Below, one piece after another: positions 1 to 64,000 of a stretch of 64,000 bases of DNA; positions within the stretch are counted from its first letter, which is position 1, and the number at the start of each line of letters is the position of its first letter. The stretch lies in contig MNEL01000047.1 of NCBI GenBank assembly GCA_001917665.1, positions 1-64,000 on the forward strand, written 5' to 3'. The notes below the pieces were generated by a model. It ran no database searches. It saw only the letters and a program-made list of their open reading frames with translations, and was not told the DNA's origin. The stretch comes from Gemmatimonadetes bacterium 13_1_40CM_69_22. GTDB taxonomy: Bacteria > Gemmatimonadota > Gemmatimonadetes > Gemmatimonadales > GWC2-71-9. A program made the position numbers and the translations under genes.

Positions 1-550
1 CCCCCACCAGCATCCCGCGTGCCACTTCGCACGCCCGGTACAGCTCGGCGAGCGGCACCGTCTCCTCGTGCGCCGCAACCTGGAAGACCGAGTCCGCCGA
101 GGTGTACACGATCCACTTCCCGGTGCGCTGGTGCTCTTCGCCCAGCTCGGCGATGATCGCCGTCCCCGACGCCGCCCGGTTGCCCAGATACCCACGACCA
201 GTGCGTCGCGCGAATTCGTCCAGCAACGACGTCGGGAAGCCGTCCGGATAGGTGCGGAACGGCTTGTCGAGCAGCACGCCGCAGATCTCCCAGTGCCCGG
301 TGGTCGAGTCCTTCCCGTGGGACTTGGGCAGCGCCACGCCGTACGCGGCGCTGGGCCGAATGCTGCCGCTGAGCCCGCGTAGCGGCCGGCATAGCCCCAG
401 CCCCAGCCGCTCGAGGTTGGGGAGCCTGAGGCCACCCACGGCGCGTGCCACGTTGCCGAGCGTGTCGCTCCCGGCGTCGCCGTAGGCCGCGGTGTCCGGG
501 GCCGGCCCGATCCCCACGCCGTCGAGCACGATGATGGCAGCACGTCTCAC
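1..550 (-). CDS. deoB: Phosphopentomutase DeoB (N-terminal part; runs off the left edge)
   Basis: Interconverts (deoxy)ribose 1-phosphate and (deoxy)ribose 5-phosphate, so sugar from nucleoside phosphorolysis can enter central metabolism. About 183 residues are visible. The metal-site motif DGVGIG lies near residue 10, then GSDTLGN, and KDSTTGHWE with the phosphorylated threonine region; all three are diagnostic of the alkaline-phosphatase-superfamily phosphopentomutases. The GTG start at 548-550 overlaps the TGA of alr as GTGA, so it is translationally coupled to alr. It pairs functionally with the purine nucleoside phosphorylase at 54744-55550. The C-terminal half lies outside the window. 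Confidence 0.93.
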   Translation of the reverse strand, partial: MRRAAIIVLDGVGIGPAPDTAAYGDAGSDTLGNVARAVGGLRLPNLERLGLGLCRPLRGLSGSIRPSAAYGVALPKSHGKDSTTGHWEICGVLLDKPFRTYPDGFPTSLLDEFARRTGRGYLGNRAASGTAIIAELGEEHQRTGKWIVYTSADSVFQVAAHEETVPLAELYRACEVARGMLVG

Positions 551-1644
551 CGGTAGATACGCGGCAGCCGAGCGCCGAGTCCGGTCAAGAACTCGCGCTG
601 CAGCTCGCCGCTCCAGGCCGCGAATTGCTCCAGCGTGATGACGCCGCCCCCCCCGTCGGCCGCCCCGACGAGCGTCGCCACATCCCCTACGGCCGCGGGC
701 CCGTCGCCTACGTCCAGCATCGTCAGATCCATGGTCACGAGGCCGATGATCGGGCACGGCCGCCCGCGCAACAGCACCTGCGCCCGGCCCGACGCGCCCA
801 GCGAGCGCCGCAAGCCGTCGGCATAGCCGATGCCGAGCGTCGCGATAGTCGTGTCGCGCGCCGCGGTCCACGACGCGTTGTAGCTCACGCTGTCGCCGGC
901 GCGCACGCGCCGCACCGCCACCACCCGCGCCCGCACGCTCACCACCGGCTTCCCTTCCGGCAGCCCGTCGCCCGGCGAGCCGCCGTACAAATAGACGCCG
1001 GGGCGCACGGCGTCGAACGCGAAGGTGTGGCCTTTCAGCGCCGCGGCGCTGTTGGCGACGTGCAGCACCGCCGGCCGCCGCGCCAGTCGCCCCACCGCCA
1101 GCTGGAAACGCTCGAGCTGCTGCTCGGCGGAGCCGTCGTTGCGCTCGGCCGAGTGGAACTGAGTGTAGCAGCCCTCGAGATAGGGCGTGTCGAGGAGATC
1201 GGCGAGCGGCTCGACTTCGTCCCAGCGCACGCCGGAGCGCCCCATCCCGGTGTCGATCTCGAGGTGGAATGCCCCTCCCCGCGCCCCGCGCGCGATCCAG
1301 TCGGCCACGGTGCGGCCGTCTCCCAGGGCCGGCGTGAGCTGCCGCTCGCGGTAGCCGTCGAACAGGTCGTCCCGGGCCGGGGTGAAAACGAGCACGGGGC
1401 GCGTGATGCCGGCGGCGCGCAGCTCGGCGCCCTCCTCGATGGTCGCGACGCCGTAGCCCCACGGGTCGAGCGCTTCCAGCGCCTGGGAAACAGCAACGGC
1501 TCCCACCCCGTACGCGTTCGCCTTGACCACCGGGAGGAGCCGTGTGCCCGCCACGCGTGCGACGGTGCGGGCGTTTTCGACAACCGCGGCGAGGTCCACT
1601 TCGACCCAGGCGCGCGCGTCGCGCCCACTCGTTGACACGTTCAC
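547..1644 (-). CDS. alr: Alanine racemase
   Basis: PLP enzyme that makes D-alanine for the peptidoglycan stem peptide. The PLP lysine motif VVKANAYG is near the N terminus, and SVSYNASW and GIGYADGLRR match the conserved C-terminal beta-domain and catalytic tyrosine region. The reading frame is open further upstream to an ATG at 1716, but that would overlap mazG and add residues unlike the family; GTG at 1642-1644 (or 1636-1638) gives a normal 365-residue protein. It is the first gene of an alr-deoB pair and is divergent from mazG. The start is inferred; the family call is firm. Confidence 0.92.
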   Translation of the reverse strand: MNVSTSGRDARAWVEVDLAAVVENARTVARVAGTRLLPVVKANAYGVGAVAVSQALEALDPWGYGVATIEEGAELRAAGITRPVLVFTPARDDLFDGYRERQLTPALGDGRTVADWIARGARGGAFHLEIDTGMGRSGVRWDEVEPLADLLDTPYLEGCYTQFHSAERNDGSAEQQLERFQLAVGRLARRPAVLHVANSAAALKGHTFAFDAVRPGVYLYGGSPGDGLPEGKPVVSVRARVVAVRRVRAGDSVSYNASWTAARDTTIATLGIGYADGLRRSLGASGRAQVLLRGRPCPIIGLVTMDLTMLDVGDGPAAVGDVATLVGAADGGGGVITLEQFAAWSGELQREFLTGLGARLPRIYR

Positions 1645-1714
1645 AGGCGCGCGAAAGCTAACCCGCCGTAATGTGTAAATGCAAGGCGAAAAAGGGGTTA
1701 AACTCCAGGGTACC
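1645..1714. promoter_or_regulatory. Divergent alr/mazG intergenic region with a weak minus-strand promoter candidate
   Basis: These 70 bases separate two divergent genes and must hold their promoters unless transcription starts inside a neighbour. On the minus strand TTGCAT (1679-1684) and TAGCTT (1655-1660) are 18 bases apart, ending about 10 bases before the chosen alr start. On the plus strand TTGACA occurs at 1633-1638 without an obvious -10 partner. These are weak matches read by eye. Confidence 0.3.
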
Positions 1715-2473
1715 ATGTCCGACTCCGCCCTCGCCCGCGCCCTCGCGCTGGTGCGCGACCTGCGGGCCCGCTGCCCCTGGGACCGCGCGCAAACGCCGCA
1801 GACCCTCCGCCCCTATCTGGTCGAGGAAGTGCTCGAGCTCGATCAGGCCTTGAAGCACGACGATGCTGCGGCCCTGCGCGACGAGCTGGGCGACCTGCTG
1901 CTCCACCTCGCGTTCCAGATCGTCATCGGCGAAGAGCGCAAGACGTTCGACGCCGAGTCCGTCACGCGCGCGCTGGAAGAGAAGATGTGGCGACGGCATC
2001 CGAAGCTCTTCGGGCACGCCGAGACGCCGGACCATGAGGGCTGGGAACGCGTGAAGCAGAGGGAGAGGGGAGAAGGGAGAGGTACGCTTCGTGGCCTGCC
2101 GCCCACCCTGCCGCCGCTGCTCATGGCGTTCCAGCTGCAGGAGCGCGCCGCGGGGGTCGGGTTCGACTGGCCGGATGCGAGCGGACCGATGCTGAAGATT
2201 AAGGAAGAGCTGGTCGAGCTCGAACGGGAGACGGGAGCCGGGAGCCGGGAGGCGATCGCGGATGAGATCGGCGACCTCTTGTTCGCCGTCGTGAACCTGG
2301 CGCGCAAGCTGGCCATCGATCCCCGCGCCGCGCTCGAGCAGGCGAACGACAAGTTCACGCGGCGGTTCGAGGGCGTGGAACAGCTCGCCGAGCGGCGCGG
2401 GATCGAGATCGGGCGGGCGACGCTCGCCGAGCTGGACCGGCTGTGGGACGAGGTGAAGACTCAATCCTTGTAG
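1715..2473 (+). CDS. mazG: Nucleoside triphosphate pyrophosphohydrolase MazG
   Basis: Hydrolyses NTPs and dNTPs to monophosphates, a house-cleaning activity. The 252-residue product has two MazG modules. The first begins PWDRAQTPQTL and carries the EEVLELDQAL...DELGDLLLHL acidic metal site; the second carries ADEIGDLLFAVVNLARK. The start is taken at ATG 1715; an in-frame ATG at 1679 lies in the intergenic region. Between the modules is a purine-rich, low-complexity stretch (2058-2085, coding KQRERGEGRG), and a GGGAGCC repeat occurs near 2230, both unlike the rest of the gene. Its 3' end overlaps the convergent rtcB by 13 bases, so there is no separate terminator. Confidence 0.92.
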   Translation: MSDSALARALALVRDLRARCPWDRAQTPQTLRPYLVEEVLELDQALKHDDAAALRDELGDLLLHLAFQIVIGEERKTFDAESVTRALEEKMWRRHPKLFGHAETPDHEGWERVKQRERGEGRGTLRGLPPTLPPLLMAFQLQERAAGVGFDWPDASGPMLKIKEELVELERETGAGSREAIADEIGDLLFAVVNLARKLAIDPRAALEQANDKFTRRFEGVEQLAERRGIEIGRATLAELDRLWDEVKTQSL

Positions 2474-3669
2474 GGATCGAACTCCTCCGCCCCCGCCATC
2501 ACCACGATGAGCGGGCGCAGCACCTGTAGCACCTCGACGGTCGGCCCCTGCGCCGCGAGCACGTCGGGCAGGCGGCGGTACACGTGCGGGCTCTCGTCGG
2601 TGCCCCCGCCGCGCAGGATCACGTGCTTGCGCTCGACCCACTCGAGCATCATCTCCCGCGAGACGGCCCCGGGCTTGATCACCTGGCCGCGCCGCGTGCG
2701 CTTGCCCGCCGCGGCGGTGCGGCTCATCACCCGGCCCGCGCCGTGCACCGTCGAATACAGCGCGCGCGCCTGCAGCTGCCGCACGGCGGGATCGTCCGAC
2801 GCGACGCCCTGGATGATCACCGCGTCGTCCCCCATCGAGCCGCCGACGAAGCCCTTCTGGCCGGGGAACGCCGGCGTCGCACCCTTGCGCACCACGTACA
2901 AGCGCTCGCCACCGTGCTCTTCCTGCCAGGCGAAGTTGTGGTGGTTGTGCACCAGCTCCACCTCGCGCCCGCCGAGTAGCGCCACCACCTTGCGCGCCAC
3001 CCACTCGCGGCCGGCGTAGGCGTACCGACCCGCCAGGTTCATGAGGTGCCAATAGGCATCGCCTACCGGCGTCGTCACGTCGAGCAGGGTCTCGCGCTCG
3101 GGGACGTGCTCGCCCCAGGCGCGGTTCTGCCCCAGCGCAAGGAAGCCGTGCGCCACGCCGAAGCCGAAGCCGCGCGAGCCGAAATGCACCCCGACCCAGA
3201 TACGGTCCGCCTCATCGGCGAAGACGTCCACGTAGTGGTTGCCGCTGCCCACCGTCCCCAGCTGGTCGCGCGCCTTGGCACGCAACCGCTCGCGCTCGTG
3301 GTTGCCCGGCACGGCGTCCCACGCCGGATCCTCGAACAGCGGGTCGTCGCTGGGCGCGTCATCGGCGCGGTTCTTCCGCCCCATCCCGAAGGAGATGGTG
3401 TCCTGGATGCCGTCCGCCAGCGCGGAGAGGTGCGCGACCAGCTGGGCCCGGGTCAGGTCGGTGCGGATCGCGGCGTTGCCGCACGCGATGTCGAACCCCA
3501 CGCCCACCACCGACACCTGGTTGCGGTACGCCGCTACGCCGCCGATGGGCATGACGTACCCCAAGTGCCCGTCCGCCATGAGCGCGGCGCGCTCGGCCCG
3601 GCTCGCGACGTCGCGCAGCTGGTCCAGCGTCTTGGGCTCGTGGGTCCCGAAGATCTGCGGCTCGGTCAT
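2461..3669 (-). CDS. rtcB: RNA-splicing ligase RtcB family protein
   Basis: RtcB joins 2',3'-cyclic phosphate or 3'-phosphate RNA ends to 5'-OH ends using GTP and Mn2+, in RNA repair or tRNA splicing. The 402-residue length is close to bacterial RtcB. Visible motifs are VGVGFDIACGN (metal cysteine), GSGNHYVDV, GVHFGSRGFG, HNHHNF and STVHGAGRVMSR, which contains the histidine that is guanylylated. No archease or RtcA gene is adjacent. It is preceded by the palindromic repeat at 3711-3803 and then asnS, so co-transcription with asnS is possible but not obvious. Confidence 0.9.
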   Translation of the reverse strand: MTEPQIFGTHEPKTLDQLRDVASRAERAALMADGHLGYVMPIGGVAAYRNQVSVVGVGFDIACGNAAIRTDLTRAQLVAHLSALADGIQDTISFGMGRKNRADDAPSDDPLFEDPAWDAVPGNHERERLRAKARDQLGTVGSGNHYVDVFADEADRIWVGVHFGSRGFGFGVAHGFLALGQNRAWGEHVPERETLLDVTTPVGDAYWHLMNLAGRYAYAGREWVARKVVALLGGREVELVHNHHNFAWQEEHGGERLYVVRKGATPAFPGQKGFVGGSMGDDAVIIQGVASDDPAVRQLQARALYSTVHGAGRVMSRTAAAGKRTRRGQVIKPGAVSREMMLEWVERKHVILRGGGTDESPHVYRRLPDVLAAQGPTVEVLQVLRPLIVVMAGAEEFDPYKD

Positions 3670-3710
3670 ACCTATTTGGGTCCCTTCCCTCTCGCCAGAG
3701 CCAGCGGGCC

Positions 3711-3803
3711 TGTCATCCTGAGCGCCGCAGGCGCGAAGGATCTGCGGTTGAGCACCAAGCAGATCCTTCGCGCGCGCGTTTCGCGCGCTCGCTCAGGATG
3801 ACA
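3711..3803. repeat. Large imperfect palindrome with TGTCATCCTGAGC ends
   Basis: A 93-base inverted repeat fills half of the asnS-rtcB gap. The outer arms TGTCATCCTGAGC (3711-3723) and GCTCAGGATGACA (3791-3803) are perfect complements. An inner pair, GCGCGAAGGATCTGC (3731-3745) and GCAGATCCTTCGCGC (3760-3774), is also perfect, and a small GC hairpin lies at 3771-3790. The layout is that of a REP- or MITE-like intergenic element. The same TCATCCTGAGC...GAAGGATCT wording is, from memory, common in intergenic regions of several phyla. No second copy was seen in this window. Confidence 0.85.
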
Positions 3804-3859
3804 GCGCCGAACGCGACATAGCGACCCGGAATTGCCACACGATGACATACACGGTCTCC

Positions 3860-5164
3860 TCACGGCCACAGCTTGTACAACGTCCGCGGAAACGCGATCG
3901 CCTCGCGCACGTGCGGGATCCCGCAGATCCACGCCACCGTCCGCTCGACCCCGAGGCCGAACCCAGCGTGTACGAAGGTGCCGTACTTCCGGAGATCCAG
4001 ATACCAGCTGTACGCCTCCTCGGGAAGGTGCTCCGCCCGGATGCGCGCCAGCAGCTTGTCGTAGTCGTCCTCGCGCTGGCTCCCGCCGATGATCTCCCCG
4101 TACCCCTCCGGCGCCAGCATGTCGTTGTTCAACACGGTGCGGGGATCGGCGGGGTTCTCCTTCATATAGAAGGCCTTCACGACGCGGGGGTAGTTGTAGA
4201 CCATCACCGGGCGGTCGTACTGTTTAGCAAGCAGCGTCTCCTCGTCGCCCCCGATGTCCTGGCCCCAGGCGATATCACTCCCTAACGCCTTGAGCTTTTC
4301 CACCGCGTCGGTGTAGGAAATCCGGGGGAACGGCGGCCGGATGCGCTCGAGGGGCGCCGTGTCCCGCTCCAGCTCGGCCAGCTCGGTCTTCCGCCGCTCG
4401 AGCGCGCGCGCCACGATATAGGCGACGAATTCCTCCTGGAGCTTCATATTGTCGTCGGAGTCGTTCCAGGCGACCTCCGGCTCGACCATCCAGAATTCGG
4501 TGAGGTGGCGTCGCGTCTTGGATTTCTCGGCACGGAACGTGGGCCCGAAGCAGTACACCTTGCCGAGCGCCGCGGCGGCGGCTTCGACGTAGAGCTGCCC
4601 CGTCTGCGCCAGGTACGCGGTGCCCAGGTCGAAGTACTCGGTGGCGAACAGATGCCCCGCCGCCTCGCCGATCGCGCCAGTGAGAATCGGCGTGTCGACC
4701 AGCACGAAGTTGCGCTCGTAGAAGAAGTCGCGGATCGCCTGGATCACCTCGTGGCGCACGCGGGCGATCGCCACCTGGCGCCGGCTGCGCAGCCACAGGT
4801 GTCGGTGCTCGAACAGGAACGCGGTGCCGTGCTCTTTCGGGGTGATGGGGAACTCGGGGCTCGGCCCGAGGATCTTCAGGTCGGCGGCCGTGAGCTCGAC
4901 GCCCCCCCCTCCCGGTGCGCGTGGGTCGGCGCGCACCGTGCCCGTTACCTCGAGCGACGTCTCTTGGGTGAGCTTCCCGAACGCGTCCCAGGCGGCGTCG
5001 GAAACGTCCTTCTTGGACAGGACCGCTTGGAGATAGCCCGTGCCGTCGCGCAGCACCACGAAGGCGATCTTGCCGCTCGAGCGCGTGGTCATCACCCAGC
5101 CCCGCACGGCGACCGTCTGGCCCGCGAGCCGCGGCAGTGCTTCGATGCGATGAGCGTCAGGCAT
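3860..5164 (-). CDS. asnS: Asparagine--tRNA ligase
   Basis: Class II aminoacyl-tRNA synthetase charging tRNA-Asn. The 434-residue protein has the N-terminal OB-fold anticodon-binding domain (QTVAVRGWVMTTRSSGKIAF), motif 2 (FRAEKSKTRRHLTEFWMVE) and motif 3 (GFGLGVERTVAWICGIP). The AsnRS-type wording in motif 2 separates it from AspRS. Its presence suggests Asn-tRNA is made directly rather than only through GatCAB. The ATG at 5162-5164 overlaps the start of the divergent lipoprotein gene, so its promoter must lie inside that gene. Confidence 0.95.
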   Translation of the reverse strand: MPDAHRIEALPRLAGQTVAVRGWVMTTRSSGKIAFVVLRDGTGYLQAVLSKKDVSDAAWDAFGKLTQETSLEVTGTVRADPRAPGGGGVELTAADLKILGPSPEFPITPKEHGTAFLFEHRHLWLRSRRQVAIARVRHEVIQAIRDFFYERNFVLVDTPILTGAIGEAAGHLFATEYFDLGTAYLAQTGQLYVEAAAAALGKVYCFGPTFRAEKSKTRRHLTEFWMVEPEVAWNDSDDNMKLQEEFVAYIVARALERRKTELAELERDTAPLERIRPPFPRISYTDAVEKLKALGSDIAWGQDIGGDEETLLAKQYDRPVMVYNYPRVVKAFYMKENPADPRTVLNNDMLAPEGYGEIIGGSQREDDYDKLLARIRAEHLPEEAYSWYLDLRKYGTFVHAGFGLGVERTVAWICGIPHVREAIAFPRTLYKLWP

Positions 5165-6292
5165 AGGCGCGGCATACTAGTGGCGGGGTTTTGGGCTGTC
5201 AACGCGACGGCCTGCGTGGCGCCGTACGTGCCGCCCGCGAACCTCGGCCCGCCGCGCCAGGAGACGAGCTGGCCCGCGTACCTGGGCACCCCGCGTCACG
5301 ACGTCTGCGTCGCCGAGTCGCTCAACGCCGACCCGCGGCCGCTGTGGCACACCGGCGTCGGCCGGGCGGTCCGCGGCAGTCCCGCCCTGGGCGAGAGCGT
5401 GATCGTGGTCGGCGTCGCCGACCGGGTCGTGGCGCTGGTCGACCGCGCCACCGGCCAGGCCCTGTGGCGCGCCCGCGTCGGCGGCACCATTCACGGCGGT
5501 CCGCTGCTCGACGGAGACCGCATCTACGTCGCGACCGAAGCGACGCCCGACGCGCGCGTCTACGCTCTCCGGCTGCGCGACGGGCAGACGGTGTGGAGCA
5601 CCAGGACCGAGGGCATCGTGGCGCCGCTCGCCCTGGACGGCGACACGCTGTACGCGGCGACCGAGACCGGCACCGTGCTGCGACTCGAGACCGAAGCAGG
5701 GAAGGTCATCTGGCGCCGGCGGCTGGGCGGCGGGGCCCGCGCGGCCCCCATCCCCTCGGCGGAGGGCGTCATCGTCGCCACGACCGCCGACACTGTGTAC
5801 CTGCTGGAGCGCGCCACGGGCCAGGTGCGCGGGCGGCTCCCCACGCCCGGCGCGGTGATCGCGGCGCCGGCGCTCGACGGCACGCGGCTCTACGCCGCTA
5901 CGACCGCCGGCCGGATGCTGGCGATCGAGCTGCCGGCGCTGAGCGTGGCCTGGGACCTGCCGGCCGGGGACGCGGTGTTCGGCGCTCCCGTCGTGGCGCA
6001 CGATACGGTGTACGTGCTGGCGCGCAACGGTACGCTGTGGCTCGTCCCAAAGGACCGCCCGTCCGAGGCGCGCAGCTACGCGCTGGGCATCACGGCGACG
6101 GCGGGACCGATGCCGGTCGCGTCCGGCGTGCTGGTCGCGAGCGTGAGCGGCGAGGTGCTGCTCGTCGACCGGCGATCCGGCGCCATCCTGTGGCGCATCG
6201 AGCTCGACGGGCCCATCGAGCAGCCGCCGCTGGTGCGGGACCGGCAACTGGTGATCGTCGCCGGCCGCGGCGACATTCAGGCATACCGATGA
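5150..6292 (+). CDS. PQQ-repeat beta-propeller lipoprotein (BamB/WD40-like)
   Basis: Predicted 380-residue secreted lipoprotein. The N terminus MSVRHRRGILVAGFWAVNATAC has a basic n-region, a hydrophobic core and a plausible lipobox ending ATAC. The rest is a run of PQQ-type propeller blades with the signature GxxLWRxxxGG / DGDRIYVAT repeated about seven times, for example GQALWRARVGG and GKVIWRRRLGG. It resembles BamB-type scaffolds by repeat pattern, but no other BAM gene is nearby, so the role is unknown. The chosen ATG (5150-5152) overlaps the asnS start by 15 bases on the opposite strand. The next gene starts in its stop codon (ATGA). Confidence 0.8.
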   Translation: MSVRHRRGILVAGFWAVNATACVAPYVPPANLGPPRQETSWPAYLGTPRHDVCVAESLNADPRPLWHTGVGRAVRGSPALGESVIVVGVADRVVALVDRATGQALWRARVGGTIHGGPLLDGDRIYVATEATPDARVYALRLRDGQTVWSTRTEGIVAPLALDGDTLYAATETGTVLRLETEAGKVIWRRRLGGGARAAPIPSAEGVIVATTADTVYLLERATGQVRGRLPTPGAVIAAPALDGTRLYAATTAGRMLAIELPALSVAWDLPAGDAVFGAPVVAHDTVYVLARNGTLWLVPKDRPSEARSYALGITATAGPMPVASGVLVASVSGEVLLVDRRSGAILWRIELDGPIEQPPLVRDRQLVIVAGRGDIQAYR

Positions 6293-6816
6293 GACGAACG
6301 GCTTGCCTGCTGAGCGGCTTTGCGCTGCTGACGGCGATGTGCATGTCGGCACAGGCGCGCGACAGTCTTCCACGTCCCACGTTTCACGTTGCCAGTCGCT
6401 CGCGGGGAACGGGGAACGTGGGACGTGCAACGGTTCACTGGGGCAAATGGCTCGCCGCCGGCAGCGCCGTCGCGTTCTCGGTGATGGGCGCGCACGAGCA
6501 CAGCCGCTCGAACGGGGAGTTCAGCCAGCTGCTCACCCTGTGTCGCGCCAACAACGACGACTGCCTGCTCGGTACCGACGGTACCTACCTGAACCCCGCC
6601 GCGGAGCAGCTGTACCAGACCTCTATCCACTTCGACCGCCGCGCCCGGCTGCGCCTGCTCGCCGGTCAGGCGACGCTGCTCGTCGCCGCGGGCCTGTTCA
6701 TCGCCGACCTGACGCATCAAGCGAGCGGGCCGGAGAACAAGCCGTTCGCGCCGCTGAAGGTGGGGCTGGACAGGCGAACTGGCGGGGCGCTGGTAGGTGT
6801 CCGGCTGACGTTCTAA
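6289..6816 (+). CDS. Small secreted protein of unknown function
   Basis: 175 residues, not recognised. It begins with a signal peptide (MRRTACLLSGFALLTAMCMSAQA), then a variable stretch encoded by an inverted repeat (see 6371-6427), a short hydrophobic helix (WLAAGSAVAFSVMGA), a cysteine pair (CRANNDDC) and a second hydrophobic helix (LLAGQATLLVAAGLFIADL). The last residues (KVGLDRRTGGALVGVRLTF) end in an aromatic, like outer-membrane or periplasmic beta strands. It is translationally coupled to the upstream PQQ lipoprotein, so the two probably act together at the envelope. Confidence 0.7.
   Translation: MRRTACLLSGFALLTAMCMSAQARDSLPRPTFHVASRSRGTGNVGRATVHWGKWLAAGSAVAFSVMGAHEHSRSNGEFSQLLTLCRANNDDCLLGTDGTYLNPAAEQLYQTSIHFDRRARLRLLAGQATLLVAAGLFIADLTHQASGPENKPFAPLKVGLDRRTGGALVGVRLTF
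6371..6427. repeat. 13-bp perfect inverted repeat inside a coding region
   Basis: CACGTCCCACGTT (6371-6383) and AACGTGGGACGTG (6415-6427) are exact complements 31 bases apart. They lie just after the signal-peptide codons of the 175-residue protein and keep its frame. The arms are built from repeated ACGT/CCCACGT words, like the simple-sequence arms of the intergenic repeats in this window. Confidence 0.8.
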
Positions 6817-6917
6817 TGCGGAATGCGGAGTGTCGAATGCGGAATGTAAGTGTAGGCGTCGTGCCGCACGATACTCACCCTTACACTCCGCATTCCGCAT
6901 TCCGCACTCCGCACTCG
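6817..6917. repeat. Inverted repeat with GCGGAAT heptamer arms, between convergent genes
   Basis: The left arm (6818-6857) carries GCGGAAT, GCGGAGT, CGAAT and GCGGAAT units and ends in GTAAGTGTAGG. The right arm (6878-6917) carries CCTTACACTCC followed by ATTCCGC, ATTCCGC, ACTCCGC and ACTCGC. The arms can pair imperfectly into a long hairpin with a small CGTGC/GCACG stem in the loop. It fills the gap between the stop codons of the 175-residue gene and recG, where it could act as a two-way terminator. Confidence 0.85.
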
Positions 6918-6919
6918 CT

Positions 6920-8983
6920 TCACCCCACCCTGAACAGCTCAAACCCCCGCTCGTACCTCGTCACGATCCGCTCGCGATAGGCCGCATGCTCCGGCCGGGC
7001 GAGCGCCGGATCGCGCGCAATGACTTCTCCCGCCGCGCGGCGCGCCGCCTCGAGCAGCGGCAAGTCGGTCTCGAAGTTGGCGTAGCGCAACGGCACCCCA
7101 CCCGACTGACGGGCCCCGGCAAGCTCGCCCATGCCGCGCTCCCGTAAGTCGAGCTCGGCGATCTTGAAGCCGTCCGTCGTCTCGGTGAACGCCTTGAGCC
7201 GGGCGGCCGCCTGCGGGACGTTCGAGAGCAGGATACAGTGGCTCGCGGCGGCGCCCCGGCCCACGCGGCCGCGCAGCTGGTGCAGCTGCGCGAGCCCGAA
7301 GCGCTCCGCGTGCTCGATCAGCATCACCGTCGCGTTCGCCACGTCGATCCCCACCTCAATCACGCTGGTCGCGACGAGGATCTGGACCGCGTTGTCACGG
7401 AACGCGCGCATCGTCGCGTCCCGCTCGTCGGGACTCAACCGCCCGTGCACGAGCCCGACGCGGAACTCGGCGAACACCTGCCGCAGGTCTTCGGCCATCG
7501 TCGTCGCCGCTTTCAGGTCGGCGCGCTCCGACTCGTCGATCACGGGATAGATGACGTACGCCTGACGCCCCGCGGCGCACTCGGCGCGGATGAACTCGTA
7601 GATCTTCTTGCGCGCGGCGTCGGTGCGCAGCGCGGTCTTCACGGCGCCCCGCCCTGGTGGCCGCTCCCGCAGCTCCGTCACGTCGAGGTCGCCGTACAGC
7701 GTCAGCGCGAGCGAGCGCGGGATCGGGGTCGCCGTGAGGAGCAAGACGTCGGGGGCGTCCCCCTTCTCCACGAGGGCAGCGCGCTGCTCCACGCCGAAGC
7801 GGTGCTGCTCGTCCACCACGGCGAGGCCCAGGCGGTGAAATTTGACCGACTCCTGGATCAACGCGTGCGTCCCCACCACGAGGCGCGCCGCCCCACGCGC
7901 GATGCGCTCCCGCGCGGCGCTCTTCTCCGCCGGCGCCAGCCGGCCGATCAGGAGCTCCGGCCGGAGCTCGAGCGGCTGGAGCAGCCGCGTGAGCGTCGCC
8001 CCGTGCTGCTCGGCGAGCAGCTCGGTGGGCGCCATGATCGCGGCCTGGTAGTCGTTCTCCACGGCGAGCAGCATCGCGAACAGCGCCACCACCGTCTTGC
8101 CGGTGCCGACGTCGCCCATCAGCATCCGATGCATGCGGAGCGGCGCGGTCATGTCGTTCGCGATCTCGCGCACCGCGCGCCGCTGGTCCTCGGTGAGCTC
8201 GAAAGGGAGATGCTCCTTGAGCCGCGTGGTGAGCTCCTTCTTGAGCGCGAACGCGATCCCCGCGCGGGCGCGCTTCGCGAGATGGCGCGCGCGCGCCTGC
8301 ACGAGCTGCTGGTCGAAGAACTCGTCGAACGCGAGGCGGCGCCGGCCGGCCTCGGCGTCGTCCAGGTCCCGAGGCCGGTGCACGGCGGCGAGCGCCGGGC
8401 GCAGCTCGGGAGTCCCCACGGCGGCGCGCAGCCGCGGTGGATGGGGATCGCTGACGAGCGCAAGCAGGGCGTCCAAGTGCTGGTGGATGAGCCCGCGGAT
8501 CTGGCGGTGCGTCAGGCCTTCGGTCGCCGGATACACCGGAAGCACCAGGCCGCGGTCGGGACCCGCCTCCCCCTGGTCCGCCAGTACGACGAACTCCCGG
8601 GGGACGAGCTGGCGCCCGTGGTAGTAGCGCACCGGGCCGGTGACGAGGAGCAGCTGCCCCTGCTTGATTTGACGCTCGAGGAAGGGCTGGCCCGGCCAGG
8701 CGCACTCGAGCAGGCCGCTCTCGTCCCGGAGCACCGCCCGGAACACGCGCAGCCCGCGCCGCGTCGGCAGCACCCCAGTCGTGACCACCTGTCCGACGCA
8801 GTTGACCTCCTGCCCCACGCGCGCGCGCGCCAGCGGCGTGACCGCGGTCGCATCGAGGTAGCGATGCGGCGTGTGATACAGGAGGTCACCAACGGTGCGG
8901 ATGCCGAGCCGCGCCAGCGCCTCGGCGCGCTTCGGTCCGACGCCTTTGAGATATTTCACGGAGGTCACGAGCTGCAGCGTCAC
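6920..8983 (-). CDS. recG: ATP-dependent DNA helicase RecG
   Basis: Branch-migrates replication forks and recombination intermediates. The 687-residue product has the N-terminal HhH/wedge OB domain (LKGVGPKRAEAL, then VNCVGQVVTTGV), Walker A MGDVGTGKTVVAL, the RecG-type motif II DEQHRFGVEQR, motif III TATPIPRSL, and motif VI QLRGRVGRG followed by the TRG region. The length is normal. The start is GTG at 8981-8983. It is the last gene of the minus-strand train behind ftsY, 31 bases downstream. Confidence 0.95.
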   Translation of the reverse strand: MTLQLVTSVKYLKGVGPKRAEALARLGIRTVGDLLYHTPHRYLDATAVTPLARARVGQEVNCVGQVVTTGVLPTRRGLRVFRAVLRDESGLLECAWPGQPFLERQIKQGQLLLVTGPVRYYHGRQLVPREFVVLADQGEAGPDRGLVLPVYPATEGLTHRQIRGLIHQHLDALLALVSDPHPPRLRAAVGTPELRPALAAVHRPRDLDDAEAGRRRLAFDEFFDQQLVQARARHLAKRARAGIAFALKKELTTRLKEHLPFELTEDQRRAVREIANDMTAPLRMHRMLMGDVGTGKTVVALFAMLLAVENDYQAAIMAPTELLAEQHGATLTRLLQPLELRPELLIGRLAPAEKSAARERIARGAARLVVGTHALIQESVKFHRLGLAVVDEQHRFGVEQRAALVEKGDAPDVLLLTATPIPRSLALTLYGDLDVTELRERPPGRGAVKTALRTDAARKKIYEFIRAECAAGRQAYVIYPVIDESERADLKAATTMAEDLRQVFAEFRVGLVHGRLSPDERDATMRAFRDNAVQILVATSVIEVGIDVANATVMLIEHAERFGLAQLHQLRGRVGRGAAASHCILLSNVPQAAARLKAFTETTDGFKIAELDLRERGMGELAGARQSGGVPLRYANFETDLPLLEAARRAAGEVIARDPALARPEHAAYRERIVTRYERGFELFRVG

Positions 8984-9014
8984 TCCCCTTCCCCCTCTCC
9001 CCTTCCCCGGCAGT

Positions 9015-9878
9015 TCACCCGCTCACCAAACGCTTCGCGTAGGACTGGGCGGCGAACACTTCGAGATCCTCGAGCCCCTCCCCTGTACCGACAAAACGGA
9101 CCGGCACGCGTACCGCGCGCTGTACGGCGACCACGCTCCCGCCCTTCGCGGTGCCGTCGAGCTTGGTGACGATCAAGCCGGTGAGCGGCAGCCCCGCGGC
9201 GAACGCCCGCGCCTGCTGCACGGCGTTCTGGCCCACCGTGCCGTCCAACACGAGCAGCGACTCGTGCGGGGCGCCGGGCCGCTGCTTCGCGACCACGCGC
9301 ACGACTTTCTTGAGCTCCTCGAGCAGCCGCTCCTCGGTGTGCATGCGGCCCGCCGTGTCCACGAGTACCGTGTCGACCCCACGGGCGCGGGCCGCCGCGA
9401 CCGCGTCGAACGCCACCGCCGCCGGGTCGGCCCCTCCCGCCCCACCGACACTCGGGACGGCGAGCCGGTCCGCCCAGATCTTGAGCTGCTCGCTCGCCCC
9501 GGCTCGGAACGTGTCGGCGGCGGCGAGCAGCACGCTGCGGCGCTCGCGCGTGAGCCGGTGCGCCAGCTTCGCGATGGTGGTGGTCTTGCCGACGCCGTTC
9601 ACCCCGAACACGAGGATCACGCTCGGTGGCTCGGGTGCGCGCGCCAGCGCTCCCGGATCGCCACCCAGCGGGGCGGCTGCCGCGAGGATGCGCGCCACGG
9701 CCTGCTGCAGCGCAGCCTGGAAATCGCCGTCTCGGAGGGGGGCGCGCGTCACCTGGTCGAGGATCTCCGCCGTCGCCGCGATGCCGAAGTCGGCCTCGAG
9801 CAGAATGCGTTCGGCCTCCTCGCGCGCGCCCGCGTCGCGGCGGCCGAATACGCGAGCGACCCGCTCCCACAGCTTCAT
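9015..9878 (-). CDS. ftsY: Signal recognition particle receptor FtsY
   Basis: SRP-receptor GTPase that docks ribosome-SRP complexes at the membrane. At 287 residues it is an NG-domain-only form without the long acidic A domain of E. coli. Motifs are G1 GVNGVGKTTTIAKLA, DTFRAGASEQL, G3 DTAGRMHTEERLL and G4 TKLDGTAKGG. The frame is open upstream, but ATG 9876-9878 overlaps the stop of the VWA gene (ATGA) and begins the typical MKLWERVARVFGR helix, so that start is chosen. Confidence 0.94.
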   Translation of the reverse strand: MKLWERVARVFGRRDAGAREEAERILLEADFGIAATAEILDQVTRAPLRDGDFQAALQQAVARILAAAAPLGGDPGALARAPEPPSVILVFGVNGVGKTTTIAKLAHRLTRERRSVLLAAADTFRAGASEQLKIWADRLAVPSVGGAGGADPAAVAFDAVAAARARGVDTVLVDTAGRMHTEERLLEELKKVVRVVAKQRPGAPHESLLVLDGTVGQNAVQQARAFAAGLPLTGLIVTKLDGTAKGGSVVAVQRAVRVPVRFVGTGEGLEDLEVFAAQSYAKRLVSG

Positions 9879-11686
9879 GGCAGTCCCTGTCGGCGGCGCC
9901 ACGCCCACTCGGTCGCGAACGCCGCGATCGCAACCACGAACAGCCACCACCGCTCGCGCAGCGGAGCGCTCGCGAGCCGCCCCGCCGCGCCGCCCGCCTG
10001 GGCGCGCAGCACTGGCGCTGCCGGGCGCCACTCGTCGGAGTACGTCTCCACCGCGACGACGCCCCGCTCCGCGCCGCTCGGCGACCCATACGAATACACG
10101 CCCGGCGGCAGCGATAACTCCGCGCGCCCCGTTGCATCGAAGCGGAGCGTGTCCGTTCGGCTGGTCCCGGCAGCCGTCAGCGTCACGGTCACGTCGCGCG
10201 GCGAGCCGGCGCCAGCCCAGCGCCACGCCACGGGCATGCCGTTGGCAACCTCGTGCGTCACCGGCACGAACCTCTCCCAACTCGCTTCTCCCCCCGCCAG
10301 CAGCCAATCGGCCAATGCCGCGACCACCGCCCGATACGCCTCCGCGCTCGCACCGCCGCGGAACGCCCAACGAAACAGCCCTGCCGCGGCGACGGTCGCC
10401 CGCCGGGCGCTCCCCCCCGCCCCATCATGCTCGGACAGCACGACCACGGGGCGCGGGGTGCCACGCCGCGCCAGGCGCGCCGTGAGCACGACCACCGCCG
10501 CGCTGTCGGTGGGGAGGGGGAGAGCGAGATCGGACACCGCGGCGGCGGGCGCGAGCGAATCCCATGCGATCCCGGCGAGCGCGCCGGCGAGCGGGGACGG
10601 CCCGGCCGGCTGCACGTACCAGTCGCCCTCCTGGCCCCGCGTCGTGGACCAGTTCAGGATGGCACCCTTGGACGCAAACCGCTCGAGCGGCGCGGGGTTC
10701 CCCGCCCGGACGACGAGACGAGCGCCCGCCACGACCCGCGTCACTTCAGCAGTGGAGACGGGCGCGAGGTTGGCGGCGTCGCGCCACCCGCCCCCGCCCG
10801 GCTCGGATTCCACGAAGGTGCGCACCGGCACGCGCGCCACGTCGCTCAGGGCGCGGGCGAGGAAACGGCTGTCCCAGTCGGGCGGCGACGCGAGCAGCAC
10901 GACGGAGGGCTGGGGGCTCACTTCCAGCACGAACCGGCGGGCGTCGTCGCGGGGCTCGGAATCGCCGGCAACACCCTCCAGTCGCACCTCGAGCGCCTGC
11001 CAGCCGGCGCGTGAAAGGCCGGTGAAGGGGGAAGAGGGAAGAGTAATCTCAGTCGAGACAATCCCGCTGTCAGGAAGCGAAACCACACGCGACATGAGGC
11101 GCTGATTCCCCAGACTCACGACGAGTGTCCCCTTCCCCCTTTCCCTTGCCGCTTTTCCGGCCGTCCCGTAGCCAATCTTGAGCCGGATCGTATCCCCCGC
11201 CGCGACGCGCGCCGGCCCCGCGACGGACGCGATGAACGCGTCCCGAAAGGACGCACGTGGCAGGACCACCACCCGCGCGCGGCTCAGGAGATCCGTCGGG
11301 ACGTCGGCGAGGTCGTCGATCGCGCCGTCGGTCACGACGCTGACCGGCCCGCCGCGGCCCGCCGCGGCCGCGAGCGCCGGCGCGAGCCGCGTCGCGCCGT
11401 CCGCCGGCGGGAGCGAGTCGTAGGCGCGTACGCGCGACCCGAAGCGCCAGATCACGCCCCGCCCCCCGCCCCCGCCCCCGCCCTTCGCCAGCGCGCGCGC
11501 GCTGTCCAACGCCTCACGCCAGCGCGCGCCGTGGCCCGCCATGCTGAGCGACGCGTCGAGCAGCACGAGGGGTGGGGCGGACCCCTGATCGCGGCGCCAC
11601 GTCGCGGGGTTCCACAGCAGCAGCACGAGGGCAGCGAGTCCGGTGGTGCGCAGCAGCGCGAGCCCGGCCGTCAGGCGGCCGCGCAC
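9875..11686 (-). CDS. Membrane-anchored VWA-type protein (MIDAS motif)
   Basis: 603 residues. An N-terminal hydrophobic segment (TGLAALVLLLWNPATW) is followed by a von Willebrand A-like start with a MIDAS sequence, LLDASLSM (DxSxS), and a C-terminal membrane helix (WWLFVVAIAAFATEWAWRR). This architecture resembles the large membrane proteins encoded near BatA/BatB and DUF58-MoxR systems, but no MoxR ATPase is nearby. The middle resembles Ig-like or CARDB-like extracellular strands. A glycine run (residues about 70-77) comes from a C-rich DNA tract. The GTG start overlaps the end of hisA by 16 bases; ftsY starts in its stop codon. Function not known. Confidence 0.7.
   Translation of the reverse strand: MRGRLTAGLALLRTTGLAALVLLLWNPATWRRDQGSAPPLVLLDASLSMAGHGARWREALDSARALAKGGGGGGGRGVIWRFGSRVRAYDSLPPADGATRLAPALAAAAGRGGPVSVVTDGAIDDLADVPTDLLSRARVVVLPRASFRDAFIASVAGPARVAAGDTIRLKIGYGTAGKAARERGKGTLVVSLGNQRLMSRVVSLPDSGIVSTEITLPSSPFTGLSRAGWQALEVRLEGVAGDSEPRDDARRFVLEVSPQPSVVLLASPPDWDSRFLARALSDVARVPVRTFVESEPGGGGWRDAANLAPVSTAEVTRVVAGARLVVRAGNPAPLERFASKGAILNWSTTRGQEGDWYVQPAGPSPLAGALAGIAWDSLAPAAAVSDLALPLPTDSAAVVVLTARLARRGTPRPVVVLSEHDGAGGSARRATVAAAGLFRWAFRGGASAEAYRAVVAALADWLLAGGEASWERFVPVTHEVANGMPVAWRWAGAGSPRDVTVTLTAAGTSRTDTLRFDATGRAELSLPPGVYSYGSPSGAERGVVAVETYSDEWRPAAPVLRAQAGGAAGRLASAPLRERWWLFVVAIAAFATEWAWRRRQGLP
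11024..11147. repeat. Polypurine inverted repeat inside the VWA gene
   Basis: GAAGGGGGAAGAGGGAAGAG (11024-11043) and the pyrimidine tract CCCCTTCCCCCTTTCCCTT (11129-11147) are near-complements. They code for LPSSPFTG and RERGKGTL in the VWA protein. The arms are simple sequence and look inserted compared with the surrounding mixed sequence. Confidence 0.55.
11457..11483. other. C-rich tract; possible G-quadruplex on the minus (coding) strand
   Basis: Five C-runs of 3 to 6 separated by single G bases. On the minus strand this reads as G-runs of 3, 5, 5, 6 and 4, fitting a G-quadruplex rule, in the coding strand of the VWA gene. It codes for the run of glycines. Confidence 0.5.
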
Positions 11687-12384
11687 TGGAGCGCCTCGGC
11701 GAGGGTGAAGCGGCCTTCGTACAGCGCCCGTCCCACGACGGCCCCCGCGAGCCCGGCGGCCCGGATGGCGCGCAGGTCGTCGAGCGCTGCGACGCCCCCC
11801 GAGGCGATCGTCTCGAGCCCGAGCGCCGCGATCGCCCGGGCGCCGGCCACGTCCGGCCCGGCCAGCATCCCGTCCCGGGCGACGTCGGTGTAGATCACCG
11901 TGCGCGCTCCTTGCGCCTTGACCCGCTCAGCGAGCTGGGGTGCGGTGAGGTCGAACACCTCGGTCCAGCCCCGCACGGCGACCCGGCCGTCCTTCGCGTC
12001 GATGCCGACCGCGAGCCGCTCCGGCCCGTGGCGCTCGAACAGCCGCGCGACCATCGCCGGATCGGTCGCGGCCTTCGTCCCGATCACCACCCGGGTCGCG
12101 CCCCACGCGAGCATCTCGTCGATCGCCTCCTCGGTGCGCAGGCCGCCGCCCACCTGGACCGGCACGCCCGCCGCACCCAGGAAGCGGCGCGCGAGTGCAC
12201 GGTTGTCGCCCCGGCCGAGCGCGCGGTCCAGATCGACGAAGTGGACCCAGCGGGCGCCGTCGCGCACGAACTGGCGCGCCACGGCCACGGGATCGTCGGC
12301 GTAGGCGGTCGCGCGCTGCGCCTCGCCCTGCCGCAAACGCACCACTCGCCCGCCCTGCACGTCAACGGCGGGGTAGAGCTCCAC
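11671..12384 (-). CDS. hisA: Phosphoribosylformimino-AICAR ribotide isomerase HisA
   Basis: Fourth step of histidine biosynthesis, an Amadori rearrangement in a (beta/alpha)8 barrel. The 237-residue product has AVDVQGGRVVRL with the catalytic aspartate, VGGGLRT, GTKAATDP and TDVARDGM with the second catalytic aspartate. The frame stays open far upstream into the M23 gene, but GTG 12382-12384 begins exactly at the family start (VELYPAVDVQGG). No Shine-Dalgarno is obvious before it. It stands alone among division genes; no other his gene is in the window. Confidence 0.93.
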   Translation of the reverse strand: MELYPAVDVQGGRVVRLRQGEAQRATAYADDPVAVARQFVRDGARWVHFVDLDRALGRGDNRALARRFLGAAGVPVQVGGGLRTEEAIDEMLAWGATRVVIGTKAATDPAMVARLFERHGPERLAVGIDAKDGRVAVRGWTEVFDLTAPQLAERVKAQGARTVIYTDVARDGMLAGPDVAGARAIAALGLETIASGGVAALDDLRAIRAAGLAGAVVGRALYEGRFTLAEALQCAAA

Positions 12385-12398
12385 GGATGTAGAGGAAA

Positions 12399-13676
12399 CT
12401 AATCGTCGCGCGCGGCGACGGTCGGAGCGGTGTGCGGGGAGCCGTGCGGCTCGAGCTGAGTGACCAGCTGGACGCGGACCGAATCGTACGCGGCGCGGAG
12501 GGGCTGCGGGATCGGCGTGCCCGATCCCATGTCCTTGCGTTGCGGGTTGGTGGGCCGGCCGCTCACGAGAAACTCGTAATGCAGGTGCGGACCGGTCGAG
12601 AGGCCGGTCGAGCCGACGTAGCCGATCGTCTCCCCCTGCTCCACGCGCTCGCCCACGTGCAGGCCGTGCTCGAAGGCGGAGAGGTGGCCGTAGCGCGTGC
12701 GGACGCCGCTCGCGTGGCGCAGCTCGATCAGGTTGCCGTAGCCGCCCTCCTCCCGCCCCACTCGTGTCACCACACCGTCCGCGGTGGCGCGCACCGGCGT
12801 GCCGTACGGTGCGGCGAAGTCCACGCCCTCGTGGTGACGCCACATGTGGAGGATGGGATGGAACCGGCTGCCGAACCGGCTCGAGATGCGGCGGAACGCC
12901 AGCGGCGCGCGCAGGAAGGCGCGGCGCAGCGACCGTCCCTGATCGTCGTAGAAGCCCGCGCCCCCCGTCGCGCCGTCCTCGAAGTAGAACGCGTAACTCG
13001 GGGTCCGCGCCACGTCCACCCGCGCCGCCAGGATGCGGCCGAAGCGCCGCTCGCCCTCGGGGGACTCGAGCCGGTCCAGCAACACGATGAACCGATCTCC
13101 CGCCCGGACGTCGCGGGTGAAGTCTACCTCCCAGTCGTACACGTCGGCGATCGCCCAGGCGAGCGCGCGCCGCTCGGCTCCCGGTAGGAACGTGTCGGCG
13201 ACCGCCCGGTCCAACGCGTCGTACAGCGACGACTCGATCGCACCCGTGACCCGCAGCCGCACGATCGTCCACGGGATCGTTTCGACCGTTTCGACCCAGC
13301 CGGCGTCGGCGCGCGCCACCTGGAGCCGACGCTCGGGCGACAGCCGGACGGTCACCCGCTCAGGCTGGCTGTCGGTCTTCAAGCGGCGCACCTGGAACGC
13401 GAGCCCGGGCCGCAACCGACGCACCGGCAGGTGCTGCGCCGCGGCGAGGAAACCGGCGTAGTCGCGCCCCGTGATCCCCGCGCGCGCCAGCACCTCGGCG
13501 AGCGTCTCGCGCCGTCCCAGCGTCTCCGTGAACTCGGCATAGGCGTCGGTCACGACGATGGGCGGCGCGGTGAGCGGCCGGCGCCAGGGCCACGCGTCGC
13601 GCGTGGCCCAGAGCAGACCGCCGGCCGTGAGCAGGCCGGCGGCGACGTAATGCCTCGCCCGCCCAGGAAGCGCCAT
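12399..13676 (-). CDS. M23-family metalloendopeptidase with LysM/OapA-like N-terminal part
   Basis: Predicted periplasmic peptidoglycan endopeptidase or division-associated activator, 425 residues. An N-terminal membrane anchor (YVAAGLLTAGGLLWA) is followed by a LysM/OapA-like module (ETLAEVLARAGITGRDY) and a C-terminal LytM domain with the zinc ligands HHEGVDFAAP and HLHYEF intact, so catalysis is likely rather than an EnvC-type dead enzyme. The ATG at 13674-13676 overlaps the ftsZ stop by one base (TGATG), which places it in the division transcript. Confidence 0.9.
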   Translation of the reverse strand: MALPGRARHYVAAGLLTAGGLLWATRDAWPWRRPLTAPPIVVTDAYAEFTETLGRRETLAEVLARAGITGRDYAGFLAAAQHLPVRRLRPGLAFQVRRLKTDSQPERVTVRLSPERRLQVARADAGWVETVETIPWTIVRLRVTGAIESSLYDALDRAVADTFLPGAERRALAWAIADVYDWEVDFTRDVRAGDRFIVLLDRLESPEGERRFGRILAARVDVARTPSYAFYFEDGATGGAGFYDDQGRSLRRAFLRAPLAFRRISSRFGSRFHPILHMWRHHEGVDFAAPYGTPVRATADGVVTRVGREEGGYGNLIELRHASGVRTRYGHLSAFEHGLHVGERVEQGETIGYVGSTGLSTGPHLHYEFLVSGRPTNPQRKDMGSGTPIPQPLRAAYDSVRVQLVTQLEPHGSPHTAPTVAARDD

Positions 13677-14833
13677 CAATCCATCTGTCTCCGGATGAAG
13701 GTCGGGATCTCGAGCTCATTGACGTCGGGGGGCGGCGCGGGTGGGGACGCGCCGCGCCGCGCTGGCTCCGCCGGCTTCACGTAGCCCAGCGGCGGCACGG
13801 GGGTGGGCCGCGACACCCGCTCCCGGAACGGCAGCACGCCCGGCGCCGCCCGGCCCGGCGTCTCCGCCGCCTTGTCCCGGTCGAAGCCGGTGGCGATCAC
13901 GGTCACCCGGATCTCGCCGTGCATCGCCGGATCGTTGACCGTTCCGAAGATGATCTCGGCCTCCTCGCCCGCCGCGTCCTTGACGACGTCGGAGATCTGG
14001 GTGACCTCGCCGAGCGTCAGATCCTCGCCGCCGGTGATGTTGATCAGCACGCCCGTGGCGCCGGTGATCGAGATGTTGTCGAGCAAGGGGCTCGAGATCG
14101 CCTGCTGCACCGACTCCATGGCGCGGTTCTCGCCCCGCCCCATCCCCGTGCCCATGATCGACGCGCCGCCGTTCTGCATCACGGTGCGCACGTCCGCGAA
14201 GTCCACGTTCACGATGCCCGTCACGGTGATGAGCCCCGAGATCCCCTGAGTGGCATGCAGCAGCACCTCATCGGCCTTTTTCAGCGCGTCCTGGAAAGGT
14301 ATCCCCTTCCCCACCACGGCGAGCAAGCGCTCGTTCGGCACGGTGACCATGGTGTCGACGTGCTTGCGCATCTCCGCGATGCCCATCTCGGCCTGGCGCA
14401 TCCGCTTGCGTCCCTCGAACAGGAACGGCTTGGTCACGATGCCGATCGTGAGGGCCCCGAGATCGCGCGCCATCTGTGCGATGATGGGCGACGCGCCCGT
14501 CCCCGTGCCGCCGCCCATGCCGCAGGTGACGAAGACGAGATCGGCGCCCTGGAGGGCGTGCAGCACTTCATCGCGGTTCTCCTCGATCGCCTGGCGGCCG
14601 ATCTCGGGTCGCGCGCCCGCCCCGAGGCCGCGCGTCAGCTTCTTCCCGATCTGCACCTTCACGTCGGCCTTGTTGTTGAGCAGGGCCTGCGCATCGGTGT
14701 TGACGGAGATGAATTCGACGCCCTCCAGCCCCTCGTCGACCATGCGGTTCAGCGCGTTGCCACCGCCGCCGCCCACACCGACGACCTTCATGCGAGCGTT
14801 TTGCGATACGGTCTCTTCGAGCTCGAAGATCAT
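13676..14833 (-). CDS. ftsZ: Cell division protein FtsZ
   Basis: Tubulin-like GTPase that forms the Z ring. The 385-residue protein has VVGVGGGGGNAL, the tubulin signature GGGTGTGA, and the T7-loop wording NVDFADV. The C-terminal conserved peptide ELEIPTFIRRQ binds FtsA and ZipA-type partners in other bacteria. The linker before it is proline-rich and short. ATG 14831-14833 is preceded by GAGGGAG and lies 19 bases after ftsA. Confidence 0.97.
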   Translation of the reverse strand: MIFELEETVSQNARMKVVGVGGGGGNALNRMVDEGLEGVEFISVNTDAQALLNNKADVKVQIGKKLTRGLGAGARPEIGRQAIEENRDEVLHALQGADLVFVTCGMGGGTGTGASPIIAQMARDLGALTIGIVTKPFLFEGRKRMRQAEMGIAEMRKHVDTMVTVPNERLLAVVGKGIPFQDALKKADEVLLHATQGISGLITVTGIVNVDFADVRTVMQNGGASIMGTGMGRGENRAMESVQQAISSPLLDNISITGATGVLINITGGEDLTLGEVTQISDVVKDAAGEEAEIIFGTVNDPAMHGEIRVTVIATGFDRDKAAETPGRAAPGVLPFRERVSRPTPVPPLGYVKPAEPARRGASPPAPPPDVNELEIPTFIRRQMD

Positions 14834-14852
14834 GGCTCCCTCGGGTGACCGA

Positions 14853-16109
14853 TCAGAAGAAGTCCTGCAACCACCGCTTGAGCGGCGCGAACCAGCGCTC
14901 GACCCCCGGGCTCTGCACCAGCGAGCCACCGGGCGCGGCGCCCTGTGCCACCTTGCGCGCCGCGTACAGCACCAACCCCACCGGCACCGCGTACCGCGGC
15001 GCCTGTACGCTGTCCACCAGCCCCGAAATCCCCTGCTCCGGGGCGCCGGCGCGCACCGGCATCGCGAACACGTCCCGCGCGAGCTCCACCATACCCGGCA
15101 GATGCGCCGTGCCGCCGGTCAGCACCACGCCCGCCGGCAGCCGCCCGCCCCCGTATCCCGCCTTCTCGAACTCGCGGTCCACCAGGTGGAAGATCTCGTC
15201 CAGCCGCTGGTGGATGATGTCCGACAGCATCTCGCGCGCCGCCTGCCGGGCTCCCTGCCCGGGCGTGGACGGCAGCGTGATCATCTCCGACGGATCGACC
15301 AGCGGCTTGTAGGCGACGCCGTGTCGCTCTTTCAGCCGCTCCGCGTCGGCCTGGGTCACGCCCAGCACCTGGACCACGTCCGTGGTGACCTGCGCGCCGG
15401 CGTACTTGAGCGACGCGAGGTGCCGGATCTTCCCCTCGTGGAAGATCGTCACGCCGGTCGAGCCGCCCCCGACCTCGAGCAGCGCGACGCCCAGCTCCTT
15501 CTCGTCCTCCGTCAGCACCGCGTACGATGCCGCCAGCGGCTCGAGCACGAGATCCAGCACGCGGTACCCCGCGCGCTGCACCGCCTTGCGCAGGTTCTGC
15601 GCGGCGGTGGACTGCACGGTCACGAGGTACATCTCCACCTCGAGCCGCGTGCCCGTCATCCCCACCGGGTCCGAGATGCCGTGCTGCTGATCGACGACGT
15701 ACTCCTGCGGGATGTCGTGCAGCAGCTCCTGGTCGCGTCCCAGCGAGATGGCCCGCGCCACTTCGTTCACGCGGGCGACGTCCTCCGCGGTGATTTCCTC
15801 GCGGCTCACGGCGACCACGCCGGGCGACGTGCGGGCCGACACGTGCTCGCCGGCGATACCGCAGGTGACGCCCCCGACCTTCGCGCCCGCCATCCGCTCG
15901 GCGTCCCGCAGCGCGGCGACCACCGAGCGGCTGGTCTCGTCGATGTCCCGCACCATGCCGCGCCGCACGCCGGCGTTCTTCGCGAGCCCGACGCCCAGCA
16001 CCTTGGCGAGCGGCATGCGCGGCAGGTCGCCCACGACCTCGGCGATCACGGCGCAGGTCTTCGTGCTCCCGAGGTCGAGTCCGGCGATCAGCTGTCGGTC
16101 CCGGCTCAC
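14853..16109 (-). CDS. ftsA: Cell division protein FtsA
   Basis: Actin-like ATPase that tethers FtsZ to the membrane. The 418-residue protein has phosphate-1 motif GLDLGSTKTCAV, the actin-fold LEVGGGST, and adenosine motif VVLTGGTAHLPG. The C-terminal end RWFAPLKRWLQDFF is an amphipathic membrane-targeting helix. The GTG start at 16107-16109 overlaps the ftsQ stop (GTGA). Confidence 0.96.
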   Translation of the reverse strand: MSRDRQLIAGLDLGSTKTCAVIAEVVGDLPRMPLAKVLGVGLAKNAGVRRGMVRDIDETSRSVVAALRDAERMAGAKVGGVTCGIAGEHVSARTSPGVVAVSREEITAEDVARVNEVARAISLGRDQELLHDIPQEYVVDQQHGISDPVGMTGTRLEVEMYLVTVQSTAAQNLRKAVQRAGYRVLDLVLEPLAASYAVLTEDEKELGVALLEVGGGSTGVTIFHEGKIRHLASLKYAGAQVTTDVVQVLGVTQADAERLKERHGVAYKPLVDPSEMITLPSTPGQGARQAAREMLSDIIHQRLDEIFHLVDREFEKAGYGGGRLPAGVVLTGGTAHLPGMVELARDVFAMPVRAGAPEQGISGLVDSVQAPRYAVPVGLVLYAARKVAQGAAPGGSLVQSPGVERWFAPLKRWLQDFF

Positions 16110-16855
16110 GCCCCCCCCGCCCCCCCTGCTCCCCCCGCCCCCCCGGACGCCTTACGCCGCACCAGCACCTGCCTCGCGAACCGGGCGTCGAGCTCCACGT
16201 ACGGGCGCCCCTTCGCGGCCAGATCCTGCGCGACCAACACCACGGCCCGGATGACCTCCGGCCCGGCGTCGCGTCGCAGCAGCACGTGACGAGGCCCCAT
16301 GTCCAGAAGCACGTCCCCGCGCGCCAACCCGCGCGCACTGGTGATGGTTTGAAACAGCGCCGGATCCACCGACTGGACCAGCGCCAGCACCCCCACGACC
16401 CCGGGATCCGCCGCCGCTGCCACCGGCAGGTCGAGCCCGGTACGCGCCGGATCGAACGGCAGCGCGCGGCCCTTCGCATCGACTGCGACCAACGGCCCAC
16501 CCCGCGGCCCGCCCCCGCGCGGCGCCAGCGCCGCGGGCTCCACCTCGCGCAGCTCGATCCGGAGCGCCGCGGGGAGCTGGCGCACCACGCGTGCCTCTGC
16601 CACCCCCGCGAGCCCGCGCAGCCGGTCGCCCAGCAGCCGCGTGTCGGTGAACACGCTCGCATCGGGTGGCAGTCGCAGCGCCGCGATCACCACGTCGGGC
16701 GCCAGGTTCTTCACACCCACGAGCTCGAGCTGCCGCACGCGGAAGACCGCCAGGCGGCGGAGCGCCAGCGGCGCTGCGAGCCAGCCGAGGGCGAGGAGCG
16801 CGATCCAGGCGCTACCGAGCAGCGTCCGCCGCCGCCACCGCGGCCATCGGGTCAC
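16106..16855 (-). CDS. ftsQ: Cell division protein FtsQ/DivIB
   Basis: Bitopic divisome protein. A single N-terminal membrane helix (SAWIALLALGWLAAPLAL) is followed by a POTRA domain (VRQLELVGVKNLAPDVV) and the FtsQ periplasmic domain. The 249-residue product ends in a low-complexity SGGAGGAGGAGGA tail encoded by a C-rich tract at 16110-16145; such a tail is not typical. The GTG start overlaps the murC stop (GTGA). Confidence 0.93.
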   Translation of the reverse strand: MTRWPRWRRRTLLGSAWIALLALGWLAAPLALRRLAVFRVRQLELVGVKNLAPDVVIAALRLPPDASVFTDTRLLGDRLRGLAGVAEARVVRQLPAALRIELREVEPAALAPRGGGPRGGPLVAVDAKGRALPFDPARTGLDLPVAAAADPGVVGVLALVQSVDPALFQTITSARGLARGDVLLDMGPRHVLLRRDAGPEVIRAVVLVAQDLAAKGRPYVELDARFARQVLVRRKASGGAGGAGGAGGA

Positions 16856-18261
16856 CGCGCCTTCTCCCTTCCCGCTTCCCCCGCTTCCCCCCGCCCCAGG
16901 TGTTGCAGCAGCTCCGGCCCGACCCGGGTGACATCGCCCGCCCCCAGTGTGAACACCACGTCACCCGGCCGCACGCGCTCGGCGACCAAGTCCACGAGCG
17001 CCGCGCGGTCCCGCACCGCCACCGTGGCCGCCCCCGCTCGCTCGGCGCCCCGCGCCACCAGCTCGGCAGTGACTCCCGGCAGCGGCTGTTCGCGCGCCCC
17101 ATAGATCGGCGCCACCACCACGACGTCCGCACTCGCCAGCGCGCGCCCCAGCGCTTCGCCGTGCAGCGCCGTGCGCGAGAACAGGTGGGGCTGGAACACC
17201 GCCACCACGCGCCGTCGCGGAAACGCCTGGCGCGCCGCCGCCAGCGTGGCGAGCACCTCCGTGGGGTGATGTGCGTAGTCGTCCACGACCGTCACCCCGC
17301 GTGCCTCGCCCACGCGCTCGAACCGCCGCGCCACGCCGGTAAAGCGTTCGAGCGCCGTGATGCAGCGCTCGAGATCGACTCCCAGCTCCAGCGCCACGGC
17401 GAGCGCCGCCGCCGCGTTTCGCAGGTTGTGCAGCCCCGGCACCTGCAGCGCGACCCGAACGACGCGGCCGTCCGGCAGCGTGAGCTGCGCGGCGGAGCCT
17501 CGCTCGCCCAACGCGGGAGCCGTGATCCGCACGTCCGCGTCCGCCGCGAGACCGACGCCCCACACCGGCACCCGCACCGCCGCCGCGATCCGCAGCGCCC
17601 CCGCGTCGTCCGCACCCACGATCACCCGGCGCGCCCGCCCCGCGAACTCCGCGAACGCTTGCTCGAGCGCGGCGATGCTGCCGCCGTAGCACTCGAGGTG
17701 GTCGGCCTCGACGTTGTTCACGACCGCCACCGTGGGCGCGAGCGAGAGAAACGCGCGATCGAATTCGTCGGCCTCGACTACGAACAGCTCGCCGCCGCCG
17801 ATGCGCGCGTTCCCGCCCCACGGAGCGACACGGCCGCCGGCGAGTCCCGTAGGATTTCGCCCGGCGGCCGCCAACGCCTCCGTGACCATCACCGTCGTGG
17901 TGGTCTTGCCGTGCGTGCCGGCGACCGCCACCACAATCCCGCCGGCGACGGCCTGGCCGAGGGCGTCGGCCCGCCGTACCACCGGAACCCCCAGGGCGCG
18001 TGCTCGCGCCACCTCCGGGTGATCCCCGGCTACCGCTGCGGTGACCACGAGCGCCCGAGCTCCAACCACATGCTCGGCGTCGTGCCCACGCCATATTTCC
18101 ACCCCCAAGGCTGCCAAATCGGCGGCTCCCGAGGGGTCCGAATCACAACCCGTTATCGCAACGCCTTGCTGCTTGGCAAGGAGCGCCAAGCCGCTCATCC
18201 CCGCTCCGGCGATCCCCATGAAGTGGATCGGACGGGGATCCACGGTTGCAAACAGGTTCAT
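16852..18261 (-). CDS. murC: UDP-N-acetylmuramate--L-alanine ligase
   Basis: Adds L-alanine to UDP-MurNAc. The 469-residue Mur ligase has the N-terminal Rossmann motif HFMGIAGAGMSGLA, ATP loop AVAGTHGKTTTTVMV, and the C-terminal DDYAHHPTEV. The end of the protein (GRGEAGEAGREKAR) is purine-run low complexity. In many bacteria murB and ddl follow; here ftsQ follows directly with a 4-base overlap. Confidence 0.96.
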   Translation of the reverse strand: MNLFATVDPRPIHFMGIAGAGMSGLALLAKQQGVAITGCDSDPSGAADLAALGVEIWRGHDAEHVVGARALVVTAAVAGDHPEVARARALGVPVVRRADALGQAVAGGIVVAVAGTHGKTTTTVMVTEALAAAGRNPTGLAGGRVAPWGGNARIGGGELFVVEADEFDRAFLSLAPTVAVVNNVEADHLECYGGSIAALEQAFAEFAGRARRVIVGADDAGALRIAAAVRVPVWGVGLAADADVRITAPALGERGSAAQLTLPDGRVVRVALQVPGLHNLRNAAAALAVALELGVDLERCITALERFTGVARRFERVGEARGVTVVDDYAHHPTEVLATLAAARQAFPRRRVVAVFQPHLFSRTALHGEALGRALASADVVVVAPIYGAREQPLPGVTAELVARGAERAGAATVAVRDRAALVDLVAERVRPGDVVFTLGAGDVTRVGPELLQHLGRGEAGEAGREKAR

Positions 18262-18315
18262 TAGTGAGGGGCTAATATATCGAATCTACGAAACTTGCGA
18301 AAGAGAGCATCCCAT
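18262..18315 (-). promoter_or_regulatory. AT-rich murG-murC gap; weak internal promoter candidate
   Basis: This 54-base gap is one of the few AT-rich places in the cluster. On the minus strand TATATT (18274-18279) lies 17 bases downstream of TTTCGC (18297-18302) and 12 bases before the murC ATG. The -10 is good and the -35 poor, so it is only a candidate internal promoter for murC-ftsQ-ftsA-ftsZ. Confidence 0.3.
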
Positions 18316-19407
18316 TTAGGGGACCAGTGTCAAAATCCTCGACACGATCTCGCGGGACGCATCCGGGTGCCCCCGGGCGCGGGCGCGGGCGGCGAGGGAG
18401 GCGAGCCGGGCGGGGTCGCCGAGCAGCTCGGTGATCAACTGGGCGAGGGAGTGCGCCGAGAGATCCCGCTCGGCGAGCTGAATGGCGGCGCCCGCGGCCG
18501 CGAGCGCACGGGCGTTGTGGGTCTGGTGATCCGCCGCCGCCGTCGGGAGCGGCACCAGGATGCTCGGTTTCCCCCACGCGCACAGCTCCGCCACGGTCAT
18601 TGCGCCGGCGCGCGCCACGACGAGATCGGCCGCGCGGTACGGCTCGGTCATCGGATCGAAGAAGCCGCGCACCACCACGCGCCCCGGCACGGCGTAGCGC
18701 ACGAGCGCAGCCGCGTGCGCGCCACCGGTGCCCCACAGCACGTTTGCGTCGCTCAGCAAGCGGCGCTCCAGTGCCGCGGCGACAGCGTAGTTGAGCGAGC
18801 GTGCCCCCTGGCTGCCGCCGAACACCAGCACGCTGGGGCGCCTTGGCTCGAGCCCGAGGCCGGCGAGGGCCGCGCTCCGATCGCCAGGTTCGGGAGGCCG
18901 AACCGGGTTGCCGAGCGTGAAGACCTCGGTGCGCTCGCCGGGCGAAAGCCGCTCGCGCGCCTCGGGGAACCCGAGATGCACCTGGCGGGCGGCGCGCGCC
19001 AGCCAGCGTGTGGTGAGCCCGGGGAATGCGTTTTCCTCCACCAGCGCGGTCGGGACGCGCGCGCGCTGCGCCCGCCACACGACCGGTCCCGCGACATAGC
19101 CGCCGGTGCCGATGACGATCACGGGCTGCTCCTGACGCAATAGCTGCCCCACCTCGCGCCACACGCGGGGCGCGAGGAACAGCCAGCGCGCATTGCGCCA
19201 CCACGCGCGCCGGTAGATCGGCTCGATTGGGAGGAGGTGGTGGCGGAACGGCTGGCGCGGCAGCAGCTCGGCCTCGATGCCGCGCTCGGCGCCGACCAGC
19301 ACCGGCTCGACGCCCGCGTCCGCCTCGCGCAGCGCCTGAGCCAGCGCGAGGGCGGGGATGAGATGGCCGCCGGTACCGCCGCCGGCGAGGAGAACCCTCA
19401 CCCCCAC
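18316..19407 (-). CDS. murG: UDP-GlcNAc transferase MurG
   Basis: Transfers GlcNAc to lipid I to give lipid II at the inner face of the membrane. It has the glycosyltransferase motif LLAGGGTGGHLIPAL, the acceptor-site IGTGGYVAG, FGGSQGARSLN, and the donor-site ARAGAMTVAEL. The frame is open for 49 more codons upstream, but those run through a repeat; GTG 19405-19407 (or 19399-19401) begins the family N terminus and gives 363 residues. The start codon is 9 bases from the arm of the inverted repeat at 19416-19532. Confidence 0.94.
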   Translation of the reverse strand: MGVRVLLAGGGTGGHLIPALALAQALREADAGVEPVLVGAERGIEAELLPRQPFRHHLLPIEPIYRRAWWRNARWLFLAPRVWREVGQLLRQEQPVIVIGTGGYVAGPVVWRAQRARVPTALVEENAFPGLTTRWLARAARQVHLGFPEARERLSPGERTEVFTLGNPVRPPEPGDRSAALAGLGLEPRRPSVLVFGGSQGARSLNYAVAAALERRLLSDANVLWGTGGAHAAALVRYAVPGRVVVRGFFDPMTEPYRAADLVVARAGAMTVAELCAWGKPSILVPLPTAAADHQTHNARALAAAGAAIQLAERDLSAHSLAQLITELLGDPARLASLAARARARGHPDASREIVSRILTLVP

Positions 19408-19415
19408 CCCGGCCC

Positions 19416-19532
19416 AACGCGGAACGCGGAACGCGGAACGCGGAACTGAAGGGAAAGGTCCGTTCTTCGACCCACGATACGCGGATCGACGCGCGCACGA
19501 CCTGTTCCGCGCTCCGCGTTCCGCGTTCCGCC
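19416..19532. repeat. Inverted repeat with GCGGAAC heptamer arms between ftsW and murG
   Basis: The left arm (19416-19446) is four tandem GCGGAAC units. The right arm (19504-19532) is GTTCCGC, GCTCCGC, GTTCCGC, GTTCCGC, so three units match exactly and one carries a single change. The 57-base loop has no gene. It sits within the 133-base ftsW-murG gap and its murG-proximal arm ends 9 bases before the murG start. Confidence 0.88.
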
Positions 19533-19540
19533 TTCGGCTC

Positions 19541-20707
19541 TCATCCCGCCGCACCGTTCGTGCGCCGCCGCCCCCGCCCCACGCTGATCAGCACCCCCGT
19601 CGCGACGAGCGCCACGAGCAGGCTCGAGCGTCCGTACGAGATGAACGGCAGCGTGATGCCCGTCGCCGGCAGCAGCGCCAGGCTCACGCCGATGTGCAGC
19701 GCGGCCGTCACCCCAATCAGCGCCGTGAGCCCGACCGCGAGCAGCTGCCCGAACAGATCGCCCGCAGACCGCGAGATCCGGAAGCCGAGCCACACGAACG
19801 TGCCGAACAGGACGAGGATGACCACTACCCCGAGGAACCCCCACTCCTCGCCGATCGTCGAGAAGATGAAATCGGAGTAGGCGTACGGGAGGTAGCCCAG
19901 CTTCTGTTGCCCCTGCCCCAACCCCACGCCGAACAGCCGCCCCGCGCCGATTCCCACGAGCGATTGGTGCACCTGCCAGGTCGCTTCGGCGGGCGCGCTG
20001 CCCGGAGCCAGGAAGGTGAGCACCCGGGCGATCCGGTACTGCGCGCTCGCCACCGCACCGAAGGCGAGCGGCGTGCCCACGACGCCGAGTACGAGGAAGT
20101 GTCCGATCCGGGCTCCCGCCGTGAAGAGCACGACGCCGGCGAGGATCGCGACGAGCAACGCCATGGACAGGTTCGGCTCGAGGAAGATCAACCCGACCAC
20201 GGGCGCGAGGATCACGAGGAACGGCAACAGGCCACGTTGGAAGGTGCGGATCCGCTCGCCCTTCTTCGCCGCGAGCATCGCCGTCCAGACCACGACCGCG
20301 AACTTGGCGAGCTCGGACGGCTGCAGGGTGACGATGCCCAGATTCACCCAGCGCCGCCCGCCGTTGATCGTGGGCGCGATGCCGTGGGTGAACGGCAGCA
20401 GCACGACCACGAGCAGCAACGCCGCGACCCCGAGCATCGGCCAGGCGTAGCGCTGCCACCGCCGATAGTTCGAGCGCGCGAGCAGCGTCGCGATAATGCC
20501 GCCGACCAGGGCGCCGAGCGCCTGGCGCAGCGCGAACTCCGAGCCCACCTGCCCGCCGGCCGTCGTCAAAAGGCTGGACGCGCCGTACACCGCGGTGAGC
20601 CCGAACACCACCAACACGGCGGCCAGGAGCGCCAGCAGCCGGGTTTCCCAGCGGCGGTCGGTCATATAAGGCGCCGGCTGTGCCCGATCGGTGTAGGGGT
20701 GCAGCAT
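19541..20707 (-). CDS. ftsW: SEDS-family peptidoglycan glycosyltransferase FtsW
   Basis: Polymerises lipid II at the septum with FtsI. The 388-residue polytopic membrane protein has the SEDS motifs TINGGRRWVNLG, LQPSELAKFA, the catalytic-aspartate loop SDFIFSTIGEEWGF, and LPFISYGRSSLL. The last normally reads FxSYGGSS; here the second glycine is arginine. ATG 20705-20707 has a weak AAGG upstream; an in-frame ATG at 20663-20665 is an alternative. It lies between murD and murG, the usual place. Confidence 0.94.
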   Translation of the reverse strand: MLHPYTDRAQPAPYMTDRRWETRLLALLAAVLVVFGLTAVYGASSLLTTAGGQVGSEFALRQALGALVGGIIATLLARSNYRRWQRYAWPMLGVAALLLVVVLLPFTHGIAPTINGGRRWVNLGIVTLQPSELAKFAVVVWTAMLAAKKGERIRTFQRGLLPFLVILAPVVGLIFLEPNLSMALLVAILAGVVLFTAGARIGHFLVLGVVGTPLAFGAVASAQYRIARVLTFLAPGSAPAEATWQVHQSLVGIGAGRLFGVGLGQGQQKLGYLPYAYSDFIFSTIGEEWGFLGVVVILVLFGTFVWLGFRISRSAGDLFGQLLAVGLTALIGVTAALHIGVSLALLPATGITLPFISYGRSSLLVALVATGVLISVGRGRRRTNGAAG

Positions 20708-20732
20708 GCTGCGCCCTTACGATTCCCGTCGC

Positions 20733-22088
20733 TCACATCTGCTCCACGAGTTGTCCGAATACCGCCCCCCGCTCCTCGTAGTTCTTGAACATGTCGTAGC
20801 TCGAGCACGCGGGAGAGAGCAGCACCGCGTCCCCCCGCTGCGCGGCGCGGCGGGCGCGCGCCATGACGTCCGCGAACGTCGTGCCACGCTCGAGCGGCAC
20901 CTTGCCGCCCAGGTCCTGGGCGACGATCGCGCCGGCCTCGCCGAAGGCGATCACGAGCCGGCACTTCCCCTGGAGCAGCGGTGCGAGGCGCGTGTACGGC
21001 TCTCCCTTGTGCCGTCCACCGAGCAGCAAGACGAACGGGCGGTCCATCGCTGCCACGGCGACCACCGTCGAGGCGATGTTCGTCGCCTTGGAGTCGTTGA
21101 TCCAGAGCACGCCGCCCACTTCCCGCACCGGCTCGAGGCGGTGCGGCAGCGCCCGGAACGACCGTAGCCCCTCGGCGATCAGCCCCAGCGACACGCCTGC
21201 CTCGTGCACCGCCAGCGCCGCGGCGAGCCCGTTCGCAACGTTGTGATCCCCGAGCAGCCGCAGCTCGTCGCGGCGCAGCAGCTCGGCGCCTTCGAGGCGC
21301 AGCAGCCGCGCCGGCGCGTCGTACCAACCGTCCGCCGGCCGCGCGAGGGAGAACAGCACGCGCCGCCCGGGCGCCGGTCCCGGAAGCGCCAGCGCCGCCG
21401 GGTCGTCGCCGTTCAGGACCCACACGTCGCGCGCCGTCGCGTTGCGGAACAGCAGCTGCTTATCGGCATAGTACGCGGCCACCGAGGGATAGCGGTCCAG
21501 GTGATCCGGCGCGAGGTTGGTCAGGATGCCGATCTCCGGGGCGAAGTGCGGGCTGTCGTGCAGCTGGAACGACGACACCTCGACCGCCAGCCACTGGTAG
21601 CGGTCGCCCGACAGCGCGATGTCCGCGAGCGGCCGGCCGATGTTCCCCGCCGCCTCCGCGCGCAGCCCCGCCACCCGCATCAGGTGCGCCACCAGCGCGG
21701 TCGTGGTGGTCTTGCCGTTCGTCCCCGTGATCGCGATGCAGCGTGTCCCCGACCCCGCCAGCGCCCGAAACCCGAGGTCGATCTCGGACACCACGGGCAC
21801 GCGCGCCTCCCGGGCTGCCGCAAGGGGCGCTGCGTCGGGCGGCACGCCGGGCGAGACGACGACCCCGGCCGCCGACCGGATCTTAGCGAGGTCGTGCCGG
21901 CCGACGTCGACCTCGACGCCAGCGAGCCCGCGCAGCTCGGCCACGGTGTCGCCGCCGTACGGATGGTCCGACGCGTCGCTCGCGTACACGTGCGCGCCCG
22001 AGCGGGCGAGCAGTTTCGTCGCGGCGACCCCGCTCTTCCCCAACCCGACCACCGCGACGACGCCCCGACGCCACGCCTCCGGGATCAT
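20733..22088 (-). CDS. murD: UDP-N-acetylmuramoylalanine--D-glutamate ligase
   Basis: Adds D-glutamate to UDP-MurNAc-L-Ala. The 451-residue Mur ligase has VVGLGKSGVA, ATP loop AITGTNGKTTTTALV, NLAPDHLDRY and NDSKATN. The reading frame extends upstream through mraY, but ATG 22086-22088 overlaps the mraY stop (ATGA) and matches the family start. Confidence 0.95.
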   Translation of the reverse strand: MIPEAWRRGVVAVVGLGKSGVAATKLLARSGAHVYASDASDHPYGGDTVAELRGLAGVEVDVGRHDLAKIRSAAGVVVSPGVPPDAAPLAAAREARVPVVSEIDLGFRALAGSGTRCIAITGTNGKTTTTALVAHLMRVAGLRAEAAGNIGRPLADIALSGDRYQWLAVEVSSFQLHDSPHFAPEIGILTNLAPDHLDRYPSVAAYYADKQLLFRNATARDVWVLNGDDPAALALPGPAPGRRVLFSLARPADGWYDAPARLLRLEGAELLRRDELRLLGDHNVANGLAAALAVHEAGVSLGLIAEGLRSFRALPHRLEPVREVGGVLWINDSKATNIASTVVAVAAMDRPFVLLLGGRHKGEPYTRLAPLLQGKCRLVIAFGEAGAIVAQDLGGKVPLERGTTFADVMARARRAAQRGDAVLLSPACSSYDMFKNYEERGAVFGQLVEQM

Positions 22089-23206
22089 CGCACCTTCAGC
22101 GTCGCGAGCGCGATCGCGGCGCACAGCACGCCCAGGATGTAGAAGCGCATCACCACCTGCGGCTCGGCCCACCCCAGCTTCTCGAAATGATGATGTAACG
22201 GCGCCATCCGAAACACGCGGTGCGCGTCCGCGTATTCCTTGCCCCGGCGCGTCTTGTGCCAGCGGTACACGCTCGTCTGCAGCATCACCGAGACCGTCTC
22301 CGCGGCGAATACGCCGCCCACGATGAGCAGCAGAAACTCCGCTTTGAGCAGGATCGCGACCGTGCCGAAGGCGCCGCCGATCGCGAGGGCGCCGGTATCG
22401 CCCATGAACACCTGGGCGGGGTGGGCGTTGAACCAGAGAAACCCGAGTGCCGCGCCGGCCAGCGCCCCGCAAAACACGGTCAGCTCACCCGCGCCGGGAA
22501 GGAAGTAGACACCCACGTACTTGGTCCAGTCGAACCGGCCGAACACGTACGCGAAGATCGCGAACGCCCCCGCCGCGATCGCCGTCAGCCCGGTCGCGAG
22601 GCCGTCGAGCCCGTCGGTCAGGTTCACGGCGTTCGAGCTGCCGGTGGCGACGAGCGTGACGAACAGCACGTAAGTCACCGGCCAGAACACGATCAGCTGA
22701 TACTTGAACACGGGTAGCTGGGTCGACGTCGGCGGCAGGTTGGGCGTGAGGGGCGACGACAAGAGAAACAACCCCAGCGCCAGGCCGAACGAGACCTGGC
22801 CGATCAGCTTCCAGCGCGCGACCAGCCCCTGCGACTTGCCGCGCACGATCTTGAGGTAGTCGTCGAGGAATCCGATCGTGCCCATCCACAGCATCGCCAC
22901 GACCGCGACGACCGCGTAGCGGGTGTCGAGCCGCGCCCACAGCAGCGTGGGCACGACGGTCGCCATGATGATGATGAGCCCGCCCATGGTGGGCGTGCCG
23001 CGTTTGCCGGCGTGGCTCGCGGGGCCCTCGGCGCGGATCACCTGGCCGACGTGCCGATCGCGCAGCAGGCGAATGATCCCCGGTCCCAACACGAAGGCCA
23101 GCACCAGCGCCGTCACCGTGGCGCCCGCGCCGCGGAAGGTGATGTAGTTGAAGAGGTTGAACAGAATGTGCTGCTTCGCGAGCGGCGCCAGCAGGTGATA
23201 GAGCAC
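22085..23206 (-). CDS. mraY: Phospho-MurNAc-pentapeptide transferase MraY
   Basis: Makes lipid I from UDP-MurNAc-pentapeptide and undecaprenyl phosphate. The 373-residue polytopic protein has GTPTMGGL, DDYLKI, NLTDGLDGLATG with the catalytic aspartates, FMGDTGALAIGG and the end motif FRMAPLHHHFE. The GTG start at 23204-23206 is 20 bases downstream of murF. Confidence 0.96.
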   Translation of the reverse strand: MLYHLLAPLAKQHILFNLFNYITFRGAGATVTALVLAFVLGPGIIRLLRDRHVGQVIRAEGPASHAGKRGTPTMGGLIIIMATVVPTLLWARLDTRYAVVAVVAMLWMGTIGFLDDYLKIVRGKSQGLVARWKLIGQVSFGLALGLFLLSSPLTPNLPPTSTQLPVFKYQLIVFWPVTYVLFVTLVATGSSNAVNLTDGLDGLATGLTAIAAGAFAIFAYVFGRFDWTKYVGVYFLPGAGELTVFCGALAGAALGFLWFNAHPAQVFMGDTGALAIGGAFGTVAILLKAEFLLLIVGGVFAAETVSVMLQTSVYRWHKTRRGKEYADAHRVFRMAPLHHHFEKLGWAEPQVVMRFYILGVLCAAIALATLKVR

Positions 23207-23226
23207 GCCTCCAGGTCTCCCGACGG

Positions 23227-24567
23227 TCAGGTGAGCTGCCGCAGCACCTGCTCCAAGGCGACGCCGCGCGACGCCTTGAGCAAGACGATCTCGTCGCCCT
23301 TGAGCGCGGCCTTGAGCTTCGGACCCAGCGCGGCCACGTCCGGCGCCGTGACCAGCCGGCCGCCGAGCGCGCCGCGCAGCGGCTCGAACGCCGGGACGAA
23401 CGCGCCGACCGCGGCGACCAGGGCCGGCTCGACCTCCGCGATCTCGCGGGCGGCGGCCGCATGCAATCTGTCACTCTCGCCCCCCAGCTCCAACATCGAG
23501 CCCACCACCACCGCGAGCGGCCGCCGGCGCCGCCCGGCGAGCCAGTGGGCGAACTTCACTGCCCAGGCGAGCGACGCCGGATTGGCGTTGTAGGTGTCGT
23601 CGAGGATGGTCAGCCCGCCCCGCTCGATCACGGTGCCGCGCCCGCCGGGGAGCTGCACCGCGGCGAGCCCCGGCACCGCCCGGGCGGGGTCCGCTCCCGC
23701 CTCGCGGCCGACGGCGAGGGCGAGCATGGCGTTCTCGATCTGGTGAAACCCCAGCACGGGGACGGTGACCGAACGGCCGGCCCAGGTGATCCGCGGATGC
23801 CCGGCGTCGTCCAGCTCGGCGGCGTCGGGGTGCACGTCCGCCCCACTCCCCGTTCCCGCCACGACGGTGCGGGTCAGCCGGCGCGCCTCGCGCGCGAGCG
23901 CCGGCGGGTCGGTGCCAACGACTGCGACGCCCGCACCCGGCACCAGCGCCAGCTTCTCCCGCAGCACACCTTCGAGCGAGCCGAACCCCTCGACGTGCGC
24001 GTACCCCACGTTCGTGATCGCCGCGATCGTCGGCTCGATCACGTCGCGCAGCCGGGCGATTTCCCCCGGCACGCTCGCTCCGGCCTCGACGACGAGCGCC
24101 TCGGCGTCGTCGGGTGCGCCCAGGATCGTGAGCGGCACGCCCACGAGGTTGTTCAGATTGCCGCTCGTCGCGTGCACGCGGTACCGCGTGGCGAGCACCG
24201 CGCGGATCATCTCTTTGGCGCTGGTCTTGCCGCTCGAGCCGGTGATCGCCACCACTGGACTGGCGGCGGGCAGCCGCCGGCGGCGCGCCCGGGCGAGCAG
24301 CCCGAGCGCCGCGAGCGTATCCACCACCTCGAACACCGGCAGCCCGTCCACGCGGGGCGTGCCGTGACGCACCACCGCGGCAGCCGCGCCCTTCGTCCGC
24401 GCGTCGGCGAGGAAGTCGTGGGCGTCGAACCGCTCGCCTTGGAGCGCGAGGAAAAGGCTGCCCGGCCTCAGGCTTCGCGTGTCGGTGGTCACCCCGCTGA
24501 AGCGCAACCTTGCGGGCGCCGACACACCGAGTGCAGCGGCGACGGACTGCGAGTCCCAGGCGGTCAC
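23227..24567 (-). CDS. murF: UDP-MurNAc-tripeptide--D-alanyl-D-alanine ligase
   Basis: Adds D-Ala-D-Ala to the stem peptide. The 446-residue product has the MurF ATP loop AITGSSGKTSAKEM, NLNNLVGVPLT and LDDTYNANP. The open frame continues upstream through murE sequence, but GTG 24565-24567 with GGTGGGG just before it gives the normal length. An inverted repeat (24578-24681) separates it from murE, so its ribosome-binding site lies next to a strong hairpin. Confidence 0.95.
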   Translation of the reverse strand: MTAWDSQSVAAALGVSAPARLRFSGVTTDTRSLRPGSLFLALQGERFDAHDFLADARTKGAAAAVVRHGTPRVDGLPVFEVVDTLAALGLLARARRRRLPAASPVVAITGSSGKTSAKEMIRAVLATRYRVHATSGNLNNLVGVPLTILGAPDDAEALVVEAGASVPGEIARLRDVIEPTIAAITNVGYAHVEGFGSLEGVLREKLALVPGAGVAVVGTDPPALAREARRLTRTVVAGTGSGADVHPDAAELDDAGHPRITWAGRSVTVPVLGFHQIENAMLALAVGREAGADPARAVPGLAAVQLPGGRGTVIERGGLTILDDTYNANPASLAWAVKFAHWLAGRRRRPLAVVVGSMLELGGESDRLHAAAAREIAEVEPALVAAVGAFVPAFEPLRGALGGRLVTAPDVAALGPKLKAALKGDEIVLLKASRGVALEQVLRQLT

Positions 24568-24577
24568 CGCCCCACCC

Positions 24578-24681
24578 GGAATGCGGAATGCGGAATGTGG
24601 CGTGTGGAATTGACGTGAAAGGTCGCTCGCCGAGCGACCCTCACCCTGACATTCCGCATTCCGCATTCCGCATTCCGCATT
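24578..24681. repeat. Inverted repeat with GCGGAAT heptamer arms between murE and murF
   Basis: The left arm (24578-24611) holds GCGGAAT units followed by the variants GTGGCGT and GTGGAAT. The right arm (24649-24680) is four ATTCCGC units. The loop contains its own perfect 9-base stem GGTCGCTCG / CGAGCGACC around 24620-24639. It fills the murE-murF gap; the left arm ends 11 bases before the murF GTG. Confidence 0.88.
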
Positions 24682-24685
24682 TCTT

Positions 24686-26140
24686 TCACGTCGCCCCCAG
24701 CTCCCGTACGATCGCGCGCTCGTCGAACGGCTGTTTCTCCTTGCCGATGATCTGGTAGGTCTCGTGCCCCTTGCCGGCGAGGAGAATCGTGTCGCCCGGC
24801 CGGGCGAGCTCCAGCGCCAGGGCGATCGCCTCGCGGCGGTCGGTGCGGCGCTGGTGCGGCTTCGCCTGCATCCCGCTCTCGACCTCGTCGAGGATCCGCT
24901 CGGGGTCCTCGGTCCGCGGGTTGTCCGACGTGACGATCGCGACGTCGGCGAGCCGCACGGCGATCTCGCCCATCGGCGCGCGCTTGCCCCGATCGCGGTC
25001 ACCCCCCGCGCCGAACACGAGGATGAGCCGGCCCTGGGTGAGCGGCCGGACGCTCTCGAGCGCGCGCTCCAGCGCGTCCGGCTTGTGGGAGTAATCCCGC
25101 AGGATCGTGCAGGGCCGCTCCGCGATGCGCTCCATCCGGCCGGGCACCTGCGGCGCCGTGGCGAGCCGGTCGGCGATGGTCTCGACCGGGACGCCCATCC
25201 CCCAGGCGCACGCCGCCACGCCGAGGGCGTTGGCGACGTTGAACCGGCCCAGCAGCGGGAGTCGCGCCGCCGCATTCCCCGTCGGCGTGACCAGCTCGAA
25301 CCGGGCGCCGCTCCCGTCGACCACGACCTTCCGGGCCGTGACGTCGCCGCCGCGCTCGCCGAATGTCACACGGCGGTGCCGGCGCGGCAGGCGCTGCCAG
25401 GCCGGATCGTCCGCGTTCACGACCTCGAGGCCGGCGGGCGACAGGTACGTCGCCAGCTTCGCCTTCGCCTTGAAGTACGCTTCCAGCGTGCTGTGGTAGT
25501 CGAGGTGCTCGCGCGTCAGGTTCGTGAAGATCGCGGCCCGGAACACCAGGCCGTCTACGCGTCCCTGATCGAGGCTGTGCGAGGATACTTCCATCGCGGC
25601 GCCCCGAGCGCCGCGCGCCACCAGGGCCGCGAGCGTCGCCTGCAGGTCGATCGGTCCGGGCGTCGTGAGGTTCCCCGCTTCGCTGGGCACAGGCGCGCCG
25701 CCCGGGTCGAAGGCGCCCAACGTCCCGATCGAGCCCATCGGCTCGAGCGCCGACAGCACATGGCGGGCGAGCAGCACCGACGTCGTCTTGCCGCTCGTCC
25801 CGGTGACGCCGACCAGATCCAGCTGCGCCGCGGGCCGCCCGAACCACGTCTCGGCGGCCACGGCGGCCGCCCGGCGGCCGTCGCGCACCAGGACCTGCGG
25901 CAGCTCGACCGGCTGCTCGCGCTCGACGAGGGCGGCGACCGCGCCGCGCTCCCGCGCGTCGGCCACGAACTGATGCCCGTCCTGCACCGAGCCCCGCACC
26001 GCGCAGTAGAGCATCCCAGGCTCGATGCGCCGGCTGTCCGCCGTGAGCCCGGTGATCTCGGGCCAGGTGTGCAGGTCCGGCGTCCCGACCAGGACGCCCC
26101 CTCGCTCGAGCGCGGCCACGATCTCGGGGAGGCGGCTCAT
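24686..26140 (-). CDS. murE: UDP-MurNAc-L-Ala-D-Glu--2,6-diaminopimelate ligase
   Basis: Adds the third residue of the stem peptide. The 484-residue Mur ligase has ATP loop VTGTSGKTTSVLLA, the NLTREHLDYH motif and DNPRTEDP, whose DNPR signature marks meso-diaminopimelate specificity (as against the lysine type). This is the best sequence evidence for Gram-negative-style DAP murein here. ATG 26138-26140 overlaps the ftsI stop (ATGA). Confidence 0.96.
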   Translation of the reverse strand: MSRLPEIVAALERGGVLVGTPDLHTWPEITGLTADSRRIEPGMLYCAVRGSVQDGHQFVADARERGAVAALVEREQPVELPQVLVRDGRRAAAVAAETWFGRPAAQLDLVGVTGTSGKTTSVLLARHVLSALEPMGSIGTLGAFDPGGAPVPSEAGNLTTPGPIDLQATLAALVARGARGAAMEVSSHSLDQGRVDGLVFRAAIFTNLTREHLDYHSTLEAYFKAKAKLATYLSPAGLEVVNADDPAWQRLPRRHRRVTFGERGGDVTARKVVVDGSGARFELVTPTGNAAARLPLLGRFNVANALGVAACAWGMGVPVETIADRLATAPQVPGRMERIAERPCTILRDYSHKPDALERALESVRPLTQGRLILVFGAGGDRDRGKRAPMGEIAVRLADVAIVTSDNPRTEDPERILDEVESGMQAKPHQRRTDRREAIALALELARPGDTILLAGKGHETYQIIGKEKQPFDERAIVRELGAT

Positions 26141-28110
26141 CGCTTCGCGCGGCGGCGCGCGAGCGCGCTGATCGCAGCCGGGCTGACGCGCTCGGCGAAC
26201 AGGGTGACCGTAGCGCCCAGCGTGGCGCTGTCGCCCGCGGCCGGCCAGGTGTGCTCGGCCGTCCCCCAGCCCTTGAGCGCTACGCGGAAGCCCCGGCGGT
26301 GCAGCGCGCGCACGGCTTCCCGTAAGCGCAGTCCCGTCACATCGGGCACCGCCTGGCGCCGCCGCACGGCCGCGGAGTCCGGTCGGTACGGCCAGGGGAC
26401 GACGTACGGGACCACGCCGCCGTCGTCCTCGAGCGGCACGGCCGCGGTCGGTGGTGCCGCGGTCGAGAGCCGCGCCCGATCGAGCGCGACCGTCCGTGCT
26501 GCGAGCGCCTGCTCGAGCATCGAGCGCGTCACGGGCGCCGCCGTCTGCGCCGCGAAATAGCTCCCCTTGTGCGGATTGTCGATCTTCACGACGAGCACGA
26601 GCTGCGGCTTGTCCGCGGGAAACAAGGCGGCGAACGACGCCGTGTACTGCCCCGGGGCGTAGTGTCCGTTCACCACGCGGCGCGCCGTCCCGGTCTTCGC
26701 CGCCACGGGAAATGTCGTGAGCGCCGCTTCCGAGCCCGTGCCGTGCTCCACCACGCCGCGCAGTAGGTCGCGCAGCGCCGCCGCGATCGCGGGCGATACC
26801 GCGCGGCGCACCGGCTCCGGCTCGTGACGGTACAGCACCCGACCTTCAGGGCTGCGCACTTCGCGGATCAGCGTGGGCTGCAGCAACAGCCCACCGTTCG
26901 CGAGCGCGGCGTACGCGGCCGCCACCTGGATCGGCGTCACCGACAGCTCGTACCCAATGGCGAGGCTCGCCGCGCTGGGGCGGGTCCACTCGGACGGCGG
27001 CCGCAACCGCCCCGCCGCCTCCCCCGGAAACTCGATCCCGGTGAGCGCGCCGAAACCGAAATCGCGTAGCATCCGGTATTGCTCCGCCGGCTTCAGGCGC
27101 GCCGCGAATTTCACGATCGCGATGTTGCTCGACACTCGGATCGCATCGGCCAGCGTCAGCGTCGGCTGCGGGTCTTCGTCGGTGATCGGGGGGCGTCCCG
27201 GCAGGCGATAGACCCCGTCTTCGCCCGATACATGCTCGCCCGGGCGCACCCGCTTGAGCGCCAGCAGCGCGGCCGCCGCGAAGATCTTGGCGACGGACCC
27301 CGGCTCGAAGGTGTCGATGAAGGCGCTCGGTCGCGCCGTCCCGTCGCGCTGCTGCGACGCCATCGCCAGCACCTCCCCGCTGGCCGGATCGAGCATCACC
27401 ACGTCCCCGCCGTCGGCGTCCATGCGCCGCAGCGCGTCGTCCAGCGCGCGCTGCGCGATCTCCTGCAGCTCGGCGTCCAGCGTGAGCACCACGTCGTGCC
27501 CCGCCACGGGCTGGGCGATCACGCGTGCCGGCGACTCGTACTCGCGCCCGGCCCGGTCCTTCAGCACGACGGCGGAGCCGGGGCGCCCCGCCAGCAGGGA
27601 ATCCAGCGTCTTTTCCATCCCCGACGCGCCGTACCCGTCGTCGCCGACACGACCGATCGTGGCCCGGGCGAGCTGCGGCGCGGGATAGAAGCGGTTCACG
27701 ACGGCCTCGAGGTGGACTCCCCGCGTGCTGCGCAGCGGCTGCACCTCGAGGGCGCTGAACGGGCCGGCGAAGTACGCGTAGCGCCGCCGCAGCGCCTGCT
27801 GCCAGGCGCGGGCCGATAGCCCCAGCTGGCGGGCGATCACGACCCCGTCTTTGACGGGATCGCGCAGCTCGTTGGGCGCCACGCCGACGTGGTAGGTCTC
27901 CTGGGTGAGCGCCAACGGCGTCCCGTGCCGGTCGCTGAGCGTGCCGCGGCGAGCCTGGAGCACGATCCGCTCGGTCCGTTGTGCCTGCGCTTCCTCCGCC
28001 CAGCGGCGACCTTCCAGCAGCTGCACCTGCGCCGCCCGCACCGCGAGCAGCGCCAGGGCGACGAAGACGCCGAGCTCCACGACTCGGAGGCGGACCGCCG
28101 GCTTCGCCAT
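26137..28110 (-). CDS. ftsI: Division-specific penicillin-binding protein FtsI (PBP2/PBP3) with a PASTA domain
   Basis: Septal D,D-transpeptidase, partner of FtsW. The 657-residue protein has an N-terminal membrane anchor (VELGVFVALALLAVRAAQVQLL), a PBP dimerisation domain, and the transpeptidase motifs SVAK (in EPGSVAKIF), SSN (in VSSNIAI) and KTGTA. After the catalytic domain is one PASTA module (VPDVTGLRLREAVRALHRRGF), usually associated with peptidoglycan sensing and more often seen in Gram-positive class B PBPs. It follows ftsL by two bases. Confidence 0.95.
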   Translation of the reverse strand: MAKPAVRLRVVELGVFVALALLAVRAAQVQLLEGRRWAEEAQAQRTERIVLQARRGTLSDRHGTPLALTQETYHVGVAPNELRDPVKDGVVIARQLGLSARAWQQALRRRYAYFAGPFSALEVQPLRSTRGVHLEAVVNRFYPAPQLARATIGRVGDDGYGASGMEKTLDSLLAGRPGSAVVLKDRAGREYESPARVIAQPVAGHDVVLTLDAELQEIAQRALDDALRRMDADGGDVVMLDPASGEVLAMASQQRDGTARPSAFIDTFEPGSVAKIFAAAALLALKRVRPGEHVSGEDGVYRLPGRPPITDEDPQPTLTLADAIRVSSNIAIVKFAARLKPAEQYRMLRDFGFGALTGIEFPGEAAGRLRPPSEWTRPSAASLAIGYELSVTPIQVAAAYAALANGGLLLQPTLIREVRSPEGRVLYRHEPEPVRRAVSPAIAAALRDLLRGVVEHGTGSEAALTTFPVAAKTGTARRVVNGHYAPGQYTASFAALFPADKPQLVLVVKIDNPHKGSYFAAQTAAPVTRSMLEQALAARTVALDRARLSTAAPPTAAVPLEDDGGVVPYVVPWPYRPDSAAVRRRQAVPDVTGLRLREAVRALHRRGFRVALKGWGTAEHTWPAAGDSATLGATVTLFAERVSPAAISALARRRAKR

Positions 28111-28112
28111 CG

Positions 28113-28403
28113 CTAGGGCGGACCGTTCCCCGGGAGCGGGATGAGGATGATCTCGCTGTCGGCCGGCAGGTGGAGGCCGAGCTTCGTCTGGGCGCGGGGC
28201 ACGAGCACCGCCCGGCTCTCCCCCGTACGGATGCGGCGCTCCAGTTCGGCGCGGTGGCCCTCGAGGTTGGCGCGGCGGGCGCGGATCTCGATGAGCGCAC
28301 CCGCGTCATGGATGGCGGCCGTCTGCCGGGCGTACACGAGCCACGTCACGGCGAGGAACGCGATGAGCCAGACCGCGACCCAGTGGCGCCCCTTAAGCCT
28401 CAT
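28113..28403 (-). CDS. ftsL: Cell division protein FtsL-like
   Basis: 96 residues: one membrane helix (WVAVWLIAFLAVTWLVYA) then a coiled-coil periplasmic segment (IEIRARRANLEGHRAELERRIR). FtsL is poorly conserved, so the call rests on size, topology and position between rsmH and ftsI, which is where ftsL lies in dcw clusters. Its start overlaps the end of rsmH by 11 bases. Confidence 0.85.
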   Translation of the reverse strand: MRLKGRHWVAVWLIAFLAVTWLVYARQTAAIHDAGALIEIRARRANLEGHRAELERRIRTGESRAVLVPRAQTKLGLHLPADSEIILIPLPGNGPP

Positions 28404-29304
28404 GCATCACCTCGAACGCGCGGAACTGCGCGGAGCGGGCGCGGGGGTTCGCGCGCACCTCGGCCGTGCCCGGCCGCACCGGCCGTTTCGTCAGCACCCA
28501 GCCGAGGGGACGCCCCCGGCAGGTGCACACCGGCTGCCCCGGCGGACAGACGCACGCCTTGCCCCAGTCGCGGAATGCGTTCTTGACGATGCGGTCCTCG
28601 CCCGAATGGTACGTGATCACCGCGATCCGGCCGCCGGGCACGAGCGCCGCCCGCAGCGCCGGGAGCGCCAGGTCGAGCTGCTCGAGCTCCTGGTTCACCA
28701 CGATCCGGAGCGCCTGGAACAGGCGCGCAAAGTCCGACGGCCCGGAGCGCGGGCCCAGCGTCTCCCGGATCGCGTTCACGAAGTCGTCGCTCGACGCGAA
28801 CGGCGCGTTAGCCCGTCGCTTCACGATCACCTGCGCGAGCCGTTTGGCCCGGCGCTCGTCGGCGAGCTGGGCGAAGTCCTGCGCCAAACGCTCGACCGGC
28901 CAGGTGTTCAGCAGGTCCGCCGCGGTGATGCCCCGCCCCCCGGCCATGCGCATGTCGAGCGGCGCCCCCGGACGAAAGCTAAACCCGCGCTCGGTCGTAT
29001 CGAGTTGGTGGGACGACACCCCGAGGTCGAGCAGGATGCGGTCGGGGCGGAACGTCGCCACGGTCCCGAGCACCTTGGCCGAGCCGAACGGGCCGGTCGA
29101 GTAGCGGATGCCGTCCTCCCCCAAGCGGGCACGCGCCGCCGCGATCGCGTCGGCGTCCCGGTCGACGGCGAGCACCTCCGCCCCGACCTCCCGCAGCAAC
29201 GCGGCGTGGCCGCCGCCGCCGACGGTGGCGTCCACGGCGCGCCGGCCGCCTTCCGCCCAGCCGCGCACCGCCGCGGCGAGAACCGGGACGTGGTAGTCGG
29301 ACGT
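28393..29304 (-). CDS. rsmH: 16S rRNA (cytosine-1402-N4)-methyltransferase RsmH; probable ACG start
   Basis: Methylates C1402 in the ribosomal P site. Motifs are DYHVPVL, VDATVGGGGHAALL (SAM loop), DRDADAI, LLDLGVSSHQLD and ITYHSGEDRIVK. No ATG, GTG or TTG lies between the upstream terminator and the conserved DYHVPVL start; the frame runs on up through the tRNA-Asp gene to an ATG at 29436, and the next internal start is GTG 29266-29268, which would delete DYHVPVL. ACG at 29302-29304 sits seven bases after a GGGGAG Shine-Dalgarno (29312-29317) and gives the usual 303 residues. The family is certain; the start is inferred. Confidence 0.88.
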   Translation of the reverse strand, partial: TSDYHVPVLAAAVRGWAEGGRRAVDATVGGGGHAALLREVGAEVLAVDRDADAIAAARARLGEDGIRYSTGPFGSAKVLGTVATFRPDRILLDLGVSSHQLDTTERGFSFRPGAPLDMRMAGGRGITAADLLNTWPVERLAQDFAQLADERRAKRLAQVIVKRRANAPFASSDDFVNAIRETLGPRSGPSDFARLFQALRIVVNQELEQLDLALPALRAALVPGGRIAVITYHSGEDRIVKNAFRDWGKACVCPPGQPVCTCRGRPLGWVLTKRPVRPGTAEVRANPRARSAQFRAFEVMHEA

Positions 29305-29319
29305 CGGCTCGCTCCCCGG

Positions 29320-29355
29320 AAAAACGAAAGCCCCGCCTGCCGTGGCAGGCGGGGC
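29320..29355 (-). terminator. Intrinsic terminator after tRNA-Asp, just before rsmH
   Basis: A perfect 12-base stem, GCCCCGCCTGCC (29330-29341) with GGCAGGCGGGGC (29344-29355), reads on the minus strand into CTTTCGTTTTTCC (T-tract 29320-29329). The position 31 bases after the tRNA-Asp 3' end and the T-tract direction fit termination of the tRNA transcript. Anything reaching rsmH from the tRNA promoter must read through it. Confidence 0.85.
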
Positions 29356-29386
29356 CGGGTACGTCGTCCCGCGAGGCGGGTTCAGG

Positions 29387-29460
29387 CGGGGCTGACGGGG
29401 CTCGAACCCGCGACCTCCGGTGTGACAGACCGGCACTCTAACCAGCTGAGCTACAGCCCC
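29387..29460 (-). tRNA. tRNA-Asp (anticodon GTC)
   Basis: 74 bases on the minus strand. The acceptor stem GGGGCTG/CAGCCCC is perfect, the anticodon arm is CCGGT-CTGTCAC-ACCGG with GTC at the anticodon, the T arm contains GGTTCGAACC, and the discriminator base is G, as expected for Asp. CCA is not encoded. Confidence 0.95.
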
Positions 29461-29477
29461 CTGCGACGGAAGGCCGC

Positions 29478-29506
29478 AATATAGGGAGGCGCGGAAGTCA
29501 ATTCAA
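29478..29506 (-). promoter_or_regulatory. Sigma-70-type promoter for tRNA-Asp
   Basis: On the minus strand TTGAAT (29501-29506) and TATATT (29478-29483) are spaced by exactly 17 bases, and the tRNA 5' end is 17 bases after the -10. This is the best promoter match in the window. It lies between the TPR gene stop and the tRNA. Confidence 0.7.
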
Positions 29507-29510
29507 TGCC

Positions 29511-31304
29511 TCAGAAATTCCTGCACTTGAATTGCTTCTTCACCTGCGGCATGATCGCCTCGAACTTGCCCACGTTCTGCAGCATCGTGTTGGCCGTAGG
29601 CGGATGCACCCGGGCACCGAGGACGAGCGCCTCCTTGGTGCGGGCGATGCGATCGTTGATCGCCTTCGCCTGGTCGCAGCTCTTGGACTTGACCATCTCG
29701 GTGTACGGCCCGGAGAGCGACGCGACCGACGCGACGCCGTACCAGAAGCTCGCCGTGACGCGGATCTGCTGTCGCGGACCCACCGTGTCGGCCGGGGAGG
29801 CCGGGGCCACGAGCTGCAGCGTCTGGTTGAGCCACGGATAGGCGCGGTCGTAGGCCTGCGCCTGCTGAGCGATCTTCGAGCCGCCGTTGAGCAGGATGAG
29901 CGCGGCGCTGGTGCGCAAGCTGGTGTCGGGCGAGGCGAGGGCCTTGGTGACATACGCCCGCGCCGTATCGAGCTTGTCGGCGAACGCGTTGCGGTACGCG
30001 TGCAGCGCCACCGTGTCCGACTTGGGCGGCGCGTGCGCCGTGTCGTACACCGTCCCGTCAACGATCGCCTTGGCGATGAGCAGGGCAGTCTTGAGCCGGT
30101 TGGGATCCGCCGCAAACGCCTGCTTGTACGCCCACACCGACGAGTCGCGCTGGCCCTTCAGATCGAACGCCGTGCCGAGCGCCTCCCAGAACGACGGCGT
30201 CTTGGGGAAGTGTCGCGTCGCCGCGCGGGCGAAGAGCAGCAGATTCGTGGTGTCCGAGATCTGCTGCGCCGCACCGATCGCCGCCTTGAGGAACGTCGAG
30301 TCCGACTGCTTCGCGCTGTCACTCATGATCGTCTTCACGAACCCGTCCACCACGCAGCGCCACAGCTCGCCCTCGAGGCAGATCCGCTGCTTCAAGTCGG
30401 CCAGCTTCGGGTCGGACGCGCTGTGGGCGAGCCCGTCGTCGAGCAAGCGGACGGCTTGCTGGTACTGCTTCTGCTGACGCAGCAGCTCGGCGATACCGAG
30501 GCGTAGCTGCGTGTTCTGCGGCTCGCCCTGCAGCTCGTGGATGAACGCGCCGATCGCTTTGACGGTGTCGCCCTTCTGCTGATACAGGCGGGCGATGTTC
30601 TCCCAGGCCGTGGCGTTGAGGGAGTCGAGCGCGGCCGCCCGCTGATAGGCCGCGAGCTGGCTGTCCAGCGGCAGCCGCTGCGCCTCGTACACGGTGGCGA
30701 CGCAGAGATGCGCGGCGGGGAGGTTCGGCTCGCTCGCGAGCGCTTTGCGCGCCGCCTCGAGCGCCCGCTGGAACTGGCTCTTCTGCCGCAGATCGTTGCA
30801 CTCGCGCGCCTGGTCCCCGGCGCGGACGACGGCGTTCAGCTTCTGGGCGATCGCCTCGCCCAGCGCCGCCGGTGTAGCCGGGTTGCCGCTCGAGACCGTG
30901 AACAGCGACGCGTACCCCGAGGAGCCGATGTCCCGCACCCGCAGGTGGGCGGCGAGCCCGCCGCTCCGCTCCAGCGTGCCGGTGGTGTAGGCGTTCACGT
31001 TGAGGAAGCGCGCCAGCAACAACGCCTGCGCGTCGTCGAGCAGCACGTCGCAGGCGAAGTCCGACGCCTTCAGAGCGTCACACAGCTTGGTCTTGGGGAT
31101 CACCACGACTTTGTACTTCGCGAGCTGCTCGAGCCGGGCACGGGCGGCATCGATCGTCGCGATGCTGACGCCTGAGTCCGCCGCGGTCTTCACGGCGAGC
31201 GGCAGGAGGAGCAGCTTCTGGGTCGGCTGCTGCACGGCGAGTTGCGCCCGAGCGGCGCCCGCCACGACCACCACGCACCCGGCCACCAGTCGCAGGATTC
31301 TCAC
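29511..31304 (-). CDS. Secreted TPR-repeat protein of unknown function
   Basis: 597 residues. An N-terminal signal peptide (MRILRLVAGCVVVVAGAARA, cleavage before Q) is followed by a roughly 130-residue region with two cysteines (KLCDALKASDFACDVL), then TPR repeats, for example FQRALEAARKALASEPNLPAAH and IRVTASFWYGVASV near the end. It is probably a periplasmic scaffold. The GTG start at 31302-31304 lies 37 bases downstream of tRNA-Val, so the two may share a transcript. No enzymatic motif is visible. Confidence 0.75.
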   Translation of the reverse strand: MRILRLVAGCVVVVAGAARAQLAVQQPTQKLLLLPLAVKTAADSGVSIATIDAARARLEQLAKYKVVVIPKTKLCDALKASDFACDVLLDDAQALLLARFLNVNAYTTGTLERSGGLAAHLRVRDIGSSGYASLFTVSSGNPATPAALGEAIAQKLNAVVRAGDQARECNDLRQKSQFQRALEAARKALASEPNLPAAHLCVATVYEAQRLPLDSQLAAYQRAAALDSLNATAWENIARLYQQKGDTVKAIGAFIHELQGEPQNTQLRLGIAELLRQQKQYQQAVRLLDDGLAHSASDPKLADLKQRICLEGELWRCVVDGFVKTIMSDSAKQSDSTFLKAAIGAAQQISDTTNLLLFARAATRHFPKTPSFWEALGTAFDLKGQRDSSVWAYKQAFAADPNRLKTALLIAKAIVDGTVYDTAHAPPKSDTVALHAYRNAFADKLDTARAYVTKALASPDTSLRTSAALILLNGGSKIAQQAQAYDRAYPWLNQTLQLVAPASPADTVGPRQQIRVTASFWYGVASVASLSGPYTEMVKSKSCDQAKAINDRIARTKEALVLGARVHPPTANTMLQNVGKFEAIMPQVKKQFKCRNF

Positions 31305-31341
31305 ACGCGATGTCCTCTCACGTTGCAGGCTGATACCCCAG

Positions 31342-31416
31342 TGGGCGAAGAGGGATTCGAACCCCCGGCCTCCTGCGTGTAAGGCAGGCGCTCTGAACCG
31401 ACTGAGCTATTCGCCC
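31342..31416 (-). tRNA. tRNA-Val (anticodon TAC)
   Basis: 75 bases on the minus strand. The acceptor stem GGGCGAA/TTCGCCC, the anticodon arm CCTGC-CTTACAC-GCAGG with TAC, the T-loop GGTTCGAATCC and the discriminator A all fit. CCA is not encoded. No clear promoter was seen just upstream. Confidence 0.95.
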
Positions 31417-31432
31417 GTCGCACTGCGGGTCC

Positions 31433-31618
31433 CTACAGGGCGAGGCCGACCGGAAAGAAAACGCAGTAGCCGAGAACGAGCAGAATCGGCGCGGCGGTGG
31501 TCGACCCGCGCGCCAGCAGCCAGTACCCGGCGGCGAGCGCCACCACCGCGGCGGCGAGGAACACCCAGTTCCTGGGTCCGAAGTGCAGTCGCGAGCGCGC
31601 CAGACTCTGGTCGGGCAT
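31433..31618 (-). CDS. Small membrane protein, 61 residues
   Basis: A basic N terminus (MPDQSLARSRLHFGPRNW) followed by two hydrophobic helices (VFLAAAVVALAAGYWLLA and APILLVLGYCVFFPVGLAL). The layout resembles DUF3098-type small membrane proteins, which is only a resemblance. It lies between the peptidase gene and tRNA-Val, same strand. Function unknown. Confidence 0.65.
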   Translation of the reverse strand: MPDQSLARSRLHFGPRNWVFLAAAVVALAAGYWLLARGSTTAAPILLVLGYCVFFPVGLAL

Positions 31619-31652
31619 AAGGCCGACAGTTTACCCGCCAATTCCAAGCTCG

Positions 31653-32579
31653 TCAAGCAGTTGGGCCGTCTTCCTCCGGCACCGTCCAACCCTCGTCCAG
31701 CAAGGCTTTCCGCACCCGGTCGCGGCGCCGCCGTACGCGGACCAGCCACGCCAGGACGAGCCCCAGCGCCGCCCAGAAGACCCCCGCCGCGCCGGCCCAC
31801 GAGATCCAGCCGTAGCGCTGCGCGACGTCGCGCTGCCAGCGCGACTCGAAGTCGCCCTCGGTCACATGATACGTGGCCCGCAGCGCGGCATCGAACGTCG
31901 GCTCGCGCGCCAGATTGTCGATCAGCGGCCCGAGACCGCGACCGCCTCGCCCGCCGCCTCCGCCCCAGCGCTCGAGCAGTAGTACGGCGGTCGTCGCCAG
32001 GCCGTAGGCGGTCTCCGCATCGGGGCGATCGGCGCGCAGCGCGCGATCGAGCGCGTCCAGATCCATCCGCACGCCCCGTGCCACTTGCCAGTTGAGGCGC
32101 AGCGCGTCGAGCCGGTCCCACTCGTCGCTCGCCACGGCAGCGTAGCCTTCCTCGAACCACAGCGGCAGGAGGCGGCGGACACGCCAGCGCAACGCGAGGT
32201 GGGCGAGCTCGTGGCGTAAGGCGGCGGTCAGCCGGTCGGGCGGACCGGTGGACAGCAACACGACTGTTCCCGCGTCCGGGAACGCAGCGCCTTCGCTCCA
32301 GCTCGGGAGGCGCCCACGCGTGAGCGAGTCGAACTTGGCCCGCGTGGGCGCGAGGATCAGGCGGATGGGGCGGTCGGCGAGCGGGCCGACGCCGGGAAAC
32401 GGCGGCGAGCGGTCCGCGGCTTCGGCGAGCGCCACGGCCAGCCCCTGCTGCGGCGGCCATGCCACCGCCGTCACGCGACCGACGCTCACCGCCGCAGGGC
32501 CTTGGGCGAGGAGAACAACGAGGGCTAGGCGCGCGGCGGCTCCTGCCCCTGGTGCGTGAGCTCGAGCGTCTCCTGACAC
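31653..32579 (-). CDS. Peptidase MA-like zinc metallopeptidase, membrane-anchored
   Basis: About 308 residues. An N-terminal hydrophobic segment (LALVVLLAQGPAAV) suggests a signal peptide, then a gluzincin-like core with HELAH and the downstream LWFEEGYA glutamate, and a C-terminal membrane helix (WAGAAGVFWAALGLVLAWLV) with a basic tail. This is the architecture of the peptidase MA family. GTG 32577-32579 is preferred because it keeps the signal peptide, but it overlaps the TPR gene by 55 bases; GTG 32487-32489 is the non-overlapping alternative. It closes the long minus-strand signalling train. Confidence 0.75.
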   Translation of the reverse strand: MSGDARAHAPGAGAAARLALVVLLAQGPAAVSVGRVTAVAWPPQQGLAVALAEAADRSPPFPGVGPLADRPIRLILAPTRAKFDSLTRGRLPSWSEGAAFPDAGTVVLLSTGPPDRLTAALRHELAHLALRWRVRRLLPLWFEEGYAAVASDEWDRLDALRLNWQVARGVRMDLDALDRALRADRPDAETAYGLATTAVLLLERWGGGGGRGGRGLGPLIDNLAREPTFDAALRATYHVTEGDFESRWQRDVAQRYGWISWAGAAGVFWAALGLVLAWLVRVRRRRDRVRKALLDEGWTVPEEDGPTA

Positions 32580-33388
32580 TTCTTGCCCCAGGGGTTGAAC
32601 TTGTTGGCTTTGAAGCCCGCCTCCCACGTCTGCTGCGCTCGCTCCGGGTCGCCCGCGAACCAGTAGGCGCGGCCCAGCTCATAGTGGGCCTCGATCAGGT
32701 TCGGCCCGAGTTTGAGCGCCTTCTGGAGGAATGTCTGGGCGTCCTCGTACATCTCCCGCTGCAGGTACACCAGGCCCAGATAGAAGTGGGCGTAGAGCGT
32801 CGCCTTCTTGTCGTTGTCCAGCCGGATCGCCTTGGACAAATGCTCGATCGCCTCCCCGAAGATCCGTTTCTTGAGGCAGATGTAGCCGACATTGATGCGC
32901 GCGAGTGAGTTGGCCGGCTCCTTCATGAGGACCTTCTGGAAGGTGGCCAGGGCGTCGTCGTAGTCCTCGTGCAGCATCTGCGCCCAGCCGAGCAGCGATT
33001 CGGCCTGGGTCTCACCGGGCGAGAGCTGCAGCGCCTTCTGCAGTGCCTGGATCGCGCCCGCATGGTCGCCGAGCGAGATGAGGCTCCACCCCTTTTCGAT
33101 AAACGTCGACGCGCCGATGTGGTCGGCGTGGACCGCCGGGCGGGTACCGGTGAACTCGGGGGCCGACGCCTCCGCCGTGGACGTCGCGAGCTGCTTGTAG
33201 CGGTCGACCAGCTTGCGGATCTCCTCCTTGAGCTCGCCCAGCTCGCTGATGAGCGAGTCGACCTGCTTGAAGTACGCGACGATCTCGCGCTTCACCGCCG
33301 CACGCTCGGGCCCGGTTGCCGCCGTGTCCAGCTTGCGCGCGATCGCATCGTACTCCGCCCGCAGGGTGCGGATCGGCGAGTCGACCAT
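32525..33388 (-). CDS. TPR protein with N-terminal coiled coil
   Basis: 287 residues. Residues 1-70 form a charged coiled coil (AYFKQVDSLISELGELKEEI), followed after a linker by about five TPR units (AIQALQKALQLSPGETQAES, YEDAQTFLQKALKLGPNLIE). It is probably a cytoplasmic scaffold of the Che/Mgl system. The ATG overlaps the cheW stop by one base (TGATG). Confidence 0.8.
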   Translation of the reverse strand: MVDSPIRTLRAEYDAIARKLDTAATGPERAAVKREIVAYFKQVDSLISELGELKEEIRKLVDRYKQLATSTAEASAPEFTGTRPAVHADHIGASTFIEKGWSLISLGDHAGAIQALQKALQLSPGETQAESLLGWAQMLHEDYDDALATFQKVLMKEPANSLARINVGYICLKKRIFGEAIEHLSKAIRLDNDKKATLYAHFYLGLVYLQREMYEDAQTFLQKALKLGPNLIEAHYELGRAYWFAGDPERAQQTWEAGFKANKFNPWGKKCQETLELTHQGQEPPRA

Positions 33389-33864
33389 CACGGTTTCGCT
33401 GTCTCCTGGATCGCGCTCTCGATGGCCAGCTTCTCCTTCGAGTTGAGCAGCCGCGCCGTGTTGAGCGCGATGACGGTGCGCCCGTCCTTCACCACGATCC
33501 CCGTGATGTATTCCGCCGCCAGCCCCTTCACGATGTTCGGTGGCGCCGTGACCTCGGTCGCCGTGACCTGGAGCACCTCGGTCACGGCGTCCACCACGAC
33601 GCCGAGCTTGCCGCCCTCCCATTCCAGGATGACGGTGCGCGTCTCTTCGCGATGTGGGGCCGCTGCGCCGAGCCGCTTGCGGAGGTCGACGAGCGGGACC
33701 GCGCCGCCCTGGTACTGCAGCACGCCCTCGAGGAAGTCCGGCGCCTTGGGAAGCGGCGTGGGCGCCTCGTAGCGCAGGATGCGCTCGACCTGGAAGATGT
33801 TGAAGGCGAAGTCCTGGCCGGCCACCTTGAAGGTGACGAGTTGGACGTCGTCGCCGCTGGTCAT
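33388..33864 (-). CDS. cheW: Chemotaxis coupling protein CheW (copy 1)
   Basis: 158-residue single CheW domain (FAFNIFQVERILRYEAPTPL, YQGGAVPLVDLRKRLG, GVVVDAVTEVLQV), the adaptor between receptors and CheA. It follows the second CheW with a 4-base overlap (ATGA). Having three CheW proteins in one locus suggests alternative coupling partners. Confidence 0.92.
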   Translation of the reverse strand: MTSGDDVQLVTFKVAGQDFAFNIFQVERILRYEAPTPLPKAPDFLEGVLQYQGGAVPLVDLRKRLGAAAPHREETRTVILEWEGGKLGVVVDAVTEVLQVTATEVTAPPNIVKGLAAEYITGIVVKDGRTVIALNTARLLNSKEKLAIESAIQETAKP

Positions 33865-34280
33865 GTGATCCGGTCTCCCAGCGCGTCCAGGTCCAGGATG
33901 GGCACGAGCGCCCCCCTGCGGCGCGCGACTCCCGCGGCCCACGGCAGCGACTCGCCCGGGGGCACCGGGAGCGCTGTCTCGCGGACCACATCATCCGCGT
34001 CGTCGACCTCGAGGGCCACCTGCCGCAGCCCCTCTCCCGCCCCCAGCTGCACCAGCACGGCCGCGCGCCCGCGCTCCGCCGGGGGGGAGCGCTCACCCAG
34101 GAGCGCCCCCAGATGCACCAGCGGCACCAGCCGCCCCCGCAGCGGCGTGACGCCGCGCACCGCCGCGAGGGCGCGCGGCACGTCGAGCACCTCGCCCAGA
34201 TCGCCCACCTCCAGGACGCGGGCCAGCGGCAGGCCGTACGCCTTACCGTCGACGCGGACGAGCAGATAGCCGCGGCTCAC
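33861..34280 (-). CDS. cheW: CheW-domain protein (copy 2)
   Basis: 139 residues, with [30 protein letters not shown] and [13 protein letters not shown] matching the CheW fold. It is shorter and more divergent than its neighbour. GTG 34278-34280 overlaps the cheB stop (GTGA) and is preceded by GGGGGAA. The open frame continues upstream through cheB but is a shadow there. Confidence 0.85.
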
Positions 34281-35359
34281 GCGGTTCCCCCCCGCTCCAC
34301 GAGCTCCTGGTCGATCCGCTCGGCGATCCGGCCGAGCGGCAGGACCGCGTCGACGCCCCCGAGCGCCGCGGCCGCAGGCATCCCGGCGATCACCGACGAC
34401 TCGCGGTCCTGGGCGATCCCGCCTCCGCCCGCGGCGCGGATGGCGCGCACCCCGTCGGCACCGTCGCGCCCCATGCCCGTGAGGACGACGCCCACGGCAC
34501 GCGAGCCGAACAGCTGCGCCACGGAACGGAACAGCGGGTCGGCGGCCGGCCGGACGCCCCAGACGGGGGGCTCCTGGTCGAGCACGATCACGGGACCGTC
34601 CGGCGCGGACGCCACCCGCATATGATAATCGCCAGGGGCGACGTATGCCGTGTCGGCGACGACCGGCGCACCGTGATCGGCCTCCACCACGCGCAGCGCG
34701 CTCATCGAATCGAGCCGCTCGGCGAGGGAGCGGGTGAATCGGGGGGGCATGTGCTGCACCACCAGCACCGCCGCGCCGCGGCCGGTGACGAGGCGGGGCA
34801 GCACTTCGGCGAGGGCCCGTGGGCCGCCGGTCGAAGCGGCGACGGCGACCGCGATCCGGGCGCGGGCGCGGAGCGCCGCCTCGACCGGGCCCCGCGCCAC
34901 GATGGGCGGGCGGGCCATCACCTGCACGTGCGACACGTCCGCAGCGAGGGCGCGGTGCACCGCGGCTCGGAGCTCGGGCCCCATGCGCTCGAGCGCCGCG
35001 CGGTTCGCCTCCTCCGGCTTGGCGACGATCTCCACAGCGCCGAGCTCGAGCGCGCGGATCGCCGCGCCGGTGCCGGGGCCGGCGTGCGCGCTGACGACCA
35101 CGATGGGCCGCGGGGCCTCGGACATGATGTAGCCGATCGCCCCCAGGCCGTCGAGCTCGGGCATTTCCAGGTCCATGGTGACGACGTCGGGGTCGTGCTG
35201 GTGCACCTTGCGGACGGCGTCGAAGCCGTCGCGCGCCGTGGCGACGATCCGGAACTCGCCGGTCGCGTCGCTCCCCAGCACGTCGCACAGCACGCGCCGC
35301 ATCAGCGCGCTGTCGTCGACGACGAGTACGCTCGGGCGGCGATCAGATGACGACGGCAT
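34277..35359 (-). CDS. cheB: Protein-glutamate methylesterase CheB
   Basis: Demethylates or deamidates receptors. The 360-residue product has a receiver domain ([10 protein letters not shown], phosphoacceptor Asp in [13 protein letters not shown]) and a methylesterase domain with the catalytic Ser ([10 protein letters not shown]), His ([10 protein letters not shown]) and Asp (MGRDGADG). All key residues are present, so it should be active, yet no receptor gene is in the window. It overlaps cheD by 17 bases. Confidence 0.95.
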
Positions 35360-35840
35360 CGGCCCCCACCGAGCGGATCTCGACGCGCCCGTCGGCCACG
35401 TGGAACCGGACCGAGCGGCCCTTGTCGCCGCCGACGGCCTCGCCCGCGACGGGGATGCCGGCGGCGCGAAGCGCCTTCCGGGCCGCGACGACGTTGCGCT
35501 CCCCCATCTGAATCGAGGCGGGCGTCATGAGCTGCGCGAACATGCTCGCCCCGCCCGCCAGCTTCGCGACCAGTCGCCGTGGGTCAGCGCCCAGCGCCTT
35601 GAGGCGCTCGATCAGAAACGGCACCGCGGTCTCGGGGAACTTCGCCGGGTTGCTGATGTCGCGCGCGAGGCTCTTGGAGGGGAGGAGCACGTGCGCCATG
35701 GCGCCGGCACCGGCTCGGAGATCGTGCAGCATGATCGCGACGCAGGAGCCGAGCCCGAGCGTCACGATCACGCCGTCGGTCCGCGCCGCGGCCCAGTCCG
35801 CGACCTTGACGATCGTCTCCGGCGGCGCGGGCACGCTCAT
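35343..35840 (-). CDS. cheD: Chemoreceptor glutamine deamidase CheD
   Basis: 165 residues with the CheD motifs [14 protein letters not shown] (catalytic Cys), [15 protein letters not shown] and [10 protein letters not shown]. It deamidates receptor glutamines and, in other species, binds CheC. CheC is present in this same locus (46360-46977), which makes a CheC-CheD pair likely. Confidence 0.95.
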
Positions 35841-36661
35841 CCGGGCGCAGACCTGCGGTAGATCCGCTCCCGCGGCTCCTCCAGGACGAGCCGCTGGCGC
35901 GCGGGTCCGAACAGCGTCTCCACCTTGCCGAGCACCAGGATGCCCCCGGGGATGAGCGCGTCCGCGAACGTCTCGAACAACCGCTCCTGCAGCGGGCGGT
36001 CGAAGTAGATCACCACGTTGCGGCACACGATCAGGTCGTACGGCGGCGCGGGGGGCGGCTGCGTCGTGAGATCGTGCTTGTGCACGCGCACGATGCGTTG
36101 CAGCGCAGGGAGAGGGCGGCGCGGCGCTTCGACTGTGAAGTAGCGGCGGGCCAGGTCGGGCGGCATCTCGCTGAACGCGGCATCCGGGAACGCCGGGGCG
36201 CGCGTGCGCTCGAGGCTCGCGCGATCGATGTCGGTCGCATCGACGCGGGCGTGCTCCAGCAGGCTCTCCTGTCCGAGCTGCCGGGCCGCCTCGGCCAGGG
36301 CGACGGCGAGCGTGTACGGCTCCTCGCCGGAGGCGCAGCCGGCCGACCACGCGCGGACGTGCCCGTGGCGCTCGGTCCACAGCGTCGCGAGGCGGGGCGC
36401 CAGCGCCTGCCACGTCTCCAGGTTGCGAAAGCACTTCGTGACGTTGATGGTGAGCGCGTCGAGCAGCAGGTCGTACTCGTGGGGGTCGGTGTCGAGCACC
36501 CGGCTGTAGTCGTCATAGGTGTGGACGCCCCGCGCCCGCATCCGCACGGCGATGCGCCGCCGCAGACAGCGGTCCTTGTAGGAGCCGCAGGCGACGCCGC
36601 GCGCCCGCGAGATCTTCTGGGTGAGCGCCTGGAAGGCTCGCGCGTCCGGCTCCGACGTCAC
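35837..36661 (-). CDS. cheR: Chemotaxis protein methyltransferase CheR
   Basis: SAM-dependent receptor methyltransferase, 274 residues. The N-terminal CheR domain (NVTKCFRNLETWQAL) is followed by the SAM fold with AGCASGEEPYTLAV, DATDID and CRNVVIYFDRPLQ. GTG 36659-36661 overlaps the stop of the PATAN-TPR gene (GTGA); the much longer open frame upstream is a shadow. Confidence 0.95.
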   Translation of the reverse strand: MTSEPDARAFQALTQKISRARGVACGSYKDRCLRRRIAVRMRARGVHTYDDYSRVLDTDPHEYDLLLDALTINVTKCFRNLETWQALAPRLATLWTERHGHVRAWSAGCASGEEPYTLAVALAEAARQLGQESLLEHARVDATDIDRASLERTRAPAFPDAAFSEMPPDLARRYFTVEAPRRPLPALQRIVRVHKHDLTTQPPPAPPYDLIVCRNVVIYFDRPLQERLFETFADALIPGGILVLGKVETLFGPARQRLVLEEPRERIYRRSAPG

Positions 36662-38274
36662 GACAGCGCGCTCAAGGTGTCCAGATTGGCCTTGACGAGC
36701 TCGTGCTTCGGGTTGATCTCGAGCGCCTTGCGCCACAACTGCGCCGCCTGCTCGCGGTCGTTCCGCTTGTAGGCGATGTTGCCGAGCTTGAAGTACACGT
36801 CGTCCCCCAGGTCGGGCGCGAGCTCGACGGCCCGGCTGTAGGCGTCCCAGGCCTCGTCGTAGCGCGAGCCGCGATACGCGAGGTCGCCCAGGTTCTTGGA
36901 GAGCTGGGGGAGCGAGGGCTCGTTCTGGCGCGCTTCGCGCACCAGGTCCTCCGCGGCCGGCAGGTCGCCCGCGAGCTCCTTCAGCACGGCGAGGTTGTTG
37001 CGCAGCGGCGCGTGCGACGGGTAGGCCTCCGCGCCCTCCTCGGCGAAGTCCTCGGCCACCTCGAACTCGCCGGCGCACGCCGCGGTGAGCGCGCGCGCCC
37101 AGAACCATGCGGGCGGCGGTACCCGGCCGAACAGCTCCCGCGCCCGGTCGAGCCGGCCCGCGGCGCCGGCGTAGTCCTCCCGCTTCAAAGCGACGATGCC
37201 CCACCCGAGATACACCTTGGCGTCGGTCCGGGCGCGCGCCGCGGCCTCGCCGTATGCCGCTTCCGCCTCGTCCAGCCGCCCGAGCTGCTCGTAGGCGAAC
37301 GCGAGGTTGTGAAACACGGCCGGGCGGCCGCCCCCACGCTCGGCCGCGAGCCGCAGCGCTTCCATCGCTTCGCGCCAGCGCGCCTGCTTCAGCGCCACGA
37401 GCCCGATGTAGAAGTGTGCGTTCGGCTCGCCGGGGCGCAGCTCCGCCACGCGCCGGAACTCGCGCGTCGCCTCGTCCAGCATGCCGGTCTTGTAGAAGGC
37501 CACGCCGAGGTTGCGGTGCTCCTCTACCCGCGCATCGGTGATCTGCTGGTCCGCCGCGGACGCGGTGCGCCCGGCGCGGTGCGCGAAGCCGGCGGTGATC
37601 AGCCCGTACAGCGCTTTTCCGATCTCGAACTCGCCCAGCCCCGAGTCTTCGATGATTTGATTGACGTCGCGGGATCCATCGAGCAGCGGCAGCATGCGCT
37701 GCTGCATGTCGGTGAGCTTGGCCTCGCTGATCGCCAGGCGGTCCTTGTCGAGCAGGAAGATCAGGTCGAACGAGGGGATCTTCTTCTCGATGAGGCTCCA
37801 CTCGTCCACTCGGCGGGCCCCCTCGAGCAGGAGCGACTCGGGGTTGATCGAGACGAGGAAGTCCTGCTGCTCCGGCCGGACGTCGGCCTCGAAGTTGAAC
37901 GTCCCCTGCGTCCAGGTGAACAGGTAATAGACCGACTCTTCGATCTGGACGCGCATGTAGCGCTCCAGGTCGGCCCGCGTGATGACGCCCATGCCGACGA
38001 GGATCTCGCCCAGCTTCTTGCCCCGCGCCGTCTCCTGCTTGTGGACGGCGGCCGCGAGCTGCTCTTCGGTGATCCTGGCGTGCTTCACCAGGATGTCACC
38101 CAGCCGGTCGCGCCGGTTGACGATCGAAGCGTAGCAGATACGGCCCTTGTCGAAGAAGATGTATCCGAAGTTCGAGCGGTCGGCGATCGAGAGACACCCC
38201 GTCTTCTGCCCCAACGCGAGCAGCTGGAGCACGTCGGGAAGCGAGGCTTCTTTGAGCGAGCCCTTAATAGCCAT
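36658..38274 (-). CDS. PATAN (DUF4388) domain protein with C-terminal TPR repeats
   Basis: 538 residues. The N-terminal PATAN/DUF4388 domain begins [19 protein letters not shown] and continues with GYIFFDKGRICYA and GEILVGMGVITRADLERYM. A winged-helix-like part (NQIIEDSGLGEFEIGKALY) follows, then TPR repeats from about residue 255. Such proteins go with Mgl-type GTPases and two-component systems. Here it lies between the DnaA-like protein and cheR with 1- and 4-base overlaps. Likely a cytoplasmic adaptor; its partner is not known. Confidence 0.85.
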   Translation of the reverse strand: MAIKGSLKEASLPDVLQLLALGQKTGCLSIADRSNFGYIFFDKGRICYASIVNRRDRLGDILVKHARITEEQLAAAVHKQETARGKKLGEILVGMGVITRADLERYMRVQIEESVYYLFTWTQGTFNFEADVRPEQQDFLVSINPESLLLEGARRVDEWSLIEKKIPSFDLIFLLDKDRLAISEAKLTDMQQRMLPLLDGSRDVNQIIEDSGLGEFEIGKALYGLITAGFAHRAGRTASAADQQITDARVEEHRNLGVAFYKTGMLDEATREFRRVAELRPGEPNAHFYIGLVALKQARWREAMEALRLAAERGGGRPAVFHNLAFAYEQLGRLDEAEAAYGEAAARARTDAKVYLGWGIVALKREDYAGAAGRLDRARELFGRVPPPAWFWARALTAACAGEFEVAEDFAEEGAEAYPSHAPLRNNLAVLKELAGDLPAAEDLVREARQNEPSLPQLSKNLGDLAYRGSRYDEAWDAYSRAVELAPDLGDDVYFKLGNIAYKRNDREQAAQLWRKALEINPKHELVKANLDTLSALS

Positions 38275-40229
38275 CAGCGCAACTCCTCGATGAGACGGTC
38301 CGCGACTTCAGGCCAGTCCCACACCATCTTCTCGCGGCTCTTGATGCCGCCCAGACTCGACACGACGATCCCGCTGGTGCGGAAGCCGCTCGAGCGGCGG
38401 GCCTCGCGTGGCGCCTGGCCCTCCAGCACCTCGCGCGCCAGCCCGGCGGTGAGCGGCACGTCCTCCGCCGCGGCCGCGCCCACGACGCGTTGCGCCACGC
38501 CCACCAGGCTGCGGACCGAGTCGGTGGGGCGGTCGGCCAGGTAATCGAGCAGCGCCGGCTCGGGGGTCACGTTCTGACCCGCCAGCAGCCGCTCGAGCAC
38601 CGCCCGCTTCACCGCGCGATCGGGCTCCTTCAGCTCGGCGACGAGCCCCCCTTCGAGGCGCGAGACGACGCGCTCCTCGATCCCGGTGAGCGTGTTGGGA
38701 TGCGCCGGCGCCGTGAACGCGAGCTGCCGCTCCCGGTCCTGCAGCAGGTTGAAGAGGTTGAACAGCTCCTCCTGCGTCCGCTCCTTCCCAGCGATCAGGT
38801 GGATGTCGTCAAGCAGCAGCGCCGTGGCGCGGCGGTAGCGCGCGCGCCACCAATCCACCCGGTTGCCGTCGATCGCCGCGATCAGCTCGTCGATGAACGC
38901 CTGCGTCGAGAGGCACGCCACCACAGCACCGTTCGCGCGGGCCAGCTCGAGGCCCAGCGCGTTCAGGAGGTGCGTCTTGCCGAGCCCGCTCTTTCCCACG
39001 AGCACCAGCGGGTTGTACTTTTTGCCGGGCTGGTCGAGCACGGCGCGCACCGCGCTCACCGCGACCTCGTTGGACGACCCGACCGCGTAGCCGACGAGCG
39101 GGAAAGCGCCCGACGGCCCGGGCGGCGGGGCCACGCCGGCGCGCACCTGCGCCGCCGCCTCTTCCGCCTCGGACATGCGCTCCGGATCGCGGAACACGCT
39201 TTCCCCCGACGCCTGTGGATCGAGCTGCCCGACTTCCGTTTCGAGCGCCTTGAGCCGCTCGACGTCCTCGACGAATTCGGCGATCGCCTCGTCCACGGCG
39301 GGCGGCGTCTCCTGCTCGAGCAGGCGCTCGAGGCGATGCGTGCGGTAGCCTTCGCCGCGCCAGCGCAGCACCGCCTCACCCACCCGCGCGCGCCACGCCT
39401 CGACGGCTTTCCCCACGGTCACGGTCACGTCCGCGAGGAACGCGCCGAACTCGTCGCCCGACCCCGAGCTGACGCCCGGGGCTACGGGCGCCGCCGCCCG
39501 GGCTGCCGCAGCCGCCGCGCTCAACAACTGCTTCGTCGCCTCGGCGTTGATCGGCTGGTCGTTCACCGCTTGGAACGCCACCAGCCGGTTGAGCGCGCCC
39601 ATCAGCTCGCGCACGTTGGCGAACTCGAGGCCCGCCACCGTCTCGAGCACACCGGGTTGGAAGCTCGTCCCCCGCTCCTCGGCCTTGCGGCGCAGGATCG
39701 CGACGCGGGTCTCGTAGTCGGGGACGCCCATGTCCACCACCAGGCCGCCCGACAGACGCGAGATCAGTCGCTCGTCCAGGTCCGCGATCTCGGGCGGCGG
39801 CCGGTCGCTCGTGAGCACGATCTGGTGCCCCGCGCCTTGCAGCGCCTCCGTGAGGCGCAGCAGCTCGGATTGCATCTCCTTGCGGTTCGACAGGAACTGC
39901 ACGTCGTCCACGAGCAGCACGTCCACGTTCTGGAAGCGGCGGCGGAACGCGTCGCCCTGCCCGGCCGCGATCGCGGCGTGGAACGCCTCCACGTATTCGT
40001 CGAGGGTCAGGTATTCGACGTTCAGGGTCGGAGCGAGCTTTTTCGCCGCGTGCCCGATGGCCATGAGGACGTGGGTCTTCCCGAGGCCGGACCCGCTATA
40101 GATGAAGAGGGGGTTGTACGCCGAGCCCGGGTTCTCGGCCACGGTACGTCCGGCCGTGACCGCCAGCCGGTTCGCCGTGCCGACTACGAACGTGTCGAAC
40201 GTGTACTTGGCGTTGAGCGCGGTCGTCAC
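38274..40229 (-). CDS. Tandem DnaA-like AAA+ protein without DNA-binding domain IV
   Basis: 651 residues made of two DnaA-type AAA+ modules. Module 1 (about 1-240) begins like DnaA domain III ([15 protein letters not shown]) with Walker A GSGLGKTH, Walker [10 protein letters not shown], sensor 1 TSDRPP and arginine-finger region [12 protein letters not shown]. After a linker, module 2 (about 375-610) has Walker [10 protein letters not shown], Walker [22 protein letters not shown] and sensor 2 VRSLVG. The C terminus ([20 protein letters not shown]) is not the DnaA helix-turn-helix. It is therefore unlikely to be the replication initiator. It sits between mglA and PATAN-TPR with 4- and 1-base overlaps. 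Confidence 0.9.
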
Positions 40230-40825
40230 GCGGTGCTCCCGGCGGCGAGCCGCTTCAGCACCATCTCGGAGACGCCCTTCAACGTCTCGAACACACCCAC
40301 GCCGTGCAGCGCGTCGGCGCTGAAGCTCGCCACGCCGCGGAAGTTGAGGGCGTCATCCAGATCCGCGGTGGAGAGGATCAGCTCGCGCGGCAGGTCCTGC
40401 TTGTTGTATTGCAGAACGAGCGGCATGGTGCGGATGTCCACGCCGTGCTCGAGCAGGTTGCTCTGGAGGTTCTGGAGGCTTTCCAGGTTCTCGTCGAGCT
40501 GCCGCGCCTGGCTGTCGGCGACGAACACCACACCGTCGGCGCCCTGGAGCACGAGCCGGCGCGTGGCGTTGTAGTACACCTGGCCCGGGACGGTGTAGAG
40601 CTGAAACCGGGTGTTGAAGCCCGAGATCTGACCCAGGTCGATCGGCAGGAAGTCGAAGAACAAGGTGCGGTCGGTCTGGGTGGCGAGCGAGACCATCCGC
40701 CCGCGGCGGGAGTCGGGCACGCGGCCGTAGATATAGTGCAGGTTGGTCGTCTTCCCCGAGCGGCCGGGCCCGTAGTAGACGATTTTGCACGTGATTTCGC
40801 GCGTCGTGAAGTTGACCAGGGACAC
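40226..40825 (-). CDS. mglA: MglA-family Ras-like GTPase
   Basis: 199 residues. The P-loop is [13 protein letters not shown], the switch region [20 protein letters not shown] lacks the usual G3 aspartate (typical of MglA), and the base-binding motif is NKQDLP. In Myxococcus MglA sets front-rear polarity for gliding and twitching. It has a GTG start four bases from a roadblock gene, the candidate MglB-type GTPase-activating partner. Confidence 0.93.
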
Positions 40826-40828
40826 GGC

Positions 40829-41299
40829 CTATCTCCCGAACAGCGTGTTGAGGCTCTCGCTCAGCTCGCGCTCGAAGTCCGCCGCCAGCACCTGCTTCGA
40901 CACGCCTTCCTTGGGGCTCGCAGCCTGGAGATCCGCCGTGAGTTGCTCAAAGAATAACTGCACCAGGCCGAGCGACGAAACGTGGAGGTCGTAGACGACG
41001 AGCACCACGAGTTTCCCGTGCCCCGTGGACACGGCGCCGAGAAAGATCCCGTGCCGCTCGCCCTGGTGGTTCAGCACCGCGAAGGGCGGCTGCGCGAGCT
41101 GCCGCGCGATCTCGTCGGTCGAGGCGATGATCGCGGCGCCGAGCGCGGCGGCCGACATCACGTCCACCGCGCGGGAGAAGCCGTGCTGGGCCATCACCTG
41201 GCCGGCCGAGGTCATGACCAGCACGAGTCGGGCACCCGCCTCCTTCACGAACGTGACCAGCGGCTCGAGCGTCCACGCCTCCACGGCGCGCGTCGTCAT
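40829..41299 (-). CDS. Roadblock/LC7-domain protein (MglB-like candidate)
   Basis: 156 residues, with a longin/roadblock fold pattern (LEPLVTFVKEAGARLVLVMTSAGQVMAQ, IIASTDEIARQL, KLVVLVVYDLHVSSLGLVQLFF). Direct pairing with mglA makes it the best MglB candidate. The C-terminal 30 residues are an amphipathic helix. It overlaps the next roadblock gene by four bases. Confidence 0.82.
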   Translation of the reverse strand: MTTRAVEAWTLEPLVTFVKEAGARLVLVMTSAGQVMAQHGFSRAVDVMSAAALGAAIIASTDEIARQLAQPPFAVLNHQGERHGIFLGAVSTGHGKLVVLVVYDLHVSSLGLVQLFFEQLTADLQAASPKEGVSKQVLAADFERELSESLNTLFGR

Positions 41300-41661
41300 C
41301 CGACGGCCTCCGCCGCCCGGAGCAGCTCCAATCGCACCAGTCCCACGTTCACGTCCGGCTCCGCCACGGCCACGATCAGCACGCCGGACGGCGCCGGCAC
41401 CACGAGCAGCCCTCCCTGGTCGCACTGCAGGTGCCAAAACAGGCTCACCCCGAGGCCCGCCGCCTCCATCGCACGCCGCAGCCGGGACGCCAAGCTCGCC
41501 GCCAGCGCCGCGACGGCCACGCCCTTGATCCCCTCCATCAGCTGCTCGGCCACCACCAGCCCGTCGTCCCCCGACACGAGCATCGCGCCGCGCACGCCGC
41601 GCACCCGCGTCACGAGGTCCAGCGCCGGGCCGTAGCCCGCCGGGCGGGAGGCGCCCGTCAT
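41296..41661 (-). CDS. Roadblock/LC7-domain protein
   Basis: 121 residues, a bare roadblock domain (LVTRVRGVRGAMLVSGDDGLVVA, LASRLRRAMEAAGLG, GLLVVPAPSGVLIVAVAE). It forms a tandem with the previous roadblock gene, so the GTPase regulator may be a heteromer. Confidence 0.82.
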   Translation of the reverse strand: MTGASRPAGYGPALDLVTRVRGVRGAMLVSGDDGLVVAEQLMEGIKGVAVAALAASLASRLRRAMEAAGLGVSLFWHLQCDQGGLLVVPAPSGVLIVAVAEPDVNVGLVRLELLRAAEAVG

Positions 41662-42506
41662 CGGTCGAGCTCCAGCCAGCGGCGCGCCGCCGCGGCGGCG
41701 CGCTGGGCGATGATCGCGAGCCGGCCCATCGGCACTGAGCGATCGCGCACCACGAGCAGCACCGCGTCGCCCGCGGGGGGGGTGAGGTGGATGTGGCCGA
41801 GCTTCCCCTCCGCCGCGACCCCGGTCCACCGCCCCAGCCCGAGCAGCTTCGTGGTGCGCGCCGCCTCGTGCGACACACCGGCGAGGTACGCGGCGACGGC
41901 GTCGGTCACGTCCCGGCCCTGTGGATCCTTCAGGGCACCGCCCAGCACCTGGCCCTTGGCGTCGAGCAGGAGCAGGCCTTCCTGCGCGCCCTCGAGCCCC
42001 GCGAACACGCGCGCCTCTTCGAGCGGCGCGGCGGCCGGGGCGGCGGGGGCGAGCTCCTCCGCAGCGGCGGCGGCCGCGCGCGCCGCGTCGGGAACGCCGC
42101 CGGGCCCGCCGCCGCCCTGGGCCAGCGCCAGCGCCTGCGCCACGCCCGGGTCGTCGGGCGCGTGCTGCCGGGCCGCCTCGAGGTGGGCGACGGCCTGGCC
42201 GACGTCGCCGACCTTGAAGTAGAGGAACGCGAGGCCCTTCAGGGCCCCGATGTGGTTCGGGGCGATGCGCAGCGTCATGTCCCACTCGTCGAAGGCGCGT
42301 TCGTAATCGCGTTTGTCAGCGAGGATGCGGGCATACAAGTCGTGAGCGTCCGCCAAGTGCGGGTGCCGCTCGAGGCCGGTCAGCGCGACCCGGTGCGCGG
42401 CGTCGAACTGGCCCTTCTGGCGCAGCAACTCCCCCAGCCGCAGGAACACCAGACTGTCGGGGTCCTGGGCGAGTTGTGAGGAGAGCGTCTTGATCTCGTC
42501 AGGCAT
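41658..42506 (-). CDS. TPR-roadblock fusion protein
   Basis: 282 residues. The N-terminal half has three to four TPR units (FLRLGELLRQKGQFDAAHRV, YERAFDEWDMTLRIAPNHIG). An alanine/proline-rich linker leads to a roadblock-like C-terminal domain (GAQEGLLLLDAKGQVLGG, DAVLLVVRDRSVPMGRLAIIAQ). It could tether the GTPase module to TPR scaffolds. It has 4- and 8-base overlaps with its neighbours. Confidence 0.75.
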   Translation of the reverse strand: MPDEIKTLSSQLAQDPDSLVFLRLGELLRQKGQFDAAHRVALTGLERHPHLADAHDLYARILADKRDYERAFDEWDMTLRIAPNHIGALKGLAFLYFKVGDVGQAVAHLEAARQHAPDDPGVAQALALAQGGGGPGGVPDAARAAAAAAEELAPAAPAAAPLEEARVFAGLEGAQEGLLLLDAKGQVLGGALKDPQGRDVTDAVAAYLAGVSHEAARTTKLLGLGRWTGVAAEGKLGHIHLTPPAGDAVLLVVRDRSVPMGRLAIIAQRAAAAARRWLELDR

Positions 42507-43653
42507 GGAGCCCCGCTCCGGTGCCGCCGAGCGTCTGCGCCGCGGTCTTCGCCCGGCGCACCTCGTCGAGCTGCGCCAGCTCGCTCTCCGAGCGCGCGGC
42601 GAGCCGCTCCCACTGATCCCACTGCTCCACCGCCTCCGCGAAGCGTCCGGTGGCGACCAGCGCGTAGCCGAGGAAGCGGTGCGCGGCGACGAGCAGCGGA
42701 TCGAGGCGCAGGGCGCGCCGCAGCTCGTCCACGGCGGCGGCGCGCCCAGCCGCGAGATCGATGCGGCCGAGCAGCAGATGCACCGTCGGGTCGTGCGGAT
42801 GCACTCCCGCCGCCTGCTCGGCCAGCGCGCGCGCCTCCTCGAGCTCCCGGCGCCCCAGCGCCTCCTCGGCGCGCGCGACGAGCTCGGCCAGGTCCGACGT
42901 CAGCGTGGTCCGCTCGCGCTTCACCGTCCCGGGGTCGACGAGCACCACGATGCCCGCGCTCTCGAGCCCGAACAGCGTCTTCGCCACTTCGAACTCCGAC
43001 CGCCCCAGCTCCGAGGCGATGGTGCGTAGGTCGCGCTCGCCGTCGATCATCGCCAGCATCTCCCACTCCGGCGGGAGCAGGTCGAGCTCGCCCTCCGGGC
43101 CCCCGGCCGGGGGGGCGAGGGTCGGGATGACGCCGAGGTGCGGGATGCGGCCCTCGATCCGCGACCACTCGTCGATGCGCCGCGCCCCTTCCATGAGCAG
43201 CGCCTCGGTCGGGATCCGCACGGTCGCGTCCGTCGGCAGGTCCGTGAGCGTGCCCTCGGTGAACGAGAAGTAGCCTTCCCGCCAGCTCATCAGCTCGAAC
43301 ACGACTTCCTCGATCTGGAAGCGGATCTGGCGCTGCAGCTCGCGCGGCGTGATCGCGCCGAGCGACACGAGGATCTCGCCGAGGCGGCGCTGGTCGCCCT
43401 GGCGCTGCTGCATGTCGCGCCCGCGCTCCAGGTCGGCCTCCGTGATCTTCCCCGTACGCAACAGCAGGGCGCCGAGCGGGTGCGGGTTCGAGCGGATTTC
43501 GGCGAAGATGATGGCGCCGGCTTCGAAGTAGACCGTGCCCGCGTTGTGGCGCAGCTCCGACGTGACGCGCAGCACGCCCGTCTTGCGGCTCAGGTCGAGG
43601 AGCTGAAAGACGTCGTGGATGCCGAGCTCGCGGAGCGGTCCCTCGATGGGCAT
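42499..43653 (-). CDS. PATAN (DUF4388) domain protein with C-terminal TPR repeats (second copy)
   Basis: 384 residues. The PATAN domain begins MPIEGPLRELGIHDVFQLLDL and continues TVYFEAGAIIFAEI and GEILVSLGAITPRELQRQI; a winged-helix-like stretch (LRTIASELGRSEFEVAKTLF) precedes about three TPRs. It has the same plan as the protein at 36658-38274 but a shorter TPR region, so the two are paralogues flanking the Mgl/DnaA-like core. Confidence 0.85.
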   Translation of the reverse strand: MPIEGPLRELGIHDVFQLLDLSRKTGVLRVTSELRHNAGTVYFEAGAIIFAEIRSNPHPLGALLLRTGKITEADLERGRDMQQRQGDQRRLGEILVSLGAITPRELQRQIRFQIEEVVFELMSWREGYFSFTEGTLTDLPTDATVRIPTEALLMEGARRIDEWSRIEGRIPHLGVIPTLAPPAGGPEGELDLLPPEWEMLAMIDGERDLRTIASELGRSEFEVAKTLFGLESAGIVVLVDPGTVKRERTTLTSDLAELVARAEEALGRRELEEARALAEQAAGVHPHDPTVHLLLGRIDLAAGRAAAVDELRRALRLDPLLVAAHRFLGYALVATGRFAEAVEQWDQWERLAARSESELAQLDEVRRAKTAAQTLGGTGAGLHA

Positions 43654-43656
43654 AGG

Positions 43657-46356
43657 CTACGCGGCGTCCGAGGTGAAGATGTGCTGCAGGTCGAGGGCGG
43701 TGCGCGCGTGCAGGCGCGCGCGCTGCGCGAACGGCCCACTGGGGTCGAGCCGCGTGACCTTCTCCCAGGCTTGCACGGCCTCGCCATAGCGGTGCAGCCG
43801 TGCCAGCACAACACCGAGCTGGAACAGAGCCTCCACCTGGTCGGGGTCGAACTTGAGCGCGCGCCGGAACGCCTCGAGCGCCTGCTCGTCGCGCTTGTCA
43901 TCGAGCAGCGCGCGCCCCAGCAGCAGCAGCGCCGGCAAGTCGTACGGGTCCTGCTCGAGCATCTCGGCGAGCCGGACCACAGCGGCGCGGGTGCGCCCGC
44001 TGCGGCGCAGCAGGTCCGCGAGCGCCAGGGCCGCCTCGTTGAAGGTGGGCAGGGCCTGGAGCGCGCGCTCGTACGCCTCCTGCGCCTCGGCCCACGCTTC
44101 CTTGTCTTCGTGGAGGCGGCCGAGATCGAGCCACACCTGGACGTAGCCGCGATCGAGCTCGAGCGCCGCCCGGTACGCGGCGAGTGCGCCGCGCTTGTCG
44201 CCGACCTTCAGCGCCACGTCGCCCTGCAGCTTGTGGAGGTCGGCGCGCGCCGGCGCGCGCGTCTGCGCCTGTCGCAGCGCGGTCAGCGCCCCGGCGGCGT
44301 CGCCCGCCGCGGCTCGCACCTTCGCCACCGCCACGAGCGCCTCGACGTCCTCGGGGGTGAGGGCGAGCAGCTGCTCGGCGAGCGCGCGCGCCTCCTCCGC
44401 GCGGGCCCCGCCCAGCGCCAGCAGTGCCTTCACTTCGCCGAGCAGGGCGTCGGCGCGCTGCGGGCGGAGCGCGCTGGCCTCGCGGTAGCGCTCCAGCGCC
44501 TCGCCGTGCAGGCCGCGCTTGGCGAAGATGTCGCCCAGCAGCACCGCCGCGTCGCCCTTGTCCGCGCCGCGCTGCACCGCGCGCACCGCCTCCGCCGTCG
44601 CGACGTCCATCAGCCCCTTGCTCACGTAATCGCGCGCCAGCGCGAGCGGGTCGTCGGCAGGCTTCGCGCCGGGCGCCTCGGTCGCGGGGACGGGCGCGAG
44701 CTCCTGGAAGATGTTGTCGAGCAGCCGCTGGTCGAACGCAAAGTCCTCGCCCAGCGTCTCCGCCGCCACGTCCGCCGAGATCTCGGGCGCGATCCCGATG
44801 GTCGCTTTCTCGTATTGCAGGTCGATCGCGAGCGCGAACTTCTGCGAGACGTAGTAGGGATCGAGCTCGAGCGCCCGCTTGGTCGCGCGCAGCGCGCCGT
44901 CGTAGTCGCCGAGGTTCGACAAGGTGAAGCTCAGGTTGTAGTGCGCCCCGGCGTGGTCGGGGTCCGCTTCGACCGCTCGCACGAACGCGTTGCGCGCGTC
45001 CGGGAAGCGTTTCAGCTCCACCAGCACGAGGCCGATGCCGTTCCAGGCGGCGGCCGACGCCGGCTCGGTCTGCAGCACTTGGCGGTACGCCTCGAGCGAG
45101 AGCTGGAAGCGCCGCAACTGATACAGCAGCAGCCCGAGGTTGAGTCGCGCCGCGCTGAACGTGCCCTGCAGCTGGAGGGCGGTGCGGAGCGATTCGATCG
45201 CCGGTTCGGCGGCGCCCCGATGCGCCTGAAGCACGCCGAGGTTGTTCCACGAGAGCGCGTACTTCCCGTCGATCGCGACCGCCTGCTGGTAGGAGGCGAG
45301 CGCCTCGTCCGGGCGGCCCGCCTGGTGCAGCACCACGCCCCGCTCGTTCCACAGCTTGGGCGAGTCGGGGACTTCGCGGAGCAGCGTCTCGTACAGCTCC
45401 AGGGCGGCGGCGAAGTCGTGTTTGAGGAGATGCAGCTCCCCCATCGCCTGGAGGGTCAGCCGGCGGTCCTCGCCCCGCTCGAGGGCGAGGCGATATTCCC
45501 GCAGGGCCTCGTTGTAATAGCCCTTCTGGCGAAAGGCCAGCCCCAGGTTGTAGTGAGCGAGCGCGTTCCCTTCGACGACCTGCGGCTCCGGCACCTCACG
45601 CGCGCGCACGTGCTGGCGGCGGCGCTCGGCGTTGTAGCGCTCCAGCGAGAGATTCGTCTGGGCGCGGGCGAGCGGGGGGTTGAGCTGGATGGCGCGCTTG
45701 GACGCGGCGCGGGCGTCCTGGTGGCGGCCCAGGTCGCCGAGCACGAACGCCATGAGGTAGTGCGCGTTGGCGTTGTCGGGGTTCAACTCCACGGCGCGCT
45801 CGAGGGCGGCGAGCGCGTCACCGTTGAGGCCCCGGTTGTAGTAGATCTCGCCCAGGTAGAACTGCGCGACGCTCGAGTCCGGGTCGAGCTCCCGGGCGCG
45901 CAGGAACCACTCGGTCGCGGCCTCCGGGCGCCCGCGGTTCTTCTCAGCGAGCCCGAGCTGGATGATGGCGGCGACGTCGTCCGGCTTCTGCGCGACCAGC
46001 TGCTCGAACTCTCCGATCGCTTCGTCGTACTGCCCGAGGATCGCGTAGGCGCGCCCCAGCTCCCAGCGGGCGTCGCGCTCATCAGGGGCCTGGCGCAGCC
46101 GCTCCCGCAGCTGCGCCACGCGCTGGTCGTAGTAGCCCGTGTCGTGGTACGCGATCTCCAGATTGCGCTGGGCGACCTGCATCTTCGGGTCGAGCTCCAG
46201 CGCGCGGGTGAACGCCGCGATCGCGTCCGCGACGAGTCCCTTCTGATAGTAGAGGACACCGAGGTTGTTGTGCGCGCCCGCGTCGGAGGGATCGATCCGG
46301 CGGGCGAAGGATCGGAGAACGGCGAGGTCGCGTTCCGAAAGCGCCGGCGCCGTCAC
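43657..46356 (-). CDS. Large TPR-repeat protein
   Basis: 899 residues, nearly all TPR of about 34 residues, with typical unit text such as NNLGVLYYQKGLVADAIAAF, YFLGEIYYNRGLNGDALAALE-like and WLDLGRLHEDKEAWAEAQEAY. No signal peptide or membrane helix. An insert around residues 505-560 (DQRLLDNIFQELAPVPATEA) breaks the repeats in two blocks. A long cytoplasmic scaffold for the signalling locus is likely. The GTG start is three bases after cheC. Confidence 0.85.
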   Translation of the reverse strand: MTAPALSERDLAVLRSFARRIDPSDAGAHNNLGVLYYQKGLVADAIAAFTRALELDPKMQVAQRNLEIAYHDTGYYDQRVAQLRERLRQAPDERDARWELGRAYAILGQYDEAIGEFEQLVAQKPDDVAAIIQLGLAEKNRGRPEAATEWFLRARELDPDSSVAQFYLGEIYYNRGLNGDALAALERAVELNPDNANAHYLMAFVLGDLGRHQDARAASKRAIQLNPPLARAQTNLSLERYNAERRRQHVRAREVPEPQVVEGNALAHYNLGLAFRQKGYYNEALREYRLALERGEDRRLTLQAMGELHLLKHDFAAALELYETLLREVPDSPKLWNERGVVLHQAGRPDEALASYQQAVAIDGKYALSWNNLGVLQAHRGAAEPAIESLRTALQLQGTFSAARLNLGLLLYQLRRFQLSLEAYRQVLQTEPASAAAWNGIGLVLVELKRFPDARNAFVRAVEADPDHAGAHYNLSFTLSNLGDYDGALRATKRALELDPYYVSQKFALAIDLQYEKATIGIAPEISADVAAETLGEDFAFDQRLLDNIFQELAPVPATEAPGAKPADDPLALARDYVSKGLMDVATAEAVRAVQRGADKGDAAVLLGDIFAKRGLHGEALERYREASALRPQRADALLGEVKALLALGGARAEEARALAEQLLALTPEDVEALVAVAKVRAAAGDAAGALTALRQAQTRAPARADLHKLQGDVALKVGDKRGALAAYRAALELDRGYVQVWLDLGRLHEDKEAWAEAQEAYERALQALPTFNEAALALADLLRRSGRTRAAVVRLAEMLEQDPYDLPALLLLGRALLDDKRDEQALEAFRRALKFDPDQVEALFQLGVVLARLHRYGEAVQAWEKVTRLDPSGPFAQRARLHARTALDLQHIFTSDAA

Positions 46357-46359
46357 GGG

Positions 46360-46977
46360 TCAGGTCAGGCGGATGGCGTCAAAGATGGCCTTGAGCGACG
46401 CCAGATCGGGGAGCAGCAGGAAGTGGCCCCGCAGCCCCTCGGCCGAGTCGATGGTGAACTCGGTCTCGACGCAGAAAACGAAATCGCGCTCATGCCCGAA
46501 GTTCAGGTAGGTGGTGGTGAGCACCGCGGCCGAGACGTCGACCACGAGGCTGGGCACGGACGGCAGGAGCAGCATGCCCATGAAGTCGGAGAGCGCGTTC
46601 ATGTAGGCGCCCGAGAGGATGTTGCCCGCCTCCTTGAGGCACGATTGCTCGAGCGCGTCGAACACCACGGTCGTCCCCGCGGGGCGACGCAGCAGCATGT
46701 CGCAGACTCTGCGCCCCACGGCTTCGGGGAACAACAGCAGCGTGCGGCCGGTGAGGTCGCCGAGCATGTGCATCAGCACGGCGGCCACCACGTCCTGCGG
46801 ATGCCCCAGCAGGTCCGGCACCTCCTCGAGGCGCGCGATGTTGATCTGCGGGACGCTGATCATGATGCGGCGGTTGGTGAGCTGCGACAGGGCCGTCGCC
46901 GCATGCCCCGCGCCGATGTTGGCCACCTCGCGCAAGGCGTCGATCTGCAGCGCTTTGAGGTCCCGGACGTCCTCCAT
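46360..46977 (-). CDS. cheC: CheC-type CheY-P phosphatase
   Basis: 205 residues with two CheC/CheX active-site signatures: DALREVANIGAGHAATALS and EAGNILSGAYMNALSDF, each with the E...N pair. It dephosphorylates CheY-P and is stimulated by CheD in other species. It lies between cheA and the large TPR gene. Confidence 0.93.
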   Translation of the reverse strand: MEDVRDLKALQIDALREVANIGAGHAATALSQLTNRRIMISVPQINIARLEEVPDLLGHPQDVVAAVLMHMLGDLTGRTLLLFPEAVGRRVCDMLLRRPAGTTVVFDALEQSCLKEAGNILSGAYMNALSDFMGMLLLPSVPSLVVDVSAAVLTTTYLNFGHERDFVFCVETEFTIDSAEGLRGHFLLLPDLASLKAIFDAIRLT

Positions 46978-47517
46978 CCCGCCTCCCTACAGGAGCCCGC
47001 CGGCGTCCAGAATCAACGCCGGGATCCCGTCGCCCATGATGGTCGCCCCGCTGAACACGGGCAGCGTGCCCTGCGGCGCGTCGAACCCTTTCACGACGAT
47101 CTCCTGCTGCCCCAGCATCCCGTCCACCACGACCCCCGCCCGCCGGTCCCCCATTTCGAGCACGATGATCGGGGCCCGGGCGGGCTCCCGGTCGCTGGTG
47201 ACGCCGAGCAGCCGGCGCAGGTGCACCAGCGGCACCACGCGGTCGCGCAGCACGATCGCCTCGCGGCCTTCCACGACGGTCGTGGTCACCGTACCGAGCT
47301 CGACCGTCTCCGCCACATACGTGAGCGGCAGCGCGTAGCGCTCCGGCCCGACGCTCGCGATGATGGCGCGCACGATCGCGAGCGTCACGGGGAGCCGCAG
47401 TACGAAGGCCGTCCCCTTCCCCGCCTCGGACCGGATGTCGATCGTGCCGCCGAGCGCGCGGATGCGGGTCATGGCGACGTCGATGCCCACCCCGCGACCC
47501 GACACGCTCGTCACCGT

Positions 47518-47616
47518 CTCCGCCGTGGAGAACCCGGGCCGCGCCAGCACCCGCAACAGCTGATCGTCGGTCAGCGCGTCGGCGTGCGCATCCACCGCGC
47601 CGTCGCGCTGCGCCCG
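47518..47616 (-). repeat. 99-bp inverted repeat, copy A (native cheA HATPase sequence)
   Basis: In the minus-strand cheA frame this codes for the segment between DDGRGID and VSGRGVGIDVAM, including RPGFSTAE, which is conserved in CheA. It is therefore the original copy. It matches 48397-48495 exactly on the opposite strand. Confidence 0.95.
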
Positions 47617-48396
47617 CTCCAGAATCTTGTGGCGGTCGATCCCCCGGCCGTCGTCCGACACGGTGATGGCGACGCTGGCACGCTCGCGCACCGCGGTGAG
47701 CACGATCTCGCCTTCGAGCGGCTTGCCGCGGCGGCGGCGCTCGGCCGGCGGCTCGATCCCATGGTCCACGGCGTTGCGGAGCAGGTGTAGCAGCGGGTCG
47801 CCGAGCTCGTCCAGAATCGTGCGGTCGAGCTCGATCTCCTTCCCCTCGACCCGGAAGGCCACCTGCTTCCCGAGCTCGCGGGCCAGATCGCGCACGAGCC
47901 GCGGGAAGCGGTCGAACACTTGCCACACCGGCGTCATGCGCGCCTGGATGATCTCCGCCTGCAGATCGGAGGACAGGCGCGAGACCTGGATCGCGACGTC
48001 GTCGATCGCCGGGTCGCGCCGCTCGGCGGCGAGCTGGTTCAGGCGCCCCCGCGCCGTGGCGAGCTCCCCGATCAAGTCCATCAGGCCGTCCAGCCGCCGC
48101 AGGTCGACGCGGATGTGTCGGCTGCGCCCACCCTCCGCAGGCGCCGCGGGCAAGCCCTCGGGCGCGGACCCGCGCACCTCCTCGCCGCCCACCGTCAGGT
48201 GCGCGACGTCGCCCGCGGCTCGGAGCGCGGCCTCGATCTGATCCGCGGCCGCCGGGGAGTCGAGCCGGAAGCTGAACCGCCCCTCGAACTCCTCCGCTTC
48301 GAAGGCCGTCTGGGGAGGCGTGACGGCGTGCACGGCGCCCAAGGCCTGGGCCCGCCGGAGCACGAGCAGCGCCCGCCCGCCTTTCAAGGGCGCCTC

Positions 48397-48495
48397 CGGG
48401 CGCAGCGCGACGGCGCGGTGGATGCGCACGCCGACGCGCTGACCGACGATCAGCTGTTGCGGGTGCTGGCGCGGCCCGGGTTCTCCACGGCGGAG
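48397..48495 (+). repeat. 99-bp inverted repeat, copy B (misplaced, antisense in cheA)
   Basis: Exact reverse complement of 47518-47616; the match ends sharply at both sides. It lies between the HPt codons and the P2-like domain, where a CheA linker would be expected, and makes no sense as CheA coding sequence. The two copies are 780 bases apart. Confidence 0.95.
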
Positions 48496-48840
48496 CGGCG
48501 ACCTCGAGCTCACGCTCCCGCCCCACCACCGACAGCTCCACCGCGCGCTCGAGCGCATCGCGCGCGCGAAACAGCAGCTGGAGCAGCTGATCGGTGGCCG
48601 GGTGCGCGCCGCGGCGCAGCACGTCGAGCAGGCTCTCCATCCGATGAGCGAGGTCGGTGACCCGGGCGTAGCCCATCGTCGCCGCCATCCCCTTCACCGT
48701 GTGCACCGCGCGGAACAGCCCGCTCACGGGAGTGAGCCCGGCGGGCTGCCGCTCCCACTCGAGCAGCAGCTGGTTGCAGGCGCTCAAGTGCTCCCGGCTC
48801 TCGGCCAAAAACAGCTCGGCGTACTGCGACAGGTCCATGG

Positions 48841-49203
48841 TCAGCCCAGCACGCGCTGGACGGCTTCGAGCACGCGCGAGGGTTGGAACGGCTTCACGAC
48901 GAAGTCCTTCGCGCCCGCCTGAATCGCCTCCACCACCAACGCCTGCTGGCCCATGGCGCTGCACATCAGAATCTTGGCGTCCGGATCCTGCTTGACGATC
49001 TCGCGCACGGCGTCGATCCCGCCCATGTCGGGCATCACGATATCCATCGTGACGAGGTCCGGCTTGAGCTGCCGGTATTTCTCCACCGCCTGCGACCCGG
49101 TCTCGGCCTCACCCACGATCTCGAAGCCGGCCTGCGCTAGGATGTCCGAGATCATCGTCCGCATGAAGATGGCGTCGTCGCAGACGAGGACAGTGTGACT
49201 CAC
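48841..49203 (-). CDS. cheY: Response regulator CheY
   Basis: 120-residue single receiver domain: acidic pair VCDDAIFMR, phosphoacceptor VTMDIVMPDM, switch Ser LMCSAMG, and VVKPFQP lysine. It is a stand-alone regulator without an output domain, placed between cheW and cheA; it would signal to the motility or Mgl machinery. The start is GTG at 49201-49203. Confidence 0.95.
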   Translation of the reverse strand: MSHTVLVCDDAIFMRTMISDILAQAGFEIVGEAETGSQAVEKYRQLKPDLVTMDIVMPDMGGIDAVREIVKQDPDAKILMCSAMGQQALVVEAIQAGAKDFVVKPFQPSRVLEAVQRVLG

Positions 49204-49212
49204 ACACCCTCC

Positions 49213-49668
49213 CTAGGAAGACAAGATGGGGGTCAGTAGCGCGTCGGTATCGAGAACGACGAAGAGTTGGCCGGCGCGGCGCCCGACGGCGCGCACCAGC
49301 GTCGGATCGATGCCGGGCAGCGCCGGTCGGCGATCGAGCGCCGCGCCGTCGGCGGCGAGGAGGTCGACGACTTCGTCCACGGTGAAGCCCAGGACCTTCC
49401 TCCCCTCGCCGACCTCGAGGAGCACGGTCGTGCCGCTCTGGGTCCCGTTGGACGCGGGCGGCTCCGGCTGGCGGAGCGCTCGCCAACCCTCCACCACGGT
49501 GACGAGGGTGCCCCGCACGTTGACGAGACCGGCCACCAGCGGCGGCGTCCCAGGAATCCGCGTCGTCGCGAGCCGCGGCAGGATTTCGCGCACCCGCTCG
49601 GCTTCGGCCGCACAGACGAGGGTGCCCACGCGAAACACCAGCAGGCGGACGACCCCGGCGTCACTCAT
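49213..49668 (-). CDS. cheW: CheW-domain protein (copy 3)
   Basis: 151 residues: LLVFRVGTLVCAAEAERVREI, LVNVRGTLVTVVEG and GFTVDEVVDLLA fit CheW. It is the first gene of the Che set in transcription order; its ATG (49666-49668) overlaps the end of rluD by eight bases, so the Che locus is translationally joined to the housekeeping train. Confidence 0.88.
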   Translation of the reverse strand: MSDAGVVRLLVFRVGTLVCAAEAERVREILPRLATTRIPGTPPLVAGLVNVRGTLVTVVEGWRALRQPEPPASNGTQSGTTVLLEVGEGRKVLGFTVDEVVDLLAADGAALDRRPALPGIDPTLVRAVGRRAGQLFVVLDTDALLTPILSS

Positions 49669-50671
49669 CCGATGCGAAGAACCCAAGATACTGCAAGGGG
49701 TTGCGTTGAGCAAGCAAAGTGCCGTCTCCTGCCGCGCAGGCCAGCGCGGGCGCGAGATCGGGAGGCCATTCCGAGCGCAGCGTGACGCGGACACCGCTGA
49801 TCGGGTGGGCGAACGCGAGGCGGGCGGCGTGCAGCAGCTGGCGCGGCGCGAGCGCTTCGAGCTGCTCCGCCGCCCGCCGCTCTGACGGCGTGACCCGCCG
49901 GCTGCCGCCCAGCGCGTACTCCGGGTCGCCCACCACCGGGTGGCCGACATGCGCCAGGTGCACGCGGATTTGATGGGTGCGCCCGGTGCCGAGCGTGAGC
50001 CGCAACAGGTCGGTCTGCGCGAAGCGCGCCACCACCGCCGCGTGCGTCACCGCGTGGCGGCCGCCGGCGAGCACCGCCATCCGCTTGCGATCCTTGGGAT
50101 GCCGCGTGATCGGCGCCTCGATGTCGACGGGGCTCTTCGCGAAGTGGCCCCAGGCGAGGGCGGCGTACACGCGCTCGACCTTGCGCTGCTCGATCAGACG
50201 GGTGAGACGCCGGTGCGCGCTGTCGGTCTTCGCGACGAGCAGCAGTCCCGAGGTGTCGCGGTCGAGCCGGTGCACGATGCCCGGGCGCCCCGCGGTCGAC
50301 CCTTGCGAGAGCGCCGTGCCCCGCCCCACGAGGACGTTCACCAGTGTGTCGTCCCAGTGGCCGGGGCCGGGGTGCACCACCAGGCCCGGCGGCTTGTCGA
50401 GCACGGCGAGGTGCTCATCCTCGTACACGAAGCTCAGCTCCCGATGAGCCGGGGCGTACGTGCGGGGCGGGTCCTCCGCGGGGAGCTCGACCGTCACTAC
50501 CGCGCCGCGCTCCAGCCGGGCCGAGGCGCGCAGCGGCGCGCCGTCGCGGGTGACGCGTTTGGCGGCGATGAGGCGGGCGGCGACAGTGCGGGACAACGCA
50601 AGCTGATCGGCGACGAAGCGGTCGAGACGCTCGGTCTCGGGGGCCGCGACACAGAACGTGACGGCGGCCAT
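49661..50671 (-). CDS. rluD: RluA/RluD-family 23S rRNA pseudouridine synthase
   Basis: 336 residues: S4 RNA-binding domain (ERLDRFVADQLALSRTVAARLI) and the catalytic domain with HRLDRDTSGLLLVAKT (catalytic Asp in RLDxxTSG) and GRTHQIRVHLAHVGHPVVGD. RluD-type by domain order; exact target uridines cannot be told from sequence. It often neighbours lspA, as here (TGATG overlap). Confidence 0.92.
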   Translation of the reverse strand: MAAVTFCVAAPETERLDRFVADQLALSRTVAARLIAAKRVTRDGAPLRASARLERGAVVTVELPAEDPPRTYAPAHRELSFVYEDEHLAVLDKPPGLVVHPGPGHWDDTLVNVLVGRGTALSQGSTAGRPGIVHRLDRDTSGLLLVAKTDSAHRRLTRLIEQRKVERVYAALAWGHFAKSPVDIEAPITRHPKDRKRMAVLAGGRHAVTHAAVVARFAQTDLLRLTLGTGRTHQIRVHLAHVGHPVVGDPEYALGGSRRVTPSERRAAEQLEALAPRQLLHAARLAFAHPISGVRVTLRSEWPPDLAPALACAAGDGTLLAQRNPLQYLGFFASDE

Positions 50672-51186
50672 CAGGGCTCGGCCGCCCTGGCCTCCTTCGC
50701 CCGTTCCTGCGCCCGGCCCTCGAGCCAGAGGGAGACCGCCAGCGCGATCGCCCCCACGGTGATGGCGGAGTCGGCGACGTTGAAGGTGGGCCAGCGCGCG
50801 GAGCCGATCCCCACGTCCACGAAGTCCACCACGCCCTGCGCGCTGCGGAGGCGGTCCACCACGTTGCCGACCGCGCCGGCGCACACGAGCGCGAGCGAGA
50901 CGATGCGGAACCGGTCGCCCGGCCGCGCGGAGCGCACCATCGAGCGCAGCACGAACAGCGCCGCGATGGCGAGCCCGAAGAAGATCCAGCGCGAGTAGGC
51001 GCCCAGGCAGAGCCCAAAGGCGGCGCACTGGTTGTAGACGAGTCGGAGCTGCACGTAGTCGCCGAGCACCTGCACGGGGAGATGGCGCGCCAGCAGCGAC
51101 TCGGCGAGCAGCTTGGTGACGACGTCAGCCACGACGACCGCCGCCGCCGTTCCCCAGAAGAGCCGGCGGTCAGCGCCGTTTGCCAT
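50671..51186 (-). CDS. lspA: Lipoprotein signal peptidase
   Basis: Aspartyl protease that cleaves prolipoproteins. The 171-residue protein has four membrane helices and the two catalytic aspartates in GNVVDRL and FNVADSAITVG. It fits the predicted lipoprotein at 5150-6292. It overlaps the DksA-like gene by 17 bases. Confidence 0.95.
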   Translation of the reverse strand: MANGADRRLFWGTAAAVVVADVVTKLLAESLLARHLPVQVLGDYVQLRLVYNQCAAFGLCLGAYSRWIFFGLAIAALFVLRSMVRSARPGDRFRIVSLALVCAGAVGNVVDRLRSAQGVVDFVDVGIGSARWPTFNVADSAITVGAIALAVSLWLEGRAQERAKEARAAEP

Positions 51187-51589
51187 CTTCCTCCTTCGCT
51201 TTGCACTTGATGCACAAGCGGGCGTGCGGGAGGGCGTCGAGGCGGTCGAACCCGATGTCCTCGCCGCACTGCTCGCACTTGCCGAACTTCTCGGGCGTCT
51301 GGTAGAGGCGCCGCAGCGCCTGGTTCACGTGCCAGAGATAGCGACCCTCTTGCGACGCGAACAAGAACGCCTTCTCCCGCTCCATGGCGTCCGTGCCCTG
51401 GTCCGCCATGTGGAACGAGTAACTCGAGAGGTCGCCGTCGGACGCCTGGAGGCTCGAGTTGAAGGACTCGCCGTAGTGGCCGAGCTCCTTCATCACGCGC
51501 GCTCGCTCTTCCAGCAGTCGCTTCTCGAGATGCGCTAGCTGCTTCTTGTTGAGGCTCTTGGAAGACTTCGGTTTGGATTTCGTCGGCAT
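51170..51589 (-). CDS. DksA/TraR-family zinc-finger protein
   Basis: 139 residues: a lysine/serine-rich N terminus, a coiled coil (LAHLEKRLLEERARVMKELG) and a C4 zinc finger CEQCGEDIGFDRLDALPHA followed by CIKC. DksA binds the RNA polymerase secondary channel; the acidic tip here is not clearly the DksA DxxDxA, so RNA polymerase control is likely but not certain. The ileS stop overlaps its ATG (TAATG). Confidence 0.85.
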   Translation of the reverse strand: MPTKSKPKSSKSLNKKQLAHLEKRLLEERARVMKELGHYGESFNSSLQASDGDLSSYSFHMADQGTDAMEREKAFLFASQEGRYLWHVNQALRRLYQTPEKFGKCEQCGEDIGFDRLDALPHARLCIKCKAKEEDGKRR

Positions 51590-54500
51590 TATCGGGTTCC
51601 GCCCTTTCGTCCGTCGTGACGCCGTAGCGCGATGGTCACGCGGCGTCCTTCGATGTCGACTTCACTGGTCACGTCGGGTTCGTCGAGCACGGTGCCGAGC
51701 ACGGTCTTGCGCGCCAGCGTTTCGCCCTCGACGTAGCTCTGGAACGTACCGACCGCGGCGACCACGTCCTCCGGCCCCGCGATGCTCAACTCGATACGGG
51801 TGGTGTACTGATACCCCGCATCTTTGCGGAGCCGCTGCACCCGGTTCACGAGCTCCCTGGCGAGACCCTCTTGGAGCAAGTCCGCGCTGAGCCGTGGATC
51901 GACGGCCGCCACGTAGGGCCCATCGGCCTGCACCGCCCAGTCGCTGATCACCTCACGCAGCAGCGTCACGTCCGCGGGCAGGAACTCGAATTCCCCGGCC
52001 CGCACGGGGTCCCCACGTTCAAGCACCTGGAGCGCTTGCGCGGTGAGCTGGGACACGGCGGCCGCCGCGCGGGGCGTGTCCTTGCCGTAGCGCTTCCCCA
52101 GACTGCGGAAGTCAGCCTTTCCCTTGAGGTTGACGAGCTCGTGGTCGGACGTCACGACCTCCACGTCCTTCGCGTTCACCTCGTCCTTGAGGACGTCCAA
52201 CAGCTCCGCGAACGCCCGGCCCTTCACGGCCGGCGGCACCGCCACCTGCAGCTTCGCCACGGGCTGGCGCACGGGCAGCTGCTTGGTCTCGCGCGCGGCG
52301 CGCGCCAGCGACGCCAGCTTGCGGATCGCCGCCATGGCGGCGAGCAGCTCGGGCTCGCGGCGCCCCTGGTCGGACGGAAACGAGGCAAGGTGCACCGAGG
52401 TTCCCGTGAGCGCCCGATGCAGCCAGTCCGACACGAAGGGCGCGGCGGGCGCGATCAGCTGCGCCGTGGTGAGCAGCACGTCGTACAGCGTGCGCAGGGC
52501 GGCCTCGTCCGCCGCGCGGTCCGGCGCCCAGAACCGCGGCCGGTTCGTGCGCACGTACCAATTGGAGAGGTCGTCCGCGACGAAGTCCATGATCGCCCGC
52601 GTCCCCGCCGTCACGTCGTAGGCGTTCCAGGCATCGCGCACGGCGGCCACGACCTCGTCGAGCTTGGCGAGCACCCAGCGGTCGGCGAGCGGTCGCCCGC
52701 TTACCGGCGGGCCGGCGCCGTCCGCTCGCCAGTCCTGCGCATACTGCGCAAAGAACGTGTAGGCGTTGCGCAGGGTGTTCAAGAACCCGCCCGCGACGTC
52801 CGGGATGTGGCGCCGATCGAACCGCTTGGGGAACCACACCTGGCTCTGGCCCAGCAGGTAGAGGCGCACCGCGTCGGCGCCGTGCTCCTCGATCACCTGC
52901 CACGGGTTGATGACGTTCCCCCGGCTCTTCGACATCTTCTGGCCCTGGGCGTCGAGCACGAGCTCGTTTACGATCACCTGCTTGTAGACGACGGAGTCGA
53001 ACACTGCGACGCCGATGGCGAGCAGCGAGTAGAACCAGCCGCGGGTCTGGTCCACCCCTTCGCAGATGAAGTCCGCCGGAAAGTGCGCCTTGAAGTCCGC
53101 CTGGTGCTCGAAGGGGTAGTGCCACTGCCCGTACGGCATGGCGCCCGAGTCGAACCAGGCGTCGATCACCTCGGGGACCCGCCGCATCGCGCCGCCGCAT
53201 TGGCGGCACGCCCAGGTGTACTGGTCGATGTGGGGCTTGTGGGGATCGAACCCTTGGGGCAGGGGCGCGCCGACCCGCTCCGCCAGTTCCGCATACGAGC
53301 CGATCACTTCGCGGTGCTCCCGCTCCGTCTCGCACTCCCACACGTTCAACGGCGTGCCCCAGTAGCGGTCGCGCGACAGCGCCCAGTCGACGTTGTTCTC
53401 GAGCCACTCGCCGAACCGCCCGCTCCCCACTTCCGGGGGGTGCCACCCCACCTGCGCGTTCACCTCCAGCATCCGGGCCTTGATGGCGGTCGTGCGCACG
53501 AACCACGAGCTGCGGGCGTAGTAGATGAGCGCCGAGTCGCAGCGCCAGCAGAACGGGTACTGGTGCTCGTAGGGCCGCGTCTCGAGCCACCGGCCCTCGT
53601 GCTTCAAGCGCTCGATGATGAGGCGGTTCGTCTCCTTGTCGGTGACGAGGCGGCCGTTGATCTCCTCCCAGCGCGTCCCCTGGAACGTGCCGTCGGGCCC
53701 GACCGGGTTCACGAAGGCGAGGCCGTACTGCTGCGCCGCAGTGTAGTCGTCCGCGCCGAACGCCGGGGCCATGTGGACCAGCCCCGTGCCTTCGTCCGCC
53801 GAGACGAAGCCGCCCGCCACGACGATGGCCCGCTGGCCCTCCTGCGGCAGCTCCACCAGCTCCAGCGGTCGCACGTACTTCTGCCCCACGAGCTCGCGCC
53901 CGCGGTAACCGGCGACCCGCGTGCCCGTCGCGAGCGGCTTGCCGCCGACGTGCACGTCGCCGGCGCGCGCCGCCGCGACGATGTAGCGGACGCCGTTCAC
54001 CTCGTATTCCCCGTACTCCAGTTCGGGATGCACGGCCACCGCGACGTTCGCCAGGAGCGTCCAAGGCGTCGTCGTCCAGATGACCAGCTGGCGCCGGGGG
54101 TCGCTCGCGAGCGGGAATGTCACGTACACCGAGTTGGTCTGCACTTTGTCGTAGCCGAGGGCCAGCTCGTGCGAGGAGAGCGCGGTGCCACACCGCGGAC
54201 AGTAGGGCAGCACCTTGTGCCCACGGTAGAGGAGGGCCTTCTCGTGCAGCCGCTTGAGCAGCCACCACACCGTCTCGATGTATTCGTTGGTGTAGGTGAT
54301 GTAGGGGTGTTCGTAGTCGAGCCAGTAGGCGATCCGCTCCGAGAGCGATTCCCAGTCGGTCTTATAGGTGAAGACGCTTTCGCGGCACAGCTTGTTGAAT
54401 TTCTCGATGCCGTAGGCTTCGATCTGCTGCTTGCCGCTGATGCCGAGCGTCTTCTCGACCTCGATCTCGACCGGCAACCCGTGGGTATCCCAGCCCGCGA

Positions 54501-54744
54501 TGCGCGTCACGGCCTGGCCGAGCATCGTGTGGTAGCGGCACACCAGATCCTTGATGGTGCGGGCGAAAACGTGGTGGATCCCCGGCCGGCCGTTCGCCGT
54601 GGGCGGCCCTTCGAAGAAGACGAACGGCGGCCCGTAGCGCATCGCCTCGCGCGTCCGCTCGAACAGCCGCTCGTGCTTCCACGTGGCGAGCAGCTGCTTC
54701 TCGAGCGCGTCCGTCGAGAGCTTCGGATCGAAAATCGGATACAT
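51589..54744 (-). CDS. ileS: Isoleucine--tRNA ligase (long, IleS2-like form)
   Basis: 1051-residue class I synthetase. The HIGH-type region is [17 protein letters not shown], the editing CP1 domain contains [16 protein letters not shown], the tryptophan motif is WDTHGLPVE, and [13 protein letters not shown] is intact. It lacks the C-terminal cysteine zinc site of E. coli IleS and has the [14 protein letters not shown] and [18 protein letters not shown] text typical of the eukaryote-like IleS2 group, several members of which resist mupirocin. ileS next to lspA is a classic arrangement. Confidence 0.95.
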
Positions 54745-55550
54745 CAGTTGAGGCGCTCCAGCACGCCACGGATCAGCGCGCCGAGCCGGGGCTCCGCGGC
54801 GCGCGCCACCGCGATGATCTGCTCCACCGACGCGGGCGCGAGCGCGTCCGGCAGGCACTGGTCCGTGATGATCGACACGCCGAGCACCCGCATCCCCATG
54901 TGCCGCGCCGTGATCACTTCCGGCACCGTGCTCATCCCCACCACGTCCGCCCCGATCGCCCGCAGCATGCGGTACTCCGCGCGCGTCTCGAGGTTCGGGC
55001 CTGGGACGGCGACGTAGACGCCTTCGCGCAGCACGATCGCCCGCTCGAGCGCGACCGCGCGCGCCAGGGCGCGCAGCCCGGCGTCGTACGGCTCCGACAT
55101 GTCGGGGAAGCGGGGGCCGAGGCGGTCGTCGTTGGGCCCGACGAGCGGGTTGTCCCCGAGCAGGTTGATATGGTCGGCGATGAGCATCAGGTCGCCTGGG
55201 CTCCACAGAGGATGCATCCCGCCGCAGGCGTTCGACACCACCAGCGTGGCCGCACCCAGCGCATGCAGCACGCGAACGGGGAAGGCGACCTGCGCCAAGG
55301 TGTAGCCCTCGTAGCGGTGGAACCGTCCCTGCATCGCGACCACCCGCTTCCCCGACAGCGAGCCGACGAGCAACTGCCCCGCGTGGCTCTCCACCGTAGC
55401 GAGCGGGAACCCGGGAATCTCCCCGTAGGGAATCCGCACCTCCACCCCCACCTCTTCGGCCAGCCCACCGAGCCCCGTGCCCAGGATGATCGCGACGTCG
55501 GGGACGAGCTGTGTCCGTGCGCGGACGGCGCGGAGCGCCGCGTCGATCAT
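54744..55550 (-). CDS. Purine-nucleoside phosphorylase (class I, trimeric type)
   Basis: 268 residues: phosphate loop [46 protein letters not shown] and the purine-site [14 protein letters not shown]. It cleaves purine nucleosides to base and ribose 1-phosphate, feeding Hpt (60738-61292) and DeoB (1-550). The ATG overlaps the yggS-divIVA stop (ATGA); the stop overlaps the ileS ATG. Confidence 0.94.
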
Positions 55551-56719
55551 CCGCCCCGCTGGCCGTCCAGCGCCCGGAGCTCGGCGAGCTGGCGCTCGAG
55601 CAGCGCGCGGAACCCGCCGACGTACTGCTGGTACTGCCGCTGCACCTCGGCGGCCTGGCGCTCCACCTCGGCCTTCGCGGCGCGCGCCTCGTCCAGGATG
55701 CGCCGCCCCTCGGCCTCGGCCTCGCGCACTACGACCTGCGCCTCCCGCTGCGCCGCCGTATGGGTCGCCTCGCGCAGCTGCTGCGCCGCGACCAGCGCCT
55801 CGTTCATCGCGCGCTCCCGCTCGCGGTAGGCGCGGAGCTGCTCGCCCAGCGCCGCCACCCGCTCCTCGAGCACGGACCTCTCGCGCAAGATCCGCTCCAG
55901 CTCGTCTGCCACGCGGACGCGGAAGTCCTCCACGCCTATCGGCTCGTAGCCGCGCAGGCTCTTGCGAAACTCCTGCTTGCGCACGTCGAGCGGCGTCGCT
56001 TCCCCCTCCTCCCCCCCCGCTCCCGCCATCACCCTCGGCCCGAACAGGACGGTACCCAAGCGGATCACCGTTGCCCCCTCCTCGACTGCGATAGCGTAGT
56101 CGGCGGACATCCCCATCGAGAGCGTCGCCAGCCATAGGCCATCCTCCTTCAGTGCGTCCCGCAGCGACGTGAGCCCGCGGAACGTCCGCCGCTGGAGTCC
56201 CGCGTCCTCCGTGAACGGCGCGATCGTCATGAGCCCTTCGAGCGCGAGGTGCGGCAGCGCCGCGATCCGCCGTGCCAGCGCCGGCGCTGCGCCCGGCGGG
56301 CAGCCGCTCTTCTGCGCCTCTCCCGCCACGTTCACCTGCAGCAGCACGCGCACGGGCGCTCCCTCAGCGTGCGCCGCGGCGCGCTTGTCCAGCTCCACGG
56401 CGAGCGCGAGCGAGTCGAGGGAATGCACCAGCGCGAACCGCCCCGGCACGTGCTTCGCCTTGTTGCGTTGGAGATGACCGATCAGGTGCCAGGTCGCGCC
56501 GCGTCCGATCGGCGTGTCGATCTTCTCCAACGCCTCCTGCACCCGGTTTTCGCCCAGGTCGGTTAGGCCCGCAGCGAGCGCGGCCTCGACCGCGTCCAGC
56601 CCGAAGCCCTTCGTGACGGCGACGATCGTCACCGGGTGTGCCCAGCCGCGGGCCGCCTGGCGGCGGGCGATTTCGGCCCGCACGTGGGCCAGCCGCTCAG
56701 GCAGGGCCCCAAAATTCAT
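55547..56719 (-). CDS. YggS-like PLP-binding protein fused to a DivIVA-domain protein
   Basis: One uninterrupted 390-residue frame. Residues 1-230 are Ygg[21 protein letters not shown] with the PLP lysine, [24 protein letters not shown] and [15 protein letters not shown] ... [12 protein letters not shown], which is the normal C terminus. After a linker ([11 protein letters not shown]) residues 242-390 are Div[22 protein letters not shown] then a long coiled coil ([20 protein letters not shown]). The two are usually separate neighbours. An internal ATG in the linker might also make free DivIVA. Roles: PLP homeostasis and polar or septal scaffolding. Confidence 0.88.
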
Positions 56720-56791
56720 AACCGCAAAAAGTAGCCGCCCACGCCGGTGGAGACAATCCAGGGTGGGCGGAAGGTGCGACGCGGTGAGGGG

Positions 56792-57592
56792 TTAGCTCGC
56801 TGGAGCGGTAACGCGCTCGCCGCCCTCGAGATGCGAGATCGCTCCGGATAAGAGATCCCGCACCTGCTGCGGCGTGAGGTGACGGTGCAACAGGCCGTGG
56901 CTCGCGATCGAGATCGTGGACGTTTCCTCCGACACGACCAACACCGTGGCATCGGTCTCCTCGGACAGGCCGAGCGCGGCCCGGTGGCGCGTGCCGAGCG
57001 ACTTGTCGGCGACCTTGAACTGCGTGAGCGGGAGCACGCACCCCGCGCCGATGATCCGGTCGCCGCGCACCAGCACGGCCCCGTCGTGGAGCGGCGAGTA
57101 CGGGGTGAAGATGGTGGTGAGCAAGTCCGCCGAGACCTTCGCCTCCATCGGGACACCCGAGGAGATGAACTCCTCGAGCCCGATGTCGCCTTCGACGGCG
57201 ATGATCGCGCCGGTCCCGCCCCGCGCCAGCCGGTCCATCGCTTCGGCGATCTCCTCCGCCACCGATTGGCGATCGCCGCGCGAGAAGCGTCGCATCAACC
57301 GTGACTGACCGAGCCGGGCGAGCGCGTTGCGCAGCTCGGGTTGGAACACGACGACTGCCGCGAACGGTCCGTAGGTGAACACGACCTTCAGGAGGAAGCT
57401 GATCATCTCGAACTTGGCGAGCAGCGCCGCGAAATACGCGACGGAGAGAATCATCACACCCACGACGATCTGCATCGCTCGGGTGCCTACGAGGAACAGG
57501 AGGAAGCGGTAGATCACGAACGCGACGAGCAGGATCTCGACCACGTCCGGCCAGAGCTGCGGGATGAGAAACCGATACGCTTCGAGGTTCAC
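56792..57592 (-). CDS. cdaA: Diadenylate cyclase CdaA
   Basis: Makes c-di-AMP from two ATP. The 266-residue protein has three N-terminal membrane helices (IYRFLLFLVGTRAMQIVVGVM and neighbours) and a DAC domain with SPLHDGAVLVR and GTRHRAALGLSEETDA, the DGA and RHR catalytic motifs. GTG 57590-57592 overlaps the folP stop (GTGA). The usual partner cdaR does not follow; the yggS-divIVA fusion does, 72 bases on. Confidence 0.95.
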   Translation of the reverse strand: MNLEAYRFLIPQLWPDVVEILLVAFVIYRFLLFLVGTRAMQIVVGVMILSVAYFAALLAKFEMISFLLKVVFTYGPFAAVVVFQPELRNALARLGQSRLMRRFSRGDRQSVAEEIAEAMDRLARGGTGAIIAVEGDIGLEEFISSGVPMEAKVSADLLTTIFTPYSPLHDGAVLVRGDRIIGAGCVLPLTQFKVADKSLGTRHRAALGLSEETDATVLVVSEETSTISIASHGLLHRHLTPQQVRDLLSGAISHLEGGERVTAPAS

Positions 57593-58755
57593 CGTGAGCT
57601 CGTCGTAGCGCACGCCACCTGCAGCGCCTCGCGCGCCACGGCGGCGTCGTGGACCCGAAACACCCGCGCCCCGCGCTCCCACGCCAGGGCGCACGCGACC
57701 GCCGTCGCCCGGTCCCGGTCCTCCACCGGCCGCCCGGTGGCGTGGCCGAGAAACCGTTTGCGGGACGGCCCGACCGCTACAGGATAGCCCAACCCCACGA
57801 CGGTTGCCAGCTCGTCGAGCAGGCGGAAATTCTGCTCCGGGTTCTTGGCGAACCCGAACCCCGGATCGACGACGATGCGCGCGCGCTCCACCCCGCCCTG
57901 CTCCGCCCGCCGCGCCGCCACACCGAGCTCGGCCGCGACCTCGGCCGCCACGTGGCGGTAGGTGGCGAGCGAATCCATCGTATCGGGCGTGCCGCGCATG
58001 TGCATGAGGATCACGCCCACCCCCGCCCCGGCCGCCGCCGGGGTCAGCGCCGGATCGAACGCGAGCCCCGAGACGTCGTTCACGACGGCGGCGCCGGCGG
58101 CGATCGCGGCGCGCGCGACCGGCGCCTTGCGGGTGTCGACCGAGATCGGGCCCAGCCGGCGCCGCGCCAACTGCTCGATCACGGGGACGACCCGGGCGAT
58201 CTCGTCGTCCACCGCAACCGCCGCCGCCCCCGGCCGGGTGGACTCCCCGCCCACGTCGAGCAGCTCACAGCCGTCGGCGATGAGCCGCTCCGCCTGGGCG
58301 ATGGCCCGATCGACCGCGGCGAATCGCCCGCCGTCCGAAAACGAGTCGGGCGTGACGTTGAGGATGCCGACGATAACCGGATGATCGAGCAGGATCCGCT
58401 GGCCGGCGATCTCCCACGCCTGCGCCGGCTCCGCATGAGCGGCAAGCACGCGGCCGAGCTCCGGACCCAGGCGCTCCAGCCCGGGCGGCACGCGGTCGGG
58501 TCGCGCGAGCGGGGCGAGCCGGCTCGCCGCCGCGCCGACGAGCGCCCATCCCTCGCCGGTGAGCACATCGGCGCCGGCCTTCGCGCCCCAGTGCACGAGC
58601 GCCTCCCGCTCGGCGCCGGTGAGGTCTTCGAGGATGACGGCGAGCGGCTGCACGCCGGTGGCGGCGAACCACGCGGGCTGGGCGTCCCAGCCGCGGGCCG
58701 CGAGCGCCGCGCGCACCGCCTCGGGGGTGTGGGCGGCGAGCGCGGTGACCTTCAC
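57589..58755 (-). CDS. folP: Dihydropteroate synthase with an N-terminal extension
   Basis: Condenses p-aminobenzoate with dihydropterin pyrophosphate in folate synthesis; the sulfonamide target. The 388-residue product has [49 protein letters not shown] and GPSRKRF. About 115 residues precede the usual start and resemble no motif I know ([21 protein letters not shown] within them). The start is GTG overlapping the ftsH stop. Confidence 0.94.
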
Positions 58756-60737
58756 GCCCCGGCGGGCTCCGGGGGCGGGCTCCCCAGCACGGGACCGCGC
58801 GCCGGAGTCTTTTCCTTTATCTGAGCGCCTTCGGGCGCCGGCGGCGGAGTCGCGGGCGCGGGCGGCACCACCGGGGGCAGCGCCTTGCCGGCCAGGACCA
58901 GCTCCACCTCATCGCGATCGAGCGTCTCCCGCTCGAGCAGCGCGCTCGCCAGCCGGTCGAGCGCTGCGCGATGCTCGGAGATGATCATCCGCGCCCGCTC
59001 GTATGCCTCGGAGAGGATGCGCTTGAGCTCCGTATCCACGATCTCGGCGGTGCGGTCGGAGATCTCGCGCCGCTGGACCACCTCGCGCCCGAGGAAGATC
59101 TCGGCCTCGCGATCGCCGACGGCGATGGGGCCGACGACGTCGCTCATGCCAAACTGCGTCACCATGCGCCGCGCCATCTCGGTGGCCTGCTGGATGTCCT
59201 GCGCCGCCCCGGTCGTGACCTTCTCCGGCCCGAACACCAGCTCTTCGGCCACGCGGCCGCCGTATGCCATGGCGAGGCGGCCGTGGATGTACTGCTTGGT
59301 GTAGTTGTGCCGGTCCTCCTCCGGGAGGGAGAAGGTGATGCCGAGCGCGCGGCCGCGCGGGACGATCGTGACTTTGTGGAGCGGATCCAGGCCCGGGATC
59401 TTGAGACTGACGAGCGCGTGTCCCGCCTCGTGGTAGGCGGTGAGACGCCGCTCCTCGTCGGACAGGACCATGCTCTTGCGCTCCAGCCCGAGCATCACCT
59501 TGTCCTTGGCGTCCTCGAGGTCGTTCATGTCGACCGCGCTCTTGTTGCGGCGGGCGGCGAGCAGGGCCGCCTCGTTGACGATGTTGGAGAGCTCGGCGCC
59601 GGAGAGCCCCGGCGTTCCCTTCGCGATCCGCTCCAGGTTCACCCCGGCGGCGAGGGGGATTTTGCGTGTATGGACCCGGAGAATCTGCTCCCGCCCCTTC
59701 ACGTCCGGCATGTCCACGACGATCTGCCGGTCGAACCGGCCGGGCCGCAGCAGGGCGGGGTCGAGGATGTCCGGCCGGTTGGTGGCCGCGAGCAGGATCA
59801 CCCCGTCGTTCGACTCGAACCCGTCCATCTCGACGAGCAGCTGATTCAACGTCTGCTCGCGCTCGTCGTGACCACCGCCCAGCCCCGCTCCGCGGTGGCG
59901 CCCGACGGCGTCGATTTCGTCGATGAAGATGATGCACGGAGCGTGCGCCTTGCCCTGCTCGAACAGGTCGCGCACCCGCGAGGCGCCGACGCCGACGAAC
60001 ATCTCCACGAAATCGGATCCCGACATCGAGAAGAACGGCCGTCCCGCCTCGCCCGCCACGGCTTTGGCGAGGAGCGTCTTGCCCGTCCCGGGCGGCCCGA
60101 CGAGCAGCGCACCCTTCGGCAGCCGGCCACCCAGACGCTGGAACTTCTGCGGGTCCTTGAGGAAATCGATGATCTCCTCGAGCTCCTGCTTGGCCTCGTC
60201 GCACCCGGCGACGTCGGCGAAGGTGATCTTCGGCGTGTCGCCCGCGAGCAGCTTCGCCTTGGACTTGCCGAAGGCGAACGCCCGGTTCCCGCCCTGCTGC
60301 ATCTGGCGCAGCATGAAGATGATGAGGCCGAGGATGAACAGGTACGGCAGGAAACTGAAGAGGAATACGCCGAACGACTGCTTCTCCTCGCGCGCGCGCA
60401 CGTCCACGCCCTTGTCCCGGAGCGTCTGCACCCATTCGGCGCGCGACTCGAACGGCAGGAGCGTGGTGAAATGCTCCGCCGAGCGCCGGCCGACGGTGAC
60501 GGCGTGCTTGAAGTCTCCCTTGATCTGTTGCCGCTCGGTGATCTCGACCGCGGCGATGTTGGCGGCGTCGAGCTGCTCGGTGAACTGCGTGTAGGAGATC
60601 TCGACCGCCTCCTGGCGGCGACTCGAAGCGAACTGCACCAGCGCGATCGAGCCCACGATCAAGAGCGCCCAGAACGACAGCGTGCGGAGCGTTCGGGCCC
60701 AGTTGAACTCGCGCGGCGGCGGGACGCGGTTGGGCAT
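58752..60737 (-). CDS. ftsH: ATP-dependent zinc metalloprotease FtsH
   Basis: Membrane AAA+ protease, 661 residues: two membrane helices ([16 protein letters not shown] and [20 protein letters not shown]), Walker [17 protein letters not shown], Walker [13 protein letters not shown], second region of homology, and zinc site HEAGH. The C terminus has a proline-rich tail. The ATG follows the hpt stop with no gap; hpt-ftsH linkage is common. Confidence 0.97.
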
Positions 60738-61292
60738 CTACGGGAGACTCGCGATATACGGCAAGTGCCGGAAGTTCTCGGCGTGATCCAGCCCGTACCC
60801 GACGAGGAATACCCGCGGGGCATCGAACCCGACGAACTTTGGCTCGAGCACCAGGTGCTCAGCCAGATGTTTGTGCAGCAACGCGCAGATCTCCAAACTC
60901 TGCGGGTCCCGCTCCCGCAGCAGCGTCACGAGCCGGTTCAAGGTCTTCCCCGTGTCGACGATGTCCTCGACCAGCAGGATATGTTTACCCCGGAGCTCCG
61001 TCTCCGGATCGTACAGCAGCCGCACGTCGCCGCTCGAAATCGTGGCCGCGCCATAACTGGCGGCGACCAGGAAATCCACCTGCAGCGGGCGGTCGAGGCG
61101 CCGCACCAGATCGCTCAGGAAGATGAAGCTCCCCTTGAGCAGCCCGAGGACGAGCAGCTCGCCGTCGGGATAGGCCGCCGTGATCTCACGACCCAGCTCG
61201 GCGACACGCCGCGCGATCGTGTCCTCGTCGAAAACAATGCGTGCGAGCTTACGACCGCCCGTCTGCTTCAGGCTCGCCGTACTCGGTAACAT
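60738..61292 (-). CDS. hpt: Hypoxanthine phosphoribosyltransferase
   Basis: Purine salvage: hypoxanthine or guanine plus PRPP to IMP or GMP. 184 residues with the PRPP loop LLVEDIVDTGKTL, LVLGLLKGSFIFLSDL and GYGLDHAENFRHLPYI. ATG 61290-61292 overlaps the end of tilS by 44 bases and gives a slightly long N terminus; no better start is seen. The tilS-hpt-ftsH order is widespread in bacteria. Confidence 0.94.
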   Translation of the reverse strand: MLPSTASLKQTGGRKLARIVFDEDTIARRVAELGREITAAYPDGELLVLGLLKGSFIFLSDLVRRLDRPLQVDFLVAASYGAATISSGDVRLLYDPETELRGKHILLVEDIVDTGKTLNRLVTLLRERDPQSLEICALLHKHLAEHLVLEPKFVGFDAPRVFLVGYGLDHAENFRHLPYIASLP

Positions 61293-62607
61293 GCACTCGC
61301 ACCGCCGGGGTTCCGGGCTGTGGCAGCGCGGACGCGCTGCGACAGACGCCGGGAACCCAAAGAATCGTTTCGCCGCGAGCGACGACCGGGTAGCTCGCCC
61401 GGGCGCTCCGCGGCACGCGCGCTTCCATCAGCAGACGCCGCACCGGCCGGTGCCCCACGCCCCCCAGCGGCACCAGCCGGTCTCCCGGCCGCGGCGCCCG
61501 GACCTCCCAGTCCGCTCCCGCGATCCAGGTCGTCCAGTCCGACCGCGGCAGCCGCGCCGGCGCGGCCTCGGGCGCCCACTCAACCCGGAAGCTCCCGAAC
61601 TTCGCGCTGCCGCGCTCACCGCGTGCCACCACTTCCCTGGCTGTGCCTGCGGAGCCACGGCCCACCCGTAACCGATCGAAGGCCACCTCGGCCGCCCAGC
61701 CCCCACCCAGCGGCAGGCGCCGTCCCGAAAGATGCCCCGCGAGGGCCAGCAGTCGCCGCGCCCGGCGCGGACCCAATACCAGCCCAGCCCGCCGCGCCGC
61801 GGCCCGCAAAAGGGCCACCGACAATGCCTTATCATAGCTGGACAAGGCGGCCCGAGCAACGTCGAAGCCCTCGGCGGCGAGGTGAAGCTGAAGCTCCGGA
61901 ACGAGTTCCAACACGCGGTCCCACGCGCGGCGATCCGTCGCGGCCGTCCGGCCCAGCCGCAGGATGTCGGCGCGCACCCGGCTTCCCACTCGCGCCGCGA
62001 GCCGGGGCAACAGCTCGACGCGTACCCACGAGCGGAGGTGGCGCGGATCACGGTTCGCCGGGTCGTCGTGGAACGGGAGGCCCGACTCCGCCACGTGCGC
62101 CGCCAGCTCCGCGCGGGTGAACGGGAGCAGCGGCCGCACGAGACCGCCGCGGCCGCGCGCCGGCATTCCCGCGAGCCCGGCGGGCCCGCTCCCCCGCAGC
62201 ACGCGCAGCAGGATCGTCTCGATCTGGTCGTCCGAGTGATGCGCCGTGACGAGGTAGCGCGCGGCATGCGCCTGCCGGACGACGGCGAGCCACGCGTAGC
62301 GCGCGCGCCGCGCCGCGGTCTCGGTCGCATCGGAACCGAGGTGCAGCTCCCCCAGCTCGAACGCGACCCCGCAGGACTGTGCGAGCCTGCTAACCGCCTC
62401 ACCGACTAACCGGCTATCCGTCTGAATCCCGTGATCTGCGTGCGCCACGACGAGCGAGAGGCCGCGCCCCGGCGCGACCGCGCGCATCAGATCGAGCAGC
62501 GCCACCGAGTCGCCGCCACCGGAAACCGCGAGTACGGCGGTGCCCGGCGCGGGGAAGAGCCGGGCGCGATCGAGGTGCGCGCGGAAGCGGTCGAGCAGCG
62601 GAGCCAT
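61249..62607 (-). CDS. tilS: tRNA(Ile)-lysidine synthase
   Basis: Converts C34 to lysidine in tRNA-Ile(CAU). 452 residues: PP-loop AVLAVSGGGDSVALLDLM, HADHGIQTDS, ITAHHSDDQIET-type motif (VTAHHSDDQIETILL), RPLLPFTRAEL, and a C-terminal TilS domain (GDRLVPLGGVGHRPVRRLL). It is the first gene of the long minus-strand train. Confidence 0.95.
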   Translation of the reverse strand: MAPLLDRFRAHLDRARLFPAPGTAVLAVSGGGDSVALLDLMRAVAPGRGLSLVVAHADHGIQTDSRLVGEAVSRLAQSCGVAFELGELHLGSDATETAARRARYAWLAVVRQAHAARYLVTAHHSDDQIETILLRVLRGSGPAGLAGMPARGRGGLVRPLLPFTRAELAAHVAESGLPFHDDPANRDPRHLRSWVRVELLPRLAARVGSRVRADILRLGRTAATDRRAWDRVLELVPELQLHLAAEGFDVARAALSSYDKALSVALLRAAARRAGLVLGPRRARRLLALAGHLSGRRLPLGGGWAAEVAFDRLRVGRGSAGTAREVVARGERGSAKFGSFRVEWAPEAAPARLPRSDWTTWIAGADWEVRAPRPGDRLVPLGGVGHRPVRRLLMEARVPRSARASYPVVARGETILWVPGVCRSASALPQPGTPAVRVHVTEYGEPEADGRS

Positions 62608-62656
62608 ATAGATAATGATATGTTGACCCCCGACCTCACGCCCCCAGAGGCTCGGG
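62608..62656. promoter_or_regulatory. Divergent tilS/flavin-reductase promoter region (candidate)
   Basis: This 49-base gap holds an AT-rich block next to the tilS ATG (TATATAGATAATGATAT on the plus strand, 62604-62620). On the minus strand TATCAT and TATCTAT fall within 13 bases of the start codon, so the tilS transcript may be nearly leaderless. No -35 match is convincing. As the only divergent gap upstream of 62607, it is the likely promoter of the whole train. Confidence 0.35.
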
Positions 62657-63250
62657 ATGCGGCCGGACGAGACCTACCAGTTACTGCGCAACCTCACCTC
62701 CCCCGTCGTCGCGCTCACCTCCGAGCGCGCCGGCAAGCGCAACGGCATGATCTCCGACTCGGCGGTGCGGGCCTCGATCGTGCCGGCGATCCCGCGGGTG
62801 TCGGTCTACATCCACAAGTTCAATTTCAGTCACGACCTGATCTTCGACACCGGGCGCTTCGTGATGCACCTACTGCGGAGCGACCAGCTCGAGCTGATCC
62901 ACCGCCTCGGCTTCACGAGCGGGCGCGCGCGCGACAAGCTGGCCGACATCCCCCATCGCCTAGGCACGCTGGGCGTGCCGCTGCTGGACGAGTGCTACGC
63001 ATATTTCGAGTGCCGGGTCGTGAACGTGATGGACACCGGCAGCTCGACCTGCTTCCTCGGCGACGTCGTGGAGGTCGGCTACGGCGCGAGCAGCCGGCCT
63101 ACGGGACTGGTGATGACGGCAGCGTACTTTCGGGAGAACATGCCGCCGGCGTGGCGCCAGGAGTACGAAACGCACCTCGAGGCCGCGCAGCGCTTCGCCG
63201 CCGAGCGGTCGCGCCCGATCAAGCCCGTCATCTGGAGAGACCTCGCGTAA
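62657..63250 (+). CDS. Flavin reductase-like FMN-binding domain protein
   Basis: 197 residues with the flavin_reductase fold pattern: YQLLRNLTSPVVALTSERAGKRNGMISDS at the start, SVYIHKFNFSHDLI, FVMHLLRSDQ, and the LGDVVEVGYGA strand. It probably binds FMN and may reduce it with NAD(P)H or act as a small oxidoreductase; the substrate cannot be told. Upstream in-frame shadow starts exist; ATG 62657 gives the normal length. Confidence 0.8.
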   Translation: MRPDETYQLLRNLTSPVVALTSERAGKRNGMISDSAVRASIVPAIPRVSVYIHKFNFSHDLIFDTGRFVMHLLRSDQLELIHRLGFTSGRARDKLADIPHRLGTLGVPLLDECYAYFECRVVNVMDTGSSTCFLGDVVEVGYGASSRPTGLVMTAAYFRENMPPAWRQEYETHLEAAQRFAAERSRPIKPVIWRDLA

Positions 63251-63284
63251 CGCTGACCTGCCGGCGCCGCAGCAACGCCGTCGC

Positions 63285-63989
63285 TCACCCCGCCGCGTTC
63301 CGCTCGTCCGCCTCGCGCTGCTGCATCGGGTCGTGTGGCTGCGCCGTGACCCACACCCCCGGATGCGGGATGGTGACGGTGAACACTTCGTTCACGCGCG
63401 GGGGCCGGGCCGTATAGGCCGCGAGCGCTTCCTGCCACTCGCGCGGCAGCTGGTCGGCCGAGCGCAGCGGCAGCGCGATGGCATTGCCGATGCGGCCCAG
63501 CACGGTGTTTTCGACCAGATCGGTGAGGGGTCGTCCCGACGGGTCGCGCAGCTTCGCCAGCGCGGCGTACCGGGCGGCGGGATCGCCGGCCGAGATGATG
63601 GCAGTCGAATAGTAGAGGAGGTTTGCTTCGATATGGTCGAGCAGCCGGCTGCGGGCCGCGCCGTCCGAGCCCCAACCGTCGTCCGAGCTCAGCAAGCGCT
63701 CGAGGTCCGGCTGCAGGGAGCGGTCGAGCAGGGTGCGCCGGAAGATGTAACCGAAGCGCCGCACCACGTCCGGCGTCGCGAGGTTCGGCAGGCGGAACGG
63801 CACGAAGATCACGGGGCGCACGCGCGGCGTCCGGACCACGACCCTGAAGCGCTCGAGCGGCTCAAAGAAGTGGAACGTGACGACCCGGTCCGGGCTGGTG
63901 TTGCGCACCGTCCGGATCGCCGCCTGCGAGGGCGCTTCGTGATTCGCGTCGACCACCCCGAGGGGCCGACGACGCAGGGCGCTGCTCAT
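63285..63989 (-). CDS. Protein of unknown function
   Basis: 234 residues, not recognised. The middle is rich in beta-strand text (DRVVTFHFFEPLERFRVVVRT, VRPVIFVPFRLP), followed by a helical part (RLLDHIEANLLYYSTAIISAGD) and a C-terminal strand region (EVFTVTIPHPGVWVTAQPH). No signal peptide at the chosen ATG (63987-63989), but the frame may extend past the window, so it could be longer. It is convergent with the flavin-reductase gene; the 34-base gap shows no strong terminator. Confidence 0.6.
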   Translation of the reverse strand: MSSALRRRPLGVVDANHEAPSQAAIRTVRNTSPDRVVTFHFFEPLERFRVVVRTPRVRPVIFVPFRLPNLATPDVVRRFGYIFRRTLLDRSLQPDLERLLSSDDGWGSDGAARSRLLDHIEANLLYYSTAIISAGDPAARYAALAKLRDPSGRPLTDLVENTVLGRIGNAIALPLRSADQLPREWQEALAAYTARPPRVNEVFTVTIPHPGVWVTAQPHDPMQQREADERNAAG

Positions 63990-64000
63990 GCGCTCGGTCC

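Follow-up and report, generated by a model that had tools for sequence, protein, structure and literature searches.

Intervening sequences (IVSs) of 23S rRNA exist also in short forms that lack an open reading frame (ORF). The IVS of Coxiella, according to the excerpts of PMC4990558 drawn on here, carries the ORF of the protein S23p, preceded by tandem heptamers, is closed by a terminal stem of 28 bp and is excised by RNase III; the same excerpts place IVSs at conserved sites in rRNA helices, give their role and mobility as unknown and their origin as an open question for more than 25 years, and describe the IVP/S23 family as abundant and structurally known, with no known function. Excerpts of a further source liken PF05635 to Avd, an accessory protein of diversity-generating retroelements (PMC10053308). 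In open-licence full texts we found neither a family of GCGGAAY heptamers nor inverted tandem arms at IVP genes described. Here we describe such a heptamer hairpin, E2, from the window (the whole stretch of 64,000 nt that was analysed), and we propose, with a probability of roughly 0.7, that it belongs, as a non-autonomous copy, to a family of mobile hairpins whose full-length members encode IVP.

Table 1 The ftsW-murG hairpin element, its flanking genes and the other two elements of the window.
Feature	Coordinates	Strand	Remarks
E1	6817–6919	.	GCGGAAT/GCGGAGT arms; occupies the space between the stop codons of two convergent genes
murG	18316–19401	-	scores above the TIGR01133 cut-off; orthologues place the start at GTG 19401
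E2, whole element	19412–19538	.	non-autonomous hairpin occupying the ftsW-murG gap
E2, left arm	19416–19446	+	(GCGGAAC)4, preceded by AAC
E2, loop	19447–19503	.	57 nt, one of two preferred family loop lengths (40, 57)
E2, right arm	19504–19538	-	GTTCCGC, GCTCCGC, GTTCCGC, GTTCCGC and a degenerate end
ftsW-like gene	19541–20707	-	stop codon 2 nt from E2
E3	24574–24685	.	GCGGAAT arms; insertion where murE meets murF

The initial annotation of E2, made from the sequence of the window, described four GCGGAAC units opposite four near-identical ones, and this is what we find: the left units run from 19419 to 19446 and the opposing four from 19504 to 19531, three of them exact and one with a single change (GCTCCGC). 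The inverted repeat extends further, to 35 nt on each side (19412–19446 and 19504–19538), with 91% complementarity around the loop, and the RNA fold of 19412–19538 reaches -93.1 kcal/mol (z -9.7 against 200 shuffles), the folds of E1, E2 and E3 together spanning z -8.3 to -9.9. That E2 is the "second" element of the window is right by position, the window containing three in all; recG and murE/murF do lie beside the other two, and the one-base difference between the units of E2 (GCGGAAC) and those of E1 at recG (GCGGAAT/GCGGAGT) and E3 at murF (GCGGAAT) stands. The arm had also been said to end 9 bases before the murG start codon, which is incorrect: orthologues give GTG at 19401, placing the outermost arm base, 19416, 14 nt upstream. 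As for the claim that no clear Shine-Dalgarno sequence is left there, by our reading the G-rich run GGGGTGGGG between arm and start may act as a weak Shine-Dalgarno-like stretch for murG. On the other side of E2, ftsW is the top-scoring model for 19541–20707, yet it scores below the curated cut-off (the Pfam family is FTSW_RODA_SPOVE). A scan of the E2 site gave no terminator or promoter signal, and an Rfam search of the window returned two tRNAs and nothing else. E1 is bounded by a TAA at 6814–6816 and by the recG TGA at 6922–6920. Elsewhere in the window, about 136 nt at 6144–6280 are present in the genomes G000, G003 and G004 and missing in G002, an apparent coding-region deletion.

E2 belongs to a large family. 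Allowing at most two mismatches, a 14-mer search gives 22 matches in the window against 4.2 expected, a number attained by 0 of 100 shuffles. In the window's genome (G000; 2.36 Mb, 71.5% complete), the 14-mer GCGGAAYGCGGAAY, a doubled heptamer, has 35 and 47 matches (82), against 0 and 0 for a control pattern read backwards; these heptamer matches form 46 clusters among the loci retrieved, and the genome holds about 40 such elements. Their arms mostly comprise exactly four units (~28 nt). Loop lengths peak at 40 and 57 nt in 34 measured G000 elements, and the same two peaks recur among 253 distinct two-armed elements when all loci are pooled. Inverted pairs less than 150 nt apart outnumber direct pairs by 97 to 3 in 1.84 Mb of loci, most of them selected for heptamers. 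The paired pattern occurs in 28 of 201 genomes (G000 and 200 relatives), and among the matches listed from named genomes it is found under the labels Gemmatimonadetes, Planctomycetes groups, Verrucomicrobia, Sulfuricella, Nitrospirae, Thermomicrobiales and others, in metagenome-assembled genomes (MAGs) as well as isolates. On this distribution we take G000 to be a probable gemmatimonad. We note that five IMG/VR contigs labelled viral (L212–L216) carry a paired GCGGARY pattern.

For 21 elements of G000 we searched the joined flanks in four congeners (G001–G004), and at sites chosen by eye for alignment, 12 of 12 were empty in at least one congener. As we read these alignments, the elements sit at gene borders, directly past a stop or ahead of a start. 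The E3 site is empty in G002, G003 and G004, and in G002 and G004 the murE stop there overlaps the murF start as GTGA; in G000, E3 is flanked by an imperfect duplication of 12–14 bp (TCACCGCCCCAC / TCACGTCGCCCCCA), that is, by two imperfect copies of the GTGA stretch, so that the murE stop and the murF start both survive. Target duplication is clear at E3 only and short at L057 (CTCAT), divergence obscuring the other aligned sites. Judged by the empty congener sites, the location at gene borders and the imperfect duplication at E3, hairpins of the E1–E3 type are mobile elements. The gap that E2 occupies is filled in eight genomes around and including G000, and it is short and free of elements in most more distant genera; in G002 it is a run of N, which we excluded from the empty sites and which probably explains a gap value of -1068 at this locus (L282). 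Two distant relatives have other arrays in this gap, an inverted GTGAACG pair in one (L299, G013) and a one-armed CCGCCGAG array in the other (L303, G036), and since these arrays are unrelated the gap would have been colonised repeatedly. At another site, a one-armed GCGGAAC remnant in G004 (L430, G004:C50:49470-49785) corresponds to a full element in G000 and to an empty site in G001. E2 is not specific to murG, and attention to that gene alone is misleading, since the element is a mobile hairpin with dispersed copies.

The initial annotation held that each element keeps its two arms matched to each other, and when arms are classed as GCGGAAT/AGT, GCGGAAC or GCGGATT, the two arms share a class in every one of the 61 two-armed elements of G000–G004 (shuffled mean 28.1, maximum 40). 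Within G000 they do so in 37 of 37 (shuffled mean 29.9). Among 27 elements of equal length, an arm also pairs slightly better with its own partner than with the arm of another element (0.926 versus 0.900, shuffle maximum 0.919 in 1000). Arms of different elements often match equally well within G000, where 33 of the 37 elements are of the T type and 4 of the C type. Between species the units at orthologous sites vary, always in both arms. The ftsW-murG site has GCGGAAC units in G000 and G004 and GCGGAAT units in G014 and G028; most of its units in G003 are GCGGAGT, G034 mixes GCGGAGT with GCGGAAT, G030 has GCGGATT/GCGGAAT, and G022 mixes GTGGAAC with GCGGAAC. At the E1 site the units are of the GCGGAAT type in G000 and G003, GCGGAAC in G004 and GCGGATT in G002.

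Joint copying or correction of the arms, as the initial annotation suggested, is only partly supported, for at sites common to congeners most loops differ too. The arms of 20 further orthologous loci at 12 sites were read (one, L451, without a scorable left arm). In the comparison of loops, the loop from the same site ranked first in 2 of 18 cases, loops of one site being usually no more alike than those of different sites. Since loops at common sites are mostly unrelated, exchange of the entire element for one from another subfamily would explain most unit switches, and most of them do look like a change of site occupant. The same loop with altered arms was found only at L047 and L057, in comparison with G004; a weak case is the E1 loop core, which is common across species but near the family consensus. 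Between loop halves we found no element-specific pairing in register (0.444 versus 0.452 shuffled). Genome-wide rewriting of arms in place was considered and dropped, loops at common sites being mostly without homology.

A probable partner of the heptamer elements is the four-helix-bundle protein IVP/S23 (PF05635, 23S rRNA intervening-sequence protein), whose solved structural relative is 2rld. G000 has two IVP genes, both flanked by inverted short tandem repeats, with the octamer GACGGGTA at one and a 13-mer at the other. More widely, inverted arms surround the IVP gene at 91 of 96 loci, taken mostly from the top of E-value-sorted lists and in many cases from few related families, against 9 of 288 mismatched pairs of left and right flanks (102 loci were examined, the 96 away from contig edges were counted, and an inverted flanking pair was one scoring at least 12); five of the 96 have no arms, and with tighter gene limits the count is 80 of 96, again against 9 of 288. 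One tandem period is common to both arms in 81 of the 91 (7 nt in 49, 8 nt in 21, another length in 11), the arm unit itself differing from one IVP element to another. The 5′ arm has more G than C in 79 of the 91 and more C than G in 11, and it is purine-rich in 68. In a random control of 20 regions (397 kb), inverted array pairs appeared solely in the region that holds an IVP gene. Among named plasmid records, 7-nt inverted arms stand at 6 of 8 IVP genes (those of Gloeocapsa, Planktothrix, two Chlorohelix, Nostoc and Treponema), the IVP genes of Bernardetia and Pseudanabaena plasmids having no clear ones; phages gave one weak IVP match. In four plasmid records (L488, L489, L490, L492) IVP adjoins defence-like genes (DUF1156 / Swt1 HEPN, drmD / PglX, cas1).

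Elements with and without the IVP gene share arm units in three cases. The octamer family TAGACGGG of G000 comprises one IVP copy (contig 11, C11) and ten ORF-less pairs, counted by eye. An inverted pair of this family also lies just past the window on the same contig (G000:C54:78405-78483), and two of its elements, L396 (G000:C24:16362-16470) and L403 (G000:C58:81905-82020), have terminator-like hairpins with A- or T-runs in the loop. Arms were examined at 19 IVP loci from the four congeners (L459–L477), and two of these loci, L476 in G001 and L477 in G002, lie between GCGGATT arms upstream of an obgE-like gene, and the ORF-less elements of G001 and G002 also carry GCGGATT units. The proteins of L476 and L477 match TIGR02436, a four-helix-bundle model. 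The 5′ end of L476 resembles the loop ends of ORF-less G000 elements, scoring 4.24 against 0.99 for shuffled sequences (sd 0.85, maximum 4.06 in 500), and its 3′ end scores 3.68 against 1.26 (sd 0.80, maximum 3.96). By our reading, the stretch GTCAGGGAGAGATCGTG looks like a ribosome-binding site with the start of the IVP ORF, and ORF-less loops retain a similar stretch. At the obgE-like site the IVP element has opposite orientations in G001 (L476, 1438–1864) and G002 (L477, 1419–1855), and the same site in G004 has an IVP match without clear arms (L472). On a contig from a Sulfuricella MAG (L150), GCGGAAT-type arms enclose an IVP gene (PF05635, E 3e-15), and several ORF-less copies lie nearby. 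In G000, which is 71.5% complete, we found no IVP gene with GCGGAAC or GCGGAAT arms, its two IVP genes having other arms, and the same is true of the IVP genes in the genomes richest in GCGGAAY elements, where examined. Across genomes the number of IVP genes does not follow that of elements; IVP is present in 17 of 17 element-bearing genomes and in 67 of 85 others (102 genomes; hypergeometric P 0.027, a test that ignores kinship).

Several other explanations deserve weighing. If the element were a static site under selection, serving as a binding site for a nucleoid protein or as an mRNA hairpin that tunes ftsW-murG, one could understand why arms remain regular while loops diverge, why the ftsW-murG gap is filled in eight genomes around and including G000, and why the RNA fold is so stable; we nevertheless consider this unlikely, as sites are gained and lost between congeners, the gap is short and empty in most distant genera, and the site has neither terminator nor promoter signal. 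Template-switch correction is established for imperfect palindromes, and arm matching might arise in place, by quasipalindrome correction (template switching in the hairpin) together with slippage and without any mobility factor. Such a process would accord with the joint switching of both arms at orthologous sites and with the retained loops and differing arms of L047 and L057, but it cannot explain the clean empty sites or the target duplication at E3, nor the existence of subfamilies with a common loop length and common ends, nor the association with IVP, and we regard it as very unlikely.

Two alternatives concern the agent of movement. REPIN/RAYT systems have a conserved GTAG/GGAG-type tetranucleotide beside the stem. 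A REPIN/REP identity of the heptamer hairpin, with a Y1 (REP-associated tyrosine) transposase as its mover, is suggested by its size, intergenic dispersal, inverted doublet and hairpin, as REPINs are described in excerpts of PMC3116915, and by the three Y1_Tnp genes of G000. The heptamer array is, however, absent from all three of these loci (1.5 kb on each side), and one of them (L067, 1290–2190, G000:C58) lies amid many copies of a different palindrome, GACCCCGGGCGCAAGCCCGGGGT, with which it likely forms a REP/RAYT system separate from the heptamer elements; arms built of tandem heptamer arrays with changing units also argue against this reading, which we find quite unlikely. It is improbable, too, that IVP is cargo, the most frequent passenger of hairpins that belong to another system and capture small genes and terminators. 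The terminator-like loop hairpins of L396 and L403 would fit a capturing element, as would the report, in excerpts of PMC4990558, that the Coxiella IVP is seemingly not made; yet we met no coding cargo other than IVP, and arms around 91 of 96 IVP genes in many phyla are too regular for chance capture.

We therefore return to the reading of E2 as a non-autonomous copy of an IVP-encoding mobile hairpin. The simplest form of this reading is a single class of hairpin elements, with long copies that contain IVP and short copies that do not. The ORF-less elements would descend from IVP-encoding ones and be mobilised by them in trans, and the same-unit IVP copies (TAGACGGG in G000, GCGGATT in G001 and G002) would be their autonomous partners, although IVP is no known transposase. 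IVP, being Avd-like, may bind the arms once they have folded, be it in RNA or in single-stranded DNA, and would be required for movement. To our knowledge IVP has no known catalytic residues, and for this reason another enzyme may do the moving. Arms would stay matched since both arms of every new copy already match on arrival, template switching in the hairpin perhaps also repairing one arm from the other. In the ftsW-murG mRNA, RNase III might cut the 28-bp stem, as is known for the IVSs of 23S rRNA. A broader view, to which we would give somewhat less than even odds, is that these are widespread and hitherto unrecognised bacterial mobile hairpins in which IVP acts as specificity factor and not as transposase: each IVP lineage would recognise its own arm unit of 7–8 nt and, perhaps by way of a hairpin or RNA intermediate, carry both full-length copies and ORF-less ones to gene borders, where newcomers would replace occupants, and rRNA IVSs would be copies that landed in 23S helices. 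The link suggests a role for a widespread protein, makes both the function of IVP and the origin of IVSs testable through arms and ORF-less hairpins with the same unit, and would explain intergenic hairpins in cell-wall operons such as ftsW-murG and murE-murF.

Compared with known systems, the heptamer elements resemble MITEs in being apparently non-autonomous, in their inverted ends and in a probable, imperfect target duplication (at one site), and differ from them in that no transposase with matching ends was found and the arm unit varies between elements of the same class. The elements of Geobacter metallireducens, as given in excerpts of PMC2700814, likewise have four tandem heptamers (GGGACCG) in 49 copies, both intergenic and intragenic; they are, however, predicted to be regulatory RNA, and those excerpts mention neither inverted second arms nor IVP. 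Like REPINs, as excerpted in PMC3116915, the heptamer elements are small inverted doublets, non-autonomous and dispersed between the genes of a genome, that can form hairpins; unlike them, they showed no link to a Y1 tyrosine transposase, carry arms of four heptamers and are linked to IVP. With the 23S IVSs of the Coxiella, Leptospira and Salmonella type they share terminal inverted repeats with a long stem (35-nt arms in E2, against a stem of ~28 bp) and, in Coxiella, heptamers beside the ORF (excerpts of PMC4990558), as well as an S23/IVP ORF in long members, absent from E2 and present in L476, L477 and L150, which have related units. They differ in that E2 lies between the protein genes ftsW and murG and outside rRNA, that whole tandem arrays make up the arms on both sides, and that dozens of ORF-less copies occur per genome. 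The heptamer element would work like an IVS, though it lacks the 23S rRNA location of IVSs and showed no link to the transposase of REPINs, and E2 looks like a non-autonomous relative of the 23S-rRNA-type intervening sequence that resides between genes.

Follow-up and report, generated by a model that had tools for sequence, protein, structure and literature searches.

A 99 bp inverted copy of HATPase coding sequence in place of the HPt-P2 linker of a Gemmatimonadota cheA gene: a probable chimera, less probably a recent template switch

The only cheA gene found in the Gemmatimonadota draft genome G000 is interrupted by an inverted copy of its own HATPase segment, which, judged by comparison with a sister genome, stands in for the linker between the HPt and P2 domains and is probably an in vitro chimera fixed by the assembly. 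The window analysed here comprises bases 1-64000 of contig C54 of this genome. The two arms (47518-47616 and 48397-48495) are 99 bp long, 100 per cent reverse complements of each other and 780 nt apart. The initial annotation had described an exact inverted duplication with the first arm in genuine CheA HATPase coding sequence and the second antisense at the place of the linker, and it had proposed a comparison of cheA in sister genomes. The exactness and the extent of the arms were borne out by the sequence. The source arm (RAQRDGAVDAHADALTDDQLLRVLARPGFSTAE, 47518-47616, minus strand) is genuine HATPase_c coding sequence by its Pfam match and by in-frame conservation in the sisters, and it differs from G004 at 7 of the 99 sites. 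The inverted copy (48397-48495, plus strand) does lie antisense to cheA where the linker belongs, and has no counterpart in G004, which holds 159 bp of linker there.

In the proposed comparison, cheA is in one frame in the sisters G003 and G004, and the linker carried by G004 is lost from the window. Over 14,565 bp aligned around cheA the window and G004 are 95.4-95.8 per cent identical, and the cheA site is the sole indel. Agreement with G004 extends on the HPt flank as far as 48496 and resumes on the P2 flank at 48407; between these points there are 159 bp in G004 and 88 bp in the window, a net change of -71 bp. The inverted copy is truly present in the sequence, but, taken against G004, it is not a plain added duplication: the alignment shows a replacement, in which about 159 bp were lost and 88 bp of foreign sequence took their place. 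A second genome of the same species was not found in the genome_contigs scan, where all relatives were at most 58 per cent identical. The closest named relatives by CheA were Gemmatimonadota MAGs, and G000 is thus very likely a MAG of this phylum as well.

For the repeat scan, stretches of at most 20 kb from both ends of the contigs were combined with the window, and all exact repeats in these 1.61 Mb were listed. Apart from the cheA arms, no spaced local inverted repeat longer than 30 bp was found; the next-longest, of 30 bp, is a simple repeat, so that chance is excluded as the source of the 99 bp feature. The 1.61 Mb contained no second 99 bp exact repeat, and in the cheA genes of 19 relatives no exact inverted repeat longer than 16 bp was found. 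In the predicted fold, the two arms pair with each other. A perfect palindrome of about 30 bp (TGTAGGGGCGCAGCATGCTGCGCCCCTACA) is interspersed in the genome as well and resembles a REP-type or MITE-like element; its 28 bp core occurs 13 times in the 1.61 Mb, and its sites include L142:12121 and 12974, L165:8551, L043:13495, and L028:14218 and 16874. Short tandem heptamer arrays (TGCGGAA/TTCCGCA) are scattered over the genome (window:24577-24680, L027:3037, L037:7843, L163:8386 and others), often paired in inverted orientation 50-70 bp apart.

The 5' part of cheA (48496-48838, minus strand) is intact. It opens with ATG GAC CTG TCG, encodes an HPt domain with the HTVKG motif (Pfam Hpt, 5.7e-17), and is colinear with G004 without an indel. 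The remaining part (46987-48396, minus strand) encodes the P2, dimerisation, HATPase_c and CheW domains recognized by Pfam, and its frame is likewise intact. It had been claimed that the HPt and kinase parts are in different frames, and this was upheld by Pfam, which placed Hpt in one frame only and P2, H-kinase_dim, HATPase_c and CheW in another only; all five domains of a CheA are present, if not in a single frame. A one-base skip leads into the frame of the P2-kinase part. Since the ancestral linker must keep the frame, which the 159 bp of G004 do and the 88 bp do not, the frame is lost irrespective of how long the true linker was. A split CheA, with HPt and kinase as separate proteins, was considered and rejected: the HPt frame overruns the kinase and the cheA stop (ORF 46490-48964); in the P2-kinase frame, the first ATG (48558) is not preceded by anything like a Shine-Dalgarno sequence and itself lies within the HPt coding part. 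In the cheA of sister G002 (L015, G002:C78) much of the P2 domain is absent in frame, by real loss or by an assembly fault.

Comparison of the P2-kinase part with G004 gave a dN of 0.016 and a dS of 0.167 (dN/dS ~0.1), and 4-8 nonsynonymous as against 15-25 synonymous changes in cheA were assigned to the G000 branch. This synonymous excess is normal, and the substitutions give no sign of relaxed selection on cheA. The neighbouring genes, all on the minus strand, are intact: cheY (48841-49203; Pfam Response_reg, 3.6e-31) lies upstream of cheA, cheW (49213-49664, in an ORF opening at 49950; Pfam CheW, 1.3e-21) upstream of cheY, and cheC (46360-46977; Pfam CheC, 1.9e-22) downstream of cheA. A search of G000 for a second CheA found none, in agreement with the assertion that the cheA of the locus is the only one; of 61 genomes searched, G000 included, 57 gave CheA-type matches. 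G000 encodes PilT and five MCP signalling domains, whereas a search for FliG in the four congeners G000, G002, G003 and G004 found none. In these four genomes, a che locus (CheA/CheW/CheY/CheC) accompanied by several MCPs and PilT, with no flagellar motor detected, perhaps serves type IV pili. Nothing here suggests decay of the pathway. A real loss of cheA would have to be very recent.

The two edges of the inverted copy differ. At the right edge, alignment with the sisters revealed an 11 bp microhomology (CGCTGCGCCCG, 48397-48407, minus strand) present in the source arm as well as in the ancestral flank on the right; at the homologous flank this sequence is identical in G002 and G003 and has one difference in G004. 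By our own estimate, the chance of an 11 bp match at this base composition is ~2e-6, so that the right join was very likely formed via this homology. In its sequence, the right junction has the shape of a microhomology-primed template switch, which is known from cells as well as from amplification chimeras. At the left junction (48495-48496, between GTCGCCG and CTCCGCC) exact in-register microhomology is absent, and a similar heptamer, GTC[G/A]CCG, is found in the source flank one base out of register. The ends had been called sharp, which is true of the left edge (48495/48496) but not of the right edge, where the microhomology is concealed.

The assembly is a draft from environmental DNA (2.36 Mb, 60 contigs, 71.5 per cent complete). 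It has N gaps of 7, 159, 161, 174 and 267, of which the four longer ones also point to missing segments. In G004, two of them are matched by segments of 223 and 229 bp with 72 and 77 per cent GC; the N gap in C30 (L191) had no match on comparison with the sisters. In two other loci, runs of C are found where both G003 and G004 carry a coding linker: 41 C at C21:7452-7492 (L127), corresponding to 117 bp of 84 per cent GC in G004, and 30 C at C5:9771-9800 (L031), corresponding to 59 bp of 83 per cent GC in G004. These poly-C runs appear to be false bridges over lost GC-rich coding segments, and their source would likely be the poly-G reads of two-colour sequencing. Shorter G/C runs of 17 occur at L166:3371 and L194:8477. 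Contig C3 starts with an exact 483 bp direct repeat (L029, 1-483 and 1041-1523) and possibly has a misassembled end. A search of the literature on assembly artefacts found nothing on point.

The initial annotation had posed a recent template switch and an assembly fault as alternatives, and these proved to be the right pair to weigh, the artefact being the likelier. If the copy is a chimera, a nascent strand would have stalled during library or cluster amplification beside the GC-rich, Ala/Pro-rich HPt-P2 linker, and its 3' end (CGGGCGCAGCG) would have annealed anew to the identical 11 nt in the HATPase segment, 780 bp off on the other strand, and copied that segment backwards. The short-read assembly, for which coverage of the true linker would have been poor, may have bridged the gap with the chimeric sequence, the left join being made in the process, and dropped the linker of about 159 bp; the organism's own cheA would be intact. 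Such an origin is favoured because elsewhere, too, the assembly seems to have spanned lost GC-rich coding segments with false sequence: given the poly-C runs that replace linkers in two loci, the N gaps and the 60 contigs of the draft, a chimeric-read bridge over the Ala/Pro-rich linker is the economical reading. It is also in keeping with a cheA that is healthy otherwise, with intact che neighbours, MCPs and PilT, and with the lack of any other indel relative to G004 in the aligned segment. In the form of the right join, the site resembles chimeras of multiple displacement type (MDA), more than 85 per cent of which join segments in inverted orientation with loss of the sequence in between, mostly over less than 10 kb, and most of which were primed at 2-21 complementary nt (PMC1855051); here there is an inversion, a loss of about 159 bp in between, and priming homology of 11 bp. 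The cheA site differs in that it has two joins 99 bp apart, whereas a typical amplification chimera has one. An assembler working with k-mers requires reads crossing each join, and would thus have needed reads across both. Furthermore, no other false bridge of the inverted kind was seen, and the lost linker, as read from G004, has a GC content of just 73.6 per cent, a value reached or exceeded by 19 per cent of sampled 160 bp windows. With this GC content and a folding energy that is not unusual, extreme composition or structure of the linker finds little support as the cause of drop-out.

That the same sequence arose in the cell, by a real and recent template switch with two jumps, is possible, if the less probable origin. 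At a stalled fork, the nascent CGGGCGCAGCG end would have switched strand via the 11 nt microhomology 780 bp off, copied backwards for another 88 bases and come back past the linker, so that frame and linker were lost and the sole cheA found was killed; in this Gemmatimonadota lineage, with MCPs and PilT present and FliG not found, cheA would have been silenced too recently for any decay of the gene to show. One such event would account for both joins, with perfect microhomology at the first switch and loss of sequence at the return point, and since the copies are 100 per cent identical while the source differs from G004 at 7 of 99 sites, it would have been recent. Short template switches of this anatomy are on record: in the four-point form, ancestral bases give way to a reverse-complement copy of nearby sequence, with a perfect inverted repeat as the result, and in cheA a reverse-complement fragment does stand between flanks colinear with G004 (PMC7954356). 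In great apes, however, the templated length of such switches has a median of 12 and a maximum of 128 (PMC7954356), so that 99 bp copied from 780 bp off are at or past the tail of the described short events, and the cheA case comes from a draft genome. The quasipalindrome-associated mutation of E. coli is likewise a template switch giving a perfect inverted repeat (PMC7202029); the cheA case differs in that the sisters have no prior long quasipalindrome at this site, where only 11 bp are shared. An event in the cell would moreover be the sole indel in 14.6 kb relative to G004, it would have hit a conserved, sole gene under purifying selection with intact partners, and, given that a MAG represents the consensus of a population, the dead allele would need to be close to fixation.

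Two further explanations concern the arms themselves. The length of 99 had been noted as a k value used by some assemblers, but that a k=99 de Bruijn graph, using one 99-mer twice, produced the repeat is very improbable. Among 120 contig ends there is a single exact overlap, between the ends of C26 and C41, and it is 63 bp long, not 99; no other 99 bp exact repeat accompanies the cheA arms in the 1.61 Mb; and with no 99-mer common to the flanks, and homology of 11 bp under one join and 0 bp under the other, the joins cannot stem from a shared 99-mer. Perfect inverted arms of 99 bp suffice for RecA-dependent inversion, and could in principle flip the 780 bp segment to turn cheA on and off. Such a functional switch is scarcely credible: its arms have no parallel in the 19 relatives (see above), and flipping the segment either way would leave cheA broken, as the gene lacks its linker and the present order is the one in which the source arm codes.

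Under either of the two main readings, the copy would go back to a single event of a known kind. If it is real, it would give one clear instance of a long template switch in a bacterium, within a comparison that has no other indel. The cheA transcript would, besides the frameshift, form a perfect stem of 99 bp, the kinase part would be without an HPt domain of its own, and chemosensory signalling would presumably have ended. If the copy is an artefact, as we consider probable, the draft has false bridges in GC-rich coding linkers, and gene losses called from it, such as that of chemosensory signalling, would be wrong.
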